Shown here one piece after another: positions 1-64,000 of a stretch of 64,000 nucleotides of DNA (position 1 is its first letter; each line of letters begins with the position of its first letter). Position numbers and translations under genes: made by a program. Below the pieces are notes generated by a model. The model did no database searches. It was not told the origin of the DNA and worked only from the letters and a program-made list of their open reading frames with translations. The stretch is from assembly GCF_025685425.1 (NCBI RefSeq), contig NZ_JAGTAS010000057.1, positions 1-64,000 on the forward strand, read 5' to 3'. This DNA is from Terriglobus albidus (GTDB taxonomy: Bacteria > Acidobacteriota > Terriglobia > Terriglobales > Acidobacteriaceae).

Positions 1-139
1 AACGGAACGCGTTCTTCGGATTGTGCTTCGACAGTACCTTCGTGATCGCTGCCGTCAGCGTCGTCTTACCGTGATCGATATGCCCAATCGTTCCCACGTT
101 TACGTGCGGCTTCGACCGGTCAAATTTCTCCTTCGCCAT
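1..139 (-). CDS. tuf: Elongation factor Tu, N-terminal part (cut by window edge)
   Basis: Only the first 46 codons lie in the window, read leftwards from an ATG at 137-139. They give the EF-Tu start with the P-loop [14 protein letters not shown], the GTP-binding motif that delivers aminoacyl-tRNA to the ribosome. The gene follows fusA on the same strand by 55 bases, as the last gene of the str operon. The identity is certain from the P-loop context; the rest of the protein cannot be judged. Confidence 0.95.
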
Positions 140-194
140 CTTCTTCTCCGTCCTTAGCTTCTAAGAATTCTTGAATCTGTCTTTGACTTCCGGC

Positions 195-2282
195 TTACTG
201 CTTGCCCTGTACCTTGGCGATAATCTCTTCCGATACCGAGCGCGGAGCCTCTTCATAGTGTGCAAATTGCATCGAGAAGTTGCCGCGTCCCTGTGTCGAT
301 CCACGCAGGTTGTTCGAGTAAGCGAACATGGTCGACAGCGGCACCGTCGCCTTGATCACCTGCTGGCCACCCTGCATCTCCATGCCCTCGATACGTCCGC
401 GGCGGGAGTTCAGGTCACCGATCACGGTACCCATGTAATCCTCGGGCACCGTCACTTCGACAGCCATCATCGGCTCCAGAAGCACCGGCTTAGCCTTCTT
501 GGCGGCTTCCTTGAACGCCATGGAACCAGCGATCTTGAAGGCCATTTCGTTCGAGTCAACGTCGTGATAGCTGCCGTCGAAGAGCGAGACCTTGATGTCC
601 ACCATTTCGAAGCCAGCAAGAACACCACCCTGCAGCGCTTCCTGGATACCCTGGTCGATCGGCTTGATGTACTCCTTCGGAATCACGCCGCCCTTGATAT
701 CGTTGCTGAACTCATAGCCCTTGCCAGGCTCGTTCGGCTCGATACGGATCTTGGCGTGGCCGTAGTTACCCGAACCACCGGTCTGGCGGATGTACTTACC
801 TTCCGCCTCAGCAGCCTGGCGGATGGTTTCACGGTAGGCCACCTGCGGCTTACCAACATTCGCCTCAACCTTGTACTCGCGCATCATACGGTCAACGATG
901 ATCTCGAGGTGAAGCTCGCCCATACCCGAGATGATGGTCTGACCGGAATCAGGATCAGTGTGCACCTTGAAGGTGGGATCTTCCTGCGCCAGCTTGGCCA
1001 GCGCCATACCCATCTTCTCCTGGTCACTCTTGGTCTTCGGCTCCACCGCAACCGAGATAACCGGATCCGGGAAGTCGATGGACTCAAGAACGATCGGGTT
1101 CTTTTCCGTGCAGATCGTGTCGCCCGTAACGAGATTCTTCAAACCAACAGCGGCGCAGATATCGCCGGCCAGAATCTCAGTGATCTCTTCACGCTTGTTG
1201 GCGTGCATCTTCAGCAGGCGGCCGATACGCTCAGTCTTGCCGGTACGCGGATTCAGTACCGTGTCACCGGCCTTCAGAACGCCCGAGTACACACGGATGA
1301 AGATCAACTGCCCGACAAACGGATCGGTCATGATCTTGAAGCCCAGAGCAGCCAGCGGCTCGTTGTCATCCGACTTACGGATGATCTTCTTTTCCGGGTT
1401 GTCAGGATCGATACCCTCGACCGGAGGAATATCGAGCGGGCTCGGCAGGTAATCCACCACAGCGTCGAGCAGCGTCTGTACGCCCTTGTTCTTGAAGGAG
1501 GAACCCATCAGAACCGGGAAGATATGCATGCCGATCGTAGCCTTACGGATGGCAGACTTCAGTTCATCCACCGTCGGCTCCTGGCCTTCCAGGAACTTCT
1601 CCAGAAGAGCGTCATCGCTCTCGGCAACCGTCTCAATCAGCTGATTGCGGAAGGCAGTCGCCTTCTCCTTCAGGTTCTCGGGAATCTCTTCGACGGAGTA
1701 CTTGGCGCCCATGGTCTCGTCGTGCCACAGAATGGCGCGCATCTCAACCAGGTCAACCACACCCTTGAAGTTTGCCTCGGCGCCGATGGCAATCTGCAGC
1801 ATGACAGCCTTGGCTCCCAGACGATCCTTGATGGTCTGGGTTGCATGCTCGGCGTCACCGCCGTTCTTGTCCATCTTATTAATGAAGCAGATACGCGGAA
1901 CGCGGTACTTGGTAGCCTGACGCCACACCGTCTCCGACTGGGGCTGTACGCCGGCAACAGCATCGAAGCAGGCTACTGCGCCGTCCAGCACGCGCAGCGA
2001 GCGCTCTACCTCAGCCGTAAAGTCCACGTGGCCCGGGGTATCGATGATGTTGATGCGGTACTTATTCCAGAAGCAGGTCGTCGCGGCCGAGGTAATCGTA
2101 ATACCGCGCTCCTGTTCTTGCTCCATCCAGTCCATGGTCGCAGTGCCTTCGTGCACCTCACCGATGCGATGGTTCACACCCGTGTAAAACAGGATGCGCT
2201 CCGTCGTTGTCGTCTTACCGGCGTCGATGTGGGCCATGATGCCGATGTTGCGGCATTTGTCCAGCGAGATCGTGCGTGCCAC
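195..2282 (-). CDS. fusA: Elongation factor G
   Basis: This 695-residue translational GTPase catalyses ribosomal translocation in the cytoplasm. The P-loop AHIDAGKT is at residues 17-24, followed by DTPGH (G3) and NKMDK (G4). The C-terminal half carries the usual EF-G domains III-V, including the [12 protein letters not shown] stretch. The length is typical of bacterial EF-G. It lies between rpsG and tuf on the minus strand in the classical str operon order and is probably co-transcribed with them. A long opposite-strand reading frame over the same bases is a shadow of its codon bias. Confidence 0.99.
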
Positions 2283-2403
2283 TTTAGTTCTTCTCTTCTG
2301 CGAGCTTTCGCTCGCGGTTGCTTCCTACTTGACTCCGGCACATTGCTGCACCGGTACGACTCTTACCCTTGCCCGCGGCGGGTACTACCCGCCGCGGACG
2401 AAA

Positions 2404-2913
<510 letters not shown>

Positions 2914-2975
2914 TCAAGCAACCAGGCTTTTGCCTCGGACCGCATCCGCAGCCCTTAGCAGTTATCACTCAACGA

Positions 2976-3359
2976 CTACTTCGCAGCGGCCTTCGGACGC
3001 TTGGCGCCGTACTTCGAGCGGCTCTGCTTACGATTGGCAACGCCAACCGAATCCAGCGTGCCGCGCACGACGTGGTAACGCACACCCGGAAGATCCTTCA
3101 CACGGCCACCGCGGATCAGCACAATCGAGTGCTCCTGCAGGTTGTGGCCAATGCCAGGGATATATGTCGTCACTTCGATTCCGTTCGTCAGGCGGACACG
3201 AGCCACCTTACGCAGAGCCGAGTTCGGCTTCTTCGGGGTCTGGGTGTACACACGGGTGCAGACTCCACGACGCTGGGGCGAACCCTGCAGCGCAGGGCTG
3301 GCCGTCTTGTAGCGGGGCGCCGTGCGGCCCTTCTTCACGAGCTGATGAAACGTAGGCAC
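2976..3359 (-). CDS. rpsL: 30S ribosomal protein S12
   Basis: S12 of 127 residues sits at the decoding centre and helps control accuracy. The conserved [15 protein letters not shown] segment and [13 protein letters not shown] loop are intact. Lys43 and Lys88, the usual positions of streptomycin-resistance substitutions, are lysines, so the sequence is of the wild-type sensitive form. It is the first gene of the str operon, with a leader of several hundred bases upstream. Confidence 0.98.
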
Positions 3360-3975
3360 TCTAAAACTCCTTGCAAATCGCTTCCAAACTACTTACGGCA
3401 AGCCCGGAGCCCGCAATAAGCCCCAGAACCGCCGCCTAACCAAAACCTTGCGCACTCGCGCAAAATCTCCAGACACCGTTTCCAGGCGCCTGGACGAAGC
3501 CCATAGCTTCGCATTCCTTTTACCCACGGCCCATCCAGCAGCCACAGGGCACCACCAACCAGCCAAGCGAATAACAGTCGACGGTGGCCAGGTCTCTCAC
3601 GCCCACAAACGTACCCTGAGCTTTTCACTCAGAGCAGCCGCAGACCAGCCCGACTCCGTTTCGCTGTTCCGGCCCACATAGCCCATCCCGGGAGGAGGGT
3701 GTCGCAGGCTCGATCGAGGGGTTCGCATCCGCTAAGACCATCGGCCTCAACATTGCGATATCTCTATTCTATCCGGAATTTCGCACAGGGTTTTCCACTG
3801 GTTATCCCCAGTGATCCCTCCCGCACAGAGCTTTTCTGCCCTACCCGCCGCCGGGAGCTCACTTCTGCCCACACGCGGACGAGTTCCGGAAATACGCGGA
3901 ACCTCCAAACAATACCAAGAAGTATGAAAAGAGTCAATTCTTTGGCATCGGAAATGCTTGGCCATCGCACAGCTT
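3360..3975. other. Long gene-free leader upstream of rpsL
   Basis: About 600 bases separate rpsL from the next gene, which is also on the minus strand. The open frames here have no recognisable family, are not preceded by good ribosome binding sites, and overlap each other on both strands. I read the stretch as untranslated leader and promoter DNA for the str operon. Confidence 0.5.
3909..3937 (-). promoter_or_regulatory. Candidate sigma-70-type promoter of the str operon
   Basis: On the minus strand the hexamer TTGACT (3932-3937) is followed after exactly 17 bases by TATTGT (3909-3914). It points towards rpsL and would leave a transcript leader of roughly 540 bases. It was found by eye from consensus only; other promoters closer to rpsL are possible. 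Confidence 0.35.
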
Positions 3976-4746
3976 TTAGTGAGAGTGAAAGAGCGCGTGG
4001 TTGACGTCTGGCCAGAACTCCTTAACCAGATCGCTCACCCCATCCAGGGCGACTGCAGTCACCCAGCGCTGGCCTGTTTTGGTCCAGGTCCGTTCCCGGC
4101 TTGGGTAATACAAATCGGCGATTCCCGATGCGGCGCCATTGCCAACCACCTCTCCAAAATTAAAACTGCGATGGTCGCTATCCGTACGCGTCACGACCAA
4201 CCGTGAGAGCGAATAGCCTGTGCGCTTTATCAGTCCACCATGACCCAGGGTGTAGTACCGCGGGTCCTGCCGCGCGATCGCCGGGACTACAGCCTCCGAC
4301 ATCAGGTTGCCGCCCACATTGTCGGCGAAGCTGTGCCAGTAGTAACGGCCGTACCCTGCGGCGCCCTGATGAAACTCCGGATAGGAGTTTTGCGCCATCC
4401 CGACCCCGGCCAGAATGCCGACATAGGCGAACGCCGAATAGTCAAAGCTGTCCTGCGCCATCAGCTTGAACTTTTCCTTTGGCGAGAGCGGCGGCAGCAC
4501 CTGATCTGCCGATACCGAGCGGAAGTTGGGCAGAATACCAAGAATGCGTTTGGTCTGCTGACCATCATCGGGATGCACCTTTGCCTGCTGCTGTGGCTGG
4601 GGAGAGTCCGGAAGAGACAACGAAGAAGGCGTCTCTTCGGCATTGATCACAGGGGAAAGGGCTACACCGCTCGCAAGCACAAGTGAAACTACGAATCGGG
4701 TACAACGTGCCAGAGATATTTTCAAAAAGGAGTTCCTCTTTCTCAA
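3976..4746 (-). CDS. Exported protein of unknown function
   Basis: This 256-residue protein starts with basic residues and a hydrophobic segment (about residues 10-30, RCTRFVVSLVLASGVALSP), consistent with Sec export. The mature part begins with a proline/glutamine-rich stretch. It then has the segment KRILGILPNFRSV (about residues 66-78) and further hydrophobic and aromatic-rich stretches (FAYVGILAGVGMAQ; YGRYYWHSFADNVGGN). I know similar exported proteins only as hypothetical proteins in Acidobacteria and assign no function. The periplasm or outer membrane is the likely location. The next gene is divergent, so the two probably share the 4747-4835 spacer for promoters. Confidence 0.75.
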   Translation of the reverse strand: MRKRNSFLKISLARCTRFVVSLVLASGVALSPVINAEETPSSLSLPDSPQPQQQAKVHPDDGQQTKRILGILPNFRSVSADQVLPPLSPKEKFKLMAQDSFDYSAFAYVGILAGVGMAQNSYPEFHQGAAGYGRYYWHSFADNVGGNLMSEAVVPAIARQDPRYYTLGHGGLIKRTGYSLSRLVVTRTDSDHRSFNFGEVVGNGAASGIADLYYPSRERTWTKTGQRWVTAVALDGVSDLVKEFWPDVNHALFHSH

Positions 4747-4835
4747 CAGACGCTGGAAGCGCCAAACTGATTCTCTTTGTTAAACCGGAATCTGAACCAT
4801 TCCACTCCCGGTTCCCAACCACTATTCTGAGACGT

Positions 4836-6881
4836 ATGCGTTCCATCGCCGCCGCCATTCTGTTCTCTGCCGCATTTCTGCCGGCGCAGCAGAGCTCCCG
4901 TATCCCGGAACTGCTTGCGGATCTCGCCAAGGTCCGGACGCCTTCGGCTTCCATCCTCTCTCCCGACGGCAACTATGTCGCCTGGGTGGCGCCTGGTACG
5001 GCGGGCGATCAGTTGCACCTCTCCAGCTCCAATGGCGCCGGAGAAGACCGCGTTCTCTCTCCCGGTGGCAATGAACTCAAGCCCGCCTGCGCCAGCAAGA
5101 GCCCGACCTGGGGGCCGGATTCGAAGACACTCGCCTTTCTCTCAAATTGTTCGCCAGACGGAAAGCGCCAGAAACAGTGGGAGCTCTATCTCTGGACCGC
5201 TTCTGACAATCGTTTTCAGCAGCTCACCACTCTAAAGGGAGCACTCGCCAAACCGGCTTTCTCTCCTGATGGACACTCCGTCGCCTTTCTTTTTGTCGAG
5301 AACGCGACCCGAGCCGCAGGCGCCACATCAGCCATGAAGCCGCCCGCCGGTGTAATCGGCGAAGATGGCATCGAGATCCAGCGAATCGAGAAGGTCGATC
5401 TTGCCGACCACAACCTGCAGTCCGGCGTCACGCCTGCCAATCTGCATGTCTATGAGTTCTCCTGGTCTGCCGATTCGCAAAACATCGCCTTTATTGGGGC
5501 CAATCCTCCCGGAGAAAACAACTGGTGGGTCGCCAAGCTCTATACCCTGTCTGTCAAAAAGGCAGGAGATGCCTGCGATGGACAAGGATGCAGGGCCTAC
5601 TACACTCCTCCTTCGGTCATCGTCGACCCTCAAAAGGCTTCGGGGCCGCTCCATGGACTCCAGATCGCAGTTCCCCGTTTCTCGCCCGACGGGCAAACGA
5701 TCGCCTTTATTGGCGGCCTGATGTCCGACGAAGGCTCGAACGGAGGCGATGTATACCTCGTTCCCTCGACGGGTGGAGACGCCCGAAACATCACGGAGGG
5801 GCGCAAATCGACTCCCGCCTGGATCGACTGGGCTGACAACACCCACCTCGTGGTGAGCGAACACCAGCGCGGAAAGGCTCATCTGGGCATCCTCTCCACC
5901 TCCGGCTCAGACATGCCGATCTACCACCTTACGCTGCCGGAGTCGATCGGCTCCGGTCAATCGGCCATGTCGGTCTCTGTCTCCATACCGAGCAAGAAGA
6001 TGGCGGTAATCCGCCAATCCCTGAATATGGCGCCGGAGGTCTGGGCAGGCGAAATGAAAAACCTGAAGCAGATCTCGCACCTCAATGACACGTTGAAGCC
6101 CCTAAACGGTAAGGCCGAGTCCATTGAGTGGAAGAACGAGAACTTCGATGTACAGGGCTGGCTTACGCTGCCTGCCAACTACGATCCGGGTAAGAGGTAT
6201 CCCCTTATTGTCTCCATCCACGGCGGCCCCTCCTCCGAGATCACCTCCCGTTACGGAGGTGAGCCGGCGCTCTTCTCGGCCCTGGGCTACTTTGTCTTCC
6301 AGCCCAACCCGCGCGGTTCCTACGGCCAGGGAGAGTCATTCACCCAGGCCAACCGCAAGGACTTCGGATACGGCGATCTGCGCGACATCCTCGCGGGTCT
6401 CGATACCGTCGAAAAGCGATTTCCCATCGACACGGATCGCGTCGGTGTCATGGGCTGGAGTTATGGCGGCTTTATGACGATGTTCTCCATCACCCAGACC
6501 AATCGCTTCAAAGCCGCGGTCGCTGGCGCCGGGATCTCCAACTGGCAGAGCTACTATGGCGAAAACTCCATCGACCAGTGGATGATTCCCTTTTTTGGAT
6601 CATCGGTTTATGACGATCCGGCGGTGTATGCCAGGTCTTCGGCGATCAACTACATCAAGAATGTAAAAACTCCGACCCTGATCATCGTGGGAGACTCGGA
6701 CGGTGAGTGCCCCATGCCGCAGTCATTTGAGATGTGGCACGCACTGCGCGACCTTGGAGTGACTACGCAGCTCATCGTCTACCCCGGTGAAGGCCATCAT
6801 TTCGCCGATGCGGGACACAACACCGACCGGCTGGAGCGCACCCTTCGCTGGTTTGAAGAAAAGATGCCCGCGCAAAACTGA
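4836..6881 (+). CDS. Exported S9-family prolyl-oligopeptidase-type peptidase
   Basis: The protein has 681 residues from the ATG at 4836. That start gives a signal peptide (MRSIAAAILFSAAFLPAQQ), whereas the longer frame from 4683 would overlap the divergent gene. The N-terminal half is a TolB/WD40-like beta-propeller with repeated FSPDG-type motifs. The C-terminal alpha/beta hydrolase has nucleophile Ser542 in GWSYGG, Asp622 in GDSDGECP and His654 in PGEGHHF, the order expected for S9C acylaminoacyl or dipeptidyl peptidases. It probably cleaves short peptides in the periplasm. The gene is single, with no co-transcribed partner apparent. Confidence 0.93.
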   Translation: MRSIAAAILFSAAFLPAQQSSRIPELLADLAKVRTPSASILSPDGNYVAWVAPGTAGDQLHLSSSNGAGEDRVLSPGGNELKPACASKSPTWGPDSKTLAFLSNCSPDGKRQKQWELYLWTASDNRFQQLTTLKGALAKPAFSPDGHSVAFLFVENATRAAGATSAMKPPAGVIGEDGIEIQRIEKVDLADHNLQSGVTPANLHVYEFSWSADSQNIAFIGANPPGENNWWVAKLYTLSVKKAGDACDGQGCRAYYTPPSVIVDPQKASGPLHGLQIAVPRFSPDGQTIAFIGGLMSDEGSNGGDVYLVPSTGGDARNITEGRKSTPAWIDWADNTHLVVSEHQRGKAHLGILSTSGSDMPIYHLTLPESIGSGQSAMSVSVSIPSKKMAVIRQSLNMAPEVWAGEMKNLKQISHLNDTLKPLNGKAESIEWKNENFDVQGWLTLPANYDPGKRYPLIVSIHGGPSSEITSRYGGEPALFSALGYFVFQPNPRGSYGQGESFTQANRKDFGYGDLRDILAGLDTVEKRFPIDTDRVGVMGWSYGGFMTMFSITQTNRFKAAVAGAGISNWQSYYGENSIDQWMIPFFGSSVYDDPAVYARSSAINYIKNVKTPTLIIVGDSDGECPMPQSFEMWHALRDLGVTTQLIVYPGEGHHFADAGHNTDRLERTLRWFEEKMPAQN

Positions 6882-7130
6882 TTCGAACAGCGGGAGCGGA
6901 GAGCCTCTTCCTCTCTTTGTTTCCGGCGCATCGCGATATCTATCGCGCACTGCGTCAACACGGGTGCGAAGGATTGCGGTAAAGACTGATCGCGGCAATG
7001 TTTTCAAGAAGAAGACCTGCTGCTTACCATTTGCCGCTCTACCCGTCACCTTTTACACTGAAGCTTAGGAATTCCAAGCAAAGGCGGTATGGACCGTTCG
7101 GCGCAGATTCCTGCCGAACGGGGAGGTTGA

Positions 7131-9365
7131 ATGCGGCGGTTTGTTCTTCTTGCTTTTCTGGTGATGTTCTTTATTCCTGTCAGCGTCTCGATCACGGGAT
7201 GCTCGCGCAATAAGAGCAGTGCCGTCTACTGCAACGGCGGCGATTCCGGTATGTTGACCGGCCAGATCACCACCATTAACCTTGAACCCCGCCTCACCGG
7301 CGTCTCTCTCTCCAGTGGACAGATGGGCAGCGTTGGCACGGCCAGCGCCACGGATTGCAAGGGCAATAGTGTCAGCGTCAGCAACTTCACGTATGCCAGC
7401 TCCGATACGACCCACACCCTGGTCGATGTGAATCCGTCCACCGGACGCCTCTGCGCCGGAAGCTGGAATCGCAACAGCGCCGGCGGCATTGCAGATTTCA
7501 CCTACTGCAACAGCACCGGCCTCACCGGAACCGCGACTGTCACGGCCAGCGCCGGCGGAGCCACCAGCAATACGGTCACCGTTTACGTTCATCCCATCAT
7601 TGGCAGTGTTGCCCTGACGGGGATATCTCAGACGGATTGTGTATCCCAAGGAAAAGCGATCACCCTTGCGGCCGATGCATTCGACACCTCCGGCAATGCA
7701 ATCAACCCAAGCATCGTTGGTAAATTCACCTTTGCGGCACAAACCTCCGGCATCGTCACCATCGATGAAAACGGCGTAGCCACCGCGGCTCAGCCGGGAT
7801 CGACTCTTATTACGGCCAGCATCTCGAATGCGACTTCGACTGCGGGCTACTTCTCCACCTGCCCCCCGACCAGCATCGCCCTGAATATCCCGGGCAGCAG
7901 TTCTACGAGCGTCAACGTAAACCCGAACACTACACAGCCGATTACGGCGACGGTGCTCGACAAGAACGGGACGACACTCACCAACCTGACGCTGACCTAC
8001 GTTTCGACCACACCCCGCACGATTCCAGCGGCCTCGGGTTCTGTAACTCCGACCTTCCCCGGCGCCGCCGCGATTACAGCTTTCTGCCTTCCACCGACGT
8101 GTAATCCGTCTCCGACGGACCGCGTAGGCCTCTTCGGCAATGGAAAGCCAGTCGCTTCAAATAACATCAACGTCACGACAACCGGCCTCAGCAGCAACTA
8201 TCTTTACCTGGCCAGCACACAATCGCAATACGTTACCCAGGTCGACATGACGACCGGCAATCTGGGCGCGACTCTCCGTCTGCCCTATGTGCCGAACTCG
8301 ATGCAGCTCTCTACCGATGGCGCGGCCCTGTACCTTGGTACCAGCAACGAGATCATCACGCTGAATGCCACCTCGAATGCCATCACCAAGGAAGATACGT
8401 CCATCTCTGGCCGGGTGATCTCGGTCTCGCCGGACTCAGGCACGGTTGTGATCACCGATCCAAGCCGGAAGCTCATCTACCTGTACACCTCGGCGGGTGT
8501 CGTCAGCTCTACCTATGGCGGTGTGGCGACTCGCGCTGCCTGGTCGACCGACAGCACGACTGTCTACATCACCACAGCGGATAACCAACTCATCACGTAT
8601 TCCACGCCTGCCGGCTGGCACGTGATCGACAACTCTAATCTGACGACAGCAAACGATGTTGCCGTTACGGTACCATCGCTCGGTGCTTACTTCGCCGGGT
8701 CGACAGCCACCGTCGGCCACACCTACTGCCACAAGACGACCTATTCCGGGACTTCCGTAAGTTCCATCGAGTACTTCCCCATTGCCGGCGGTACCGCAAG
8801 CACGGTTTCAGCGCCTCTGGACCGCATTGCGGCAACGAACGATGGTGCTCATATCCTGGGCGCGCGGATGGTCGGTGGATCGCCACAGATTACGGATATT
8901 CCGGTAACTCTGCCGACGGGCGGTTGCCCTACGGCCAGTGGAGCCGTTCCTGATTTCACCCTCAAATCAGCCGCGACGTTCTATAACACCACCGCTACTG
9001 GAAACGCTGTCACCAGCATCGTTCCGGCCTCGAACTCAACGGTGGCGTTTGTGACCTACTCGGCAGGGACGACCGGATCGGCTGTCATTCCAGCCTACTT
9101 CCCGTCGACCAACACGGTCTCCAACATTGCCCTGGCCACAACCTCCGGTAAGTCAGCGCCGACCGCACCGGTTAGCGGTGTGTTCAGCGCGGATGACGCA
9201 ACCTTCTTTGTCAGCACGGCAGGCGACAACCAGGTGCACCTCATCAGCAAAGGAACCACAGCTTACAGCGATACCCGGCAGCTCGATCCCAAGCTGCCGG
9301 CCTTCAGCGGCAGCGGTTACGCTGTGCCTGACCTTATCGCTGCCAAGCCGCGTACCTTCCAATAA
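7131..9365 (+). CDS. Ig-like/beta-propeller lipoprotein
   Basis: This is a 744-residue secreted protein. The N-terminus is a lipoprotein signal with lipobox ITGC, Cys24 being the lipidation site. Residues about 40-320 look like bacterial Ig-like (Big_2-type) modules rich in Thr/Ser and VTVTA patterns. From about residue 350 the sequence changes to YncE-like propeller repeats (YLASTQSQYVTQVDMTTGNL; IITLNATSNAI). No catalytic motif is visible. It is likely a surface or periplasmic structural or binding protein of a type common in Acidobacteria. A strong terminator follows directly. Confidence 0.85.
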   Translation: MRRFVLLAFLVMFFIPVSVSITGCSRNKSSAVYCNGGDSGMLTGQITTINLEPRLTGVSLSSGQMGSVGTASATDCKGNSVSVSNFTYASSDTTHTLVDVNPSTGRLCAGSWNRNSAGGIADFTYCNSTGLTGTATVTASAGGATSNTVTVYVHPIIGSVALTGISQTDCVSQGKAITLAADAFDTSGNAINPSIVGKFTFAAQTSGIVTIDENGVATAAQPGSTLITASISNATSTAGYFSTCPPTSIALNIPGSSSTSVNVNPNTTQPITATVLDKNGTTLTNLTLTYVSTTPRTIPAASGSVTPTFPGAAAITAFCLPPTCNPSPTDRVGLFGNGKPVASNNINVTTTGLSSNYLYLASTQSQYVTQVDMTTGNLGATLRLPYVPNSMQLSTDGAALYLGTSNEIITLNATSNAITKEDTSISGRVISVSPDSGTVVITDPSRKLIYLYTSAGVVSSTYGGVATRAAWSTDSTTVYITTADNQLITYSTPAGWHVIDNSNLTTANDVAVTVPSLGAYFAGSTATVGHTYCHKTTYSGTSVSSIEYFPIAGGTASTVSAPLDRIAATNDGAHILGARMVGGSPQITDIPVTLPTGGCPTASGAVPDFTLKSAATFYNTTATGNAVTSIVPASNSTVAFVTYSAGTTGSAVIPAYFPSTNTVSNIALATTSGKSAPTAPVSGVFSADDATFFVSTAGDNQVHLISKGTTAYSDTRQLDPKLPAFSGSGYAVPDLIAAKPRTFQ

Positions 9366-9380
9366 CCAGGAGCATGCTCC

Positions 9381-9420
9381 AAATAAGAAACGCCCGGAAC
9401 CTTCCGGGCGTTTCTTATTT
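9381..9420. terminator. Bidirectional rho-independent terminator
   Basis: A perfect 19-base inverted repeat (9381-9399 and 9402-9420) separated by two bases forms a GC-rich stem flanked by A-rich and T-rich tracts. It lies between two convergent genes, the lipoprotein gene and nusB, so it can serve both strands. Confidence 0.9.
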
Positions 9421-9453
9421 ATGACCGAATCTCCAAACATTTCCGTCCGTTTT

Positions 9454-9888
9454 TTACTGCAAGCGCTTTTCCAGAACCTCTTTTGCGATTGCGTCCAGCA
9501 CACCGTTCAGGAAGTTGATGCTCTCCGGAGCTGAGTACTTGCGTCCGATCTCGAGTGCTTCGTTGATGATGATTGGGGCGGGCGTTGCGCGAAAAGCCAG
9601 CAGTTCGCCGGTAGCCATCCGCAGAAGATTGCGATCAACAACAGCCATGCGTTCCAGCTTCCAGCGCGCTGAGTGTCCCTCAATCAGCTTGTCGATCTCG
9701 TCCTGCCGTTCCGTGGCGACGCGAAAGAGATCTTCGGCGAATCCTCGGGCCTCTTCATCGACTTCCTTTTCTTCGCGCGAGCTCCAAAAGACCTTGCGGA
9801 CCTGTTCCGGAGTCTGCTTGCCCAGATCGCTCTGATAGAGCATCTGCATCGCCATCTCGCGGCCCTTACGACGTGTTCCTGCTGCCAT
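9454..9888 (-). CDS. nusB: Transcription antitermination protein NusB
   Basis: This 144-residue protein is all-helical in character and of the usual NusB length. It contains RRKGREMAMQMLYQSD at the N-terminus, the central AVVDRNLLRMATGELL segment and INEALEIGRKYS followed by FLNGVLDAIAKE, all NusB signatures. With NusE/S10 it binds boxA in rRNA leaders. Its start codon overlaps the stop of the upstream ribH gene (ATGA), so the two are translationally coupled. The ribH-nusB pairing is a widespread arrangement. Confidence 0.97.
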   Translation of the reverse strand: MAAGTRRKGREMAMQMLYQSDLGKQTPEQVRKVFWSSREEKEVDEEARGFAEDLFRVATERQDEIDKLIEGHSARWKLERMAVVDRNLLRMATGELLAFRATPAPIIINEALEIGRKYSAPESINFLNGVLDAIAKEVLEKRLQ

Positions 9889-10733
9889 CAGGCACCCACC
9901 TTCTTGCGGATCGACGCCATCTCAATGGCAGCAATCGCTGCTTCAAATCCCTTATTGCCCGCCTTGACGCCGGCACGATCCAGAGCCTGCTCCAGCGTCT
10001 CGCAGGTCAGCACGCCGAAAGCATGCGGAATGCCGGTCTCCTGCTGGCTCTGGCCGATTCCCCTTGCCACCTCGTTATAGATAGCCTCGTAGTGCGCGGT
10101 CTCGCCGCGCAACAGCAGACCGAGCGTAATGATGCCGTCAAAACGCTTCTGATCCGCCAGGGTACGTGCAGCCGAAGGAATCTCCCAGCAGCCCGGCACG
10201 CGAACGATCTCGATATCACTGCGGCCGACGCCGCTACGCAGCAACGCATCGAGCGAGCCCTGCAGCAGGCGATCGGTAATGACAGCATTCCAGCGTGCGA
10301 CTACGATGGCGAACTTCATCCCGGTGGCAATCAGGTCGCCTTCAATAGCGGCCGGCTTGCCCTTCACCGGATCATCCCACTCCCAGAAGCCAATCGTCAT
10401 ACCGGCAACGGGTTCGGCGGTAAACAGGCGCGACTTCCAGGGCTGAAGAGCAATTTCGGTGGGCGCGGGCGCATCATGTGCCGCAGCCCAGGCTTTCACA
10501 ACCTCGTAGACGCCATCAACCTGGGTTACCTCAACTAGCAGAGGAGGGGCCTTGGGCTCCCTACCGGTCACAAACTCAACGTTCCCCAGCGGCGCGCGGA
10601 ACGGGGCGCCCTTGCCTCCGTCCAGCTCCCAGCCTTTGCCGGGCTCGAATCCAAGCGCCTCAAACAGGCTCATCAACCGCTCAAAATCCTTGGCGGAAGG
10701 CACGCTCCGCACCAGCGTCAAACCCTTGATCAT
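9888..10733 (-). CDS. ribH: Lumazine synthase with an extra N-terminal VOC-like domain
   Basis: The 281-residue protein is about 125 residues longer than an ordinary lumazine synthase. Residues from about 125 to the end are a full RibH domain: FAIVVARWNAVIT, PGCWEIPSAA (normally PGAFEIP-like), the catalytic-His segment GETAHYEAI and PHAFGVLT. It makes 6,7-dimethyl-8-ribityllumazine in riboflavin synthesis. The first 120 residues look like a glyoxalase/VOC fold (FERLMSLFEALGFEPG ... APLGNVEFVTG ... MTIGFWEWDDP). The domain call is by pattern only. The fusion is in frame and has no internal ribosome site I can defend. It is followed directly by nusB. Confidence 0.9.
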   Translation of the reverse strand: MIKGLTLVRSVPSAKDFERLMSLFEALGFEPGKGWELDGGKGAPFRAPLGNVEFVTGREPKAPPLLVEVTQVDGVYEVVKAWAAAHDAPAPTEIALQPWKSRLFTAEPVAGMTIGFWEWDDPVKGKPAAIEGDLIATGMKFAIVVARWNAVITDRLLQGSLDALLRSGVGRSDIEIVRVPGCWEIPSAARTLADQKRFDGIITLGLLLRGETAHYEAIYNEVARGIGQSQQETGIPHAFGVLTCETLEQALDRAGVKAGNKGFEAAIAAIEMASIRKKVGA

Positions 10734-10769
10734 AAGGCTCTATTGTACGGCCTTGGTATTCTAGATACT

Positions 10770-11315
10770 GTGTTGAAGCCCTTCCTCGCCATTTTCGCCG
10801 TTTCTCTCTCCCTGCCTCTCCTTAATGGCTGCCGCAGCAGTGCCTCCGCCAGTAGTCTCGGCATGGGCAGCACGCTCAATCATCAGCAGACGGAAGAGAT
10901 CCGGGTTGAGCTTGATCGCGAGATTCCCCCGCCCACAAAGAATCGCTATCTGACGATCCAGGATCTCTCCAACTGGGAGAACCCGTCGATCACCGTGCAG
11001 GAGAACATGCTTTCGCTGCATGTACTCATGGCGGACGCGAATCCATCTGAATACGGTAAGGGCACGATGATCCGGCCGGTGGCCGCACGCAAACAGGAAC
11101 TCACCATCCGCGTTGCGGATCTTCCCGCTGCGCTCAATGCCATTCCTCGCGATGCCTGGCCGTATGGCCGCGTCATCGCCATCGAGGAGGCCCATGACGC
11201 CCCGCTCGCCGTGCGGCCGACCATTCGCCGCAATATGGAAAAGGCCATGCAGACCCTCAACGAGCTTGGTATCGTCATCAACGAGTGGAATACATCGGGC
11301 AGCTCATCCCACTGA
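10770..11315 (+). CDS. Small lipoprotein of unknown function
   Basis: The gene encodes a lipoprotein of about 181 residues. The open frame begins with a TTG at 10743, only 10 bases from the divergent ribH start. A GTG at 10770 (or TTG at 10773) gives a better signal peptide, LKPFLAIFAVSLSLPLLNGC, ending in a lipobox Cys. Neither start has a clear ribosome binding site. The mature part has no motif I know; it contains a segment with paired Arg/Glu residues and ends in a helical stretch. The following VOC gene starts six bases after the stop and may be co-transcribed. Confidence 0.65.
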   Translation: MLKPFLAIFAVSLSLPLLNGCRSSASASSLGMGSTLNHQQTEEIRVELDREIPPPTKNRYLTIQDLSNWENPSITVQENMLSLHVLMADANPSEYGKGTMIRPVAARKQELTIRVADLPAALNAIPRDAWPYGRVIAIEEAHDAPLAVRPTIRRNMEKAMQTLNELGIVINEWNTSGSSSH

Positions 11316-11320
11316 CAACT

Positions 11321-11728
11321 ATGACCAATCGATCTGCTCCGCCATCTTCGGTGATTCCGGTCCTCCGTTATCCCGATATCGTGACTGTCGCAGCGTGGTT
11401 GAAGCAGGCATTCGGGTTTCGCGAACGCCTGCGCGTTGGGGGAAACCATCGCATCCAGATGCATGCTTCGGGAGGTCACATCATCCTGCATCAGGCGGAG
11501 GTGGAACCGTCGCGGAGCACCTCGATCATGATTCGTACCGACCGGATCGATGAACTCTTTGCAAACGCCATCGCACATGGAGCGGTTGCGCTACGAGATC
11601 CTCAAACACATATGTATGGCGAACGCCAATGTACGTTGCAGGATCCCTTCGGCCAGGTTTGGGACTTTACGCAGACGATTGAGGATATCGATCCAGCGAG
11701 CTGGGGTGGTGACGCTGTAGAGCTCTGA
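11321..11728 (+). CDS. VOC/glyoxalase-superfamily protein
   Basis: The start is the ATG at 11321, just after the previous stop, giving 135 residues. The fold pattern is VOC: an N-terminal beta-alpha unit (VIPVLRYPDIVTVAAWLKQA then FGFRERL), a central HIILHQAE strand, and a C-terminal second unit ending in QDPFGQVWDFTQ. This subgroup includes bleomycin-resistance-like and glyoxalase-like proteins of unassigned substrate. The enzymatic role cannot be inferred. Confidence 0.85.
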   Translation: MTNRSAPPSSVIPVLRYPDIVTVAAWLKQAFGFRERLRVGGNHRIQMHASGGHIILHQAEVEPSRSTSIMIRTDRIDELFANAIAHGAVALRDPQTHMYGERQCTLQDPFGQVWDFTQTIEDIDPASWGGDAVEL

Positions 11729-11803
11729 GAAGCTATCGATCTCTGATCGGCTGCTTGCACCGCCGGGCGTGCACCTTGTACCCTCACCCTGAACCCTGTA
11801 CCC

Positions 11804-13339
11804 ATGCCTGCGACTATTCATACGACCGCCCTGGCCGTCTTCTGCGCCTTCTTCGTCCTTGTTACGCTCGCTGGATTCTGGGCTGCCCGTTGGCGGCGTC
11901 CAGATGGCGGCATTCATTCTCTGGAAGAGTGGGGTCTGGCCGGCCGCAGCTTCGGCACATGGATCACCTGGTTCCTTATCGGTGGCGATCTCTACACCGC
12001 CTACACCGTCATCGCCGTTCCCTCGGCGCTCTACGGTGGCGGCGCTATGGCCTTCTTCGCCGTCCCTTATGCCATTATCGCCTATCCCTACATGATGATG
12101 GTCCTGCCTCGGCTATGGGCCGTTAGCCATCGCCACGGCTATGTCACATTCGCCGATTTTGTTCGCGGGCGCTTTGGAAACCGCGCGTTGACGATCGCGA
12201 TTGGCGTCACCGGCATTCTGGCACTGATGCCCTATATCGCGCTGCAACTCGTCGGTATGCAGGCGGTGATCGCCGCCATGGGTGTCCATGGCGAATGGCC
12301 GTTGGTAGCGGCGTTCATCATCCTGGCCGCCTACACTTACTCCTCGGGTCTGCGTGCGCCGGCAGTGATCGCCATCGTGAAAGACATCATGCTGTATGTG
12401 ATGGTCTTTACCGCCATCATTGTTCTTCCGCTCAAGCTCGGCGGTTATGGGCATATCTTCTCTACAGCCGCGGCAGCGCTTGCAACCCATAAGCCCGCAG
12501 GATCACTGCTGCTGAAGCCGCCGCAGTATCTGGCTTATTCTTCGCTGGCGATCGGATCGGCCATTGCGCTGATGCTTTATCCCCATACCGCCACCGGTGT
12601 GCTTTCAGCGAAGAGCGCCAATGTCGTGCGCCGCAATGCCGCACTGCTGCCTGCCTACAGCTTCCTTCTGGGACTAATCGCGCTGCTTGGCTATGTCGCA
12701 CTGACCGCGGGCATTGCGCCGAAGACCGCTGCCGGCACACTGGATAGCAGCGCCGTTGTCCCGACGCTCTTCGTGTCGATGTTTCCTGGCTGGTTCTCCG
12801 GCTTCTGCCTTGCAGCCATTGGCATCGGCGCTCTCGTACCTGCGGCCATCATGTCGATCGCAGCCGCCAATCTCTTTACCCGCAATCTGCTGGCGGAGAT
12901 CATTGGCCGTCATCTGACTCCCGCGCAGGAGTCCAACACAGCCAAGATCGTCTCTCTGGTCATCAAATTCGGAGCGCTGATCTTCGTGCTCCTGGCTTCC
13001 TCTTCCTATGCCATCGAGATGCAGTTGCTAGGCGGTATCTGGATTGGACAGATCTTTCCGGCCGTGGTGCTCGGCTGCTTCACCCGCAAACTTCACCCCT
13101 GGGCTCTCTTCTCAGGATGGGGAGCAGGCATGATCACCGGTACCTGGATGGCGTGGTCACTACAGCTCAAGAGCTCGGCTTATCCGGTGCATCTCTTCGG
13201 GCAGACATACACCATCTATGCCGCCATTCCGGCGCTGCTGGTGAATCTTGCTCTTGCCTTAGCTCTCACCCCGCTGTTCAACGCGCTGGGGCTATGCAAG
13301 GGGACGGATCAGACGCAACCGGAAGACTATATTGCATAG
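11804..13339 (+). CDS. Sodium:solute symporter family transporter
   Basis: This is a 511-residue inner-membrane protein with about 13 hydrophobic segments, the size expected for the SSS/SSF family. The N-terminal GLAGRSFGTWITWFLIGGDL and the ADFVRGRFG segment after the third helix match SSF transporters of the PutP/PanF/acetate type. It probably imports an organic solute with sodium; the substrate is not readable. The start ATG at 11804 is preceded by only a weak ribosome site. A hydroxyacid dehydrogenase lies convergently downstream. Confidence 0.9.
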   Translation: MPATIHTTALAVFCAFFVLVTLAGFWAARWRRPDGGIHSLEEWGLAGRSFGTWITWFLIGGDLYTAYTVIAVPSALYGGGAMAFFAVPYAIIAYPYMMMVLPRLWAVSHRHGYVTFADFVRGRFGNRALTIAIGVTGILALMPYIALQLVGMQAVIAAMGVHGEWPLVAAFIILAAYTYSSGLRAPAVIAIVKDIMLYVMVFTAIIVLPLKLGGYGHIFSTAAAALATHKPAGSLLLKPPQYLAYSSLAIGSAIALMLYPHTATGVLSAKSANVVRRNAALLPAYSFLLGLIALLGYVALTAGIAPKTAAGTLDSSAVVPTLFVSMFPGWFSGFCLAAIGIGALVPAAIMSIAAANLFTRNLLAEIIGRHLTPAQESNTAKIVSLVIKFGALIFVLLASSSYAIEMQLLGGIWIGQIFPAVVLGCFTRKLHPWALFSGWGAGMITGTWMAWSLQLKSSAYPVHLFGQTYTIYAAIPALLVNLALALALTPLFNALGLCKGTDQTQPEDYIA

Positions 13340-13462
13340 ACGTGATTGTTTTCCGGCTCGTGCTGAAAGCTAGCTTCGCCAATCGCGCGGAATGATAAAC
13401 GAAGAAGCGGTCTCGCTTCGCTCGATACCCCACGCTAAGCCCCAGCTAACAAGTTCGCCGGG

Positions 13463-13496
13463 GACCCCACCCTTTCGCTCACGCGAAAGAATGGGG
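13463..13496. repeat. Palindromic repeat between convergent genes
   Basis: An imperfect stem of CCCCACCCTTTCGC and GCGAAAGAATGGGG lies between the convergent symporter and dehydrogenase genes. A related stem occurs at 30603-30637. It may act as a terminator for both genes; there is no long T-run. Confidence 0.55.
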
Positions 13497-13516
13497 CAAT
13501 GGCTCCATGCGTTGAT

Positions 13517-14494
13517 CTAATACCCGGCGTTGTTCACAACGTTTTCCAGTGGCTCGCCGTTGAGATAGCGCTCAATCTGTTTTCCAATAAAGCCGAACGC
13601 ACGTTCCATGAAGTTCGGCGTCAGCCCTGCAATATGCGGCGTAATAAGGCAATTGGGCGCGCTCCATAGTGGATGCCCTTCGGGCAGAGGCTCCGGGTCC
13701 GTCACATCCAGCGCGGCGCGGATCTTGCCTTCCTGCAGCACCGCCACCAGGTCTTCGGTGACCACGATCGGTCCGCGGGCGGCGTTGACCAGCAGAGCCC
13801 CATCCCGTAACCGTTCCAGACGTTCCCGTCCGAACATGCCCTTAGTCTCCGCAGTGAGCGGCAGCAACAGCACCACGATATCCGCCTGCGGCAGCAGAGC
13901 ATCCAGCTCACTGATAGCGTGTACTTCCACCGGCTCTGTCCGCGCTGAACGGGCGACGCGGATCACCTTCTTCACACCGAAGACCTTCAACTTTTCCTCG
14001 GTCGCCGCTCCGATCGATCCGTAGCCGACGATCAATACCGTCCGGCCCCAAAGTTCTTCGCTGAGCACGCGATAGCGACCGCGGGTATGGGTTCTCTCAC
14101 TGAGGAAGGGGTTGCGCAACTTCCAGTCGCCGATCCACTTTCTCTCTTCCTGCCCCTTGGCGTACACCGGCAGCCACTTCAGTGAGGCCAGGATGGCTGT
14201 CATTACCCATTCGCTGGTCGAGACATCATGGATGCCGCGTCCGTCGCACAAAGTCATGCCATCGCGCCTCCACGGCAGGACCCAGTCGACGCCGGCCATG
14301 GCGGATTGCATGACCTTCACTCCCTGCACAAGCGGCATCTGTGCCTCGGCTTCGACGCGGTTAAAGGGCAGAACCCAGAATTCGATCTCAATCGCCTCCT
14401 TCAGATCTTTCGGCATCTTTACCAGCTCAATACCACTTGGAAAGAACCCCGACAACTCCTCCGGCAGATCCGCCTGCACCCCGACACGCACCAT
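13517..14494 (-). CDS. D-isomer-specific 2-hydroxyacid dehydrogenase
   Basis: The NAD(P)-dependent enzyme has about 325 residues and reduces 2-oxo acids or oxidises D-2-hydroxy acids in the cytoplasm. The Rossmann motif VGYGSIG, the catalytic Arg in LVNAARGPIV, the following acidic DVTDPEPLP segment and the catalytic His in ITPHIAG are all present. I prefer the second ATG (14494), preceded by GAGAGG at good spacing. The first ATG (14512) abuts a palindromic repeat and has no ribosome site. The substrate is unknown. Confidence 0.9.
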   Translation of the reverse strand: MVRVGVQADLPEELSGFFPSGIELVKMPKDLKEAIEIEFWVLPFNRVEAEAQMPLVQGVKVMQSAMAGVDWVLPWRRDGMTLCDGRGIHDVSTSEWVMTAILASLKWLPVYAKGQEERKWIGDWKLRNPFLSERTHTRGRYRVLSEELWGRTVLIVGYGSIGAATEEKLKVFGVKKVIRVARSARTEPVEVHAISELDALLPQADIVVLLLPLTAETKGMFGRERLERLRDGALLVNAARGPIVVTEDLVAVLQEGKIRAALDVTDPEPLPEGHPLWSAPNCLITPHIAGLTPNFMERAFGFIGKQIERYLNGEPLENVVNNAGY

Positions 14495-14513
14495 TTGCGA
14501 TTCCCTCTCCATC

Positions 14514-14628
14514 TAGAGCATTTTCACTGTTGCTGGGTATCCCGGAAAAGGCGTGCAGCGGCGTTTTCATTGCGGAAAACGCCCATAAATGCGGATCCTC
14601 TGGGTACACCTGCAGTGAAAATGCTCTA
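14514..14628. repeat. 115-bp palindromic repeat (MITE/REP-like)
   Basis: The element is bounded by perfect 16-base inverted ends, TAGAGCATTTTCACTG (14514-14529) and its complement (14613-14628). It contains a second internal stem, GGCGTTTTC with GAAAACGCC. The whole can fold into one long cruciform. It carries no reading frame, and its edge lies two bases from the first ATG of the dehydrogenase frame. Confidence 0.7.
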
Positions 14629-14764
14629 AAGCACTGATAACACCCTAGTCCTTGCACCTTATATCAAATTCCCGTATTCTTAAACCTCGTAGGGAATGTG
14701 GCGCGTGAGTAGCCGCAGCCTCTCCCAAATCCCCGACAACCGGGTTGAAAGAAAAGGTTTATCG

Positions 14765-15091
14765 ATGGCGAATCACGTCTCCTCTCTCAAGCGCGCACGT
14801 CAGACGGAGCGCAAGACTGCGGTCAACCGCGCTAACAAGTCCAAGCTGCGTGGTTCTCTGCGCGAGCTTCGCGAATCCCTCGCCACTGGCGACGCGACTG
14901 CCGCCGCTGAGCAGTTCAAGGCCACCGTTTCGGTGCTCGACAAGTCCGTCCAGAAGGGTGTGCTGCACAAGAACACCGCTTCCCGCTATAAGAGCCGTCT
15001 GGCCGCTCGCCTGAAGACTGCGGCTACCACGACTCCCGTGGCTGCTGCCGCCAAGGCCAAGCCCGCGAAGAAGTCTGCCAAGAAGGCCTAA
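14765..15091 (+). CDS. rpsT: 30S ribosomal protein S20
   Basis: The protein has 108 residues from the ATG at 14765, which is preceded by [22 protein letters not shown] and the [14 protein letters not shown] segment are typical of S20, a primary binder of 16S rRNA helices. The C-terminal tail is extended and rich in Ala/Lys ([13 protein letters not shown]), about 20 residues more than in E. coli. The frame open from 14696 is upstream leader. The gene stands alone and is followed by a terminator. Confidence 0.97.
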
Positions 15092-15110
15092 GCCTTTTCG
15101 CTCTCTCTGC

Positions 15111-15134
15111 AAGCCCGCTCTCTGGAGCGGGCTT
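15111..15134 (+). terminator. Rho-independent terminator after rpsT
   Basis: AAGCCCGCTC and GAGCGGGCTT pair around a TCTG loop, with TTTT completing the site 20 bases after the rpsT stop. Confidence 0.88.
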
Positions 15135-15143
15135 TTGCATTTC

Positions 15144-16523
15144 CTATCTATCTCCATCGCCGCTGGTGAGGTGGATCCGCGCCTCTCCTGGCCTGGGAGC
15201 CGCGGACAGGGCATGCTGGAGTTCCTTCTTCTCCTGCGCCGTCGGCGGCGGCAGGTTGAAGATCTCGATCGACCGGCCCTCCGCGACTGCCAGGCGCGAG
15301 CCATCGGGTGACAAATCGAAGTTCAGGCCGGCCTGCTGCGGAGGAACAGCAAGAATCTTCGCCAGTGGACGTCCACTGCTGGTTTGGTAGATCTGAATCT
15401 CCTGACCCTGTACTGTCTCGGGGGTGTTGGAGCTAACGCCGCTTCCCATCATGGACAAAAGGCGACTATAGGCGAAACGTCCCGCTTTGGGGGCAGTTTT
15501 CAGGGACGGCGAGTTGGATTCCCCGGCCAACACCATTACCCATAGCGCCTTCCCTTCCAGGTCGAAGGCGCCGATCTCGGAGTGCGCCACGTCCCCACGG
15601 CAACCCAGGGCAATAAACTCGAAGCCACTGACAAACGCAGCCACAGGAGGACAACTGGTCTCCAGACCCGCCAGGTCTATGGCCTGCCCTCCACCATACG
15701 GCTTCCACTCAAATCCCCAGTGCTGGTTGTCCTCTCGCACCAGATCCAAAAGCCCGGCGGAGAGCATCGGAACCGAAGCGGCCCCGGCAAAGTCTGCATC
15801 TCCGCGGATCTGATAGACGATCGATCCATCCTTCTCCACCTGTTCCGCAAAGATGGCCTTCGTCTTCAACCGCTGTTTCAGCTTGCCTGGGTCACCCTTC
15901 AGCGAATCAGGCTGCTCCTGCATCTCGATCTGGAGAAAGGTCCCATCCGGGCTGATACCAATCCCTTTAAACGCCCCTTCTGCAATCAGGAGCTCGTTAT
16001 CAACGAACGGTCTGTCCGCCTTCAGCGCCTCAAGAGGAGAGAAGGTCGAAAGCCGTCCGCGGATTCGTAACAGAAACTGTCCCCTGCCGAGGCGCCAGAG
16101 ATAACGCCATCCATCGTGCAGGCGCCACTTTGTCTCACCAACAACAGTTCCCGAGGGAAGCTCGATGAGCTGTGCCTTTACCATCCGGTCTTCATCGGTA
16201 TCAGGGTCATCGACGATACGCGGCAGCAGCTCCTTGACCGGGAAGGTCACCAGCAGATGCTTCTCGTCAACAAAGTCGATGGTCTGGTACACGGTGCGAT
16301 CCAGAAGGAACCTGGCCTGCGGCAACATCACGCCCGGCACATCAATTCGTAGATCCGCTTTTTGAGTCTTTGGGACCTGTAGCTGGTAGGGCGATGTCTT
16401 CTGCGGCTTTGGCGACGGCAATGGAATCTGAGCTTGCGCAAACAAAGCCGCATGCACACAGAGCATGGCTAATCCCCAGATCGCATTGGCCCCTCGTATC
16501 TGCATCTTGCGTGTGACTCCCAC
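15144..16523 (-). CDS. Exported WD40-like protein of unknown function
   Basis: The protein has 459 residues with a signal peptide (about residues 7-32, ending ALFAQAQ) and a proline-rich linker. The remainder has scattered propeller-like strands such as GIGISPDGTFLQIEM near the middle and NFDLSPDGSRLAVAEGRSI near the end, both SPDG-type WD40/TolB signatures. It is likely a periplasmic or outer-membrane-associated beta-propeller. It is convergent with rpsT. The start may instead be the ATG six codons inside. No enzymatic motif is visible. Confidence 0.8.
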   Translation of the reverse strand: MGVTRKMQIRGANAIWGLAMLCVHAALFAQAQIPLPSPKPQKTSPYQLQVPKTQKADLRIDVPGVMLPQARFLLDRTVYQTIDFVDEKHLLVTFPVKELLPRIVDDPDTDEDRMVKAQLIELPSGTVVGETKWRLHDGWRYLWRLGRGQFLLRIRGRLSTFSPLEALKADRPFVDNELLIAEGAFKGIGISPDGTFLQIEMQEQPDSLKGDPGKLKQRLKTKAIFAEQVEKDGSIVYQIRGDADFAGAASVPMLSAGLLDLVREDNQHWGFEWKPYGGGQAIDLAGLETSCPPVAAFVSGFEFIALGCRGDVAHSEIGAFDLEGKALWVMVLAGESNSPSLKTAPKAGRFAYSRLLSMMGSGVSSNTPETVQGQEIQIYQTSSGRPLAKILAVPPQQAGLNFDLSPDGSRLAVAEGRSIEIFNLPPPTAQEKKELQHALSAAPRPGEARIHLTSGDGDR

Positions 16524-16561
16524 TCTTTCATAACGACGCTCTCACCCGCCACTCCCCTCAG

Positions 16562-17500
16562 GTGTGCGACATTGAAGAGATGGCCCTTTCACACAGCCGA
16601 ACCTCAGGATTTCTGGCCTGCGCCACTGCAGGCACCTTCTGGGGCATGGGTTTTTACTTTGGCAAGATTGCCCTGGCCGAGATGAGCGTGGGCCACATGG
16701 TCTTTTACCGCTTCTTGTTCGCCACCCTGGCGATGCTTCCCGTCGTGCTGACCCGGCGGCCAGGGCTTTCGCGCTCCGAATGGGGCATATTGCTGCTTGG
16801 CACCTTCCTTGGGATTCCGCTGCAATTCCTCCTTCAGTTCAAGGGGCTTTCGCTCACCACCGTCTCCCATGCCGCCCTGATGGTAGGCACGATGCCGGTC
16901 ATCCTGGCTGTTGGGGCTACTCTGTTTGCACACGAACGTCTCGACTGGATCGGCTGGACCTCTCTTGCGGTCTCGACGACCGGTGCGGCACTCATCGCTA
17001 CAGGAGGACGCCACAGTCATGCAGCGGGTGATCCTACGCTTGCCGGCGACTTGCTGGTGGTTCTTTCACTGCTGATCGCCCTCTTCTGGGTTCTCTGTAA
17101 CAAACGGCTCATGGGAAACCATTCTGCATTGGTGATCACCGCCTACAGCTTAATGAGCGGCATGCTGATGCTCTGCGTGATTGTTCCTGCCATGTATGGG
17201 TTGCCTCCGACGCATGGCATATCGCTGAAGGCCTGGCTTGCCCTCGCTGCCAGCGGCTTCCTATGTACGGCTGCCTCCACCTTCCTGTGGAACTATGGCA
17301 TCGCTCATATTCCCGCATCGCAAGCCGGCGTCTTTCTCAACATGGAACCGCTCATGGGCTCCATCCTCGGCGTTACTCTCTTGAGAGAGACGTTAGGACC
17401 GACCGGCATCGCAGGCGGCCTGCTGATCCTCATGGCCGCCATCACACTTACCACCAAGTCCAGGGCTCGCGTCAAAGAGCCGGACTGCATCCCTACGTAG
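16562..17500 (+). CDS. EamA/DMT-superfamily transporter
   Basis: This 312-residue membrane protein has ten hydrophobic helices in two EamA repeats: AGTFWGMGFYFGKIAL opens the first and VVLSLLIALFWVLCNKRLM the second. Such proteins export or exchange small metabolites across the inner membrane. The frame can start at a GTG (16562) or an ATG six codons later (16580); neither has a well-spaced ribosome site. The HAD phosphatase gene follows after nine bases and may be in the same transcript. Confidence 0.88.
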   Translation: MCDIEEMALSHSRTSGFLACATAGTFWGMGFYFGKIALAEMSVGHMVFYRFLFATLAMLPVVLTRRPGLSRSEWGILLLGTFLGIPLQFLLQFKGLSLTTVSHAALMVGTMPVILAVGATLFAHERLDWIGWTSLAVSTTGAALIATGGRHSHAAGDPTLAGDLLVVLSLLIALFWVLCNKRLMGNHSALVITAYSLMSGMLMLCVIVPAMYGLPPTHGISLKAWLALAASGFLCTAASTFLWNYGIAHIPASQAGVFLNMEPLMGSILGVTLLRETLGPTGIAGGLLILMAAITLTTKSRARVKEPDCIPT

Positions 17501-17509
17501 AGAGTTCCC

Positions 17510-18433
17510 TTGCAGCAATCACCACGCCTCCTCGCCATCGATATTGACGGCACCCTGCTTCCGCCGGAGGGCAAAGTCACGCAACGTACCATCGATGCGT
17601 TGCTTCGCGCCCAGGAAGCCGGCATTCACATCGCTATTGCTACCGGCCGGCGGCACTGCTATGCCCTGCGCGTGCTTCGTGAGATCGGTCTGGCGCCGCA
17701 CAATACTCTTATCTCTTCCAACGGAGCCGTGCTGCGCAACTTCAACCATGAGTTGCTGCACCGCTCCACGCTTGCCCGCGATACGTCACTCTGGCTGGCA
17801 CAGCATCTCGCCGATTTCCGCGACACGCTGGTTCTCACCTTTGACCTTGTCGGACCTGATGGCGAAGATGCTCGCGGCGCCCTCGTGGTTGAGCATCTCG
17901 ACCATCTGCATCAGTCCATCAACCGGTGGATGGTTGCCAACGAGCCTTATATCTCCCACGTCAACCCGATCGAGGATGCCCTTACCGGCGATTCTCCTAT
18001 TCAGGCAATGCTCTGCGGCACCATTGATCACATGCAACAGGCGGAAGCTCACCTGCTTGCACATGAGCATGTGTACTCCGCCAATCACGATTCTCTCGAA
18101 CGGCTGCATACTGCTCGTGTCGCGATCCACCGCACGGAATATCCTGAGCGCGATCTCTGCATCGTCGACATTCTTCCCGCCGGATGCTCCAAGGGTATTG
18201 CCCTGGAGCGGCTCGCCCACAGTTTGAGTCTTCCCATGGGGCAGACGCTCGCTGTCGGCGATAACTGGAACGATCTTTCGATGCTGCAGACTGCGGGCAG
18301 CGCGGCGCTGATGGCCAATGCGCCACCGGATCTACTTGCTCTCGCGCACCGGCACGGATGGCGCGTGCTGCCCTCTCATGCGGAAGAGGGCGTCGCGCAT
18401 CTTCTGGAGGATCTACTCAGTACGGCAAAATAA
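17510..18433 (+). CDS. Cof-type HAD-IIB phosphatase
   Basis: The protein has 307 residues from a TTG start preceded by GAGAG. HAD motif I is AIDIDGTLL, motif II lies near ATGRR, motif III Lys is in CSKGIALERL and motif IV is VGDNWNDLSML. The large C2B cap marks the Cof/YbiV group, which dephosphorylates sugar phosphates and nucleotides in the cytoplasm. The exact substrate is unknown. A second, unrelated-type HAD gene starts four bases after the stop, so the two are very likely co-transcribed. Confidence 0.93.
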   Translation: MQQSPRLLAIDIDGTLLPPEGKVTQRTIDALLRAQEAGIHIAIATGRRHCYALRVLREIGLAPHNTLISSNGAVLRNFNHELLHRSTLARDTSLWLAQHLADFRDTLVLTFDLVGPDGEDARGALVVEHLDHLHQSINRWMVANEPYISHVNPIEDALTGDSPIQAMLCGTIDHMQQAEAHLLAHEHVYSANHDSLERLHTARVAIHRTEYPERDLCIVDILPAGCSKGIALERLAHSLSLPMGQTLAVGDNWNDLSMLQTAGSAALMANAPPDLLALAHRHGWRVLPSHAEEGVAHLLEDLLSTAK

Positions 18434-18436
18434 CGT

Positions 18437-19045
18437 ATGGACACGAATTCTCTCGCTCTCCCGGCCGGAAATTTCAAAGCCTACCTCTTCGATATGGACG
18501 GCACCATCGCCGATACCATGCCGCTGCATTTTGTCTCCTGGACAAAAGCAGTGGAAGAGGCCGGCGGCACCTTCCCGGAAGATCTCTTCTATGCCTGGGG
18601 CGGCGTTCCCCTCCTCGGAGTAGTAGAGAATCTGAATCGGCATTTCGGTTATAAGCTTGATCCGGCTGCGGTCGCCCATCGCAAGGAAGACCTGTACCTC
18701 AGCATGCTGGACCAGGTCACACCAGTAGCTGCTGTGCTCGAACATGTCCACGCGCAATACGGCAAAATCCCATTCGCTATCGTCTCCGGATCTCCGCGCG
18801 ACTCCATCCGCCGTACACTCACCACGCTCAATCTGCTGAGCTACTTCCCCGTCATCGTCGGCGCGGAAGACTATAAGCAGGGCAAGCCCAATCCCGAACC
18901 ATTCCTGACCGCCGCCGCGCGGCTGAATGTCGAGCCGGTAGATTGCCTGGTATTCGAGGATGCCGATGCCGGAATCCGGGCCGCCGAAGCCGCAGGAATG
19001 CAGTGGGTTCACGTCCCCACCTACCGCGCCACCCTGCAATCCTGA
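18437..19045 (+). CDS. HAD-IA hydrolase, beta-phosphoglucomutase/YqaB-like
   Basis: This 202-residue protein has motif I FDMDGTIADTMPLH, motif II SGSPRDSI, motif III Lys in GKPNPEPFL and motif IV FEDADAGIRAAEAAGM. The small helical cap after motif I places it with beta-phosphoglucomutases and fructose-1-phosphate phosphatase-like enzymes. It is encoded four bases after a Cof-type phosphatase, suggesting joint sugar-phosphate housekeeping. Which of mutase or phosphatase it is cannot be decided by eye. Confidence 0.9.
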   Translation: MDTNSLALPAGNFKAYLFDMDGTIADTMPLHFVSWTKAVEEAGGTFPEDLFYAWGGVPLLGVVENLNRHFGYKLDPAAVAHRKEDLYLSMLDQVTPVAAVLEHVHAQYGKIPFAIVSGSPRDSIRRTLTTLNLLSYFPVIVGAEDYKQGKPNPEPFLTAAARLNVEPVDCLVFEDADAGIRAAEAAGMQWVHVPTYRATLQS

Positions 19046-19094
19046 ACTTGTTCAAAAAAGTTGCAACGATAGCATCCTCTTGCTGCATCTATAA

Positions 19095-19110
19095 ACTGAA
19101 CGCGTTCAGT
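19095..19110. promoter_or_regulatory. Perfect 16-bp palindromic operator, probably for the downstream TetR
   Basis: ACTGAACGCGTTCAGT is a perfect palindrome. It directly follows a TATAAA hexamer and lies 27 bases before the first gene of a two-gene cassette that ends with a TetR regulator. The position fits autorepression of the cassette. Confidence 0.7.
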
Positions 19111-19137
19111 AAGGCGCGCCGAAAGGAGAACCAAATC

Positions 19138-19560
19138 ATGTATCTCGTCGGTTGCTATATCGCCTATCTGCTGCTCAGCCTGGTCACGGTCATCTGGGTT
19201 GCACGGACTCTTCACAAGAATGGCCGCGTCTTTTTGCTCGACGCTTTTCATGGCAACACCGGGTTGGCTGACTCCGTGAATCATCTCCTCGTTGTGGGCT
19301 TCTACCTCATTAACATCGGCTACGTGACGCTCGCTCTTCGGGAAGGCAATCCGGTAACGAATATGCAGCAGGCCATTGAACTGATCAGCACAAAGATCGG
19401 AACTGTTCTCCTTATCCTGGGCTTGATGCACTTCTTCAACATCTTTCTGTTCAACCGCGCACGCAAGGCGGCTCGCCATCCCAAAACACCTGCGGAACAG
19501 GCATACTACGCTCAACGCTTAGCACCGCAACAAGCGCAGCCTCAGACCAATACACTATGA
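19138..19560 (+). CDS. Small membrane protein co-encoded with a TetR regulator
   Basis: The protein has 140 residues from the ATG at 19138, which is preceded by a strong AAAGGAGAA. Three hydrophobic helices can be seen: residues about 3-23, about 48-66 and about 90-108 (IGTVLLILGLMHFFNIFLF). A short hydrophilic tail rich in Gln and Pro follows. No family is recognised. Its stop overlaps the start of the TetR gene, and a palindromic operator sits in its promoter region, so it is the likely target of that regulator. Confidence 0.85.
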   Translation: MYLVGCYIAYLLLSLVTVIWVARTLHKNGRVFLLDAFHGNTGLADSVNHLLVVGFYLINIGYVTLALREGNPVTNMQQAIELISTKIGTVLLILGLMHFFNIFLFNRARKAARHPKTPAEQAYYAQRLAPQQAQPQTNTL

Positions 19561-20228
19561 CCACCAAGACGCAAAAATCCGAAGAGACGCGGGCGCTGAT
19601 CCTCTCCACGGCGCTCGCGCTCTTTCGCGAGCAGGGCTTTGAGAAAACCACCATGCGCGAGATCGCCGCTGAGGCGGATGTCGCCCTGGGAGCCACCTAC
19701 TACTACTTCTCCTCTAAAGACGCGCTCGTTCTTGCCTTTTATGCTCAATCGCAGGCGGAGCTCGAGCCGCTGCTTGCCGAGGTGCTTGCACGCAAACATA
19801 AAAACCTTCAGGCACGTCTGCATGCCCTCATCACGACCAAGCTCGAGTACTTCCAACCGAACCGGTCGCTGCTCTCGGCCCTGGCAGCCCATACCGATCC
19901 CGGTCATTCGCTCTCCCCTTTCAGCGAAGACTCCCGCGCTATCCGGGAGCGTGACATTCAAAGCTTTCAACAGGCGCTCGATGCCGATAAGGTGAAATAC
20001 CCGGCCGACCTGGCGCCGCACCTTCCGGCTGTGCTCTGGATCTATCAGATGGGCATCATCCTTTACTGGGTCTACGATCAGAGTCCTGGGCAGCGGCGCA
20101 CGTTCAGGCTTCTGGAGAAGTCTCTACCTATCGTTACGAGACTTATTCAGCTTTCCACTCTTCCGCTGATGAAGCCCCTCCGCAAACTCACGGTAGAGCT
20201 GCTTGACGCCATCTATGGTCCTGACTAG
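19557..20228 (+). CDS. TetR/AcrR-family regulator
   Basis: This 223-residue protein has an N-terminal helix-turn-helix (residues about 10-55: TRALILSTALALFREQGF, then TTMREIAAEADVALGATYYY) of the TetR type. The C-terminal ligand-binding domain is all-helical with no named signature. Translation is coupled to the upstream membrane protein by a four-base overlap. The perfect palindrome at 19095-19110 is the obvious binding site, giving negative autoregulation of both genes. The inducer is unknown. Confidence 0.92.
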   Translation: MTTKTQKSEETRALILSTALALFREQGFEKTTMREIAAEADVALGATYYYFSSKDALVLAFYAQSQAELEPLLAEVLARKHKNLQARLHALITTKLEYFQPNRSLLSALAAHTDPGHSLSPFSEDSRAIRERDIQSFQQALDADKVKYPADLAPHLPAVLWIYQMGIILYWVYDQSPGQRRTFRLLEKSLPIVTRLIQLSTLPLMKPLRKLTVELLDAIYGPD

Positions 20229-20293
20229 AACCTGGGGCCGTTTAGCAACCCGCCACACGGTTCTGCCCTCTCATCTCCCGCAGGAGATGGATT

Positions 20294-20848
20294 ATGTCGC
20301 ATAGACCTAACCTTGGCCGAGGACTTCTTATTGGCGCCATTGCCGGTATTGCCGCAACCCTTGTCATGGATCAGTTTCAAAAGTTTGCGGAAGCCGGGCA
20401 GAAAGCAATCGAGAAGCAAAAGAAGCTTGCGGAAGGAGAGTCGGAGTGGGCGATTGCGCATGAACGCGTAGCGCAGGAACAACAGGAACAGCAGCAGGAA
20501 GGCTCCACCGAAAAGGTAGCCCGCCATATATCGGAGGCTGTGGGTACTCCGCTCCCACATAACCAAAAGAAGCAGGCAGGACAGGCGGTGCATTACACCT
20601 TCGGCACGCTGATGGGAGTGGTTTACGGCGTTGCGGCAGAGTTCGCTCCGGAGGTGACCACCGGTGGCGGAACCGCTTTCGGTACGCTGCTCTTCCTGGG
20701 TGCGGATGAGATCGCCGTACCCGCCTTTAAGCTTTCTCCACCGCCCAACATGACTTCAACCGGCTCGCACCTGCAACACTGGGCCGCTCACGTTGTCTAT
20801 GGAGGCACCCTGGAGCTGGCACGCAATCTGCTCCGCCACATTGTATGA
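20294..20848 (+). CDS. YagU-like (DUF1440) membrane protein
   Basis: The protein has 184 residues. A hydrophobic N-terminal helix (GLLIGAIAGIAATLVMDQF) is followed by a Gln/Glu/Lys-rich helical linker (about residues 30-75) and a second hydrophobic half (HYTFGTLMGVVYGVAAE; GTLLFLGADEIAVPAF). This pattern resembles the DUF1440/YagU inner-membrane family of unknown function. A ribosome site GGAGATGG precedes the start. The DinB-like gene follows closely. Confidence 0.75.
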   Translation: MSHRPNLGRGLLIGAIAGIAATLVMDQFQKFAEAGQKAIEKQKKLAEGESEWAIAHERVAQEQQEQQQEGSTEKVARHISEAVGTPLPHNQKKQAGQAVHYTFGTLMGVVYGVAAEFAPEVTTGGGTAFGTLLFLGADEIAVPAFKLSPPPNMTSTGSHLQHWAAHVVYGGTLELARNLLRHIV

Positions 20849-20854
20849 AGCACA

Positions 20855-21370
20855 ATGGAAGGTATGGCACAGGATCTCGCTGGTACCTTCCTCTCCTTCT
20901 CAGAACGCCGCATGGACCTTGCGGTGAAGAACATTCACGATTGCATCGCCCGGCTGAACGATGAGCAGCTCTGGCAGCGCGGCGGCGACCACGAAAACTC
21001 CGTTGCCAATTTGCTGCTGCATCTGGCCGGTAATATCCGTCAATGGATCATGCATGGCGTTGCTGGACATCCAGACATCCGGCAGCGTGACGAAGAGTTC
21101 TCGCTCACGGTTCGTCTGCCGCGGGAGGCTGTGCTGCGCATCTTCGACACGACGCTGCAAGAAGCACGCAGCGTCATCGCGGAATTACCGCACGATGAAT
21201 TGATGACGATGACAGACCCGCAGCCAGGCGGTAGCTGGGGCGCCGTAACCAAGCTGGAAGCCATCTACCTGGTTGTCGGTCACCTGCAGCAGCATACCGG
21301 TCAGATCATTCTGCTTACCAAGCAAATGGCAGCGACCGATCTGGATCTCACGATGCCGAGAAAACGGTAA
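20855..21370 (+). CDS. DinB-superfamily (DUF1572-like) protein
   Basis: This 171-residue four-helix-bundle protein carries the DinB-type metal triad His56 (LLLHLAGNIRQW), His143 and His147 (VVGHLQQHTGQI). Proteins of this group are putative metal-dependent enzymes, some of them thiol transferases; DUF1572 members have no proven reaction. It starts six bases after the preceding stop and is probably co-transcribed with the YagU-like gene. A repeat-rich spacer follows. Confidence 0.85.
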   Translation: MEGMAQDLAGTFLSFSERRMDLAVKNIHDCIARLNDEQLWQRGGDHENSVANLLLHLAGNIRQWIMHGVAGHPDIRQRDEEFSLTVRLPREAVLRIFDTTLQEARSVIAELPHDELMTMTDPQPGGSWGAVTKLEAIYLVVGHLQQHTGQIILLTKQMAATDLDLTMPRKR

Positions 21371-21377
21371 AAGAGGT

Positions 21378-21478
21378 TGAATGGTTGATTCGTTGAATAG
21401 TTGAATGGTCGCTTCGCGTTCGGCCCTAAACGAACACCGCTTCACTATTCAACTATTCAACCATTCCACTATTCAACT
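21378..21478. repeat. Imperfect inverted repeat of TTGAATGG/TTGAATAG units
   Basis: The left arm holds four copies of a TTGAAT-type heptamer; the right arm holds their complements (ATTCAAC units). The two pair into a long AT-rich hairpin between convergent genes. The right arm overlaps the last codons of the following minus-strand gene. Confidence 0.6.
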
Positions 21479-22620
21479 TCTCTCCGTGCCGTATAACCAT
21501 CACGCGCAATGATGGAGTACTTGAGCTGCTTGCCCTTCTCATCCACCATCTTCAGCGGCTGGCCTTCGTTATCGACCAGCGTCACCTTGATCTTGCGATA
21601 GGTGCCGTCCTGCTTTGGGTTGGACGGTTTGTAGCTCAGCACGTACTGATTGCGAATGGAATCGTTGATCGACGCAAAGATATCCGGAAGCGCTCCCTGA
21701 AACTGCGGGAAGAACGACAGGCCGCCTGTCATCGAGGCGAAGGTCTTCATCTGGTTGTCGGCCTGCAGGTAGTCCAGCCGCTGGATGCCGCCCATGCCGG
21801 GCTCCGCCATAGTGCGCACTAACTGGCCGGTGCCGATGGCGAATATGGTGACATTGGGCGTTGCCTTGATCTTCTTCAGAATGGTATCGAGATTGATCTT
21901 GGAGAACGTATCGCGTCCGCTGCCCACCAAAATGATGTACTTACGTCCTTCAATCCGGCTGACACGGTCCAGAGTCTCGTAGAGGGCGTCGAAGAGGTTG
22001 GTATCGCTGAATCCCGGAATCGTAAGCGTCTGCAGCGCCTGCAGCGTCATCATCTTGTCTTTGGTGAAGTCAGTCAGGATACGAGTGCGGAGGTCATAGG
22101 TGACGACGGCGATATAGTCGTCCTCCTTCAACGAGCGGAAGAAGGCCGCAGCCGTATTCTGCATGTCCTGGATGAAATACCAGTTGTTCGCAGCGAACTC
22201 CAGCAGCATCACCGCCGTAATGGGAGCCTTCATCGTCCGCAGATCGCTGATCGGCTGCGGTACGCCGTCCTCGGTCACGCGAAAGTTCCCTGCCTTCAAC
22301 CCGGGAACGAACTGCCGGTTCTTATCGAGCAGTACGCTTACGTCTACGGTCACCACCGGCACATTGACACGAATGACCGGAAGATCCATCCCTTTTGGAT
22401 TCTTGATCTTCTCTTCCGCGGGAGCAGGAGGCGGGGGCGCAGTATCGTCTTTCGGCTGCTTTTTCTTCAACACAATGCTGTCGTTCTGCTGTACCGGGCC
22501 GCTGTCATCTCCGGAGGGCGCCGGCGTTGTCGGCTGCTGTTGCGCTACGACTGTACCTGCAGACAAAACAATTCCAAGAACTGCAGCAACTGCCAAACGG
22601 ATGAGATCTCGCATGTTCAT
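21469..22620 (-). CDS. VWFA-related acidobacterial protein (TIGR03436-like)
   Basis: This 383-residue exported protein has a signal peptide (residues about 1-26) and a proline-rich segment. Near residue 85 is VRVNVPVVTVDVSVLLDKNR, then GLKAGNFRVTEDGVPQPI, the typical opening of the acidobacterial VWFA family. A von Willebrand A-like domain follows, with GRKYIILVGSGRDTFSK. The metal-binding DxSxS loop is not conserved: the equivalent strand reads AVMLLEFAANN. The role of the family is unknown, perhaps extracellular adhesion. The gene is in the same direction as the upstream sigma factor but separated by 76 bases. Confidence 0.88.
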   Translation of the reverse strand: MNMRDLIRLAVAAVLGIVLSAGTVVAQQQPTTPAPSGDDSGPVQQNDSIVLKKKQPKDDTAPPPPAPAEEKIKNPKGMDLPVIRVNVPVVTVDVSVLLDKNRQFVPGLKAGNFRVTEDGVPQPISDLRTMKAPITAVMLLEFAANNWYFIQDMQNTAAAFFRSLKEDDYIAVVTYDLRTRILTDFTKDKMMTLQALQTLTIPGFSDTNLFDALYETLDRVSRIEGRKYIILVGSGRDTFSKINLDTILKKIKATPNVTIFAIGTGQLVRTMAEPGMGGIQRLDYLQADNQMKTFASMTGGLSFFPQFQGALPDIFASINDSIRNQYVLSYKPSNPKQDGTYRKIKVTLVDNEGQPLKMVDEKGKQLKYSIIARDGYTARREVE

Positions 22621-22696
22621 CGATATCGACTCTACTCCACTCGCCGCTCAAAGGTGTACCGCAGGCAACGGAGTGTCCCATCTGTGTAGACGAGCT

Positions 22697-23248
22697 TTAA
22701 ACGGAAATGTTCTGATTACGACAGGTACAGTCTATACAGCCATGCTCGGAGCAGACGCCACAGGTTTTGGTCAACTGCTTCCGCAGCGATGCCCTTGCCC
22801 GATGAGCTCTTACTGCGGCATTCCCTGCCGAGATTCCCTGTTCGGCGGCGAACTGTTGCAATGGCTGTTCTTCCAGATCAACCGATTTCAGCAGGCCAGC
22901 GTAATTCGCTGGGAGCTCGTCCAGTACTTTCGTGAGGCAGGCGCAGATCTCATTGCGGAGTTCTGGAGCGGGAACCACCTCGTTTTCCATCTCCTTCCCC
23001 CAAGCCGAAAGCGCCTTGTTCTCCGTCGTTTTACGACGGTATTGATCAATGACGGCATTGCGGAGGATCCGGTAAAACCATGCCACTACGGACTCTTCGT
23101 CCCGCGGTGTCCCCTCCGACTTCAGAGCCCGCAGATAGGCGCCCTGAAGCAGGTCCTCAGCAAGCGCCTGATCCTGGACGCGGCGGCGCACAAAGCCCAG
23201 AAACTGCTGTCTATGCAACAAAAGCGTATTCAGATTTGTCTCGGTCAT
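22697..23248 (-). CDS. ECF sigma factor with cysteine-rich C-terminal tail
   Basis: The protein has 183 residues from the ATG at 23248; the longer frame begins upstream without a ribosome site. Region 2 is residues about 10-75 (EDLLQGAYLRAL, VAWFYRILRNAVIDQYRR). Region 4 is about 105-155 (LPANYAGLLKSVDLEEQPLQ, then a helix-turn-helix). The tail carries Cys163, Cys166, Cys171, Cys174 and Cys176. In CorE-type (ECF44) sigma factors, a C-terminal Cys-rich domain senses metal ions directly instead of an anti-sigma factor. I infer a similar mode here. A tiny cysteine-rich peptide gene lies 53 bases upstream on the same strand. Confidence 0.9.
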   Translation of the reverse strand: MTETNLNTLLLHRQQFLGFVRRRVQDQALAEDLLQGAYLRALKSEGTPRDEESVVAWFYRILRNAVIDQYRRKTTENKALSAWGKEMENEVVPAPELRNEICACLTKVLDELPANYAGLLKSVDLEEQPLQQFAAEQGISAGNAAVRAHRARASLRKQLTKTCGVCSEHGCIDCTCRNQNISV

Positions 23249-23301
23249 CACAAATATTGGATTTAGGACCGCGGAGGAAGGAACCACTCCGCGGTTCGGT
23301 T

Positions 23302-23379
23302 TTAACGACGGCCGACGCAGTTACAAATCGGGCAGGTACAGGTGCTTCCGCAGGGGCAATTGTCACATTTCAGACGCAT
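23302..23379 (-). CDS. 25-residue cysteine-rich, metallothionein-like peptide
   Basis: The small frame reads from an ATG at 23377-23379, preceded at six bases by GGAAAGGAGAG, one of the strongest ribosome sites in the window. It encodes 25 residues with seven cysteines at positions 5, 8, 10, 14, 16, 19 and 21, spaced as CxxCxC, CxC and CxC, and ends in two arginines. The density of Cys is that of a metal-binding peptide. It is the first gene before the Cys-tailed sigma factor and probably shares its transcript. The function is inferred from composition only. Confidence 0.75.
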   Translation of the reverse strand: MRLKCDNCPCGSTCTCPICNCVGRR

Positions 23380-23541
23380 TGGGCTCTCCTTTCCTTCGGG
23401 GCTTATCCCGGTATCTACCGGTAAAGACGCAGAGGAGCATTACCTATTACACTTCGCCGCCAAGTTACCGATGACACTTCTTCGCTAACTGGCCGAAAAA
23501 CGATGCGTCGAATCTCGTACACTGCTCTTTAAGTTAAACAG

Positions 23542-25290
23542 ATGCTTCGCGCCGCTCTAGCTTTCGTCCTGGTGACTCTCCCGTTGGCCGCAATTGGCCA
23601 ATCAGCGGGCACTGCCCCGCCTGCGTCCGCGAGTTTCTATCCGCTCAAAGAGGTCCACCGCGGCCAGCATGCCACCGCATGGACGGTCTTCGAGGGCATC
23701 ACTCCTGAGCCAATGGATGTTGAGATCCTCGGCCTGCTCCGCAACGCCATCGGCCCGGGACAGGACATGATCCTCGCACGGCTGCATGGGACAAAACCGG
23801 AGTACACCGGCGTCGTCGCGGGTATGTCCGGCTCCCCGGTGTATATCGATGGCAAGCTCCTGGGTGCGCTCAGCTACCGGATCGGCCAGTTCAGTAAGGA
23901 GCCTATTGCCGGAATCACACCTATTGAGCAGATGCTGCAGGTGCGCAATTCCGCTCTCCCCGTGATTCCAGCGACACCAGCCGCCACCTCCGGAGTCGCG
24001 GATGCTACTCCCCGGCCAACATCCACCTCAGGTGAGATTGTCCCAATGGAGACCTCGCTCGTCTTCACGGGTTTCTCGCAGGATACGGTGGCGCTCTTCC
24101 GGGACCGCTTCACTGCGCTGGGCCTGAACCCGGTAGCCGGCATCGGTTCGGCGTCGCCTGGAGAGAAACAGCCGGAGCCGATTGTGCCCGGCTCGGCCGT
24201 CTCCGCCGTTCTGGTCGATGGCGATCTCTCTATCGCCGGCACCTGCACTGTCACCTACGTCGACCCGAAGCAGTTGCTCGCCTGTGGTCACCCGATCACG
24301 CAGTACGGCAATATCTCCATGCCGATGACCAAGGCTCAGGTGCTGGCTACACTCTCGTCGCCCCTGAACTCCTTCAAGATCGTGAATACGACGGAGACCG
24401 TTGGCGCCTTCACCCAGGATCGCGCATCAGCCATCCTCGGTCAGTTCGGCCAGACGGCAGAGATGATTCCCGTCACCGTGGCGGTCAATGGTGGCAAACC
24501 AATGCACTTCCGGGTCCTCAACAACCGGGAACTCACTCCTCAGGCGCTGCTGGCCTCCGTCTATCAGGCTATTCATGGCACCAATGCCTACGCGTCGGAG
24601 CTCTCTTATCGGGTGAGTGGAACGATGAGCCTGGCCGGTTATCCGCCGGTAAGCTTCTCGACTGTTGCCGCACAGACAGAACTCGCGCCCGCCGCGATTG
24701 TCGCGGCTCTCTCCGTCAATGACCGCTTCCAGCCCATCTACAACTCTCCGGCCGAGCAGCCAACGATCACCTCTCTCGATCTAAAGGTGGAGGCTCTTCC
24801 CGGCCGCCGCACAGCCCAGCTCGAAGCGGCGCGCCTCAGCGTTGTTGAAGCCTCCCCCGGCGACGAGATCACCGTCGAGACGACCGTCACTCCCTACCAG
24901 AGTGCCGCGAGGATCATTCGTATCCCGGTAAAGCTGCCCTCCACCCTCGACCCCGGCCCGGTGCGCATTCTGGTCTCAGATGGAGCGACTCTCGACCGCC
25001 TGCTTGCCCAGCAGCTGCCCTCGTCCCTATCCCTGCGGGACACTATTACGCAGCTCAATGACCGGCACCCGAATGATCGGGTTTATGTGACAGTGCTGGA
25101 CCACGCAGCTCAAGCGGTCGTCAATGCGCAGGCGCTACCCCAGGTCCCACTCTCCATTGCCAATATCTACCAGCCGCTTCAGGACTCGCGGCGTATGAAC
25201 CTCAACGGAGAAAGCCTGCACGAAGCCGGCTCAGCCCCCATCGATAATGCCCTGACCGGGTCCCAGGTTCTGACTCTGAATATCCGCTAA
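23542..25290 (+). CDS. Exported S55 (SpoIVB-type) serine peptidase
   Basis: The protein is 582 residues with a signal peptide. The SpoIVB domain is clear: VVAGMSGSPVYIDGKLLGAL with probable nucleophile Ser96, AGITPIEQML, and the later ACGHPITQYGNISMPM segment. S55 peptidases were characterised in Bacillus sporulation signalling, but non-sporulating Acidobacteria keep secreted versions of unknown target. The remaining C-terminal half is beta-rich. The next gene begins on the base after the stop codon, so the two form an operon and may act on or with each other. Confidence 0.9.
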   Translation: MLRAALAFVLVTLPLAAIGQSAGTAPPASASFYPLKEVHRGQHATAWTVFEGITPEPMDVEILGLLRNAIGPGQDMILARLHGTKPEYTGVVAGMSGSPVYIDGKLLGALSYRIGQFSKEPIAGITPIEQMLQVRNSALPVIPATPAATSGVADATPRPTSTSGEIVPMETSLVFTGFSQDTVALFRDRFTALGLNPVAGIGSASPGEKQPEPIVPGSAVSAVLVDGDLSIAGTCTVTYVDPKQLLACGHPITQYGNISMPMTKAQVLATLSSPLNSFKIVNTTETVGAFTQDRASAILGQFGQTAEMIPVTVAVNGGKPMHFRVLNNRELTPQALLASVYQAIHGTNAYASELSYRVSGTMSLAGYPPVSFSTVAAQTELAPAAIVAALSVNDRFQPIYNSPAEQPTITSLDLKVEALPGRRTAQLEAARLSVVEASPGDEITVETTVTPYQSAARIIRIPVKLPSTLDPGPVRILVSDGATLDRLLAQQLPSSLSLRDTITQLNDRHPNDRVYVTVLDHAAQAVVNAQALPQVPLSIANIYQPLQDSRRMNLNGESLHEAGSAPIDNALTGSQVLTLNIR

Positions 25291-27441
25291 ATGAAGCTAA
25301 AGATTCTATCTCTCCTGCAAATTACTGCTGTTGCGACACTTAGTGCTCAAGGAACACGTCAGTGGACGCAGTCACGCTATGACGAATTCGAACGCGGTAA
25401 ACCGAACGGAGTCGCCATACGTTCTGATGGCAGCCTGCTGCCGGCTCCCTCCAATCGCCTCGTCTTTACCAGTGACGGCAACTACCTCTGGACCACAGCG
25501 GTGGATGCATCGGGCAATGCCTATCTGGGGAGCGGAGCTCTGTCTGGCGGAACCGCGGCCGTTCTAAAAGTAGATGGTCAAGGAAAGTCCGAAAAACTCT
25601 TCGAAACAAAAGAGATGGCTATCCAGGCGCTACGCATCGCGGCAAACGGAAAGCTCTATGCCGCCACCTCGCCAGATGGCAAGGTCTATCGGATCGATGG
25701 CCCAGGTCAGTCGTCGGTAATCCTTGATACGGCAAGTCTTCCCGAGAAACCTAAGTACTTGTGGGATATCGCTCTGTCTCCGAAAGGCGAGATCTATGTC
25801 GCGACCGGCGCTCCAGCGGCAATCTACAGGTTGACTGCCGGCGGGAAACCTGAGCTGTTGCTCAAGTCCGGCGACCAGCATATCCGCTGCCTGCTGCTCG
25901 GCCCCGACGGAACGCTCTATGCCGGCTCCGATGGCGCGGGCGTGATCTACCGCATCAAGCCGGGCGAGAAGCCATTTGCACTTTATGACGCACCGCGGCA
26001 CGAGATTACAGCTCTGGCTCTGGGGCCTGATGGCATGCTCTATGCGGCAGGCGTCGGCGATAAGCGCAGTCCCAGCCTTCCTCCCCTTCCCGTACAAGGG
26101 AATCAGGCCGTCTCCGTGACCATTCTTCCGGGTTCGGCCAACGCTGCCTCCTCCAATACCCTGATTCCTGACGGATCAGAGATCTACCAGATCGCTCCAG
26201 ATGGAACACCACGCCGCTTGCTGGCGCTGCGCGAAGATGTGATCTACGCCCTCACAATGCGCAGCGGCCAACTGCTCATTGCCACCGGGAATCGCGGACG
26301 TATCTACGCCACGGATCCCACAATTCCTGGCGTCTTCACCGATATCGCGCACCTCGACGCCTCTCAGGCCATGGCCTTCGCACCAACGGCAACGGGGGTC
26401 TATCTTGCGACCAGCAACTCCGGCCGGCTGTTCCGTCTGGACGACAAGCCTGCAACAAACAACACCTATCTTTCCGATGTTTTTGATGCCGGCGTCTTTT
26501 CGCAGTGGGGCCGAATCGAGCTGCGAGGCTCCCAGGCGACGGAACTTTACCTCCGCTCGGGGAATGTCGAGAACCCTGAAATCAACTGGACCGACTGGAT
26601 AAAGGTCACTCCCAATACGAAGCCCTCCACTTTAACGAATGCTCGCTATGCCCAATGGAAGGCTGTACTTGGCCCCGATTCCAAAATCGACTCGGTTACC
26701 TTGAACTACCTTCCCAAGAACCTGGCCCCAATGGTCGATGACTTGGTTGTGCAGGCGGGTGCGCGGATGAATCCGCAACCTGCGGGCCAAGGCCAGACGG
26801 TACAGATCACCTTCCCGCGCGCAAGTGCGAATCCTGGCTTCGTCATCCCTCAGGACGCGAACCCTCCCTTGGTCGCCCAGAAGGACAAGAACTCCATCAC
26901 CGCTCGCTGGGCCGCCCACGACGATAACGGCGACGACCTGATGTATTCGGTCTATTACCGAGGAGACAACGAAACGACTTGGCGATTGTTGAAAGACCAG
27001 ATCAACGAGAAGTACTACTCATGGGAGGCGGCGCAGCTTCCGGATGGAGGCTATACGCTGAAGCTAGTCGCATCCGACGCGCCTAGCCATAATCCCGTTG
27101 AGACGCTCACGGGAGAACGGGTCAGTGAACGTTTCGAGGTCGACACCACGCCTCCCGTTCCAGGCCAGCTGACAGCAACGATGGCGAATAACCAGATTCA
27201 CGCCACACTGGAAGCGACCGACGCCACTTCAGCCATCAATCACGCTGAGTATTCTCTCGATGCGGGACCATGGCGATATCTGGAACCTGCGGGCAAATTA
27301 TCGGACTCGCCCACAGAGCGCTACGACTTTACCCTGCCGGTAACTGGCTCAGCATCTGAACACACCTTAGCGGTGAGGATCTACGACCGGTTTGAAAACG
27401 TAGCAACCGCAAAGACGGTTATTCGGTCCGCCGGTCGATAA
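25291..27441 (+). CDS. Exported beta-propeller protein paired with the S55 peptidase
   Basis: This 716-residue exported protein has a signal peptide of about 19 residues. Residues about 60-390 contain repeated propeller blades ending in VYRIDG, IYRLTAGGK, IYRIKPGEK, IYQIAPDGT and LFRLDDK. The C-terminal half contains beta-sandwich-like segments (about 420-700) resembling fibronectin type III modules. The start abuts the S55 peptidase stop with no spacer, so it is translationally coupled. It is likely a periplasmic or surface partner or substrate. The 3' end overlaps the convergent fliM-like gene by 23 bases. Confidence 0.85.
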   Translation: MKLKILSLLQITAVATLSAQGTRQWTQSRYDEFERGKPNGVAIRSDGSLLPAPSNRLVFTSDGNYLWTTAVDASGNAYLGSGALSGGTAAVLKVDGQGKSEKLFETKEMAIQALRIAANGKLYAATSPDGKVYRIDGPGQSSVILDTASLPEKPKYLWDIALSPKGEIYVATGAPAAIYRLTAGGKPELLLKSGDQHIRCLLLGPDGTLYAGSDGAGVIYRIKPGEKPFALYDAPRHEITALALGPDGMLYAAGVGDKRSPSLPPLPVQGNQAVSVTILPGSANAASSNTLIPDGSEIYQIAPDGTPRRLLALREDVIYALTMRSGQLLIATGNRGRIYATDPTIPGVFTDIAHLDASQAMAFAPTATGVYLATSNSGRLFRLDDKPATNNTYLSDVFDAGVFSQWGRIELRGSQATELYLRSGNVENPEINWTDWIKVTPNTKPSTLTNARYAQWKAVLGPDSKIDSVTLNYLPKNLAPMVDDLVVQAGARMNPQPAGQGQTVQITFPRASANPGFVIPQDANPPLVAQKDKNSITARWAAHDDNGDDLMYSVYYRGDNETTWRLLKDQINEKYYSWEAAQLPDGGYTLKLVASDAPSHNPVETLTGERVSERFEVDTTPPVPGQLTATMANNQIHATLEATDATSAINHAEYSLDAGPWRYLEPAGKLSDSPTERYDFTLPVTGSASEHTLAVRIYDRFENVATAKTVIRSAGR

Positions 27442-28303
27442 GGTGAGCGCCTCGGCGCTCACCGACAGCAATTGCATTGGCTGTCCAGACTCTTTCACCG
27501 GAGATGACAAAGAGGAAGTCTGTGCCTTCATTGATGCCGGTGCGCACGATAGCGCCCGGCTCAAGCCCGACGATTTCCTGAGCAGTAACTTTGAAGGGGA
27601 GGGTCTCGAGCGCCCCCTCGATATTCATGTTGGAAAGACGCGAACGCAAAATCTGCCGCGTCGCCGGATTCTGTACTCTCTTACTGTCCTGCCGCACCAA
27701 TTCGCGCAGCACCGTCTCACTGACCGCAGTTGCCAGAGCAATCTGCATCACACCGCTCATGTTGCCGATGTGCATCCGGTAGGTGACGCAGAGCATGTCT
27801 TCGGTACGGGGAAAAAGCCTTCCCAGTGTGGCGGGAAGAATGCGCTGGCCATACTCACTGCGCAAGCCACACTGAGTCCAGAGCTGATTCAACTCTCCGC
27901 ACAGGCGGGTCATAAGGATGTCCATGATGGCGACATCAATGTCGGTCAGCTCACGAGGCTCCTCAATCTCTTGTTCCAGGTCCATGCCTCCGAGGCCAAG
28001 GTGGATCACGGGCGCAATCAACTTCAGTTCCATCGAAATGATGGCAGCTCCTTCTACCGGGGCAAAATGACAGAACGAGAAATAGGTGTTCTCGACATCG
28101 ATGTTCTCGAGCAGCGTGGTAAAGACCTGGCGCTCAGCGCCGGTCATGCTGATCTGAACGTTGGCTCCCAACCATGCGGAGAGACTCAGGCTGAATGTTC
28201 TTGAAAACGCCTGGTTCAGCTCCTGAAGGGCCTGCATCTGCGCCTTCGTAATCGTCTTCCGGGTTGCCAGATTAAGTGTTGTTGGGGAGTGTGCCGTACC
28301 CAT
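27419..28303 (-). CDS. fliM: FliM-type flagellar switch protein lacking the CheY-binding N-terminus
   Basis: The 294-residue protein has the CheC-like middle domain (LQELNQAFSRTFSLSLSAWL; VIHLGLGGM; LTDIDVAIMDILMTRLCGEL) and a C-terminal SpoA domain (LPFKVTAQEIVGLEPGAIVR). FliM forms the flagellar C-ring at the inner membrane. The short N-terminal CheY-binding motif of chemotactic FliM proteins is not present. No filament, hook or motor gene is near, only two further SpoA proteins encoded divergently. The symbol is given for family membership; a role outside motility is possible. Confidence 0.82.
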   Translation of the reverse strand: MGTAHSPTTLNLATRKTITKAQMQALQELNQAFSRTFSLSLSAWLGANVQISMTGAERQVFTTLLENIDVENTYFSFCHFAPVEGAAIISMELKLIAPVIHLGLGGMDLEQEIEEPRELTDIDVAIMDILMTRLCGELNQLWTQCGLRSEYGQRILPATLGRLFPRTEDMLCVTYRMHIGNMSGVMQIALATAVSETVLRELVRQDSKRVQNPATRQILRSRLSNMNIEGALETLPFKVTAQEIVGLEPGAIVRTGINEGTDFLFVISGERVWTANAIAVGERRGAHLIDRRTE

Positions 28304-28421
28304 GCCACGTATCGATACATCTGAAGGGCCAAGTCGGGAGCGGGAAGTTGAGAGATCTCTTATTAAGGACCCCTAAGACCCGAATCGGCCGAATGGCACC
28401 GCACATGCTCCACTACCGGGC

Positions 28422-28739
28422 ATGGAAAGCGTAGTCGAGACCGCACACCCCGGCTCCCCCGAACCTGGAGCAAGCGAGCAGAACCCGGCTCCGGAAGAGT
28501 GGAATTCCCTGGCGCACCTGTCGGTACCACTCTCGGTCTCGATCCCTCTCCCTCATATCTCTCTGGGCGATCTGATGGCACTATCCCCGGGCCAGATCCT
28601 GGTCAGCCATTGGCCAACCAACCATGATGTTCCTCTAAGCGCCGGTGAGGTATTTCTGGCGATGGTGGATTTTGAACGGGTGGGAGACCAGCTTGGCGTC
28701 CGTATCTCCGGCTTCCAGATGGGAGCGCAGCATACATGA
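28422..28739 (+). CDS. Short SpoA (FliN-like) protein, first of a pair
   Basis: This 105-residue protein has an acidic, proline-rich N-terminus followed by a SpoA-type fold: LSVPLSVSIPLPHISLGDLM, LSPGQILVSHW and VFLAMVDFERVGDQLGVRI. It resembles FliN but the hydrophobic patch is less typical. It is divergent from the fliM-like gene and overlaps the next SpoA gene by four bases. The partner is probably that protein, giving a heterodimer as FliM/FliN domains do. Confidence 0.75.
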   Translation: MESVVETAHPGSPEPGASEQNPAPEEWNSLAHLSVPLSVSIPLPHISLGDLMALSPGQILVSHWPTNHDVPLSAGEVFLAMVDFERVGDQLGVRISGFQMGAQHT

Positions 28740-28993
28740 GGGAAAAGTTTCATGATCTGCGACTGCCGCTGACCCTGTGCTTCGGCACACGTCACATGCC
28801 GCTGGGAGAGGTGCTGGAACTCACCCAGGGCGACGTCTTTTCTCTGGAACGGACGCTCGACGAACCCGTCCGCATTCTTGCCGGCGGAAAAGAGATCGCA
28901 AAAGCAGAAGTCGTGGCAGTGGACGGCAACTACGCCGTCCGTATCCTGTCCACTACTGCATCAGAGACTCTTCAGACGAGCGCGAACGAATAA
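28736..28993 (+). CDS. fliN: FliN-type SpoA protein
   Basis: At 85 residues this is almost only the SpoA domain: LRLPLTLCFGTRHMPLGEVLEL, QGDVFSLERTLDEPVRILAG and EIAKAEVVAVDGNYAVRIL. This is the canonical FliN pattern. The start overlaps the preceding SpoA gene (ATGA). It belongs to a three-gene SpoA cluster, one divergent, without other flagellar genes in view. The 3' end overlaps the convergent glycosyltransferase gene by about 40 bases. Confidence 0.82.
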   Translation: MREKFHDLRLPLTLCFGTRHMPLGEVLELTQGDVFSLERTLDEPVRILAGGKEIAKAEVVAVDGNYAVRILSTTASETLQTSANE

Positions 28994-29930
28994 CCTGGTC
29001 CACGGCGTACGGTGCGCGATGCTGCGTCGAATGGAAGTGGCGCACCTGCAACTCGCCCAGCAGGCCAATTCCGATCATCTGAATGCCGGCCAGGACAAGC
29101 ACACCGGCGAAACCCATCGCTGGTCCATGTGCGGCCATGATGTGCTGGTGCAGAAAAAGCTTAAGCACGGCGAGCCAGAGCGCAATCGCTCCGCCGGTGA
29201 CAAACCCCGCCAGACCGATGCGGCCGAAGAAATGCAGCGGCCGGGTCATGTACTTCAACAGGAAACGGATCGTCAGCAGGTCGAAGAAGACGCGGATCGT
29301 GCGTGAGATACCGTAGTGGCTCTTACCATGCTCGCGATTGCTGATCTTGATCGGCAGTTCGCAGATGCTGGCTCCATACCAGCTTGCAAGTGCGGGGATA
29401 AAACGGTGCATCTCGCCATAGAGCGGGATGGATTGAATCAACTCGCGGCGATATGCCTTGAAGGTCGTGCCGAAATCGTGAATTTCAACACCGCTGAGGC
29501 GCGCCATCGCCCAGTTGGCGATACGTGACGGAATCTGCCGCATGACGACATTGTCGAGGCGGCGTGCGCGCCATCCACTCACCACGTCGTATCCCTCTTC
29601 CAGCTTGGCGAGGAAGAGCGGGATCTCCGCCGGATCATGCTGCAGATCGCCGTCCATGGAGAGAATGAAGTCTCCCTGCGAATGATCGAACCCGGCAGCC
29701 AGCGCCGAGGTCTGGCCGAAATTACGTCGCAGCTTAATCACAACAACGCGGCTGTCGACCGCGGCCACCTCACGCAGCAGACGGTAAGTGCGGTCGCGCG
29801 AACCATCGTCCACGAAGACAAGCTCAAAGCTGTCACCGACCTGCTCCATCACCGCTTTCAGACGGTCATACAGCGCGGTGACACTCTCTTCCTCATTGTG
29901 AAACGGCACGACGACAGAGTATTTAGGCAC
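28953..29930 (-). CDS. GT2 glycosyltransferase, GtrB/dolichyl-phosphate-mannose-synthase type
   Basis: This 325-residue membrane enzyme starts with the GT-A fold: VVPFHNEEESV, VFVDDGSRDRT and SMDGDLQHDP, in which the DxD motif binds the sugar nucleotide and metal. It ends with two hydrophobic helices (GRIGLAGFVTGGAIALWLAV; GPAMGFAGVLVLAGIQMIGI). The layout is that of enzymes that transfer a sugar to undecaprenyl or polyprenyl phosphate (GtrB, ArnC-like). The lipid-linked product would serve envelope glycan modification. It is a single gene with no recognised partner. Confidence 0.9.
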   Translation of the reverse strand: MPKYSVVVPFHNEEESVTALYDRLKAVMEQVGDSFELVFVDDGSRDRTYRLLREVAAVDSRVVVIKLRRNFGQTSALAAGFDHSQGDFILSMDGDLQHDPAEIPLFLAKLEEGYDVVSGWRARRLDNVVMRQIPSRIANWAMARLSGVEIHDFGTTFKAYRRELIQSIPLYGEMHRFIPALASWYGASICELPIKISNREHGKSHYGISRTIRVFFDLLTIRFLLKYMTRPLHFFGRIGLAGFVTGGAIALWLAVLKLFLHQHIMAAHGPAMGFAGVLVLAGIQMIGIGLLGELQVRHFHSTQHRAPYAVDQVIRSRSSEESLMQ

Positions 29931-30094
29931 GTTGGTAGTTTACGCCTTTGAGACGGCCTCTGCCGAATCAGGGCTTGCTATCTGCCCCCTGACGTCAGCC
30001 TTGCGAGCACAAGTGGCAGAAAAGAGGTCCTCAAGTAGGTTCTCCCCCGTGGACAAAGGGCACCTGCCCTCTGGCATCATGGGAACGGATACCT

Positions 30095-30529
30095 ATGGCC
30101 CGCAAATTGATCGCCGCGGCGGTTGCAATTGTTCTTCTGTGGTTTGGCTACGTCGCCTATACCAACTGGCGCAACTCGCACTCCATGGCGAACGGCGAAA
30201 TTACCTCCATCAACGAAGGAAATACGCAGACATCGACACCTGCCGCAAGCGAGCCAGAAAAACCGAAGACGACGACCGCCACCCCTGCTGCGCCTTCTTC
30301 CGCCACCCAGCCGATCATCATTCAGCCATCAGCACCTCTGACGGACTCCCAGCAGCCCAATGCCGTAAATGGCGCACGATTTGCCGGTTCCGGCAAATAC
30401 CAGGTCTATCGTCAGGGCAATATCACTTACCGCATCGACACTGAGACCGGCCAGGAGTGCATCCTGCTTGCCACGAACGAAGAGTGGAAGAAACCGCAAG
30501 TCTACGAGCGCGGCTGCAAGACCAAATAA
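30095..30529 (+). CDS. Membrane-anchored protein of unknown function
   Basis: The protein has 144 residues with an N-terminal signal anchor (KLIAAAVAIVLLWFGYVAY). It has a long Thr/Pro/Ala-rich linker (about residues 45-95) and a small conserved-looking C-terminal domain with two cysteines (QECILL and ERGCKTK) that may form a disulfide. I do not recognise the family. Location is the inner membrane with the domain in the periplasm. Confidence 0.65.
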   Translation: MARKLIAAAVAIVLLWFGYVAYTNWRNSHSMANGEITSINEGNTQTSTPAASEPEKPKTTTATPAAPSSATQPIIIQPSAPLTDSQQPNAVNGARFAGSGKYQVYRQGNITYRIDTETGQECILLATNEEWKKPQVYERGCKTK

Positions 30530-30602
30530 CGGCCTAGCGGTATCGACATATAGGTTTTCTTTGTTTGTCATTTCGCAGCGATCTCGGAGAAATCTGTTTT
30601 TG

Positions 30603-30637
30603 CCCCATTCTTTGCGGTTTTATCGCGAAGAATGGGG
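30603..30637. repeat. Palindromic repeat, related to that at 13463-13496
   Basis: CCCCATTCTT (30603-30612) pairs with AAGAATGGGG (30628-30637), with a looser inner stem, and is followed by a second short stem, GGTCGCGC with GCGCGACC. The surrounding 30535-30790 holds further fragments of a dispersed intergenic repeat and no gene. Confidence 0.55.
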
Positions 30638-30798
30638 TCGCGCTACGCGCGACCCATCTTTTTCACTAACCGGAAAAGTGGCGGTAAGAGAAGCAGATTT
30701 CTCCGCTACGCTTCACCCTAGCCGGCGAAGCTGGCCGGGGACCCCGAACGCTCCGAAATGACAAAAATCGAGCAAAGCTTGAATACATTGCCCCACCG

Positions 30799-32247
30799 CT
30801 AGCGCCGTGAGCTCAATGGAAATGGATTATCCGGCCACGTGATCGGCTGCCAGCCGCTCGAACCGCCGAGAGCAGCGTGTAACAAAGCACTTCCGATCCC
30901 TGCAGCTCCAAACGAATATCCTGTCTCCCACGTATCGAACGGAGCGGGAACGTGGCTGTAGCTGTCATACCAGCGGCTGCGGTGACCATAAAAGTCAATC
31001 ATCTGGATGGTCTCCTGCCCGATACGATCTACCGCTTCCCTGTATCGTGCGTCCCGTGTCACCTTTCCCATCCCCAACAGGAACTCCATCACACCGGCTT
31101 TGCCCGAGTGCTGGCAGAGCGCATTTTCTTTCGGCGCCATTGTCGTCAATGGACGCTGCAAGGCGCCGAGGATGCCGTCAGCCAGTTTTTGTGACATCTG
31201 GAAGAACGCGTTATCGGCAGTAACTTTATGCAGCTGATAAAACAGACGCGCGGTTCCGGCGGCTCCTTGGCTGAAACCGATCTGAAAGCTCGTCGATTGC
31301 GCAGGCAGACAGTACGGAATCAGAACGCCTTCGTTCTGCCGGCATGCAAGGCGCTCAATCCGAAGCGCACCTTCACGCGCTGCCTGCAGATAGTCAGCCT
31401 GTTCGGTGTCCTCATACGCTCGAGCCAGGGTGTAAGCGATACCTGCGGCGCCGTACTCGAAGTTGGGGACATACGTTCCATCTGCTCGCTGGATCGTGCG
31501 TGATGGAAGTTCACTCAGGTGGGCTGAGTTACCGGAATCCTGCAACGCCACTAATCTGTCGGCTCCCTGCGCTGCTACATGACGATAACCGGAATCATCC
31601 AGTATCTGCGCCGCATACAGCAGATAGAGGATGACGCTGCTGTCGCCCGCGATGCTCGATGTCTCTGACCAGCTCACACCATCGCTGTCGCGAACGGCTG
31701 ACTCGCTTAGATAACCAGTGATGGCGTCTGCCGCATGCTTAATCGTTGTTTCCTGACTGATGCGCCAGGTCTCTGTTAGTGCAAAGCCCACACCGGCCAG
31801 ACCATCGTAGAACGAGTGCCGAGTTCCGGGAGTTACCTCCGGAGACCGCAGCATCTGTGGCCACGTAGTGGAGAGAAAGCGAGCGCCACTTACCGCATCC
31901 TCGAGGTAAGTGGCGTCTTCGGTAGCTGCATACATTTCGAGAAGAAAAAGGAGAATCCCCGCGCTTCCGCGGCGGATGTTTCTGCTCTGCGCTGCAGAGA
32001 GCTCGCGGCTGGGATGAATTGGTTCGGGCAACCAATACTTCCCTTGCGAGGTCTTCATCTCTCCGGCGCGAATCCATCGCGCAGCTTCCATGGCGCCGTG
32101 CAATAACTCGTTGCGAGTCTGTGCAGACGACATCTTCGCCGGAACCGCCAGTGCCGGCAACGAGCAGCCCGCAACCGCGGAAGCAAATGCGCCCTTGAGA
32201 AACGAACGCCTCGATCGATCCTGCTGCAGCAGATGTAACCGGTACAC
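30799..32247 (-). CDS. Exported LanC-like protein
   Basis: The protein has 482 residues. The start holds a twin-arginine motif, SRRSFLKG (residues 12-19), and a lipobox-like VAGC at Cys28, so it is probably Tat-exported and perhaps lipid-anchored. The rest is an alpha/alpha-toroid with repeated LanC-type glycine motifs: RGSAGI, GLAGVG, GAAGIAYTLA, GAAGTARL, CQHSGKAGV and GAAGIGSALL. LanC enzymes are cytoplasmic zinc cyclases that form lanthionine. The CQHSGKAG segment may hold zinc ligands, but the second Cys is not clear. No precursor peptide or dehydratase is nearby. Confidence 0.82.
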   Translation of the reverse strand: MYRLHLLQQDRSRRSFLKGAFASAVAGCSLPALAVPAKMSSAQTRNELLHGAMEAARWIRAGEMKTSQGKYWLPEPIHPSRELSAAQSRNIRRGSAGILLFLLEMYAATEDATYLEDAVSGARFLSTTWPQMLRSPEVTPGTRHSFYDGLAGVGFALTETWRISQETTIKHAADAITGYLSESAVRDSDGVSWSETSSIAGDSSVILYLLYAAQILDDSGYRHVAAQGADRLVALQDSGNSAHLSELPSRTIQRADGTYVPNFEYGAAGIAYTLARAYEDTEQADYLQAAREGALRIERLACRQNEGVLIPYCLPAQSTSFQIGFSQGAAGTARLFYQLHKVTADNAFFQMSQKLADGILGALQRPLTTMAPKENALCQHSGKAGVMEFLLGMGKVTRDARYREAVDRIGQETIQMIDFYGHRSRWYDSYSHVPAPFDTWETGYSFGAAGIGSALLHAALGGSSGWQPITWPDNPFPLSSRR

Positions 32248-32289
32248 GGTTCTCTCCTTGCCTGCTACTTCCTTACTCGGCCTGTCCGT

Positions 32290-32736
32290 TTATTCCTTTA
32301 CGACCTGTCCGCGAATTTCGCCACCTGGATTCGCAGCGGTATGGAGGTTAAAGTACCACTTACCATCCAGCAGATCTTTCGTTTGTTCCTGGGATAAGGT
32401 TGCTGTACCTTCCAATGGACTCTCGATCGGGTTTGCGTTGACGGGAACCTGTGGCTTTGCGTTGACGCCCTCCCCTGCCGGTCCGTGGAAGTGTGCTGCC
32501 GTGACAGGGCCGGTCAGACCCTTGAAGCTGACGCGGTATTTCAACTCACCTGTGTCTGTGTCCAGGGTTGCTGTCAGCGTGCCAGTACCGGCAACATCTT
32601 TTGCCGGCACTTCATGGGAGCCTGCCAGATCAGCTTTCAGTGAGACCTGCGCTGCAAAAGCACTCAACGATCCAACGGACAAAACGGCGGTTGCAACGGC
32701 GAAACGCATCTGGGTACGAATCTGCAGAAAAGACAT
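32290..32736 (-). CDS. CHRD-domain exported protein
   Basis: This 148-residue protein has a signal peptide ending in SAFAAQ and a single CHRD domain: SHEVPAKDVAGTGTLTATLD, the signature AAHFHGPAGEG near the centre and WYFNLHTAANPGGEIRGQV at the end. CHRD is named from chordin and is of unknown function in bacteria. It lies 42 bases after the LanC-like gene's start on the same strand, so the two may share a promoter and both are exported. Confidence 0.9.
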   Translation of the reverse strand: MSFLQIRTQMRFAVATAVLSVGSLSAFAAQVSLKADLAGSHEVPAKDVAGTGTLTATLDTDTGELKYRVSFKGLTGPVTAAHFHGPAGEGVNAKPQVPVNANPIESPLEGTATLSQEQTKDLLDGKWYFNLHTAANPGGEIRGQVVKE

Positions 32737-33343
32737 ATGACGTTCCTCTCAAACAACAAATCAAAGTTAGAGGGCCAGAGTGATGCTTCCAGGCGGCGTT
32801 GCGCACGGCATCGCTGAAGAGACACAACAACTCAAATGTCAGGAAGAAAGATGCCGCTCAACAACGCGTGCGCTCAACCTGCTGGAAGCCAAAAAGGCTT
32901 AGCGGGAGCAACAACAACGCTGATCGGGGCGACGCATCATGAAGGTGATGCTAGAGCTCAGACTGATCCACGTCAAGCGAAGGCATCTCTCTTTGAAAAA
33001 AGGGCGGAGCTCGAACGAAGTCGGTTGATTTTCTCTTGGTCTCGAACTTTGGTTAGACCTTAGATCGCCACCCGACACATCGCTGGTCATGCCTTTTGAG
33101 ATGTGAGAAGGTTCGCCGCTGATCGAGCATTACTCTCCATCACCGACTGTGTTTCCCCGATAAATTCAAAGTTTTCCAAGATCTTTCTTTTCTTATCGTT
33201 TCATCAATGGAAAAAATCCAATAGAGGGACGAAATTTTCATTGACCCTCGTCTATTCAGACCCCTATAGTTCCCTCCAAATTTTGGCAGCGATCAATCCT
33301 GTTCTCCGAATTGGTCTGACCAAATATCGTGAAGGAGTTTTGT
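32737..33343. other. Gene-free spacer between CHRD and TonB-receptor genes
   Basis: About 600 bases lie between two divergent genes. Small frames here have no family and no good ribosome sites. The stretch probably holds the promoters of both genes; no palindrome or riboswitch stands out. Confidence 0.5.
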
Positions 33344-36300
33344 ATGACTTTAGGCCAACGACGTGGGATAACGTGTATTTTTGCGTTCTTTCTTCTCTTC
33401 GTGACTGCACTCACACTTCCTGCACAGACCGGCGGGACCGCAAGTCTTCAGGGAGCAGTAACCGATCCGACAGGCGCAGCCATCGCCGGCGCGAATGTCA
33501 CGATCACCAACAACGACACGAAAGTCGCGCGCAACACCATCACAGACTCCGAGGGGCGCTATTCGCTGCCCAACATTCCACCGGGACCCTATACCCTGAC
33601 GGTCGCTGCAACATCCTTCAAGGGCTACTCACAGACGGGTCTTCAACTCGAAGTCGGCAGCAGCATCACGATTAACCCCTCGCTCAGTGTCGGTACCTCT
33701 ACTGAAACTGTAGAAGTTGCAGCATCCGGGGTCGCCATCGAAACAGAGTCTGCGACATACAAACAAGTCATCGATCAGAAGCGCATTACCGAGCTGCCCT
33801 TGAACGGCCGTCAGGCGACGCAGTTGGTTCTGCTCACCGGCGGATCTGTGGTTGCGCCCAGCAGTGACATGGTCGGTTCGAAAAACTACATCACTTCGGT
33901 CGTGATCTCGGTCGCTGGATCGCAGGGTAACTACAACAACTACTTGCTCGACGGTGGTGGCTATACCGACAACTTTACCAACGTGAACCTTCCGTTCCCC
34001 TTCCCGGATGCGTTGCAGGAGTTCTCGGTCGAGTCGAATTCACTGCCGGCGCGTAATGGACTTCACCCTGGAGCCCTGATAAACGCCGTTACTCGCTCCG
34101 GCACGAATCAATGGCATGGCTCGGCTTTTGAGTTCATTCGCAACAACATTGTGAATGCGACCAACTTCTTCTCTGGTATCAAAGACACCGTAAAACGCAA
34201 TCAGTTTGGCGGCACCATCGGTGGCAAGGTAGTCACCGATAAGGCATTCTTCTTTTTCGGTTACCAGGGCACTCGCAATCGTCAGGTAAGCGCAGCGACA
34301 AACTCCTGCATCCCCACAACAGCAGAGCTGGCGGGCGACTTCAGTCAGATGCCCGCAGTCGGCGCACAGTGCGGCCGTGCCATCGCGGACAACGGCAATC
34401 TGTATGACCCTGCCACAAACTCGAAGATCAACACCAATCCGAATCTGGCAAACTACAGGAAGATTCCCACCAGCAGCCTTTCACAGACGGCGTTGAACCT
34501 GGTGAAGTATCTTCCCACCCCACTGGCCAATCCGACCACTGGCGCCATCAGCGTCGCAATTCCGGCAAACTTCACCGAAGACCAGTACATTGGAAGATTC
34601 GACTACAACATCAACAGCAATCACAATCTCTTCTTCCGCACGTTTATCACCAACTACAACGCCCCGGCCTACTTCTCACCCACGAATCTACTCTTGACCA
34701 CAACTGCCGGTAACGATCAACGAGTTATGGCGTATACGCTGGGTGATACGCTCACACTCACGCCCCACCTGGTGAACAGCGCGCACGCCTCTTATACGCG
34801 CCGCCGTAATAATCGCGGACCGACCGCAGGCGGTATCAATGCTCGCACAATTGGCGTCAACATCTTTACTTATGTCCCTGCTGATCTGCGCTTGTCTGTA
34901 ACGAACCAGTTTTCCGTGGGTTGCGGTACCTGCTCCCCGGGATTCTTCAACGTCAACACCGAAACCTTCTCGGATGATGTTGACTGGATCAAAGGCAAGC
35001 ACCAGATCGCTTTCGGTGGCGAGTACATCCGTACCGGCGATAACACCAATTCCGGCTATCTGCAGAATGGGAACTTCTCGTTCAGCGGCGCGGCCAGCGG
35101 CGGACAATATGTCGGCGGCGGCGCTGCAACCAGCGCCGGTGAACCGATGATCGACTTCCTGACAGGAAAGCAGAACAGCTTCGGCCAGAGCCGCCAGCAG
35201 CAGACGAGCTATCGCCAGAACATCTTCTCGCTCTACACACAGGACACCTTCCACTTCAACTCGCATCTGACGCTCAGCCTGGGTGTGCGGTACGAACCCA
35301 TGCTGTACCAGACCGACAAGTACGGGCGTGGCTCGACCTTCGATCAGGCAGCCTTCAATGCGAACACGCACAGCACGGTCTTCCCGAACGCGCCGGCCGG
35401 AGTCTTCTTTTACGGTGATAACGGCGTGCCGAAGAGCTTCACGAACAACCGCTGGAACAACTTTTCGCCGCGCTTCTCCATCAGTTATGACCCCATCGGC
35501 AACGGCAAGACCGTCTTCCGCGCGGGCTCAGCCATCATGTATGACTCTCCCAACCTGTTCACCTCACAGCGCCTGACCTCCAGCCCGCCGTTCGTCAACG
35601 AAATTGCTGTTACCGGGCCGGTGGACTTGACTAACCCGTATGCGAACTATAAGGGCGGCAACCCCTTTCCTGGCACCTTCCCGCCAGACGCCTCGGCGAC
35701 GTTCCCGACCAATGCCTATTACGTTCTGCTTCCGCGGAACATCAGGACCCCAACCATCTACCAGTGGACTGCATCTGTCCAACAGGACCTTGGCCGGGGC
35801 TGGATGATGTCCATCAGTTATCTCGGCAACCACAACGCCCACCTCTGGTTGGGCCGCGCAATCAACCCGGCTACATACATTCCGGGTACGTGGACCGGCC
35901 CCGGATCATGCGGAGCTCTAACGGTATCTCCTGGTACCGGCACCGCCTGCTCGACGACCGGTAACGCCGCTCAGCGTACTGTTCTGGCGCTCTCCAGCCC
36001 GACGCAAGGAGCGTACTTCAGCCCCACGATGACACTCATCAGCGATGGCTACGACTCCAATTACAACGGCGTTATTGCAGCTATCCAACACCGCATGTCG
36101 AACAGCTTTAGCCTGCTGACCAACTACACATGGTCGCACTGCATCTCGGTCGGTGACGCACCCGGTGACGTCGCGGGTATTGTCAACCAGAATCCTTACT
36201 ATCCTCGCGGCGACCGCGCTAATTGCGGCTTCGATGTGCGGCATATCTTCAACACGTCCATCGTCGCCTCCAGCAATTTCAAATCACTCAACCCCATTGC

Positions 36301-36781
36301 CCGCGCCGTTGTGAACGATTGGCAACTTTCTCCGATTATTCGCATTTTGAGTGGCGTTCCAATGGACATCATGAGCGGCATCGACAATTCACGAAATGGT
36401 CAATTACGTGACCGTCCCAATTACGTCCCAGGTGTAGATGTCTATACCCACAACCACATCCAGCGGCAGGCAAACCTGGCTTATCTCAACAAAGCAGCAT
36501 TCACACAAAATGCCGTCGGGACCTTCGGAAACGTCGGCCGCAACGCTTTCCGCGGCCCCAAGTATTACAACCTGGATCTTTCACTGAGCCGCAACTTCCA
36601 GCTATACGAACGGTTGAAGCTGCAGATGCGCCTCGAAGGCTTCAACGTCTTCAACCATCCCTTCTTCGGCACTTCAGGCGGATCTGGCTTCACCACCACC
36701 TTGAGCTCGGGGACATTCGGCAACGCCACTGCCGCTTACGATCCCCGTATCTTCCAGGCGGCAGCGAAGTTCAGCTTCTAA
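33344..36781 (+). CDS. TonB-dependent receptor with N-terminal carboxypeptidase-regulatory domain
   Basis: The protein has 1145 residues from the ATG at 33344, with AAGGAG eight bases before it. After a signal peptide (ending LPAQ), residues about 25-110 form a CarboxypepD_reg domain (LQGAVTDPTGAAIAGANVT; SLPNIPPGPYTLTV). A plug-like domain and a long outer-membrane barrel follow, ending in AAKFSF with the expected terminal aromatic. These oversized receptors are expanded in Acidobacteria and probably import oligosaccharides or other large substrates. No dedicated enzyme or regulator is adjacent. A terminator follows. Confidence 0.92.
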   Translation: MTLGQRRGITCIFAFFLLFVTALTLPAQTGGTASLQGAVTDPTGAAIAGANVTITNNDTKVARNTITDSEGRYSLPNIPPGPYTLTVAATSFKGYSQTGLQLEVGSSITINPSLSVGTSTETVEVAASGVAIETESATYKQVIDQKRITELPLNGRQATQLVLLTGGSVVAPSSDMVGSKNYITSVVISVAGSQGNYNNYLLDGGGYTDNFTNVNLPFPFPDALQEFSVESNSLPARNGLHPGALINAVTRSGTNQWHGSAFEFIRNNIVNATNFFSGIKDTVKRNQFGGTIGGKVVTDKAFFFFGYQGTRNRQVSAATNSCIPTTAELAGDFSQMPAVGAQCGRAIADNGNLYDPATNSKINTNPNLANYRKIPTSSLSQTALNLVKYLPTPLANPTTGAISVAIPANFTEDQYIGRFDYNINSNHNLFFRTFITNYNAPAYFSPTNLLLTTTAGNDQRVMAYTLGDTLTLTPHLVNSAHASYTRRRNNRGPTAGGINARTIGVNIFTYVPADLRLSVTNQFSVGCGTCSPGFFNVNTETFSDDVDWIKGKHQIAFGGEYIRTGDNTNSGYLQNGNFSFSGAASGGQYVGGGAATSAGEPMIDFLTGKQNSFGQSRQQQTSYRQNIFSLYTQDTFHFNSHLTLSLGVRYEPMLYQTDKYGRGSTFDQAAFNANTHSTVFPNAPAGVFFYGDNGVPKSFTNNRWNNFSPRFSISYDPIGNGKTVFRAGSAIMYDSPNLFTSQRLTSSPPFVNEIAVTGPVDLTNPYANYKGGNPFPGTFPPDASATFPTNAYYVLLPRNIRTPTIYQWTASVQQDLGRGWMMSISYLGNHNAHLWLGRAINPATYIPGTWTGPGSCGALTVSPGTGTACSTTGNAAQRTVLALSSPTQGAYFSPTMTLISDGYDSNYNGVIAAIQHRMSNSFSLLTNYTWSHCISVGDAPGDVAGIVNQNPYYPRGDRANCGFDVRHIFNTSIVASSNFKSLNPIARAVVNDWQLSPIIRILSGVPMDIMSGIDNSRNGQLRDRPNYVPGVDVYTHNHIQRQANLAYLNKAAFTQNAVGTFGNVGRNAFRGPKYYNLDLSLSRNFQLYERLKLQMRLEGFNVFNHPFFGTSGGSGFTTTLSSGTFGNATAAYDPRIFQAAAKFSF

Positions 36782-36795
36782 GCGTAACTGCTAAC

Positions 36796-36830
36796 CGAAA
36801 AGGGCCACCGCGACGCGGTGGCCCTTTTCG
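36796..36830 (+). terminator. Rho-independent terminator after the TonB receptor gene
   Basis: A perfect 17-base inverted repeat (36796-36812 and 36814-36830) around a single central A forms a very stable GC-rich stem that starts 15 bases after the stop codon. Confidence 0.85.
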
Positions 36831-37102
36831 TTTGTGACGTATCTCATGTGAACATTGTCCCTTGCCCGGCGGCTGGGATTCTCATTGTCATTTCGTAGTA
36901 ATCGGAACGCTTCGGAGAAGGAAAGAACAGATGAAGCAGATCCCTTCGGGATGAGAAATATATCGTAAATATATAAAAATACAGCAGTTATCTTTTGAGC
37001 AATCCCCATACAACTCCTACACAACTACGAAGAATCAGAGGATTAGCAGAAAAATCTACACAGAATCTGCACAGAACGAGTCAAGCGGACGGAGGGGCGA
37101 AC

Positions 37103-38530
37103 GTGGCATTCGTCACCGACAAAGCGGAACTCAAGCCGGGTCTGATTATCTTCCGGCGCGGCGACGTGGATCATCGCATGTGGTATTGCCGCATGAAGAT
37201 ACCGAAGGCCGACCGCTACAAGACCGTCTCGCTCAAAACGACCGACATCGATGCGGCGCGTGAGCGCGCCTTCGATCAGGATGCAGACATCCGATTCCGT
37301 CTAAAGCACGATGTACCTGTGTTCAACCATCCCTTCCGCGAGGTAGGAAGAGAGTATCTGCTGACACAGGAGGCACGGGCGCAACGCGGAGAGATAAGCG
37401 CAGCCCGTCCAAAGAAAATGCGGGCCATCATCGAAGGCGCTTTAGACCGATATGTCGGTTCGACCCAGGTCCACCTGATCGGTGATGAGCTCTGGGGTGG
37501 CTATCCGGCATGGCGACGGGAGAACGGTGCGGGGCGGAACAGGCGTAACGGCGTTCGGGAGATCACTGCCGACATGGCGCAAGCCTTTGCGAATAAGGAA
37601 GCCGAACGCCGCACCAAGGTACAGCACACCCGAGGCATCAGGGTTTTGAAGCCGATCGAAGTCCAACCTACGGAGGGACGGGCGGTTCCCTTCATCAGCG
37701 ATTCCACCATCCGCTTCGAGATGTCCATCTTTGGCGCGGTGATGAACTACGCCATCAAGAAACGGTATGTGCCGACCAGCCAGCGTTTCGATGAGCGGCC
37801 CAAGCTCAAGACCATGCGACGCGACGAGTTCACGCTGGAGGAGTACCGCAAGCTCCATACGGTCGGAAGGAAGTGGATTGCGCAGGCAGATAAGCCTTCA
37901 AGCGTCTGGAATCGGACCGTTACGTACAACATGATTCTGGTTGCCTGCAATACAGGGATGAGGCCGGCAGAGATGAAGAATCTACGCTGGCGCGACATCA
38001 TGCCGGCCAAAGATCGCGAGGGGCGCGAGATTGTCGTGCTGTTCGTCCAGGGTAAGGGCAAGTCTCGCAGGTTGGTGGCTCCAAAGAGTGTCGGAGATTA
38101 TTTGGAGCGCATCCGGGTTATCTCCAAAGCCACTAAACCGGATGACAGCGTCTTTACCAACGTCACGGGCACTCCCGCAAAAACTCTCTACAGCACTTTG
38201 ATTGCTGATCTTCTGGATGAGGCGAGTCTGCGCGAAGGCACGCAGGGCGTGCCGCGCTCGACCTATTGCTTCAGGCACACGTATGCCACGCTCCGATTGC
38301 AGGAAGGGGTGGATGTGTATTTCCTCGCTGAGCAGATGGGAACTTCCGTCCAGATGATTGAGAGCCACTATGGGCACGTGAACACCGTCAAGCACGCGGA
38401 CCGCGTATTGCAAGGCATGGCGGGATGGGAGCTGCCACACCCAGAAGTGGACGCTACCAGGGCCAAAGCGTCGAAGGCGGCGGAGACGCACGATAAATCC
38501 AAGCGAGGTCAGCATCGCAGGGCAGGCTGA
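37103..38530 (+). CDS. Tyrosine recombinase / integrase
   Basis: The protein has about 475 residues from a GTG at 37103 preceded by GGAGGGG; the open frame extends to 36995 without a ribosome site. The catalytic domain has Arg in NTGMRPAEMKNLRW, a Lys in QGKGKSRRLV, the YxxRH box YCFRHTYATL (a known variant of HxxR) and the nucleophile Tyr in ESHYGHV. It is the first gene of an accessory region. The 3' end and its flank occur again, decayed, at 44489-44880. It probably integrates or excises that element. Confidence 0.92.
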   Translation: MAFVTDKAELKPGLIIFRRGDVDHRMWYCRMKIPKADRYKTVSLKTTDIDAARERAFDQDADIRFRLKHDVPVFNHPFREVGREYLLTQEARAQRGEISAARPKKMRAIIEGALDRYVGSTQVHLIGDELWGGYPAWRRENGAGRNRRNGVREITADMAQAFANKEAERRTKVQHTRGIRVLKPIEVQPTEGRAVPFISDSTIRFEMSIFGAVMNYAIKKRYVPTSQRFDERPKLKTMRRDEFTLEEYRKLHTVGRKWIAQADKPSSVWNRTVTYNMILVACNTGMRPAEMKNLRWRDIMPAKDREGREIVVLFVQGKGKSRRLVAPKSVGDYLERIRVISKATKPDDSVFTNVTGTPAKTLYSTLIADLLDEASLREGTQGVPRSTYCFRHTYATLRLQEGVDVYFLAEQMGTSVQMIESHYGHVNTVKHADRVLQGMAGWELPHPEVDATRAKASKAAETHDKSKRGQHRRAG

Positions 38531-38639
38531 TCGTGGAACCTTCCGAAGCCGTCTTTGGCCGGAGCCGCTGGCGGAGGCTGGCGCAGGGGAGATATGATCC
38601 CGTCGTCCGGCCCGGACGCTCTTAGACGGGATCTTTCTG

Positions 38640-38681
38640 GATTTGCCGCTTGCCCCGCTGGGGCGTTCTTAGCGGCGAATC
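38640..38681. repeat. Stem-loop 3' of the integrase gene
   Basis: GATTTGCCGC (38640-38649) pairs with GCGGCGAATC (38672-38681). The same stem-loop, with perfectly matching arms, follows the integrase remnant at 44800-44841. Conservation of this site next to both integrase ends suggests an attachment or terminator function. Confidence 0.55.
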
Positions 38682-38711
38682 TCCACGCACGTGCTGCCCT
38701 GGCGGCTGTAA

Positions 38712-40148
38712 TTAGTGCAGCGCCCCTGTTCCTTTCAGTGAAACGCTCGGCTTTGCGGAATGACGGGCCGCCGCAGGTCTTGACGGCGCAGGCTTCATCT
38801 CGTCGCTAAACCAAACGGAAAAGTTCTGCTCGATTTCAGCAAAAGGCTTCCTCAGTGCGCTCTGCAGGATCTCTTTTTGGTCCACCTGCGGAGTTTGTTC
38901 TGCATCTGACCCCTGATTTTTGATTTGCGAATATACCTCCCGGAGAACGCCCTGCTTATCGAGATATCGAACGAAACATGCGGCCATCGCATTCACTGCG
39001 GCTGCGCGTTGAAGATCATCTTGGCTCTTTGCCTGATACATGTCCCATCCGCCATCGATCAGAGTAGCGAGCGATGGCCGCTGAGACCATTCTTTTTGCA
39101 ACATCTCGTCACGCCAACTCTTCTCGAAGAGGAACGAATTGACGCTGGGAATTCCGACTGCGATTTCTGAAGCGAGTCCTTCCTCAAGCCAAGCCGGTGC
39201 ATCTCCAAAATTGCCCCGGATCATCAAGTGAGTCAACTCGTGAGCAAGTGTGCCACAGCTTTCTTCTCCTCCCATTCCTACGATTGAGAGATCCTCGTAA
39301 ACCGAATATGCGACTGTTCCGGGCGGCAATTGAAGGCGATGAAGGGCCTCGGCGTATTCGTTCACCGATCCGACGATTGGGAGAGCGTACACAAGCACCA
39401 TATCGTTCGGAAGCTCCATCTTGAAGTCGCGAATCAGGCTGGACTTGTACGGAGCGAGGCATACACCTGTTCGCATTGCTACAGCGTTGTCGGGTAAATC
39501 GGAGAAAACCAAGAATTGATCGACTTGAGCATGTCCTAGCTGAAAATGTTGGCTCCGTATGGGGCGAAGCAGATCGTAGGAGTGATTAAGGGCGAGGTCG
39601 GCCAAGATTGACTTCCTGTCATCGTCGCTCCCAACCGGGATCCTTCGCGCCAACAGGTCATCCGATAAGATCGGAGATGTCATGATAACTGAGCTAGCTT
39701 TACTGTTCTTGCTGTAGACGAGGTACCCGCTTTTGCTGTAGCCTGTGACGCCAGCCGTCAACTCAGCCGCACCGTTCGCGCCAGAGCTAGGAAGTTGTGT
39801 CGGTGGGATTCCGGATGTAACTCTGCATCGATCGATCTCATTTTGAATGACATCCCGTTGTTTGTCTGTTAGACGACCACGGTCAAGGGCATGACCGAGC
39901 ATCCTTTGACCATCAGGCTGGAGGCCAGCCATCCGGCATTCTGTAGTGCCTATCATGTAAGCGACTTCCCATTTCCTCCCTCCGGGCCCATTCCAATATT
40001 TCAAGAGTTCTTTCCGAACGGCGTCGTTGCCGGGGTCAGGGTAATGCTGTGTTGCCCATTCCTTCTCGATAGAGGAAAGGCTTTGAGCAGAACCATTCCA
40101 GCAATAGAAGGCAGAGCATATAAGCGCCAGCAATAAAGACCTTCTCAC
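38712..40148 (-). CDS. Exported gluzincin-type metalloprotease-like protein
   Basis: This 478-residue protein has a signal peptide (RSLLLALICSAFYCWNGSAQ). Near residue 300 is the zinc motif HELTH (CGTLAHELTHLMIRG), followed after about 15 residues by WLEEGLA, whose Glu would be the third ligand, as in peptidase-MA gluzincins. The N-terminal 280 residues are unassigned. It is encoded 17 bases downstream of a small membrane protein, so the two form an operon. The last codons run into the integrase-flanking repeat, placing the gene at the edge of the inserted segment. Confidence 0.8.
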   Translation of the reverse strand: MRRSLLLALICSAFYCWNGSAQSLSSIEKEWATQHYPDPGNDAVRKELLKYWNGPGGRKWEVAYMIGTTECRMAGLQPDGQRMLGHALDRGRLTDKQRDVIQNEIDRCRVTSGIPPTQLPSSGANGAAELTAGVTGYSKSGYLVYSKNSKASSVIMTSPILSDDLLARRIPVGSDDDRKSILADLALNHSYDLLRPIRSQHFQLGHAQVDQFLVFSDLPDNAVAMRTGVCLAPYKSSLIRDFKMELPNDMVLVYALPIVGSVNEYAEALHRLQLPPGTVAYSVYEDLSIVGMGGEESCGTLAHELTHLMIRGNFGDAPAWLEEGLASEIAVGIPSVNSFLFEKSWRDEMLQKEWSQRPSLATLIDGGWDMYQAKSQDDLQRAAAVNAMAACFVRYLDKQGVLREVYSQIKNQGSDAEQTPQVDQKEILQSALRKPFAEIEQNFSVWFSDEMKPAPSRPAAARHSAKPSVSLKGTGALH

Positions 40149-40165
40149 CTTACTTCCCCATTCAC

Positions 40166-40864
40166 TCAGTGCTTAGATTTTGATTCTGTGATGATCTCCG
40201 TATTCGGCGGTGTCACCGTCTCCGTTTTGTTGCCAGCGACGGTGGCTCCGGGAAGAACATGGGGTGCGATGTATACAGGATGATCGGTGACAGTAATTCG
40301 GGTCTGCGAGGTCACGGCAACGATAAGAAGAATTGTTCCGAAACACGCTAGTACGATACCCGGAGATGTGCTCGCTATATCTACACGCCAACCTGTAGCA
40401 CCGCCGCCAATCTTCGCGGGATCTTCCTTTAACTTGCCGAGAATAAAGACCGCTCCGAGAAGAGCCATGATCTCGCCGGTGATGAAGGCAAGGTGCTTTG
40501 TCCAGATTCGCGACATCAGGAGGGCATTCGCCTGGTGATACCGCTTGTCCAGTGCATCCGCCTCCAGCAAGAGCAGGCTACGAGTGATTTGTTGATTTGG
40601 ATTTGAGTTGACAGCGTTCTCGGGAAGGGTGCGCTCCATCAGTGCCCGTATGGTAGTTACGTCGGGAGATTGAATATCACGACGCACGAGCACCATGTCG
40701 GAGATGCTGACGGCAAGCAAAATCACGGAGACCAGTGCTACAAACCACGTCATGAATGGCAAAATGCGGAGTTGCCATTGCGCTCTATTGAGCGAGTGAA
40801 TTGGGTAGAGATCAGATTCTTCGGCAATATAGGGTGACTGCTGATGAGGCGTATCCATCGTCAA
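40166..40864 (-). CDS. Three-helix membrane protein of unknown function
   Basis: The protein is 232 residues. Hydrophobic helices lie at about residues 38-60 (FMTWFVALVSVILLAVSISD), about 125-145 (FITGEIMALLGAVFILG) and about 168-188 (IVLACFGTILLIVAV). A helical soluble segment with LLLLEADALDKRYHQAN lies between the first two. No family is recognised. It lies directly upstream of the metalloprotease gene on the same strand. An effector or anchoring partner role for that protein is possible but unproven. Confidence 0.7.
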   Translation of the reverse strand: MTMDTPHQQSPYIAEESDLYPIHSLNRAQWQLRILPFMTWFVALVSVILLAVSISDMVLVRRDIQSPDVTTIRALMERTLPENAVNSNPNQQITRSLLLLEADALDKRYHQANALLMSRIWTKHLAFITGEIMALLGAVFILGKLKEDPAKIGGGATGWRVDIASTSPGIVLACFGTILLIVAVTSQTRITVTDHPVYIAPHVLPGATVAGNKTETVTPPNTEIITESKSKH

Positions 40865-41347
40865 GGCGCTCCTGTTCCAGAAAATCTAACTCCACAACCA
40901 ATTTTTCTAGTTCGTTACGGGGCCCTTCAATTTTCCAATGACAGCTAATACTTGTGCCGTGAGCGCTGAACCAGCCTACCTATTCCTAGCGTTCCCATCG
41001 TCTCCGTGATGTCATCGCACGTCAAGAGGAAAAAAGTTGAAGCCACACGCCTGAAATGCGTGTGGGGTCAGTTGGTTCGCGAAGCAAGCCATCTTAGCTC
41101 CCACAATTTGATCTACTTGCCGCGCGGCCGTGCCAGCTCCAAGATGAGGAATTAGTGCTTGGGAGCCTCTCTAGTCCAGCGTGAACTGTTGAATCTACCC
41201 GATCTGGCCGGGCCAGCTTGAATGCTCCTGCTCGCCGACTACCTGGACGTATCGGGAGCGAAGAACCGGTGTCAGTGCCGGAGTAGGTGAGTTCAAAGCC
41301 AACGGCATGTGGTGGCTGCGTTTGGAATTGCGGCGCGACAGAGTGCC
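40865..41347. other. Gene-free stretch
   Basis: Nearly 500 bases between two minus-strand genes without a plausible reading frame, RNA or repeat. It presumably holds the promoter of the membrane protein-metalloprotease pair. Confidence 0.5.
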
Positions 41348-44323
41348 CTATTTATTGGGCTCGAGCGTTCGTCTGCAACCAAGTGCTGCCTTGAACGAAT
41401 CCAATTTCGTGTTTTGCCTTTCCTGATCCGCCCACTGCGTATCAATTTCAAGTGTCTGTTCAGGGTTCAAATGCCATGAGAGGGGCGTCGTCGATTCCTC
41501 GCGATAGGGCACTCGAACAGGGATCAGGTGAGTGTGGCTGTTGGTGCTGAGAACACGGTTGAGCGCTTTTTGGAGGAGATCCTGCTCGATTTTGCCGCGC
41601 GTTTGCTGCGAACTAGTGCGCACCGACATTAGCGTTCCGACTGGCGCGAGGATCTGCCGTTGCCACGTCCATGGAGCTCCGCTGGACTTGTCCTCGGATG
41701 CGGAATCGATGATGAGCAGGTACACATCGTACTGATCGAGCGCCGCACCGGCCCCCATGAGCCATTGCACTGCACTCAGCATTCCGGAGTTGTCGTAGTA
41801 CCCACCATCCCCGAAGTGCAGTTGGGCATACTTTCTGTCCGTCTCGGCACGGGCCATGGGCGATACGTATGGGAACGTTGCGGAGAGCCTCGCTGCTGTC
41901 GCGACACTGAGGTCGTAGCTTGGGAAGAAGGAGAAGAACTGGAGGGTTGCGGCCTCGGCCCTGTCGGGCTGCTCATAGAGTCCCGTTGTGGCAGCAATGA
42001 ACCGATTGCCCGTCTCGGACACGGTGGCGTTGAATATGTTGGCGGGCCTGGCTCCGTGAGCGACGTCGTCATTCCAAGCGGCTAACGTGGGTGTCTGCTC
42101 GCGCCTAGCCCAGTGCTTTGTCCACTCCTCTTCGAGCGCCCAACCGCGGTCGATATATTGCCCGGTCGGCCATATATGCAAGAGGTTAAGCATGTTGGAC
42201 CCGGGTACGGTACGCAGCAGATCGGGATAAACGAGTCCCCAGCCTACAGCTCCCAGGTCCGATGCGCGGGCTTCCCGATTGATCGACTTCAGCATGTTTG
42301 CATCAATGCTTTGGCCGTCGTATAGCCCGGTAAAGTACATTGCACCTTCACTCCCGCCAGAAACTGAACTGATAAGTACGACTGAAGATAGAAAACGATT
42401 CGTAGAACCGACGGTACAGTCAGTTGCTAAACCTGTGAGTACCTGGGCCGTCCACGCCGAAGCGCGAATGCCTCCACCAGCCGTAGCTACAACGACCAGG
42501 TTTTTCCCCTCGCTGCGACGAGTTGCCCAGCTCTTGATTACCTGGTCGGGAGGCAGCACGGTGACTGCTTGGTGGGTCTTGAGCTCGAATACATGGTCCG
42601 TTCCACCGGCCGTGGCGAGCAGCATAGAGGAGACAAATACGGTCGTAAGAACAGGTATGCGCAGCCGGTCTAGGAAAAAGGATATTCCAGAAAAGAACCA
42701 TGCGAACAGGCAAAGAAGGAGGATGACATAGACCATTGCTGCCGGAGGATCATCGGTTTTCGTGGGCGAAGTCATTATTCCGATGACAAGGTAGATGGCC
42801 AGCGTAGTTAGAAGGGCCGTTCCTGCGAGACGATGGCCCGACCGGAGCACTGTTACTTGCACCTCGCCGACCGTCTGCTTCCTTAGCAGCCCTGTCTGTA
42901 GGCTTTTGGGCAATGCTCTTGCCAAGACCGCAGCAACGATTTTAGAGGGCAGCCAAGGAGGGCCGCCGCGAGGCTGGACAAAGGGGAGCGGTGGATATAG
43001 CGCGCACACGGTCTTCGTTCCATCGGGGTCTTCAACCAGCGCATGAATCAAGGCGGTGATCACTAGAAAAACCAGAGCGCCGAGCGCCGCCAGTAGGACC
43101 GCGAGCAGTTTCGTCTCGATGCTGAGCGCATTTTGTGTGCCAACCCAGGTCATCGCGATCATCGGCGCAGCTAATAGCGAAAACAACGTGGTAGGCCACC
43201 ATGATGCGCCAAGTGAAGGATTTGCATCGCTGAGGTCCGGAAACCGTTCGGGCGCGTACACCAAAATGAGCCGTGCCGTGATCATGACGATCAGCGCAAG
43301 CAGAAAAGAGGCATAGCAGATGAGGAAAAAGGATGTTCGGGCTATGGCATCGAACAGCCCGTAGAAGATGGACGGCGCGTAGAAATAGCCGGACGGAAGA
43401 ATAACGGCAAGCAGGAGCGCGGTGATGACCGGGAAACGCAGCAGGTACGCATACAGAATGAAGCGCTGCAAGTTGCCGGGAGAATAAAGGACAATCGCCA
43501 GTACGAGAGCGAGCGTGAGCAGGAACATGCCGACGCTCGGGTTAGCTTGTGCCAGTGTTCCCCAAACGATTACTGCGCCGGCTATGATCAACAGGCCGCC
43601 TAGCAACCTCCTGCGCCACCTCGAGTCCCCAATGGGATAGAAACCCAGCAGAACCGCGGACACGCCAAGCATGCACCACTTCACTGTGGAGATCGTTCCG
43701 GGTGTAGTGAACTGCTGGCGTCCAAGTTCGACTGCGGACAGCGCGCGCAAAAGATAGAAATCTTCAGCGATATCACAAGCGGCCGTGACGGAGATGGCTA
43801 CTGCGACGCCTGTGAAGAGTAGTCGGGCCGCGCGTTTGGGCTGCTCAAGAGCATAGAGGCTTGCCAAGGCCAGAAACGTGAGCCAATACAGGGCTATGAA
43901 GCCGAAATCGAGTCTGGTATTGGCAGTGACTAGGTGAAGATTATTGGTGCGATCGGCCCTCGTCTGATTCGTTGTATCTGTCTCGGCCGCAATTGCGTTC
44001 GTGAAGCATCTTGCATCACGACTCAGTTCAAGCTGAATGAGATCAGGCCCGGATTTGTGCGCGCACTGTTCCGGAATCACTACTCCGAGATGGCTTGGCT
44101 GTGACACGTAGCAGCTGAACTGGAGCTGCATAGCTCCGCCGTACAGAACCGTTAGCAAAAGCAGAAACCAAAACATGCGGACAGCGAACTTGTTCCCAGC
44201 ACGACGGATCCAATGCATCGGCTCCGTACGGAGTCGTCGACTAACCGGCGAATCGTTAGGGTTCTGGGATTCAACAGCGCGGAGAATTGGTCCGACGCAG
44301 GTCAAAGGCAGGTAGACGCGCAT
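41348..44323 (-). CDS. Multi-pass membrane protein with C-terminal patatin-like phospholipase domain
   Basis: The protein has about 991 residues from the ATG at 44323 with GGAG seven bases upstream; the frame extends to a GTG at 44437. The N-terminal half has about a dozen hydrophobic helices. The C-terminal third is patatin-like: oxyanion segment ATAGGGIRAS, nucleophile Ser in SSVSGGSEG (Ser in place of the first Gly of GxSxG) and the Asp of the dyad in FGDGGYYDNSG. It would hydrolyse acyl lipids at the inner membrane. It lies in an integrase-flanked cargo segment with a metalloprotease operon. Patatins are effectors in several defence systems. Confidence 0.85.
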   Translation of the reverse strand: MRVYLPLTCVGPILRAVESQNPNDSPVSRRLRTEPMHWIRRAGNKFAVRMFWFLLLLTVLYGGAMQLQFSCYVSQPSHLGVVIPEQCAHKSGPDLIQLELSRDARCFTNAIAAETDTTNQTRADRTNNLHLVTANTRLDFGFIALYWLTFLALASLYALEQPKRAARLLFTGVAVAISVTAACDIAEDFYLLRALSAVELGRQQFTTPGTISTVKWCMLGVSAVLLGFYPIGDSRWRRRLLGGLLIIAGAVIVWGTLAQANPSVGMFLLTLALVLAIVLYSPGNLQRFILYAYLLRFPVITALLLAVILPSGYFYAPSIFYGLFDAIARTSFFLICYASFLLALIVMITARLILVYAPERFPDLSDANPSLGASWWPTTLFSLLAAPMIAMTWVGTQNALSIETKLLAVLLAALGALVFLVITALIHALVEDPDGTKTVCALYPPLPFVQPRGGPPWLPSKIVAAVLARALPKSLQTGLLRKQTVGEVQVTVLRSGHRLAGTALLTTLAIYLVIGIMTSPTKTDDPPAAMVYVILLLCLFAWFFSGISFFLDRLRIPVLTTVFVSSMLLATAGGTDHVFELKTHQAVTVLPPDQVIKSWATRRSEGKNLVVVATAGGGIRASAWTAQVLTGLATDCTVGSTNRFLSSVVLISSVSGGSEGAMYFTGLYDGQSIDANMLKSINREARASDLGAVGWGLVYPDLLRTVPGSNMLNLLHIWPTGQYIDRGWALEEEWTKHWARREQTPTLAAWNDDVAHGARPANIFNATVSETGNRFIAATTGLYEQPDRAEAATLQFFSFFPSYDLSVATAARLSATFPYVSPMARAETDRKYAQLHFGDGGYYDNSGMLSAVQWLMGAGAALDQYDVYLLIIDSASEDKSSGAPWTWQRQILAPVGTLMSVRTSSQQTRGKIEQDLLQKALNRVLSTNSHTHLIPVRVPYREESTTPLSWHLNPEQTLEIDTQWADQERQNTKLDSFKAALGCRRTLEPNK

Positions 44324-44488
44324 GCGTGCACTCCAGGAGATGAGATCATCAGAACTTTGCAACGTTGCAGCCCGGGGGTAAAGGAGATTCGACGGAAACT
44401 CTAGCACTGGTACAGCCGAATGCAAACTGCTTTTCACTGCGGCACTTTGACTGCATGACTCCGGCGCGGCGATTCGTACCGGGTAGTC

Positions 44489-44703
44489 CGTGGACGTGTA
44501 TTCTCGGATGAGAACATCAGTGCAGATGATTGAAACTCACTATCGGCGCGTGAACGCCATCAAGCATGCGGACCGCGTGTTGCAGGGCATGGAAGGACGG
44601 GAAATACCGCAACCGGAAACCGGGCGATACCAAGGGTAAGGCGTCCAAAGCAGCAGAGACCCGCAATAAATTCAAAAGAGATCCGCGCAACAAGCTGCGT
44701 TGA
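44489..44703 (+). pseudogene. Decayed 3' end of a second integrase
   Basis: The translation SVQMIETHYRRVNAIKHADR and the following LQGMEG match the C-terminus of the integrase at 37103-38530, including the nucleophile Tyr. A frameshift after about 40 residues moves the reading into the next frame, which again matches the Lys/Ala-rich integrase tail (KASKAAETRNKFKR). The upstream catalytic domain is missing. Homology continues through the 3' flank to about 44880. Confidence 0.85.
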
Positions 44704-44799
44704 CTGTGAACCGATCGGAGCCGTTCTTTGGCGGAAAGGCTGGCGTAGGGAGATGGTGTCGCCATCATGGAGCCCGGCGTACCTACCAAAGATGATTCT

Positions 44800-44841
44800 G
44801 ATTTGCCGCTCGCCCTGCTGGGGAGTTCGTCGCGGCAAATC
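44800..44841. repeat. Stem-loop 3' of the integrase remnant
   Basis: GATTTGCCGC and GCGGCAAATC are perfectly complementary 10-base arms. This is the second copy of the stem-loop at 38640-38681. Confidence 0.55.
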
Positions 44842-44969
44842 TAAGCGCACGTGCCGCCGCAGGCGGCAGTTTTTAGGCAGCCATAAGCCTTTCGCTTAAT
44901 GTGCCAACCTGAAACGATGCGGGACTATATCCGCTCGGCCTGCCCCGACAAGAGATACAGGTAGTTACC

Positions 44970-45488
44970 CTACTGTCCCAGCTCTTCTAGAGCCATGGAC
45001 GCTAATTTTGTATTGGCATCATCCAAGGCTTTTTTTGAATCGTGCCATTGTGCTTTCGTAGAGCTATCTGGATTGCCGTTGCACTTCTTGAACAGTTCGT
45101 CACTTAGGCCGCGAGCCACGTTTGTCTGATCTATGATCAAAGGTCGTTTGGCATAATACGCTTGGATACGTGTCAAAGATGTTCGGAAAACATCAACATT
45201 TTCGCTTTCGAATTTGTCGCGATTTCTGTTAAATGCACAGAAATCGCCAGCTGCAACGCTATATTGTCGAGAAGCGGCGATGAACGCTTCTACAGCGTTG
45301 GATCGTAAGGTCATCTGCGTCCCGATCAGGGCCTTATCGAGGTCATCGACGTGACTAATAAATTTCAACGAGAGAAAGGCTCCCACGGCGCCAAGTATCA
45401 TGGTGCGGCATGTTTCTGCCCAAAATTTGCGAGAGTCACTCCATTTCCTCAGCTCGTCCGCGCTCTTACACTTCAGGTCATCGCCCAT
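44970..45488 (-). CDS. Single-helix membrane protein of unknown function
   Basis: This 172-residue protein has a hydrophilic N-terminus of about 25 residues, one hydrophobic helix (TMILGAVGAFLSLKFISHV, about residues 29-47) and a helical soluble domain of about 120 residues that includes three cysteines. No family is recognised. It is a solitary accessory gene between the integrase remnant and the ATPase-PIN module. Confidence 0.65.
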   Translation of the reverse strand: MGDDLKCKSADELRKWSDSRKFWAETCRTMILGAVGAFLSLKFISHVDDLDKALIGTQMTLRSNAVEAFIAASRQYSVAAGDFCAFNRNRDKFESENVDVFRTSLTRIQAYYAKRPLIIDQTNVARGLSDELFKKCNGNPDSSTKAQWHDSKKALDDANTKLASMALEELGQ

Positions 45489-46240
45489 CTTGTCTCCTAA
45501 ATGCGACGATAATACGACAAAATTTCCACTCTAGTGTCTCGATCCTGAGAAAATGGATGAGCAGGTCTCCCGGAAAAGGCTGTATCACCATGTCCCGATT
45601 TAGGTCACAAATAGACGTCGCGCCGATTGTCCCCCTCATAAGAAGCGGCAAAATCGGGACATGAGGAGAAATGTTTTGAGTATGTCGACGTCAAGTTGCT
45701 TCCCCAAATTCGGTCGCTCCAGCAAACGCTCCTCATGTCGCTATGGATTCGGGAGAGAGAAAGATCCCCGTCCAATCCAGCAAAGCGACCGAGGTCGCAA
45801 AGATCGCGATTTTCCCCGTTGTACGTCACAACTTCTTTAGCAGACTGAATACGGCGAATGGCACGTGAAATTTCTGCTCCACGATATGCTCGGGATCGCT
45901 GACTTGAGACCGAGTAGATCCCGACAATGTCTGGGGGCTGTATCCAATACGAGTGTTGCCATTTTTATCCACCAGGACTCCGTCTAAAAGGACGTTTCAC
46001 CGTGTATAGCAGCACGGGCCGTTTCTTCAATCCCTTCTAAAATCCGTGGGATCTTTTGATGAGCCATTATCGCGGCAGAAGTCCATAATTCTGCGCCTAT
46101 TCCTTCGTAACTAACGATTCCATAATACGATCTGTTTCAGGGCCTTAAAAAACCGAGCGAGCTTTGATTTGCCGCTAGTATTTTTCATATTCTTGTGAAT
46201 ATAGCGATTAGATGCCTGTAAAGGACTCGCGCTTCGCATG
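45489..46240. other. Gene-free accessory stretch
   Basis: About 750 bases with no reading frame I can support. The only structure noticed is an 11-base inverted repeat, TGTCCCGATTT (45591-45601) with its complement (45651-45661). Short frames in it lack ribosome sites and family resemblance. Confidence 0.45.
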
Positions 46241-46711
46241 CTAAAGAAGCCCCCCAGCCTGACTGGCGTCAAGAACCCGAACAGCTATTCCGTTCTTGAG
46301 CCTTGCTCTAACGGACGCGGGAATATCACCAAAGTCGTGAGAGACCAGGGTCTTGTCGCTTGCATTGTGCGCGACACAGACGTAGGTACGGTCTGGCCCT
46401 TTTGGTACTTGCCTTATGTGACGTCCAACTGATGTCGGAACAGTTTTCGGTACTATCGATACTCTATTTGACGCAGCTAGATGCGTGACAAGAATGTAGC
46501 CTAGTGAGCCAGCTCGCAAGTGACTGATGTACTCGTGCCCAATGATGCTCCTGTTTTTCGCTGGATCCATGTCGAATCCAGCGTCCACACAGAGCTTAGT
46601 TGTTGCGCGGTACAGCAACTCAACCAGATTTTGTGCGGCCTTCTGTCGCTGCTCTTGATGATTTTCAGCATGAAGCATGACATTTGTGTCGATTACGATA
46701 TCGTCAAGCAT
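46241..46711 (-). CDS. PIN-like nuclease domain protein
   Basis: At 156 residues this is the length of a single PIN domain. Asp8 in IDTNVML is the first acidic ligand; Glu60 is a candidate second; Asp107 (PDRTYVCVA) and Asp126 (LVSHDFGDI) fit the third and fourth. PIN domains are metal-dependent RNases found in toxins and in RNA processing. The start overlaps the stop of the upstream ATPase gene (TAATG), so the two are translationally coupled and probably form one functional module. No antitoxin-like partner other than the ATPase is present. Confidence 0.8.
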   Translation of the reverse strand: MLDDIVIDTNVMLHAENHQEQRQKAAQNLVELLYRATTKLCVDAGFDMDPAKNRSIIGHEYISHLRAGSLGYILVTHLAASNRVSIVPKTVPTSVGRHIRQVPKGPDRTYVCVAHNASDKTLVSHDFGDIPASVRARLKNGIAVRVLDASQAGGLL

Positions 46712-48102
46712 TAAGGCCTATTCGTCCCCCGTCGCTTTAATCTCTTTGCGTTCGACTTTACTTGCTCTGTAGCCAAGGCTAACGACTCACGAAGGCTGTC
46801 TTCAAAAAATCCTTTAGGCCAGCGGTCTTGTTCTATCCTGCCATCAGAAAGAAGGGGGATATCTTCGATCGTCGAGATACCATCCTTTCTTTCGACAAAG
46901 TATAAAGACACCATATCTGGGGCGATACGTCCTTGTGCAATGAGCCGACGAAGTCTCAATAATAGATGCTCGCTGTGTGTTTCTACGATGACACGCCTGT
47001 CATTGTTGGCCATCTCGACAAAAAGATCGGCCAGTGTGTATTGGAGGCGGGGGTTCAGGTGGATTTCAGGTTGCTCTGCGATTGTGATGCTCTGTGAGGG
47101 GGCCGTCAGTGCCTGCACAATGAGCGGCAGAACTTGCGACGCACCGAAGCCGCAGTCGGCGATATTTATCTCACGGGAATCATTCGCATCTACAAAAGCC
47201 AATGAACAGAGCTGACCATCGGGGGTGCTTTTGACCCTCAGCTCGCGTCCGAATTCAAATTCGCGAATCCATTTATTGAGACTTGTGCGGATGTGGGGCA
47301 AACGCCTACGCAGAAGTGTCGCCATGTGCTCTCCATGCGATCCGACAGATGCCGGCATGTCATTGGAGATTTCGTAGTATCGACGAGGTCGATCTCGTAG
47401 CGGTCCAATATAGGCTAGATCTCGGAATACATCTAGTAACTCTTCGAACATGAAGCCGAGAGAGCGAAGGTACATCTGGAAAGGTTTCGAGAATCTCGCT
47501 TCTGAGGTCTTCTCTCTGCCGCCCACGAGCTGCAAGCCTCGCAGGGCGCTAGCTGGAGAAAAAAGAAAATTAACAGGCCTGCTTTTCTCAATTGCTTGGA
47601 GCTCTTTGGCATCTTTGATCTTTAGCCATTGGCTCTCAAATCGGTATTCTCCGTCTTCCCCTAGGTTCAGAGAGAATAGTTTGCGATCAAACAGATCGTT
47701 GAGCGCGAACTGGCACAGCAGCGGGTCTTCCGAATGACGTAGAGAAGAGAGCGTTGCCTCGATCGCACCTGGCGGATATGAGCCGAGTTTTCCGAGTCTC
47801 TTGGGGGGATCAGTGTGTCTGTGATATCGAAATCCGAGAGTAAGTTTCTCGGTCGTGTCGCAATTGTGAACGATGTCTCTGTATAAGCCCAGATCGATAA
47901 CGGGGCCCCGCGTTACTAATGGGACAATCGCTTCACGAGAGGAGATTGTCTGGTCCATTAGAAGCAATGGGCTTGCGACACTCGTTTTACCAGCATTGTT
48001 TGGGCCAATGAATATTGTTAACGGCTTTAGAACAATCCAATTGGTGTCCTTGAAGGCTCGATAGTTCTTCCAGCGGATTTCGTAGTTAACGTGAAGACTC
48101 AA
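46711..48102 (-). CDS. AAA15/DUF3696-type ATPase (OLD/ABC-like)
   Basis: This 463-residue protein starts at a TTG preceded by AGGAG. Walker A GPNNAGKT is at residues 33-40. Further along are an ABC-signature-like DCGFGASQVLPLIVQAL and Walker B with TIAEQPEIHLNPRLQ, then VIVETHSEHLLLRLRR. This is the arrangement of AAA15/OLD ATPases with a DUF3696-like C-terminus. Related ATPases are the sensors of two-gene phage-defence systems such as Septu and PARIS. Here the coupled second gene encodes a PIN-like nuclease. A short frame of 49 residues overlaps the start. Confidence 0.9.
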   Translation of the reverse strand: MSLHVNYEIRWKNYRAFKDTNWIVLKPLTIFIGPNNAGKTSVASPLLLMDQTISSREAIVPLVTRGPVIDLGLYRDIVHNCDTTEKLTLGFRYHRHTDPPKRLGKLGSYPPGAIEATLSSLRHSEDPLLCQFALNDLFDRKLFSLNLGEDGEYRFESQWLKIKDAKELQAIEKSRPVNFLFSPASALRGLQLVGGREKTSEARFSKPFQMYLRSLGFMFEELLDVFRDLAYIGPLRDRPRRYYEISNDMPASVGSHGEHMATLLRRRLPHIRTSLNKWIREFEFGRELRVKSTPDGQLCSLAFVDANDSREINIADCGFGASQVLPLIVQALTAPSQSITIAEQPEIHLNPRLQYTLADLFVEMANNDRRVIVETHSEHLLLRLRRLIAQGRIAPDMVSLYFVERKDGISTIEDIPLLSDGRIEQDRWPKGFFEDSLRESLALATEQVKSNAKRLKRRGTNRP

Positions 48103-48248
48103 TTGGGCTCCTGCTGCATGTCGATCTTAGATACCGAAAATCGGGTATCGCGAATAAGAGATAGCGTAGAAATGAACATCCTAGAACCAACATAAAGCCG
48201 ACGAGGTTCGGCCTCAGCGAGACGTTCTGCACAAAATTTGTCTATCAT
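48099..48248 (-). CDS. Possible 49-residue leader protein of the ATPase-PIN module
   Basis: A frame from the ATG at 48248 encodes 49 residues (start MIDKFCAERLAEAEPRRLYV) and its TGA overlaps the TTG start of the ATPase gene. The overlap suggests translational coupling, and the ATPase ribosome site lies within it. There is no family resemblance, and the upstream ribosome site is weak, so it may be only a leader. Confidence 0.35.
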   Translation of the reverse strand: MIDKFCAERLAEAEPRRLYVGSRMFISTLSLIRDTRFSVSKIDMQQEPN

Positions 48249-48349
48249 ACGGCTCCTTGGGGCGACGATTGAAGGGAGGAGCAACAGCTTACCATATTGG
48301 CGTAGAGGGCTCTATGCCTACATGTCCTCACCACTAAGCGTCTAGCTGA

Positions 48350-49026
48350 TGCCTAGCAGACCGAAGTAAGTGTAGGAAAAAACGAAATGAAGATTGGCCA
48401 GAGTTGTTTCCTTTCGCCACGTTGCCATCCTTCGGCGGCAAGGGACGGCGCGCTTGGTGCATCTACCCGGCCCTGAGTCCGGAACGCGTTTTGCTGGCTC
48501 AGATTCCCCTTGGCCAGATCCCTTCCCTCCATCTCCTCCGCCGCTGGTTGCCCATCTTTGATCGGAGACTTCTTCGGTACTACGAGTCTGTCCGATTTCC
48601 CGTGTTCGTTCATCATCGGCTCCAGTTCTTAAAATTCCCTATGTGTCCCCGCGAGCACTGGCCGCTCTCCATGCAAGATGTGTCCCTGCGTGCCAGGGTC
48701 AGAGACCGCGCAGGACTCCTTTGGAGCTTGCGAAAGCGCTCCTCGGGATGTTGCCTTCCGCCCCGTGTCAGAGCGTCGGCGTCCTGAAGTTCGGGGTATT
48801 TCGCGGTTCAATATCCTGGCCCGTAATTCCTCCTGTCAACGCTTCGGATATGGCCTTGCGACCACGCCCGTATGACTCGGAGCCGATGCGGCTCGCTGGG
48901 CCTTCACCGTACGGCTCTTGCATCCGCTACATCTTGCCGGCGAGATGCGGTCTACATCATGTCCCTCCAATCTGGTTGCTACTGCGTTGAAGAGCACGAT
49001 GCTTACGCATCGGGTTGGCGCTACGA
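48350..49026 (-). mobile_element. Truncated group II intron, 5' part (copy 1)
   Basis: Read leftwards, the stretch contains a short frame (NREIPRTSGRRRSDTGRKAT) and then MNEHGKSDRLVVPKKSP with KGNLSQQNAFRTQGR. I recognise these as the segments found before and at the N-terminus of LtrA-type intron-encoded reverse transcriptases. The protein frame breaks off after about 55 residues near 48447 and no RT domain follows. Bases 48668-49026 are repeated with two differences at 57425-57783. Identification is by recall of the family, not by search. Confidence 0.65.
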
Positions 49027-49798
49027 TACAACACCTCTTCCAGATCCCGAAACTCACAGCATTAAAAACAAATAGCGCGCCCTTGCCTTTGCTGAGAGGA
49101 TGGTTGGCATGAGCATCGCAAGGTACAAGGCACGTAAACGGCGGGGGCGGGTCTTTGTGTTGGCTGCGGCAAGAATCCTTGTGAGTGTCTGATGTCGTAC
49201 GGAATAGCACCACAATCCGGTTCCGACCCCTGACCTCAGTCGTAAGAGACGGGGAGCCGTCAGAAACACATGGCGCAGTATGAGCGTCGCGATGAGCGTC
49301 GCGGAATTTCGGAAATGGATTCTCAAATCCTATAAAGATTGGTTGGCTAAAGAAAGGCAGAACGTACAGACGAGCTTTATCAGTGGCATATGCTGCGGCG
49401 ACGCTGCTATTAGTGGTTGGTTCTGTTTGGGTCTCGTCTTTGACTAAAGAGTGAAAAAGGCTGCTCCTCCCGCCTGGATTGTGGTAAGTTTCTGATTCCA
49501 GTCGGCTTCTTTGGGTTCATCTATTTGTGCCTTACTCATGCCTGCGTCGTCCTGATGAGGCAGGTTCGAGCTGGAGCGGCGACGTGAGAGGTGTAAGAGA
49601 AGCGAATCAAGCTCTCAAAACTTCGATTGACACCCCATCGGGGCGCTGTTATGGTTCGCCTATGATCCCGGTCCAACAAACTGCATTCCCTCATTTGGAT
49701 GCCGCCACCGTCGATCGTTGCTGTTGTTGTCGATAACAACAATCCCATAATGCCTCCGTCGAACAAAAAAATATTCTGAGAGCCTAAGCTCCCTGAAC
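49027..49798. other. Stretch without confident genes before the RHS locus
   Basis: Several short frames occur, but none has family resemblance. One frame ends in a hydrophobic helix (LSVAYAAATLLLVVGSVWVS) without a start codon and may be a gene remnant. No RNA gene or clear palindrome was seen. The stretch likely contains the promoter of the 49799 gene. Confidence 0.45.
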
Positions 49799-50635
49799 TT
49801 GCAGTGCCTTCTTCTTCCCGGGTCCTCTTGGAGGACTTTCTTGAACTGCCTGGATTCTGGTGTCTGTATACAACGCTTCGCGGCGTGGTGCTGCGTTGTC
49901 CTGTTCTCTATCGCAACCGTATCCAAAGCGCCTGCCTTGCAGGCTGTTGGTGCGGAGGATCGGAAAGATCCTACTTTATCGGTGACCCGTGACGATCGAG
50001 CCCTGGGAGTGATCCGGGATGCCTTCGCTGCGTTGTCTGCATCGCCCGCCACCAAGTTGGATGGCATCACCATTAAGGGCGTAGATGATGAAGGAACTCC
50101 GTATCGATGGAATCGAGTCGGCAAGGAAACCAGTTTGGAAATTGGAGCTGGTGCAACGAAGCAGGTCATTGAGCCGTCTCGCACTTCTGGCCCATCCCAG
50201 AGTTTCACATCGCGTGAGTCAGGCGAGCTTCAGTTTTTGCCTATGCTCGCGTTTGAGTCGCTCGGAGACGCGATCTCAAATACGGAAATCGCACTTCAAT
50301 CGCTTCCCGACGTGCAAGTTGGAAGCACTTCTCAGAAGAAAATTCGGATATGCAAAGGCAAGGACCTGAGCCTTCATAATCCGAGTTGTCAAATCTGGTA
50401 TTTCGATTCCATGAGTAAGCTCCCCATCGCTGTGAAGTACAGGACACAATCACACGAGTTCCATAGTGGGGGAGTAGAAATCGAAGCCCAACTGTCGTCC
50501 ATTCAACGCGGCGACGTGCTTCCATTCCCTGCAATTGTCGAGCTTCGAATCGGAGAACAAAAGATCCGACGACTAAGCATTTCTGCGATCACTGTCGATT
50601 CGGCTGCGACACAGGGGCTAGGAGTGCAGAAATGA
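49799..50635 (+). CDS. Exported partner protein of the RHS gene, unknown function
   Basis: This protein of up to 278 residues starts at a TTG; an internal start is possible. A hydrophobic segment (AAWCCVVLFSIATVSKAPAL, about residues 28-47) suggests a signal peptide. The rest is beta-rich with no known motif and two cysteines near residues 185-195 (RICKGKD; NPSCQIW). Its stop overlaps the ATG of the RHS gene by four bases, so it is translationally coupled. It may act as a chaperone, anchor or export partner of the RHS protein. Confidence 0.65.
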   Translation: MQCLLLPGSSWRTFLNCLDSGVCIQRFAAWCCVVLFSIATVSKAPALQAVGAEDRKDPTLSVTRDDRALGVIRDAFAALSASPATKLDGITIKGVDDEGTPYRWNRVGKETSLEIGAGATKQVIEPSRTSGPSQSFTSRESGELQFLPMLAFESLGDAISNTEIALQSLPDVQVGSTSQKKIRICKGKDLSLHNPSCQIWYFDSMSKLPIAVKYRTQSHEFHSGGVEIEAQLSSIQRGDVLPFPAIVELRIGEQKIRRLSISAITVDSAATQGLGVQK

Positions 50636-53600
50636 AAAATAGCTCGCTTTACTTGGCTCTGCTTTCTCTGGTTTGGTTGGGCCGCTGTTTCGGGCAAGCT
50701 GACATGTACGGAAAAGGATACGACCCGTCACAGTCCTATACTCATTTTGGAACGGACAGCGTCAATGTGTATTCGCAGAATGTGATTCTGCATGTTCCAC
50801 TTTTGAGCTATGACCAGCTTGGGAAATTACCATCCATCCAACTGGTACTCACGTACAACGCTCCTCGTTGGCATATGGAATGTCTCAATACGGTTGGAGA
50901 TTTGCAATGCTACTGGGGTCCGGTAGGAGTCCAGGGTGTGCTCCCCCAATTGAGTACGGATATCACTGTCGACGCCTATGACCAGGATCCGAATTTTCCG
51001 GATAGTTTTTTTTGGGGTGCCACAGCTCCCGACGGTTCACTTCACGAACTCTATGATGTTGGAGGTGGCCAGTTTCACGCCCTGGATGGCTCTGGTGCTA
51101 AATGGGTTCCATCGACAAGCACGCTCTATGACGCGAACGGAACCCGCTATATGTCGCAGGCATCACCTAATTCCTATCTGACGGAGATCCGCGACGTCTT
51201 CGGTAACAAAATGGATCAGTTTGCTGGAGGATGGAATGTTGGAGGCTGGACCGACAGCATCCAGAGAAGCATACCGGAGCCTGGAACACCGAGCCCCTTC
51301 GGAAATGCACAACCAGGCTGTCTGACAACGAACTATCCGAAATTCGGCGGCGGTACCGCCCCGTACGTGTTCTGCTATAGCACGTACAGCCTGTCCCATC
51401 CGGCATCGTACCCTCCGACACAGGGCGTCCAGTATCATCCCTATTCGGGGACGGCTGTTCTGTTGTCGAGCATTACGCTCCCAAATCAGAAGCAATGGCA
51501 ATTCCAATACGACAATCTCGGTAATCTGAGTACGGTGACTTTTCCCACCGGCGGGCAAGTGAGTTATGTCTATGGAAATCCCGCAACTGACACCCCTTAC
51601 ACCGCGACATATGTTGAGCCTGGCATCCCCGCGACAGTTATCAAACGAACCGAGAATGCATCGCCCCAGGATTCCTCACAGGCACATACCTGGAAATACC
51701 ATTCGAATTCTGATCAGTCGACCCGCGTGACGGAGCCCTCTGGCGACTATGCAGATCATTATTTCAATGCCGGGGATAACGGAGTATCGATAAGCTACAG
51801 CGACCCTTTTCCGTTCGGGTACGAATCGAAAGTGGTTCAATATGGTGCCGATGGCACGAAGCTCAAAACCACAGAAACCCAATATACGCACCTTGGGAGA
51901 AACCCGAATTTCGCCTACACCTCTGTGCTTGCTCAAGTCGGGGTTTTTCCAGCTCTAATCACTACGACTTGGCCCGATGGAGAAGTCAGCTCCCGCTGCA
52001 TTGTCTATGACGTCCCGGCCGCTCAGCGTCCGTGTGGGACGAGCGTTTCTACCGTTGGTACCGGCTTGCAAACGTGGGATAACTCTAACAGTGTGTACCT
52101 GGCCATACCACTTGGACAGCCCCAAGCAGAGTTTGAATACGACTCCGGAGTAGGGGGCCCGAGTGCACTTCTGCGACAAACAAACACCACCTATATGGCA
52201 TTAAGCGGACCCGGCGCCACCACATATTTCAGTAATAATATTTTGCACATTCCATACACAGTGCAGGTCCAGGATGTCAATGGAGTTCAGGCCTCGCTGG
52301 TAACGTACGGGTATGACGATAGCGCTCACCTCTCAGTAGCCGGAACATACGGCGCGGAGACTTCGGTCAAGAGGTGGATCGATCCAAACAACCCGCTTAC
52401 AACAACAACAACGTGGACGTCGTTCAATGGCGATGGAACAGTGTCCGCGATCAAAGACGCGAGAGGAAATTCGAGCACATTCACGTATCAATGCTCCGGA
52501 CTGCGACGTTATGAGGCAACAAACGCATTGCAGCAAAAGCATCGGTACGGCTACGACTGTAGTACCGGTCTTTTGACGAGCGAACAAGATGCAAACGACA
52601 TCGCTGCCTCGCGATCTACGAGCTATTCCTACAACTCAAGCCGGGATCTGATTTCCATTTCTAACCCGGACGGTGGAAGCACCACACTTGACTACGGCAA
52701 CTACGCCAATCCTCTCACCATTACCGAAACCAAAACCGCGACCCCAAGTCCATCGGTTGTCACGGTGAGAGTGTTTGACGGATTCAGACGGCTCTCGACA
52801 GAGTCTATAACGGGTGGTGCAACTGTTAGCTATACCTATGATTCCAACGGACACCTCTCTGGAGTTTCAAATCCTTATTTCTCAATCGTGACATCTACGG
52901 ACGGAACTACGACATCTCTATTCGATGGTCTAGGCCGGAAGAGGCAGCAAACGCAACCGGACGGTAATGTTCTTCAGTGGAGCTACTCGGGAACTGTGAC
53001 TACGTTCACTGATGAGGCAGGGAAAAAGTGGAAGAGGACCGTCGATGGATTAGGACGGCTTGTTGAAGTTATCGAAGATTCCGATGGACTGAAGTTGAAG
53101 ACTCACTATCGATATGATGCCCTCGATAACCTCCTCGATGTAGACCAGTACGGGAATTCGTCGACAGTACAGTTGAAACGACGATTCCGATATGACCTGC
53201 TTTCCCGTTTGATCTGGGCGTGTAATCCAGAGGGCATTTACGCGAACAAGACATGCGACGGCACGAACTGGAGCATGGGCTACAGTTACGATGACAATGG
53301 AAACCTCAAATCGAAGTGGGATGCCCGTGGACTCGTAGTGACCTTCAGCTACGATTCACTGGATCGCTTGACCGACAAAACGTTTAATGACCAAACTCCT
53401 GGGCAGCACTTTCAATATGATGCTAATGGAGCGACGTATAACTCTATAGGACGCCTGAGCGGGATCTATACCGATGCCGATACGCGCTACTTCGGAAATG
53501 GGACGGCGCCAAGTTGCGTTCCTCAGACCTCTCCGACATCAAACTACAATTTTGCGAACGGCAACCCTGCGTACTGCACCAGCAGCGCCGAGACATATCA

Positions 53601-56583
53601 GTATGACGCAATGGGAAGGCAGACTTATATCGGGGCACAGTTCCCGTCTGAACGCCCCTGGACGCATCACGAGACATCTATAGGCTACGATCTGGCTGGC
53701 AACGTGATCAGCCTCACGTATCCCGATGGGCGGAAGATTACGCCGGGTTGGGATGGCGTTGGCCGTCTTCTGAGCGTGACCGACGGAGGACTGAATGGAG
53801 CCCAAGTAGGATATAGCTATTTTTCGTCTTCGAATTATTTCCCAGATGGCTCTCTGCAAGCCATGACATACGGGAGTGGTCTGACTGAAACAATTGGTAA
53901 AAACAACCGGCTCCAGGTCTCGTCGATCACTGCCGTTGGCACAACAGCAGCGGGAACGTCCACATTGATGAGCAAGCAGTATTGCTATATCTGCAATACC
54001 TCTGGAAAGAACAACGGGAATGTCGACCAAATTTCAGATCTTTTGAATAGCAGCCGAACCCAGAACTTCACTTATGACAACCTGAATCGCATCGCATCAT
54101 TTACCACCGGGAACGCCAGCCAAACCTACTCGATCGATTCTTTTGGAAACCTGAGCCAAACGGGGACCATGACCTCGCAGCTCAGTTTTGATAGCAATAA
54201 CCGGATCATCTCCGGCGGCTATGTATACGATCCTTCCGGTAACATCGTAAGCTTCAACAATGGTGTGACAACTTCCACCTACAACTACGACGCCGAAAGC
54301 AAAATCTTCAAGGTCAACTCCGGAAGCGGGTTTTATAGCTACGATGCCGAAGGAAAGCGGGCGCGCAAGGACGCGGACGGTACCTATACGGAATATGCGT
54401 ACTTCAATGGTCAGCCGATTGCCGAAAAGCATGGGGACGGCAGTTGGAGTGATTACGTGTTTGCCAACGGCCAGAGGATTGCTCGAATCGACCCCAAGAC
54501 AATGGTCACGGTGAGGTTTACAAACGATTCGTGCTCATCTTGTGGTGGGACTTCGGTAGGCGGAGGCAACCGTAATCTCTATGTAAACTCGATCACGATC
54601 AACAATACAACCTTCCTGCCTGGAGATCCGTCGGTCTCGTATCCTGCTACATCAGGGTGCAACCAGAACGGAAATAACGGTGGCATCGGAACGCTTAGCT
54701 GCAACGGAGATATGACTGCGACGAATGCCGGAGGTGGGGTAATCACGGTTAATGCCTATGGCTCGCCTGATTACAACGTCTACCCCCACATGCAGATCCT
54801 CATCAACAACATCGTCGTTGGTGAGTGGGATGTAACCGGTTCGGCCCAGAACTACTCGATTGGCGCTCCTTCAACGGTCAGTGTGAGGTTCACGAATGAC
54901 TCCTGCTCCTCTTGCGGTGGGACTTCAGTGGGTGGAGGCGACCGTAATCTTTATGTGAAGTCAATCACGATCGGAAATACGACCTTCCTTCCTGGAGATT
55001 CAACCGTGTCGTATCCGGTGACGTCGGGGTGCAACCAGAACCACAATAACAATGGAATAGGATGGCTTACATGCTCTGGTGATATGGCCGTCAGAAACCC
55101 CGGAAACAGTGACGCAATCACGGTTAATGCCTATGGCTCGCCCGATTACAGCATTTACCCACACATGCAAGTTCTCGTTAACAACGTAGTGGTCGGTGAG
55201 TGGGATGTGACTGGTTCCGCTCAGAATTATTCTGTTGGCACGACTTCTATGGTAGCAGTGAGGTTCACGAATGATTCCTGCTCGTCTTGCGGTGGGACTT
55301 CTGTGGGTGGAGGCGACCGTAACCTCTACGTGAACTCCATTACGATCGGCAACAAGGTGTTCCTTCCTGGCGATTCCGCCATATCGTATCCGGTGACGTC
55401 GGGGTGCAACCAGAACCACAATAACAATGGAATAGGATGGCTCACGTGCTCTGGTGATATGGCCGCATTAAGCGGCGCAGACGGTGAGGCAATCACGGTC
55501 AACGCTTATGGTTCACCTGATTACAATGTCTATCCACACATGCAACTTCTGATAAACAATGTGGTGGTTGGCCAATGGGATGTGACGGCTTCAGCTCAGA
55601 ACTACTCCATCAGTGCTGTTCCGCCGGTTCACTACTACATCACAGACCACCTTGGAACGACCTCCCTTGTCCTGAGCACATCGAATGTAATCGAGAGCGA
55701 TTCCAGCTACTATCCATTCGGCACAGAGATGCCAGCGGTTGCGGGCGATTCGAATCACTACAAGTTCACCGGCAAAGAACGAGACCAGGAATCAGGGCTC
55801 GACTACTTCGGAGCAAGATACATGAGCAATACGGTGGGGCGATTCATGTCGCCAGATCCGTCTATGGACAGCGTGGCTCTTCGCAATCCACAATCATGGA
55901 ACCGCTACAGCTACACGCTTAACAATCCGTTGAAATATATCGATCCCACCGGAATGTGCTGGGTTGCGGCACCATCGGGTGTGGGAACTTACGATTGGAT
56001 GAACACTCCCACAATTGGCCAGACTTGTGTGAATGCAGTTGCGACATCTAGTGGTAGTACGCTTACGATGTATGGATCCAACGGTGCAACCGACATTACC
56101 AAGCTAGATGGTAACGAGCATGGCATGATCGACTTGCAAGACATCAGTGCGCAACACGACGCAATTATTGATGTCAAAGTTGGCGACTACACCTACGTCA
56201 ATGCCCAAACAGGGGCGAATCTCTTCAATTTTTTGCAAGACTACCAATCCAACTACTCAGATGCTCCTAACCTCTACATAACCGAGGCTGGAGCATGGGA
56301 CGGGTCCTCCGTTCCCGGTCATCAGTCACATAAAGATGGGATGCAGATCGACTTGCGTTATGTGGACGATGCGGGCAAACCTGTTCAAGGGAAGACAGCC
56401 TACGACTCCGCCAATTCGGACCGCATGTGGGATCTCATGCGAATGTCAAAAGCGGCAGGGCTGACCCAAATCTATGCAGGAGACGAGACCAAGTGGGGAG
56501 ACTTTGCGCACCGACCATCGACAAGCCCTCATGAGGATCATTGGCACATATCAATTCCGAATCCGAAGCCACCAAAGAAATGA
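50632..56583 (+). CDS. Secreted RHS/YD-repeat protein with carbohydrate-binding repeats and LAS-peptidase tip
   Basis: The protein has 1983 residues with a signal peptide ending in CFGQ. Residues about 30-1290 are YD-repeat shell (for example SYSYNSSRDLISISNPDGG). Residues about 1294-1663 hold three tandem copies of a module opening VRFTNDSCSSCGGTSVGGG, resembling calcium-dependent xylan-binding (CBM60-type) domains. The RHS core follows (TGKERDQESGLDYFGARYM, then GRFMSPD) up to about 1770. The variable tip has His1900 and Asp1907 in SHKDGMQID, and His1967, His1970 and His1972 in HEDHWH, the zinc pattern of LAS murein peptidases (VanY/MepA-like). It is a probable cell-wall-cleaving polymorphic toxin. 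Confidence 0.9.
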   Translation: MKNSSLYLALLSLVWLGRCFGQADMYGKGYDPSQSYTHFGTDSVNVYSQNVILHVPLLSYDQLGKLPSIQLVLTYNAPRWHMECLNTVGDLQCYWGPVGVQGVLPQLSTDITVDAYDQDPNFPDSFFWGATAPDGSLHELYDVGGGQFHALDGSGAKWVPSTSTLYDANGTRYMSQASPNSYLTEIRDVFGNKMDQFAGGWNVGGWTDSIQRSIPEPGTPSPFGNAQPGCLTTNYPKFGGGTAPYVFCYSTYSLSHPASYPPTQGVQYHPYSGTAVLLSSITLPNQKQWQFQYDNLGNLSTVTFPTGGQVSYVYGNPATDTPYTATYVEPGIPATVIKRTENASPQDSSQAHTWKYHSNSDQSTRVTEPSGDYADHYFNAGDNGVSISYSDPFPFGYESKVVQYGADGTKLKTTETQYTHLGRNPNFAYTSVLAQVGVFPALITTTWPDGEVSSRCIVYDVPAAQRPCGTSVSTVGTGLQTWDNSNSVYLAIPLGQPQAEFEYDSGVGGPSALLRQTNTTYMALSGPGATTYFSNNILHIPYTVQVQDVNGVQASLVTYGYDDSAHLSVAGTYGAETSVKRWIDPNNPLTTTTTWTSFNGDGTVSAIKDARGNSSTFTYQCSGLRRYEATNALQQKHRYGYDCSTGLLTSEQDANDIAASRSTSYSYNSSRDLISISNPDGGSTTLDYGNYANPLTITETKTATPSPSVVTVRVFDGFRRLSTESITGGATVSYTYDSNGHLSGVSNPYFSIVTSTDGTTTSLFDGLGRKRQQTQPDGNVLQWSYSGTVTTFTDEAGKKWKRTVDGLGRLVEVIEDSDGLKLKTHYRYDALDNLLDVDQYGNSSTVQLKRRFRYDLLSRLIWACNPEGIYANKTCDGTNWSMGYSYDDNGNLKSKWDARGLVVTFSYDSLDRLTDKTFNDQTPGQHFQYDANGATYNSIGRLSGIYTDADTRYFGNGTAPSCVPQTSPTSNYNFANGNPAYCTSSAETYQYDAMGRQTYIGAQFPSERPWTHHETSIGYDLAGNVISLTYPDGRKITPGWDGVGRLLSVTDGGLNGAQVGYSYFSSSNYFPDGSLQAMTYGSGLTETIGKNNRLQVSSITAVGTTAAGTSTLMSKQYCYICNTSGKNNGNVDQISDLLNSSRTQNFTYDNLNRIASFTTGNASQTYSIDSFGNLSQTGTMTSQLSFDSNNRIISGGYVYDPSGNIVSFNNGVTTSTYNYDAESKIFKVNSGSGFYSYDAEGKRARKDADGTYTEYAYFNGQPIAEKHGDGSWSDYVFANGQRIARIDPKTMVTVRFTNDSCSSCGGTSVGGGNRNLYVNSITINNTTFLPGDPSVSYPATSGCNQNGNNGGIGTLSCNGDMTATNAGGGVITVNAYGSPDYNVYPHMQILINNIVVGEWDVTGSAQNYSIGAPSTVSVRFTNDSCSSCGGTSVGGGDRNLYVKSITIGNTTFLPGDSTVSYPVTSGCNQNHNNNGIGWLTCSGDMAVRNPGNSDAITVNAYGSPDYSIYPHMQVLVNNVVVGEWDVTGSAQNYSVGTTSMVAVRFTNDSCSSCGGTSVGGGDRNLYVNSITIGNKVFLPGDSAISYPVTSGCNQNHNNNGIGWLTCSGDMAALSGADGEAITVNAYGSPDYNVYPHMQLLINNVVVGQWDVTASAQNYSISAVPPVHYYITDHLGTTSLVLSTSNVIESDSSYYPFGTEMPAVAGDSNHYKFTGKERDQESGLDYFGARYMSNTVGRFMSPDPSMDSVALRNPQSWNRYSYTLNNPLKYIDPTGMCWVAAPSGVGTYDWMNTPTIGQTCVNAVATSSGSTLTMYGSNGATDITKLDGNEHGMIDLQDISAQHDAIIDVKVGDYTYVNAQTGANLFNFLQDYQSNYSDAPNLYITEAGAWDGSSVPGHQSHKDGMQIDLRYVDDAGKPVQGKTAYDSANSDRMWDLMRMSKAAGLTQIYAGDETKWGDFAHRPSTSPHEDHWHISIPNPKPPKK
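54511..55617 (+). repeat. Three tandem ~124-residue repeats inside the RHS gene
   Basis: Copies begin at 54511, 54883 and 55258, with periods of 372 and 375 bases. All share VRFTNDSCSSCGGTSVGGG, SGCNQN and NAYGSPDY with four conserved cysteines. DNA identity between copies 2 and 3 is high, indicating recent duplication. Confidence 0.92.
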
Positions 56584-57068
56584 GAATACCAATGCGAAAC
56601 ACCTCTTGTCTGATCATGTTTTTATGCCTGTCATTATCGATGAGGTCGCAAGAACGTACTATGGCGATTGACGAATACAACGTTCCAAAAGAGGTGGAAG
56701 CATGTATTAAATCAGTTGGAGGGGTGACCATCCGGGGAAGTATTAATCCGTTCTATCTCAGTGGCGATTTTGATGGCGATGGAAATCTTGACTTCGCTGT
56801 TCAAGTACAGCGGGCTTCAAACAATGGACTTTTAATGTGTCTGAGTACTCGGCATCCGATTCTACTCGGAGCCGGATCTTCAGTGTTGTGGCCATCATCG
56901 ACACCATGGCGATTCGATGCATGGTCCATAATTCCTAAGAACAGTCCATCTATTTCTCACCCGCCGGGTATTCATCGAGATACGATCCTGCTCGAAGTCA
57001 AAGAGTCGGCAAGCGGACTTCTTTATTGGAACGGGAAGAATTTCGCATGGAAGCAGCTGTCGGATTGA
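56580..57068 (+). CDS. Probable exported immunity protein for the RHS tip
   Basis: The start ATG at 56580 overlaps the RHS stop (ATGA); a second ATG at 56592 is also possible. The 162-residue product has a signal peptide (NTSCLIMFLCLSLSMRSQ) and a calcium-loop-like segment LSGDFDGDGNLDFAVQV as in FG-GAP/EF-hand-type modules. Overlap with the toxin tip gene and export to the periplasm fit an immunity protein against a periplasmic murein peptidase. No family name can be given. Confidence 0.75.
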   Translation: MRIPMRNTSCLIMFLCLSLSMRSQERTMAIDEYNVPKEVEACIKSVGGVTIRGSINPFYLSGDFDGDGNLDFAVQVQRASNNGLLMCLSTRHPILLGAGSSVLWPSSTPWRFDAWSIIPKNSPSISHPPGIHRDTILLEVKESASGLLYWNGKNFAWKQLSD

Positions 57069-57081
57069 GATCTGCTCAGTC

Positions 57082-57290
57082 GGCAATGAACGGGGCACAG
57101 AAAGCGGCTTAGATTACTTCGGCGCTCGCTACATGAGCAGTACGATGGGACGCTTTATGTCGCCAGACCGGAGCGACGATCCCGACGGCGTTACCTATGG
57201 GGAGTTTGAGAATCCTCAGAGCCTAAATCTCTACAGCTATGTGCGGAACAATCCGCTCTCGAATACCGATCCTGATGGGCATGGTTGTGT
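57082..57290 (+). pseudogene. Orphan RHS core/tip fragment
   Basis: In one frame the stretch reads GNERGTESGLDYFGARYMSS, then MGRFMSPD, NPQSLNLYSYVRNNPLSN and DPDGHG, the RHS core that precedes a variable tip. It has no start of its own and lies right after the immunity gene. It is cut at about 57290 by intron-derived DNA, so its tip domain is lost. Displaced cores of this kind are typical of rhs loci that exchange toxin tips. Confidence 0.85.
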
Positions 57291-57786
57291 GGCCTCTTCC
57301 AGCACGCCCGCGTTCAGCCTTTTCTGGATGAGACGCACCACGCGCCGGTCCGCTATCGATGCTGGAGGAACCGGACCAGCCACTCGTTTCTTGAGTACCT
57401 CCACCGCCGCTCTCTGGACAAGCTTCCATGCAAGATGTGTCCCTGCGTGCCAGGGTCAGAGACCGCGCAGGACTCCTTTGGAGCTTGCGAAAGCGCTCCT
57501 CGGGATGTTGCCTTCCGCCCCGTGTCAGAGCGTCGGCGTCCTGAAGTTCGGGGTATTTCGCGGTTCAATATCCTGGCCCGTAATTCCTCCTGTCAACGCT
57601 TCGGATATGGCCTTGCGACCACGCCTGTATGACTCGGAGCCGATGCGGCTCGCTGGGCCTTCACCGTACGGCTCTTGCATCCGCTACATCTTGCCGGCGA
57701 GATGCGGTCTACATCATGTTCCTCCAATCTGGTTGCTACTGCGTTGAAGAGCACGATGCTTACGCATCGGGTTGGCGCTACGACAC
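57290..57786 (-). mobile_element. Internally deleted group II intron relic (copy 2)
   Basis: The 5' part (57425-57783) repeats 48668-49026 with two differences. Beyond it the minus strand encodes LtrA-type reverse-transcriptase pieces: KLVQRAAVEVL, then NEWLVRFLQHR and, in another frame, IADRRVVRLIQKRLNAGVLE. The frames are broken and the segments between them deleted. The relic lies against the orphan RHS core. The assignment rests on recognition of the RT segments. Confidence 0.7.
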
Positions 57787-58049
57787 GTCACCCCCAATTG
57801 GGATCTGCGAGAATCCTGCGCGGCAGTCTTTCTGTTTACGCCGGTAAACAGCTTTAGAATCTGTTGCGTTCCGCTCTGCACGGAATGGTTCCGCTTTGAT
57901 GGGAGCGCTTGAGGGCGCTCTGCGTAAACGCAGAATCTGCATCGGCGTAAACACGTTGATTTCGCAGAAGCTTCAGTCGTTTTGGTGAAATCGGCCGATT
58001 GACGTGTCGCACGGACAGGGGCAAGCTGTTTCTAAGGCGAGGTTCACCG
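57787..58049. other. Palindrome-rich spacer upstream of mobilisation genes (oriT candidate)
   Basis: CTGTTTAC and GTAAACAG (57832-57851), GAGCGC and GCGCTC (57903-57920) and TCTGCGT and ACGCAGA (57919-57934) form closely spaced stems. GTAAAC recurs four times counting both strands, and AGAATCTG twice. The position directly before a MobC-like gene and a coupling-protein gene would suit a transfer origin; no nick site is recognised. Confidence 0.4.
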
Positions 58050-58475
58050 ATGAGCACACTCGTCAACGGCACACCGACTGCTTCCAGCGCGCCTGAAGCC
58101 GCGCAGGAAAAACCTGGCTTCCGCACCAAAACCATCGCCACACGGATCACTCCTGAGGAGTTGCGGGAGGTCGAAGCGGCTGCCGAAAAGAGCGGCAAAA
58201 CGCTCGCGGTGTGGCTGCGCGAACTTGCCCTGAACGCCGCGCGGGAGAGGCCTGCAGACCCTGCGGAGCTGCTGCTTTCCGAGGTCATGGCGCTCCGGTA
58301 CATCCTCCTAAATCTCTTCCATGCGTCGGCCACGGCCCAGGCTGAAGGCAAGTATCTGCTGCCGGAATCTGTCGTCAAAATCCGCGATAAGGCAGAGGCC
58401 CGGAAGCTGGCCGACGCGCGCAAACTGCTCACCGACTTCCTTGCCGGGAAGGATGAAACCGGAGGACAGAAGTGA
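58050..58475 (+). CDS. MobC-like mobilisation protein (ribbon-helix-helix)
   Basis: The protein has 141 residues from the ATG at 58050 with AAGGCGAGG upstream. FRTKTIATRITPEELREVEA followed by a helix and VWLRELALNAA is the ribbon-helix-helix pattern of MobC and related relaxosome accessory proteins that bind oriT. The C-terminal half is helical and charged. The stop overlaps the start of the coupling-protein gene, so the two are translationally coupled. Confidence 0.75.
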   Translation: MSTLVNGTPTASSAPEAAQEKPGFRTKTIATRITPEELREVEAAAEKSGKTLAVWLRELALNAARERPADPAELLLSEVMALRYILLNLFHASATAQAEGKYLLPESVVKIRDKAEARKLADARKLLTDFLAGKDETGGQK

Positions 58476-60436
58476 GCGCGGAACCGATGAGTTTTCCCAG
58501 CCGACGCCGGTGGTTTCTGTGGCTGATTTTGCTCCTGGCCGTAGGCCCATTTCTGCTGATTCTTCCGGGCATGTTTTGGCTCAACTGGACGATGAATCCG
58601 GTCCAGATCCACTACCTCGGAACCTATGCCGCCTGCTCTACGTTGAGCCGTTACCCAGGAACACTGACTACCGTTCGCTACGTCGAGAAAACGGCTCCGG
58701 GACGGAAGCCGGCACCATTGTTGCCCGAGGATGCGGTGAAGGGACCGGATGCGCAGCATCCTATCGCTCTCAGCCCGAAGGCGCTCGCGGAAGGCTGGCG
58801 CGGAGTGATGATTATGCCGCCAGGCAAGGTCCGTGCGAGGGAGTTGGAAGCGTACCTGCGGGAGACGGTTTATGACGACGACAGCGCATGGCTGATCTAC
58901 CTTCGGCCCATTCTTTATCTGGCCGCAGTAGTGTTGTTTCTGTATGGTCCGTGGCTCTTCTTTGGCCATAAACTTCGGGTCAGTCGGAAACAGGAACAAC
59001 GCCATGGACGGCGCACCAAAGGCCCCGAGCTGACGGCGGTACTACGCTCCCGTGATGGCGGTATCCGCTTTCAGATGGAAGGCGAGGGTACACTTAGCAG
59101 ATTCCTTCCGGCCCGTGGTTTCCGCATCCCGCGACGTCTAGAGGCCAGCCACATTCTGCTGATGGGCGACACCGGTTCCGGCAAAAGTTCGGCTATCCGG
59201 CAACTGCTCCGCCAGGTTGAAGGCCGGGGTGAGAGCGCCATGGTGTACGACCCTGCGATGGACTTCGTAGGTGAGTTTTACAACCCAAAGCGAGGCGATC
59301 TGATTTTGAATCCGCTCGATCGGCGCTGCCCATACTGGAGCTTGGGAAAGGAGATTGACCGGCCCGAAACGGCCACCACCATCGCCGTAGCGATGCTGCC
59401 GGAAAAGGAATATGAGAAGGCGTTTTTCACTGATGCACCGCGCCGGGTGTTGGCCCATTTGCTGAGGAACAGGCCGCAGCCAAGGGACATCCTACGAATG
59501 ATGGCTGACCCTTCTTATATAGAGGCGGCAGTCAAGGGAACGCCACTGGCGGCATTGCTCGATTCGGGTGCCCCTGCGCAGCGGGCGGGAGTGCTTTCCA
59601 GCCTGAACATGGTGGCCGACAGCCTGGAGCTGTTGCCCGAGTGGGAGCACACGAGGCCGACCTTTGCGACGGAGGAATGGTATACGGAGCGCAAACGCTG
59701 GGTCTTCCTGACCTCCTCTGCTGCCTACCGGGAGAAGGTACTGCCGCTGCATTCGGTATGGCTCGATTTGTTCATCTTGCGCATGATGGGCTACTGCGAA
59801 GACCCTGCGGTAAAGCCAGTCTGGTTCGTGCTGGATGAGTTGGCCAGCCTGAACAAGCTGCCGCAGCTCCACACCGCTGTGACCGAGAATCGCAAGTATG
59901 GCAATCCCGTCGTCATGGGCGTGCAGGGGCGAAGCCAGATGGAAAAGCGCTATGGCCAGGACGCCGAGGCTATGCTCTCCCAGCCTGCAACGAAGATCTT
60001 TTTGAAAACATCCGAACCGCGTGCGGCTAAGTGGATCTCCGAGGCGATCGGTGAGATCGAGGTCGAGCGTTTGAAGGAATCCCGCACCATGAGGCTACTC
60101 GGATCGAAGAAGAGCTTTGCGATGGAGATCACCACCAAACCGCTCGTTATGGCATCTGAGATCGCGGGCCTGCAGCCGCTGACAGGTTTTATCAAGCTCG
60201 AGAATCATGTCGTGCCCGCAAGGTTCCGGCTGGCAAAGAGAAATAACAAAGAGCCGGAGTTCTTGGAACGGACGAGAGAACAGGCGTCGCCGCGCGAAGC
60301 GGAGGCCGCGAAGGCTCCGACCAGTATGAAAATGCCGGAGGCGAAAAAGCCTGTGGAACAGGTTTTGCCTCTGGAGAAAACGCCTGTCGTGAAGCAAGAA
60401 GGGTTCAGTTGGGATGAGAGTAATGGGATCGAGTGA
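58472..60436 (+). CDS. Type IV coupling protein (VirD4/TraD-like ATPase)
   Basis: The protein has 654 residues from a GTG preceded by GGAGG. Two N-terminal transmembrane helices (about residues 12-35 and about 140-165) anchor it. The Walker A motif GDTGSGKS has its Lys at residue 238. Walker B is in VWFVLDELASL, followed by the conserved GVQGRSQMEKRYG segment. Such hexameric ATPases feed relaxase-bound DNA into a type IV secretion channel. No relaxase or mating-channel gene is in the window, so this is a partial mobilisation module. The last 60 residues are a variable Glu/Lys/Pro-rich tail. Confidence 0.9.
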   Translation: MSAEPMSFPSRRRWFLWLILLLAVGPFLLILPGMFWLNWTMNPVQIHYLGTYAACSTLSRYPGTLTTVRYVEKTAPGRKPAPLLPEDAVKGPDAQHPIALSPKALAEGWRGVMIMPPGKVRARELEAYLRETVYDDDSAWLIYLRPILYLAAVVLFLYGPWLFFGHKLRVSRKQEQRHGRRTKGPELTAVLRSRDGGIRFQMEGEGTLSRFLPARGFRIPRRLEASHILLMGDTGSGKSSAIRQLLRQVEGRGESAMVYDPAMDFVGEFYNPKRGDLILNPLDRRCPYWSLGKEIDRPETATTIAVAMLPEKEYEKAFFTDAPRRVLAHLLRNRPQPRDILRMMADPSYIEAAVKGTPLAALLDSGAPAQRAGVLSSLNMVADSLELLPEWEHTRPTFATEEWYTERKRWVFLTSSAAYREKVLPLHSVWLDLFILRMMGYCEDPAVKPVWFVLDELASLNKLPQLHTAVTENRKYGNPVVMGVQGRSQMEKRYGQDAEAMLSQPATKIFLKTSEPRAAKWISEAIGEIEVERLKESRTMRLLGSKKSFAMEITTKPLVMASEIAGLQPLTGFIKLENHVVPARFRLAKRNNKEPEFLERTREQASPREAEAAKAPTSMKMPEAKKPVEQVLPLEKTPVVKQEGFSWDESNGIE

Positions 60437-60541
60437 CGCTTTGCGAGTTTCTTGGTAGTAACCTTACCGGAAGCAAGCCGATGGGCTTCCCAATGTCCAG
60501 CTGCTTAGCACGCGCCTCTTTCGAAGGTTCCGGAGTGTTCT

Positions 60542-61360
60542 ATGGCAAAGACGCCGCACATCTCTTTCAGAAGTTTCTGCCTTACACTCCTGGGTGCTTT
60601 GACCTTAGTGTCCGCCTCGGCGGCCCAGGCGACTAGTACGGGTGGGATAGCGGCAGCTTTCGAAGTAGTTGTCATCAAGCCGTCTCCCCCCGAGGGACGC
60701 TCCGTCATGCGGATGATCCGACCGTTGCCTGGGGGCAACGGCTATATTGCGAAGAACTTTCCGGTTCGACTCATGATTGCCCTCATGTATAAAGTGCCTG
60801 CACGCCAGATAGAGGGTGGCCCTAGGTGGCTGGATGAAGAGTACTTTGACATCGAGGCCCACGCCGATGGCGTACACAGCAAAGATGAGTTGCAGGCCAT
60901 GTTCCGCACGTTGCTGACTGAGAGGTTCGGCTTGCAGATGCGCGAGGTCTCGCGAGAAGGAAAAGTGTTTTCCCTGCAACTGGACGGGACAGCAACTAAG
61001 ATGCAAAGAAATCCGGATGGCCCGGGAATGAACATCCCAATTACACCAGTTGGAATCGGCGAGTATCAGGGGCGCGGTGTCTCCATGCCGTACCTGTGCT
61101 GGTTTCTCAGCCAGCTAACTCAGGATAAGGAACGTCCAGTGATCGACCGCACGGGGCTGACAGGGACGTTTGACTTCATGCTCTCGTTCCTACCGGAGCA
61201 GGCGGCAAATAGTAATGATGATCACTTGCTTACAGAGTTGCGTGATAGGCCCTCCCTCTTCACAGCTCTCAAAGAACAGCTTGGCTTGCGGTTGGTACCG
61301 GAGAACGGGCCTGTCCAGTACTTTGTAGTTGACCATGTAGATTGGCCGTCCGCCAACTGA
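60542..61360 (+). CDS. TIGR03435-family exported protein (first copy)
   Basis: This 272-residue protein has a signal peptide (ending SASAAQ). The family hallmarks are in order: FEVVVIKPSPPEG, IEGGPRWLDEEYFDIEA, the LFTALKEQLGLRLVPENGP segment near the end, and VDHVDWPSAN as C-terminus. TIGR03435 is a family expanded in soil Acidobacteria, exported and of unknown function, often near peptidase or sensor genes. A second member lies 460 bases downstream. Confidence 0.9.
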   Translation: MAKTPHISFRSFCLTLLGALTLVSASAAQATSTGGIAAAFEVVVIKPSPPEGRSVMRMIRPLPGGNGYIAKNFPVRLMIALMYKVPARQIEGGPRWLDEEYFDIEAHADGVHSKDELQAMFRTLLTERFGLQMREVSREGKVFSLQLDGTATKMQRNPDGPGMNIPITPVGIGEYQGRGVSMPYLCWFLSQLTQDKERPVIDRTGLTGTFDFMLSFLPEQAANSNDDHLLTELRDRPSLFTALKEQLGLRLVPENGPVQYFVVDHVDWPSAN

Positions 61361-61824
61361 CCCAACGGATACGCGGAATAGGTTTTCTGGCCGCGTGTCG
61401 TCTGCCGAGACTTTCATGTCGTACCGCTGCGCCCAGCGACTTGTTAGCTCATTAGCAATGCTCGAAATTTCCTTGCGCTATCAGGGTTTGCGCTATACCC
61501 GTCTTTCCGTCGGTCTCGTTCGCGCGGCGGTTCTCGAGGTTCATGAGTCGCGGTCCATCAATCAAACGCTTGCCCGGAAATATTTCCATTGCCCAAAGAT
61601 CCGCTTGGTCAAAGCATCGCGAACAATGAAGGAGGACGGCTCGGATAGCGCTTGGGCGCAGTGACTTCTCCAACCTGCCGTTTCGGCTAAGGGCGTCCCC
61701 AGAGCATTTTTTTAGCTCGACCCAGGCGTCGATGAGTGCTTTGCCCCTGATCTCGCCAGTTTGGAACATCTACTTCCGAGAAACCGAGTTAGAAGTATTA
61801 ACGAAGGATTGAAAGGATCGCTGT
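61361..61824. other. Spacer between two TIGR03435 genes
   Basis: About 460 bases with short frames on both strands but no family resemblance or strong ribosome site. I see no RNA gene or repeat. Confidence 0.45.
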
Positions 61825-62649
61825 ATGAACGTGGTTCGAGTGCAAGTTCAGCGACTGGTCCTCGTAGGCCTAGTCGGGTGTTTAACAACTTTTTCAGATC
61901 CCGCTAAAGCAGCAGCTATTCTCCCAATCTGGCAGAACGCTGCTCCTCCACCAATCAGCGATAACCCGCTTGCTTTCGAAGCAGTGACGATCAAACCGAG
62001 CGATCCGAATCTGTCGGGTGGCACATACTTCAGAGTTCAGGGTCGCCATGTCCTCGCAGTAAATGTCAGCCTCTTCGATTTGCTATCGCTTGCGTATGGG
62101 CTACACCCAAAGCAAATCGTGAACGGTCCCAGATGGCTGGATACGAGCAGGTACGACATTGATGGCGTGCCCACGATGGAGGGGCGACCTAATCGGGATC
62201 AACAACGTCAGTTGTTTCGAGCTTTACTTGCGGATCGGTTTCATTTGGTTTTTCACTATGAGCAGAGAGAACTACCCATCTATGCTCTCCTTCTTGATAA
62301 GGGAGGGCCAAGGCTCACCCGAACCTCTCGCCAGCCGCAGGATGGGACCAATTTCTCCTATACGAACCAGATCGTTCTAACAGCAAAGAATGCTTCCATG
62401 GCTACTCTCGCGGACGGCATGCAGGCGAGCTTCCTCGACAGACCGGTAGTCGATCACACTGGCCTCACAGACCGTTATGACTTCACGCTGAAGTGGACTC
62501 CTGACGACTCACCAGCAAGGGATACACCTGACGCTCCGCCGGATCTCTACACCGCGATCAAAGAACAGTTGGGATTGAAGCTGGTTCCTACCAAGGAGGA
62601 AGCGAAAGCTCTGGTGATCGATCATGTAGAAGTGCCCTCTGCCAATTAG
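61825..62649 (+). CDS. TIGR03435-family exported protein (second copy)
   Basis: The protein has 274 residues from the ATG at 61825, preceded by GAAAGGA. The signal peptide is followed by FEAVTIKPSDPNLSGG, IVNGPRWLDTSRYDIDG, FRALLADRFHLVFHYEQREL, and the C-terminal LYTAIKEQLGLKLVPTKEEA and VIDHVEVPSAN. It is closer to the family consensus than the upstream copy. The two are probably diverged duplicates with separate promoters. Confidence 0.92.
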   Translation: MNVVRVQVQRLVLVGLVGCLTTFSDPAKAAAILPIWQNAAPPPISDNPLAFEAVTIKPSDPNLSGGTYFRVQGRHVLAVNVSLFDLLSLAYGLHPKQIVNGPRWLDTSRYDIDGVPTMEGRPNRDQQRQLFRALLADRFHLVFHYEQRELPIYALLLDKGGPRLTRTSRQPQDGTNFSYTNQIVLTAKNASMATLADGMQASFLDRPVVDHTGLTDRYDFTLKWTPDDSPARDTPDAPPDLYTAIKEQLGLKLVPTKEEAKALVIDHVEVPSAN

Positions 62650-62829
62650 CACCATCTTCGTTAGCAAGTCGGGTTAACTTGTGTTCAATAGTGGACGGTA
62701 ACTCTGAAAAATGGACGTCACAGCGGTGGACCTCCAGCTATCGCTTTTTAGAATCAATGTCTTGCGCGATTGTGTTTAGGCATCGATCGTGCTTGCATGT
62801 CTGGTAGTCCTTTGAGCGGCGAGGTAGCG

Positions 62830-64000
62830 ATGGCATCGATGATGGATGATCTGCGGCATGGAATGAGGAGTCTGAGGAGGTCGCCGGGGTTTGCGGTCAC
62901 GGCTCTACTAACACTGGCTCTCGGCATTGGAGCTACGACAGCGATCTTCACTCTGGTGTATGACGTGATGCTGCGGCCTCTGCCGTATCCGCATGCTGAG
63001 CGGCTGGTGGTGATGGAGGAGATCGTAGCGGAGTATCGCGACATCTATCCCACGGTGCCGATGAATGCACACAACTTTGAGATGTGGAGGAAAAACAGCC
63101 GCAGCTTCGAGCAGATGGCGGTGATGCAGGACAATCCTATGCCGATGGGTGCAGGCGATCATCCGGTAGAGGTGCAGGTCCTGAGCGCGACGTCGGGGCT
63201 GTTCTCCGTGCTGAGCGCCTGGCCATCGCTGGGGCGTGCTTTCACTCAGTCGGAGGCGCAGGTAGGCCATGACCATGTTGTGGTTCTGATGAATGCTACC
63301 TGGCGCGACCAGTTTCAGAGCGATCCTGACATCGTTGGCAGAACAATCACCCTGAACGGCTTTCCATACACTGTGATCGGTGTCATGCCGCAGAGCTTTC
63401 GTCTGCCCGTGACCGCAGGCATCGCGCAGTTCGGTGCGGGAAGCACAAAGCAGGCTGCGGTTATCGTCCCACGTAGCTTTTCGGCTGATGAGCTGAGAGA
63501 GAAAGTTGGCGATTTCAACTATATTGGGCTGGGATTGCTGAAGCCCGGCGTCACAGTCGCACAGGCGAATGAAGAGATCAATGCCCTGCAGAAGACGATT
63601 ACATCCAGCCTGGTAGGTGAGGAGAAGTCCACACTGTCGGCGATGTTGCTGCCGTTTCAGCAGAAGCTAGTAGGCACGAACCGCAAGCCTTTGCTGATCC
63701 TGCTTGGCGCGGTGGTGGGGTTGTTGATCGTAGGGTGCGTGAATATCACTAATCTGCTACTGGCGCGGGCGACGAGCCGCAGGCAGCAGATGGCAGTAGC
63801 CTCTGCTCTCGGCGCGCGGGCAGGCGAGCTGGTTCGTCTGGCAATGCGTGAGACAGTCCTGCTGGCCGTGGCGGGAGGCATGCTTGGCGTTTTACTGGCC
63901 TACTGCATCATGCCCTTCATGCAGCGATATCTTCCGCCCGCACTTGATTTTCGAGGGCCGCTCCGTCTGGACTGGGTGGGAGCGGGATGCGCGGCGCTGT
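62830..64000 (+). CDS. ABC transporter permease of the ADOP/MacB type (runs off the window)
   Basis: The first 390 codons of a larger gene are seen. The start ATG at 62830 has GAGG nearby; an in-frame ATG at 62797 is an alternative. The N-terminus MDDLRHGMRSLRRSPGF then AVTALLTLALGIGATTAIF is the hallmark of acidobacterial ADOP permeases, followed by the MacB_PCD periplasmic domain (TITLNGFPYTVIGVMPQSF). The FtsX-type helices begin with LLILLGAVVGLLIVGCVNIT. Such permeases work with a separate LolD/MacB-like ATPase in export or envelope lipoprotein processes. The rest of the gene, including the second permease half, lies outside. Confidence 0.92.
   Translation, partial: MASMMDDLRHGMRSLRRSPGFAVTALLTLALGIGATTAIFTLVYDVMLRPLPYPHAERLVVMEEIVAEYRDIYPTVPMNAHNFEMWRKNSRSFEQMAVMQDNPMPMGAGDHPVEVQVLSATSGLFSVLSAWPSLGRAFTQSEAQVGHDHVVVLMNATWRDQFQSDPDIVGRTITLNGFPYTVIGVMPQSFRLPVTAGIAQFGAGSTKQAAVIVPRSFSADELREKVGDFNYIGLGLLKPGVTVAQANEEINALQKTITSSLVGEEKSTLSAMLLPFQQKLVGTNRKPLLILLGAVVGLLIVGCVNITNLLLARATSRRQQMAVASALGARAGELVRLAMRETVLLAVAGGMLGVLLAYCIMPFMQRYLPPALDFRGPLRLDWVGAGCAAL

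Follow-up and report, generated by a model that had tools for sequence, protein, structure and literature searches.

A CorE-like ECF sigma factor gene behind a candidate mini-metallothionein gene in Terriglobus albidus: a probable copper circuit and its predicted promoter

In the 64,000-nucleotide stretch of Terriglobus albidus DNA analysed here (contig NZ_JAGTAS010000057.1, positions 1 to 64,000; hereafter the window), a Cys-rich open reading frame of 25 codons, of a size that gene finders may easily pass over, lies just ahead of the gene of an ECF sigma factor. Is such a short frame a gene and, if so, what could its product do next to a sigma factor? The frame extends from 23302 to 23379 on the minus strand, starts with ATG and encodes MRLKCDNCPCGSTCTCPICNCVGRR, in which 7 of the 25 residues are Cys, spaced C-x2-C-x-C-x3-C-x-C-x2-C-x-C, with neither His nor aromatic residues. 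Metallothioneins are small Cys-rich proteins with CxC and CxxC motifs and few or no aromatic residues, and the window peptide, with its 25 residues, 7 Cys, three CxC and two CxxC, has features of this type. The sigma gene follows on the same strand after a gap of 53 nt. The preliminary description of this locus was exact in its coordinates and in its counts of Cys (7 of 25 in the peptide and 5 in the last 22 residues of the sigma factor), and the ribosome site that it claimed is indeed present, as a Shine-Dalgarno sequence, AAAGGAG, at 23386..23392 (minus strand), 6 nt 5' of the ATG.

ORFs of 15-60 aa with at least 7 Cys and at least 20% Cys number two in the window; the second one (MEPSCCCSCC...) overlies a 184-aa ORF of the opposite strand and is unrelated to the first. 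Since 40 Markov resamples of the window contained 3 comparably Cys-rich ORFs in total, and since the window itself holds this second one, the composition alone is only moderately surprising. The window peptide had no match in a search of the Pfam and NCBIfam profiles. Among 10 related peptides, two gave one weak metallothionein match each in Pfam, below cut-off, and none matched NCBIfam. When the PDB was searched with the window peptide, the top match was a cyclotide with a non-significant E value of 5.2. The sole metallothionein among the weak PDB matches was 2kak (EC protein), a wheat protein that binds zinc, with E 0.21 for the 47-aa peptide of a relative and 9.8 for the window peptide.

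The gene behind the peptide (22697..23248, minus strand) encodes a protein of 183 aa from its ATG. It has the architecture of an ECF sigma factor, sigma2 and sigma4 only: Pfam gave Sigma70_r2 with E 4.8e-13 and Sigma70_r4_2 with E 3.3e-5, the latter at 23.9 bits for a cut-off of 25.7. Its best NCBIfam match was SigZ (TIGR02959) and, the score of 109.3 bits standing under the cut-off of 168.65, membership of SigZ was rejected. In the excerpts consulted of PMC8999054, CorE-like factors are defined by a Cys-rich domain together with a CxC in the linker. Both hallmarks are present in the window protein. The linker CxC (C102 and C104, codons at 22937..22945, minus strand) and the C-terminal domain C163-x2-C166-x4-C171-x2-C174-x-C176 (22721..22762, minus strand) are invariant among 58 aligned sigma factors, and the final 22 residues, TCGVCSEHGCIDCTCRNQNISV, contain 5 Cys. 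The C-terminal Cys of CorE itself are C181, C184, C189, C192, C194 and C206, with C189 the main residue for activation and C206 of minor weight (excerpts of PMC3107203). Five Cys of the window protein align with those of CorE at a constant offset of 18, the equivalent of C189 being present. By this spacing and by the linker CxC, the CorE-like nature proposed beforehand for the sigma factor is upheld. The tail pattern recurs in 79 of 80 loci from named genomes (best 80 of 346), L101 being without it. In the AlphaFold model of the sigma factor the Cys-rich domain has a pLDDT below 50, so that the model is silent on a contact between the CxC and the tail. The immediate flanks of the locus encode a VWA-domain protein and an S55 peptidase, neither of which is an anti-sigma factor.

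Conservation of the pair was examined in 101 genomes (the source genome and 100 relatives), with the sigma factor as query and E 1e-45 or lower as a close match. Such a match was found in 18 genomes, and the best locus per genome has the Cys-rich tail in 18/18. The genus of the window was represented by 19 genomes, 11 with the sigma gene and 8 without it. Loss of the peptide frame where the sigma gene stays had been named in advance as the observation that would speak against the proposal; we found the frame kept in all 11 sigma-bearing genomes of the genus, each time with the promoter motif described below, and we detected a peptide in 15 of the 18 sigma-bearing genomes overall. In 10 of the 11 the peptide gene is directly upstream of the sigma gene on the same strand. 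The exception is G007 (L190), in which promoter and peptide are kept and a 377-codon open frame stands between peptide and sigma gene; by reading, this frame resembles a glycosyltransferase. In G041, G034 and G095 the peptides are divergent and longer, 42-47 aa with 10-14 Cys, and the peptide gene of G051 is unlinked, ~130 kb from the sigma gene. No peptide was detected with the sigma gene in G033, G056 and G086, of which G056 and G086 were covered for 16-17 kb around it. The 8 genomes of the genus without the sigma gene gave no credible peptide match (best E 0.06) and no promoter-plus-Shine-Dalgarno pattern. This absence is weak evidence because both searches missed true peptides: the peptide search overlooked those of G001 and G007 and scored that of G006 at just E 4.2, and the pattern overlooked those of G006 and G008.

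The gene of the window peptide differs from those of three near relatives by 3-4 synonymous substitutions in ~15.5 sites and 1-3 non-synonymous ones in ~59.5 sites; among these three relatives we counted 0-1 synonymous versus 1-3 non-synonymous substitutions, numbers too small to tell. Deeper pairs have a pS of 0.47-0.64 and a pN of 0.22-0.30. Of 28 short peptides tabulated, 13 have the exact Cys spacing of the window peptide, distant species included, 17 have the core C-x-C-x3-C-x-C-x2-C-x-C, and 19 lack both His and aromatic residues.

We also scanned named genomes, in which 418 stretches matched and 346 encode a relative. The best 80 of these 346 loci were analysed; they are mostly from Acidobacteriota, frequencies in other phyla being outside their scope. 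A Cys-rich ORF (at least 7 Cys and at least 20% Cys) is located at most 400 nt upstream of the sigma gene in 32 of these 80 loci, versus 3 of 2284 equally sized control tiles taken from these loci, and one of the three positive tiles itself sits behind the promoter motif. Laxer cut-offs gave 35/80 versus 8 control tiles and 37/80 versus 15. The peptide is beyond chance since it is conserved upstream of related sigma genes when compared with these tiles, and that of the window is very probably encoded by a genuine gene.

When distances of up to 5 kb from the sigma gene are taken in, 38 of the best 80 of 346 loci have a Cys-rich peptide, encoded on the same strand in 21, divergently in 14 and downstream in 3. 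Terracidiphilus gabretensis, Acidicapsa dinghuensis and Granulicella aggregans are examples of named species in which sigma gene and peptide occur together. A P-type ATPase with a CPC motif is encoded in 30 of the 80 fetched stretches; none of these stretches has both and 12 have neither. The exclusivity gives a Fisher p of 2e-12 with relatedness ignored, on labels assigned by hand and on stretches some of which are short (from 3.4 kb). A quick tree of 81 sigma factors needs no more than 3 changes between the peptide-type and the ATPase-type states, so the split is a clade pattern and not 80 independent cases. The named genome SZAS-4 contains one sigma factor of each type (L054 and L081). As to the assignments, L101, which has a Cys-rich ORF, no motif and an incomplete Cys-rich tail, was counted as lacking a metallothionein; the same-strand ORF of L082 (47 aa, 8 Cys) was judged fortuitous and excluded from the 29 same-strand peptides considered below; and for L067, L070 and L129 the ORFs used differ in start or frame from the automatic choice behind the motif.

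Ten neighbours of related loci were searched against Pfam. One is a copper-type ATPase with YHS and HMBD and one a multicopper oxidase with a CusF domain; the eight others are a cytochrome c, a decarboxylase, an FtsX/MacB protein, a HAD hydrolase, a methyltransferase, a trypsin-like protein and two proteins unmatched by Pfam. Of two plasmid records with distant relatives of the sigma factor, one is annotated with a copper-translocating ATPase and the other has no copper gene. An Orn/Lys/Arg decarboxylase is encoded 3' of the sigma gene in L073 (by Pfam) and in L076, L090, L100 and L129 (by clustering). The CorE-like sigma factor of L110, recorded as Comamonas sp. KCTC 72670, groups with Myxococcaceae in the tree, suggesting that the assembly is mislabelled or mixed or that the gene was transferred. 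The divergent 12-Cys peptide of L088 (Nitrospira sp. UBC2) resembles that of L125 (Bryobacterales) and their sigma factors are sisters, which hints at transfer between phyla or at a binning error.

Upstream of the peptide gene we recognised a predicted ECF promoter, TGTAA-N17-CGT, at 23427..23451 on the minus strand (-35 at 23451-23447, -10 at 23429-23427). The motif stands upstream of 28 of 29 same-strand peptides (that of the window and 28 others, near-copies included), with N17 in 27 cases and N18 in one, L101 being the miss. The distance from CGT to ATG is 38-49 nt in 27 of the 28 and 62 nt in L129, in which an ATG 19 nt further 5' suits better. Over the best 80 of 346 loci, a spacer of 17 was observed at 93 sites, versus 0-9 sites for each of the spacers 12-16 and 18-22. 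In related loci the motif also faces the longer, divergent Cys-rich peptides, and it stands ahead of P-type ATPases and of HMA-domain-like and cupredoxin-like proteins, mostly named by reading. Not every one of these sites has a clear gene behind it, and the divergent motifs of L083, L098 and L128 point to other genes. Two small Cys-containing ORFs behind the motif, one of 55 aa with 5 Cys and GGCC/CCC at +544 in L093 (G086), left out of the metallothionein counts, and one of 60 aa with an HMBD-like stretch at -2706 in L112, are perhaps additional copper carriers. CorE promoters of M. xanthus, as reported in the excerpts of PMC3107203, have AAC in the -35 element and a conserved G 16-18 nt downstream; set against this description alone, the architecture of our motif fits and the letters of the -35 element differ.

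The 5' leader of the peptide gene (23393..23426, minus strand), which adjoins the Shine-Dalgarno sequence, carries, in many relatives, a hairpin whose sequence varies: of 28 leaders, related to one another, 16 beat 95% of composition shuffles. The hairpin of the window's own leader is non-significant in this comparison (0.12). In L009, L010 and L011 the Shine-Dalgarno sequence itself may pair in the hairpin. Further upstream on the minus strand we observed a direct repeat, GAAGTGTCATCGGTAAC at 23480-23464 and GAAGTGTAATAGGTAAT at 23455-23439, the second copy of which contains the -35 element of the peptide promoter; when upstream regions were compared, the window and the three relatives closest to it showed the pair, which may mark the site of a second regulator.

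Which other genes could share this promoter? The pattern STGTAAK-N16-CGTY (spacer 17) has 11 sites in the 6.1 Mb source genome versus 22 for a reversed-pattern control. By count there was no enrichment of the motif in this genome, nor in 61 genomes when combined with AAGGAG (12 matches versus 20), nor in G051 (7 sites versus 25), so that the case for a regulon rests on the genes behind the sites. Two of the 11 source-genome sites are followed by a Shine-Dalgarno sequence and, at 46-52 nt, by a convincing gene start: that of the peptide and that of a P-type ATPase with YHS, two HMBD stretches and CPC, which is unlinked to the peptide operon. The ATPase site falls inside an open frame extending 5' of the assumed start of the ATPase, and it is a promoter only if this start is correct. 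At a third site (L141) the ORF behind, of 100 aa and at 29 nt, overlies an open frame of the opposite strand, and this site was not counted.

Relatives of this ATPase occur in 38 genomes, 30 of which yielded a locus, and the motif was searched for within ~800 nt upstream. It was found at 6 of 8 loci from sigma-bearing genomes versus 0 of 22 from the others. Near relatives make up 4 of the 6, and among the 22 some loci end early at a contig border and some come from incomplete genomes. The motif was not found ahead of the ATPase in G017 and G034. In G006 the ATPase adjoins the second CorE-like sigma factor of that genome. Of the 12 matches for motif plus AAGGAG in the 61 genomes, 10 are promoters of Cys-rich peptides, and it was this blind scan that revealed the previously unseen peptide of G007. 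In the G034 match the AAGGAG falls inside the peptide gene, and the matches in G083 and G066 look fortuitous. The sites in G051, in which the peptide is absent beside the sigma gene, include a peptide of 22 aa with 7 Cys and, by reading, an apparent ATPase with a YHS domain.

The conservation of the peptide, of the Cys pattern of the sigma factor and of the motif, the co-orientation of the two genes and the motif ahead of an ATPase are observed. On these sequence data we consider it likely that the locus is an autoregulated copper circuit of the CorE type, whose first product would be a mini-metallothionein. In such a circuit, the sigma factor would sense cytoplasmic copper by means of its linker CxC and C-terminal Cys-rich domain and would direct RNA polymerase to TGTAA-N17-CGT promoters. 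It would thereby transcribe its own operon, i.e. the 25-residue peptide and the sigma gene itself, and the unlinked copper-type P-type ATPase. With its 7 Cys and lack of His, the peptide would bind Cu(I) as a thiolate cluster and buffer free copper, the ATPase would export copper, and the fall in free copper, aided by the peptide, would switch the sigma factor off. The preliminary description had proposed a compact metal-sensing operon with the peptide as a metal buffer. The operon, the CorE-like sigma type and, by inference, the buffering role are supported; promoter, ATPase, longer divergent peptides and unlinked copies had no place in that proposal.

A CorE2-type sensor paired with a Zn/Cd metallothionein would give the same circuit for zinc or cadmium, and the zinc-binding 2kak is among the weak PDB matches (E 0.21, and 9.8 for the window peptide). 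CorE2, which belongs to the same family, responds to Cd and Zn, and the choice of metal tracks the Cys layout (excerpts of PMC8999054); therefore copper is not assured. The motif nevertheless stands ahead of ATPases with CPC, YHS and HMBD, CPC ATPases accompany 30 of the best 80 of 346 loci and a multicopper oxidase with a CusF domain one of them, the sigma factor has the equivalent of CorE C189, and 19 of the 28 short peptides are without His or aromatic residues, so that zinc or cadmium is a minor possibility. It is also improbable that the peptide acts on the sigma factor directly, as a metal donor to its Cys-rich domain or as an inhibitor of it by thiol exchange, although the two are co-oriented behind one promoter and the window peptide and the sigma tail have C-x2-C-x-C in common. 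No such peptide is named in the excerpts of the CorE work (PMC3107203), and several Cys layouts of the peptide are found alongside one sigma type, which a metal sink fits better than a docking partner. The two flanking genes, described above, lend no support to donation to the sigma factor or to a regulatory partner, which the preliminary description had also offered, as a requirement.

A short, Cys-rich frame 53 nt ahead of a sigma start, with hairpins in many 5' leaders, recalls a leader peptide whose Cys codons would control the downstream sigma gene in cis. Attenuation of this kind was tried and rejected, as it is contradicted by peptide copies that are divergent from the sigma gene (14 of the best 80 of 346 loci), separated from it by the 377-codon frame of G007 or unlinked at ~130 kb in G051; moreover the hairpins lie 5' of the peptide and not 3', and we judge a leader peptide very improbable. 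Finally, the ORF might be fortuitous and untranslated, for ORFs of similar composition arise at a low chance rate (3 in 40 resamples of the window) and few substitutions were counted. The same Cys spacing in 13 of 28 short peptides and the core in 17, in distant species, the Shine-Dalgarno sequence and promoter motif at fixed distances and the blind recovery of peptides in G007 and G051 leave next to no room for this.

We lean slightly towards a wider reading, in which CorE-type sigma factors serve two modules through one promoter code, a copper ATPase or a mini-metallothionein, the buffer slot being open to several layouts and the arrangement recurring through Acidobacteriota. The peptides in the metallothionein slot have 22-53 aa and 6-15 Cys in several Cys layouts, perhaps of separate origin, and few bacterial metallothioneins may be shorter. 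Taken furthest, this two-module reading would make the peptide an off-switch stripping copper from the Cys-rich tail of the sigma factor. CorE-like sigma factors are metal sensors that work without an anti-sigma factor, and the promoter code could make genomes that carry them readable as copper regulons. It exposes metallothionein-like genes of 22-53 residues which, for those tested, have no Pfam or NCBIfam model. Bacterial copper metallothioneins may seem rare only for being too short and too varied for homology searches to pick up, and yet they can be found by their promoter.

Both the sigma type and copper metallothioneins are already known; their pairing, the promoter-defined regulon and these peptides appear to be undescribed, no account of a metallothionein tied to a CorE-like sigma factor having been found among the matches listed from openly licensed PMC papers. 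The copper metallothionein of Neurospora is of similar size class to the window peptide: it is a fungal protein of ~25 residues with 7 Cys, whose Cys spacing differs from that of the window peptide. SmtA is larger than the window peptide. The SmtA-type metallothioneins are, like our candidate, of a small, Cys-rich, metal-binding type, and SmtA has a zinc-finger fold (excerpts of PMC7558416). MymT of Mycobacterium tuberculosis, in the RicR regulon, is likewise a small, once unannotated Cys-rich ORF of a copper regulon (excerpts of PMC7558416 and PMC10141476). According to these descriptions, on which the likeness is drawn, MymT has 4.9 kDa and is under a CsoR-type repressor, whereas the window peptide has 25 aa and is tied to an ECF sigma factor.

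As stated in the parts consulted of a 2021 review (PMC8103513), only CorE and CorE2 have been studied experimentally in their group. The excerpts of the 2011 CorE paper count four Acidobacteria among 21 such factors, with copper genes near several (PMC3107203). A survey of marine bacteria assigns the general ECF model TIGR02937 to CorE in the excerpts consulted (PMC10141476) and, this model being general, its counts of CorE probably are those of ECF sigma factors at large. With CorE of Myxococcus xanthus (formerly ECF44, now near ECF238) the window sigma factor shares the linker CxC, the Cys-rich domain, the spacing of five Cys, a copper ATPase in the regulon, here predicted, and the absence of an adjacent anti-sigma gene; the sixth C-terminal Cys of CorE, C206, is absent from it. 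The targets named for CorE in the excerpts available are a multicopper oxidase, P1B ATPases and a few linked genes, with no metallothionein. The predicted first target of the window sigma factor is a mini-metallothionein encoded in its own operon.
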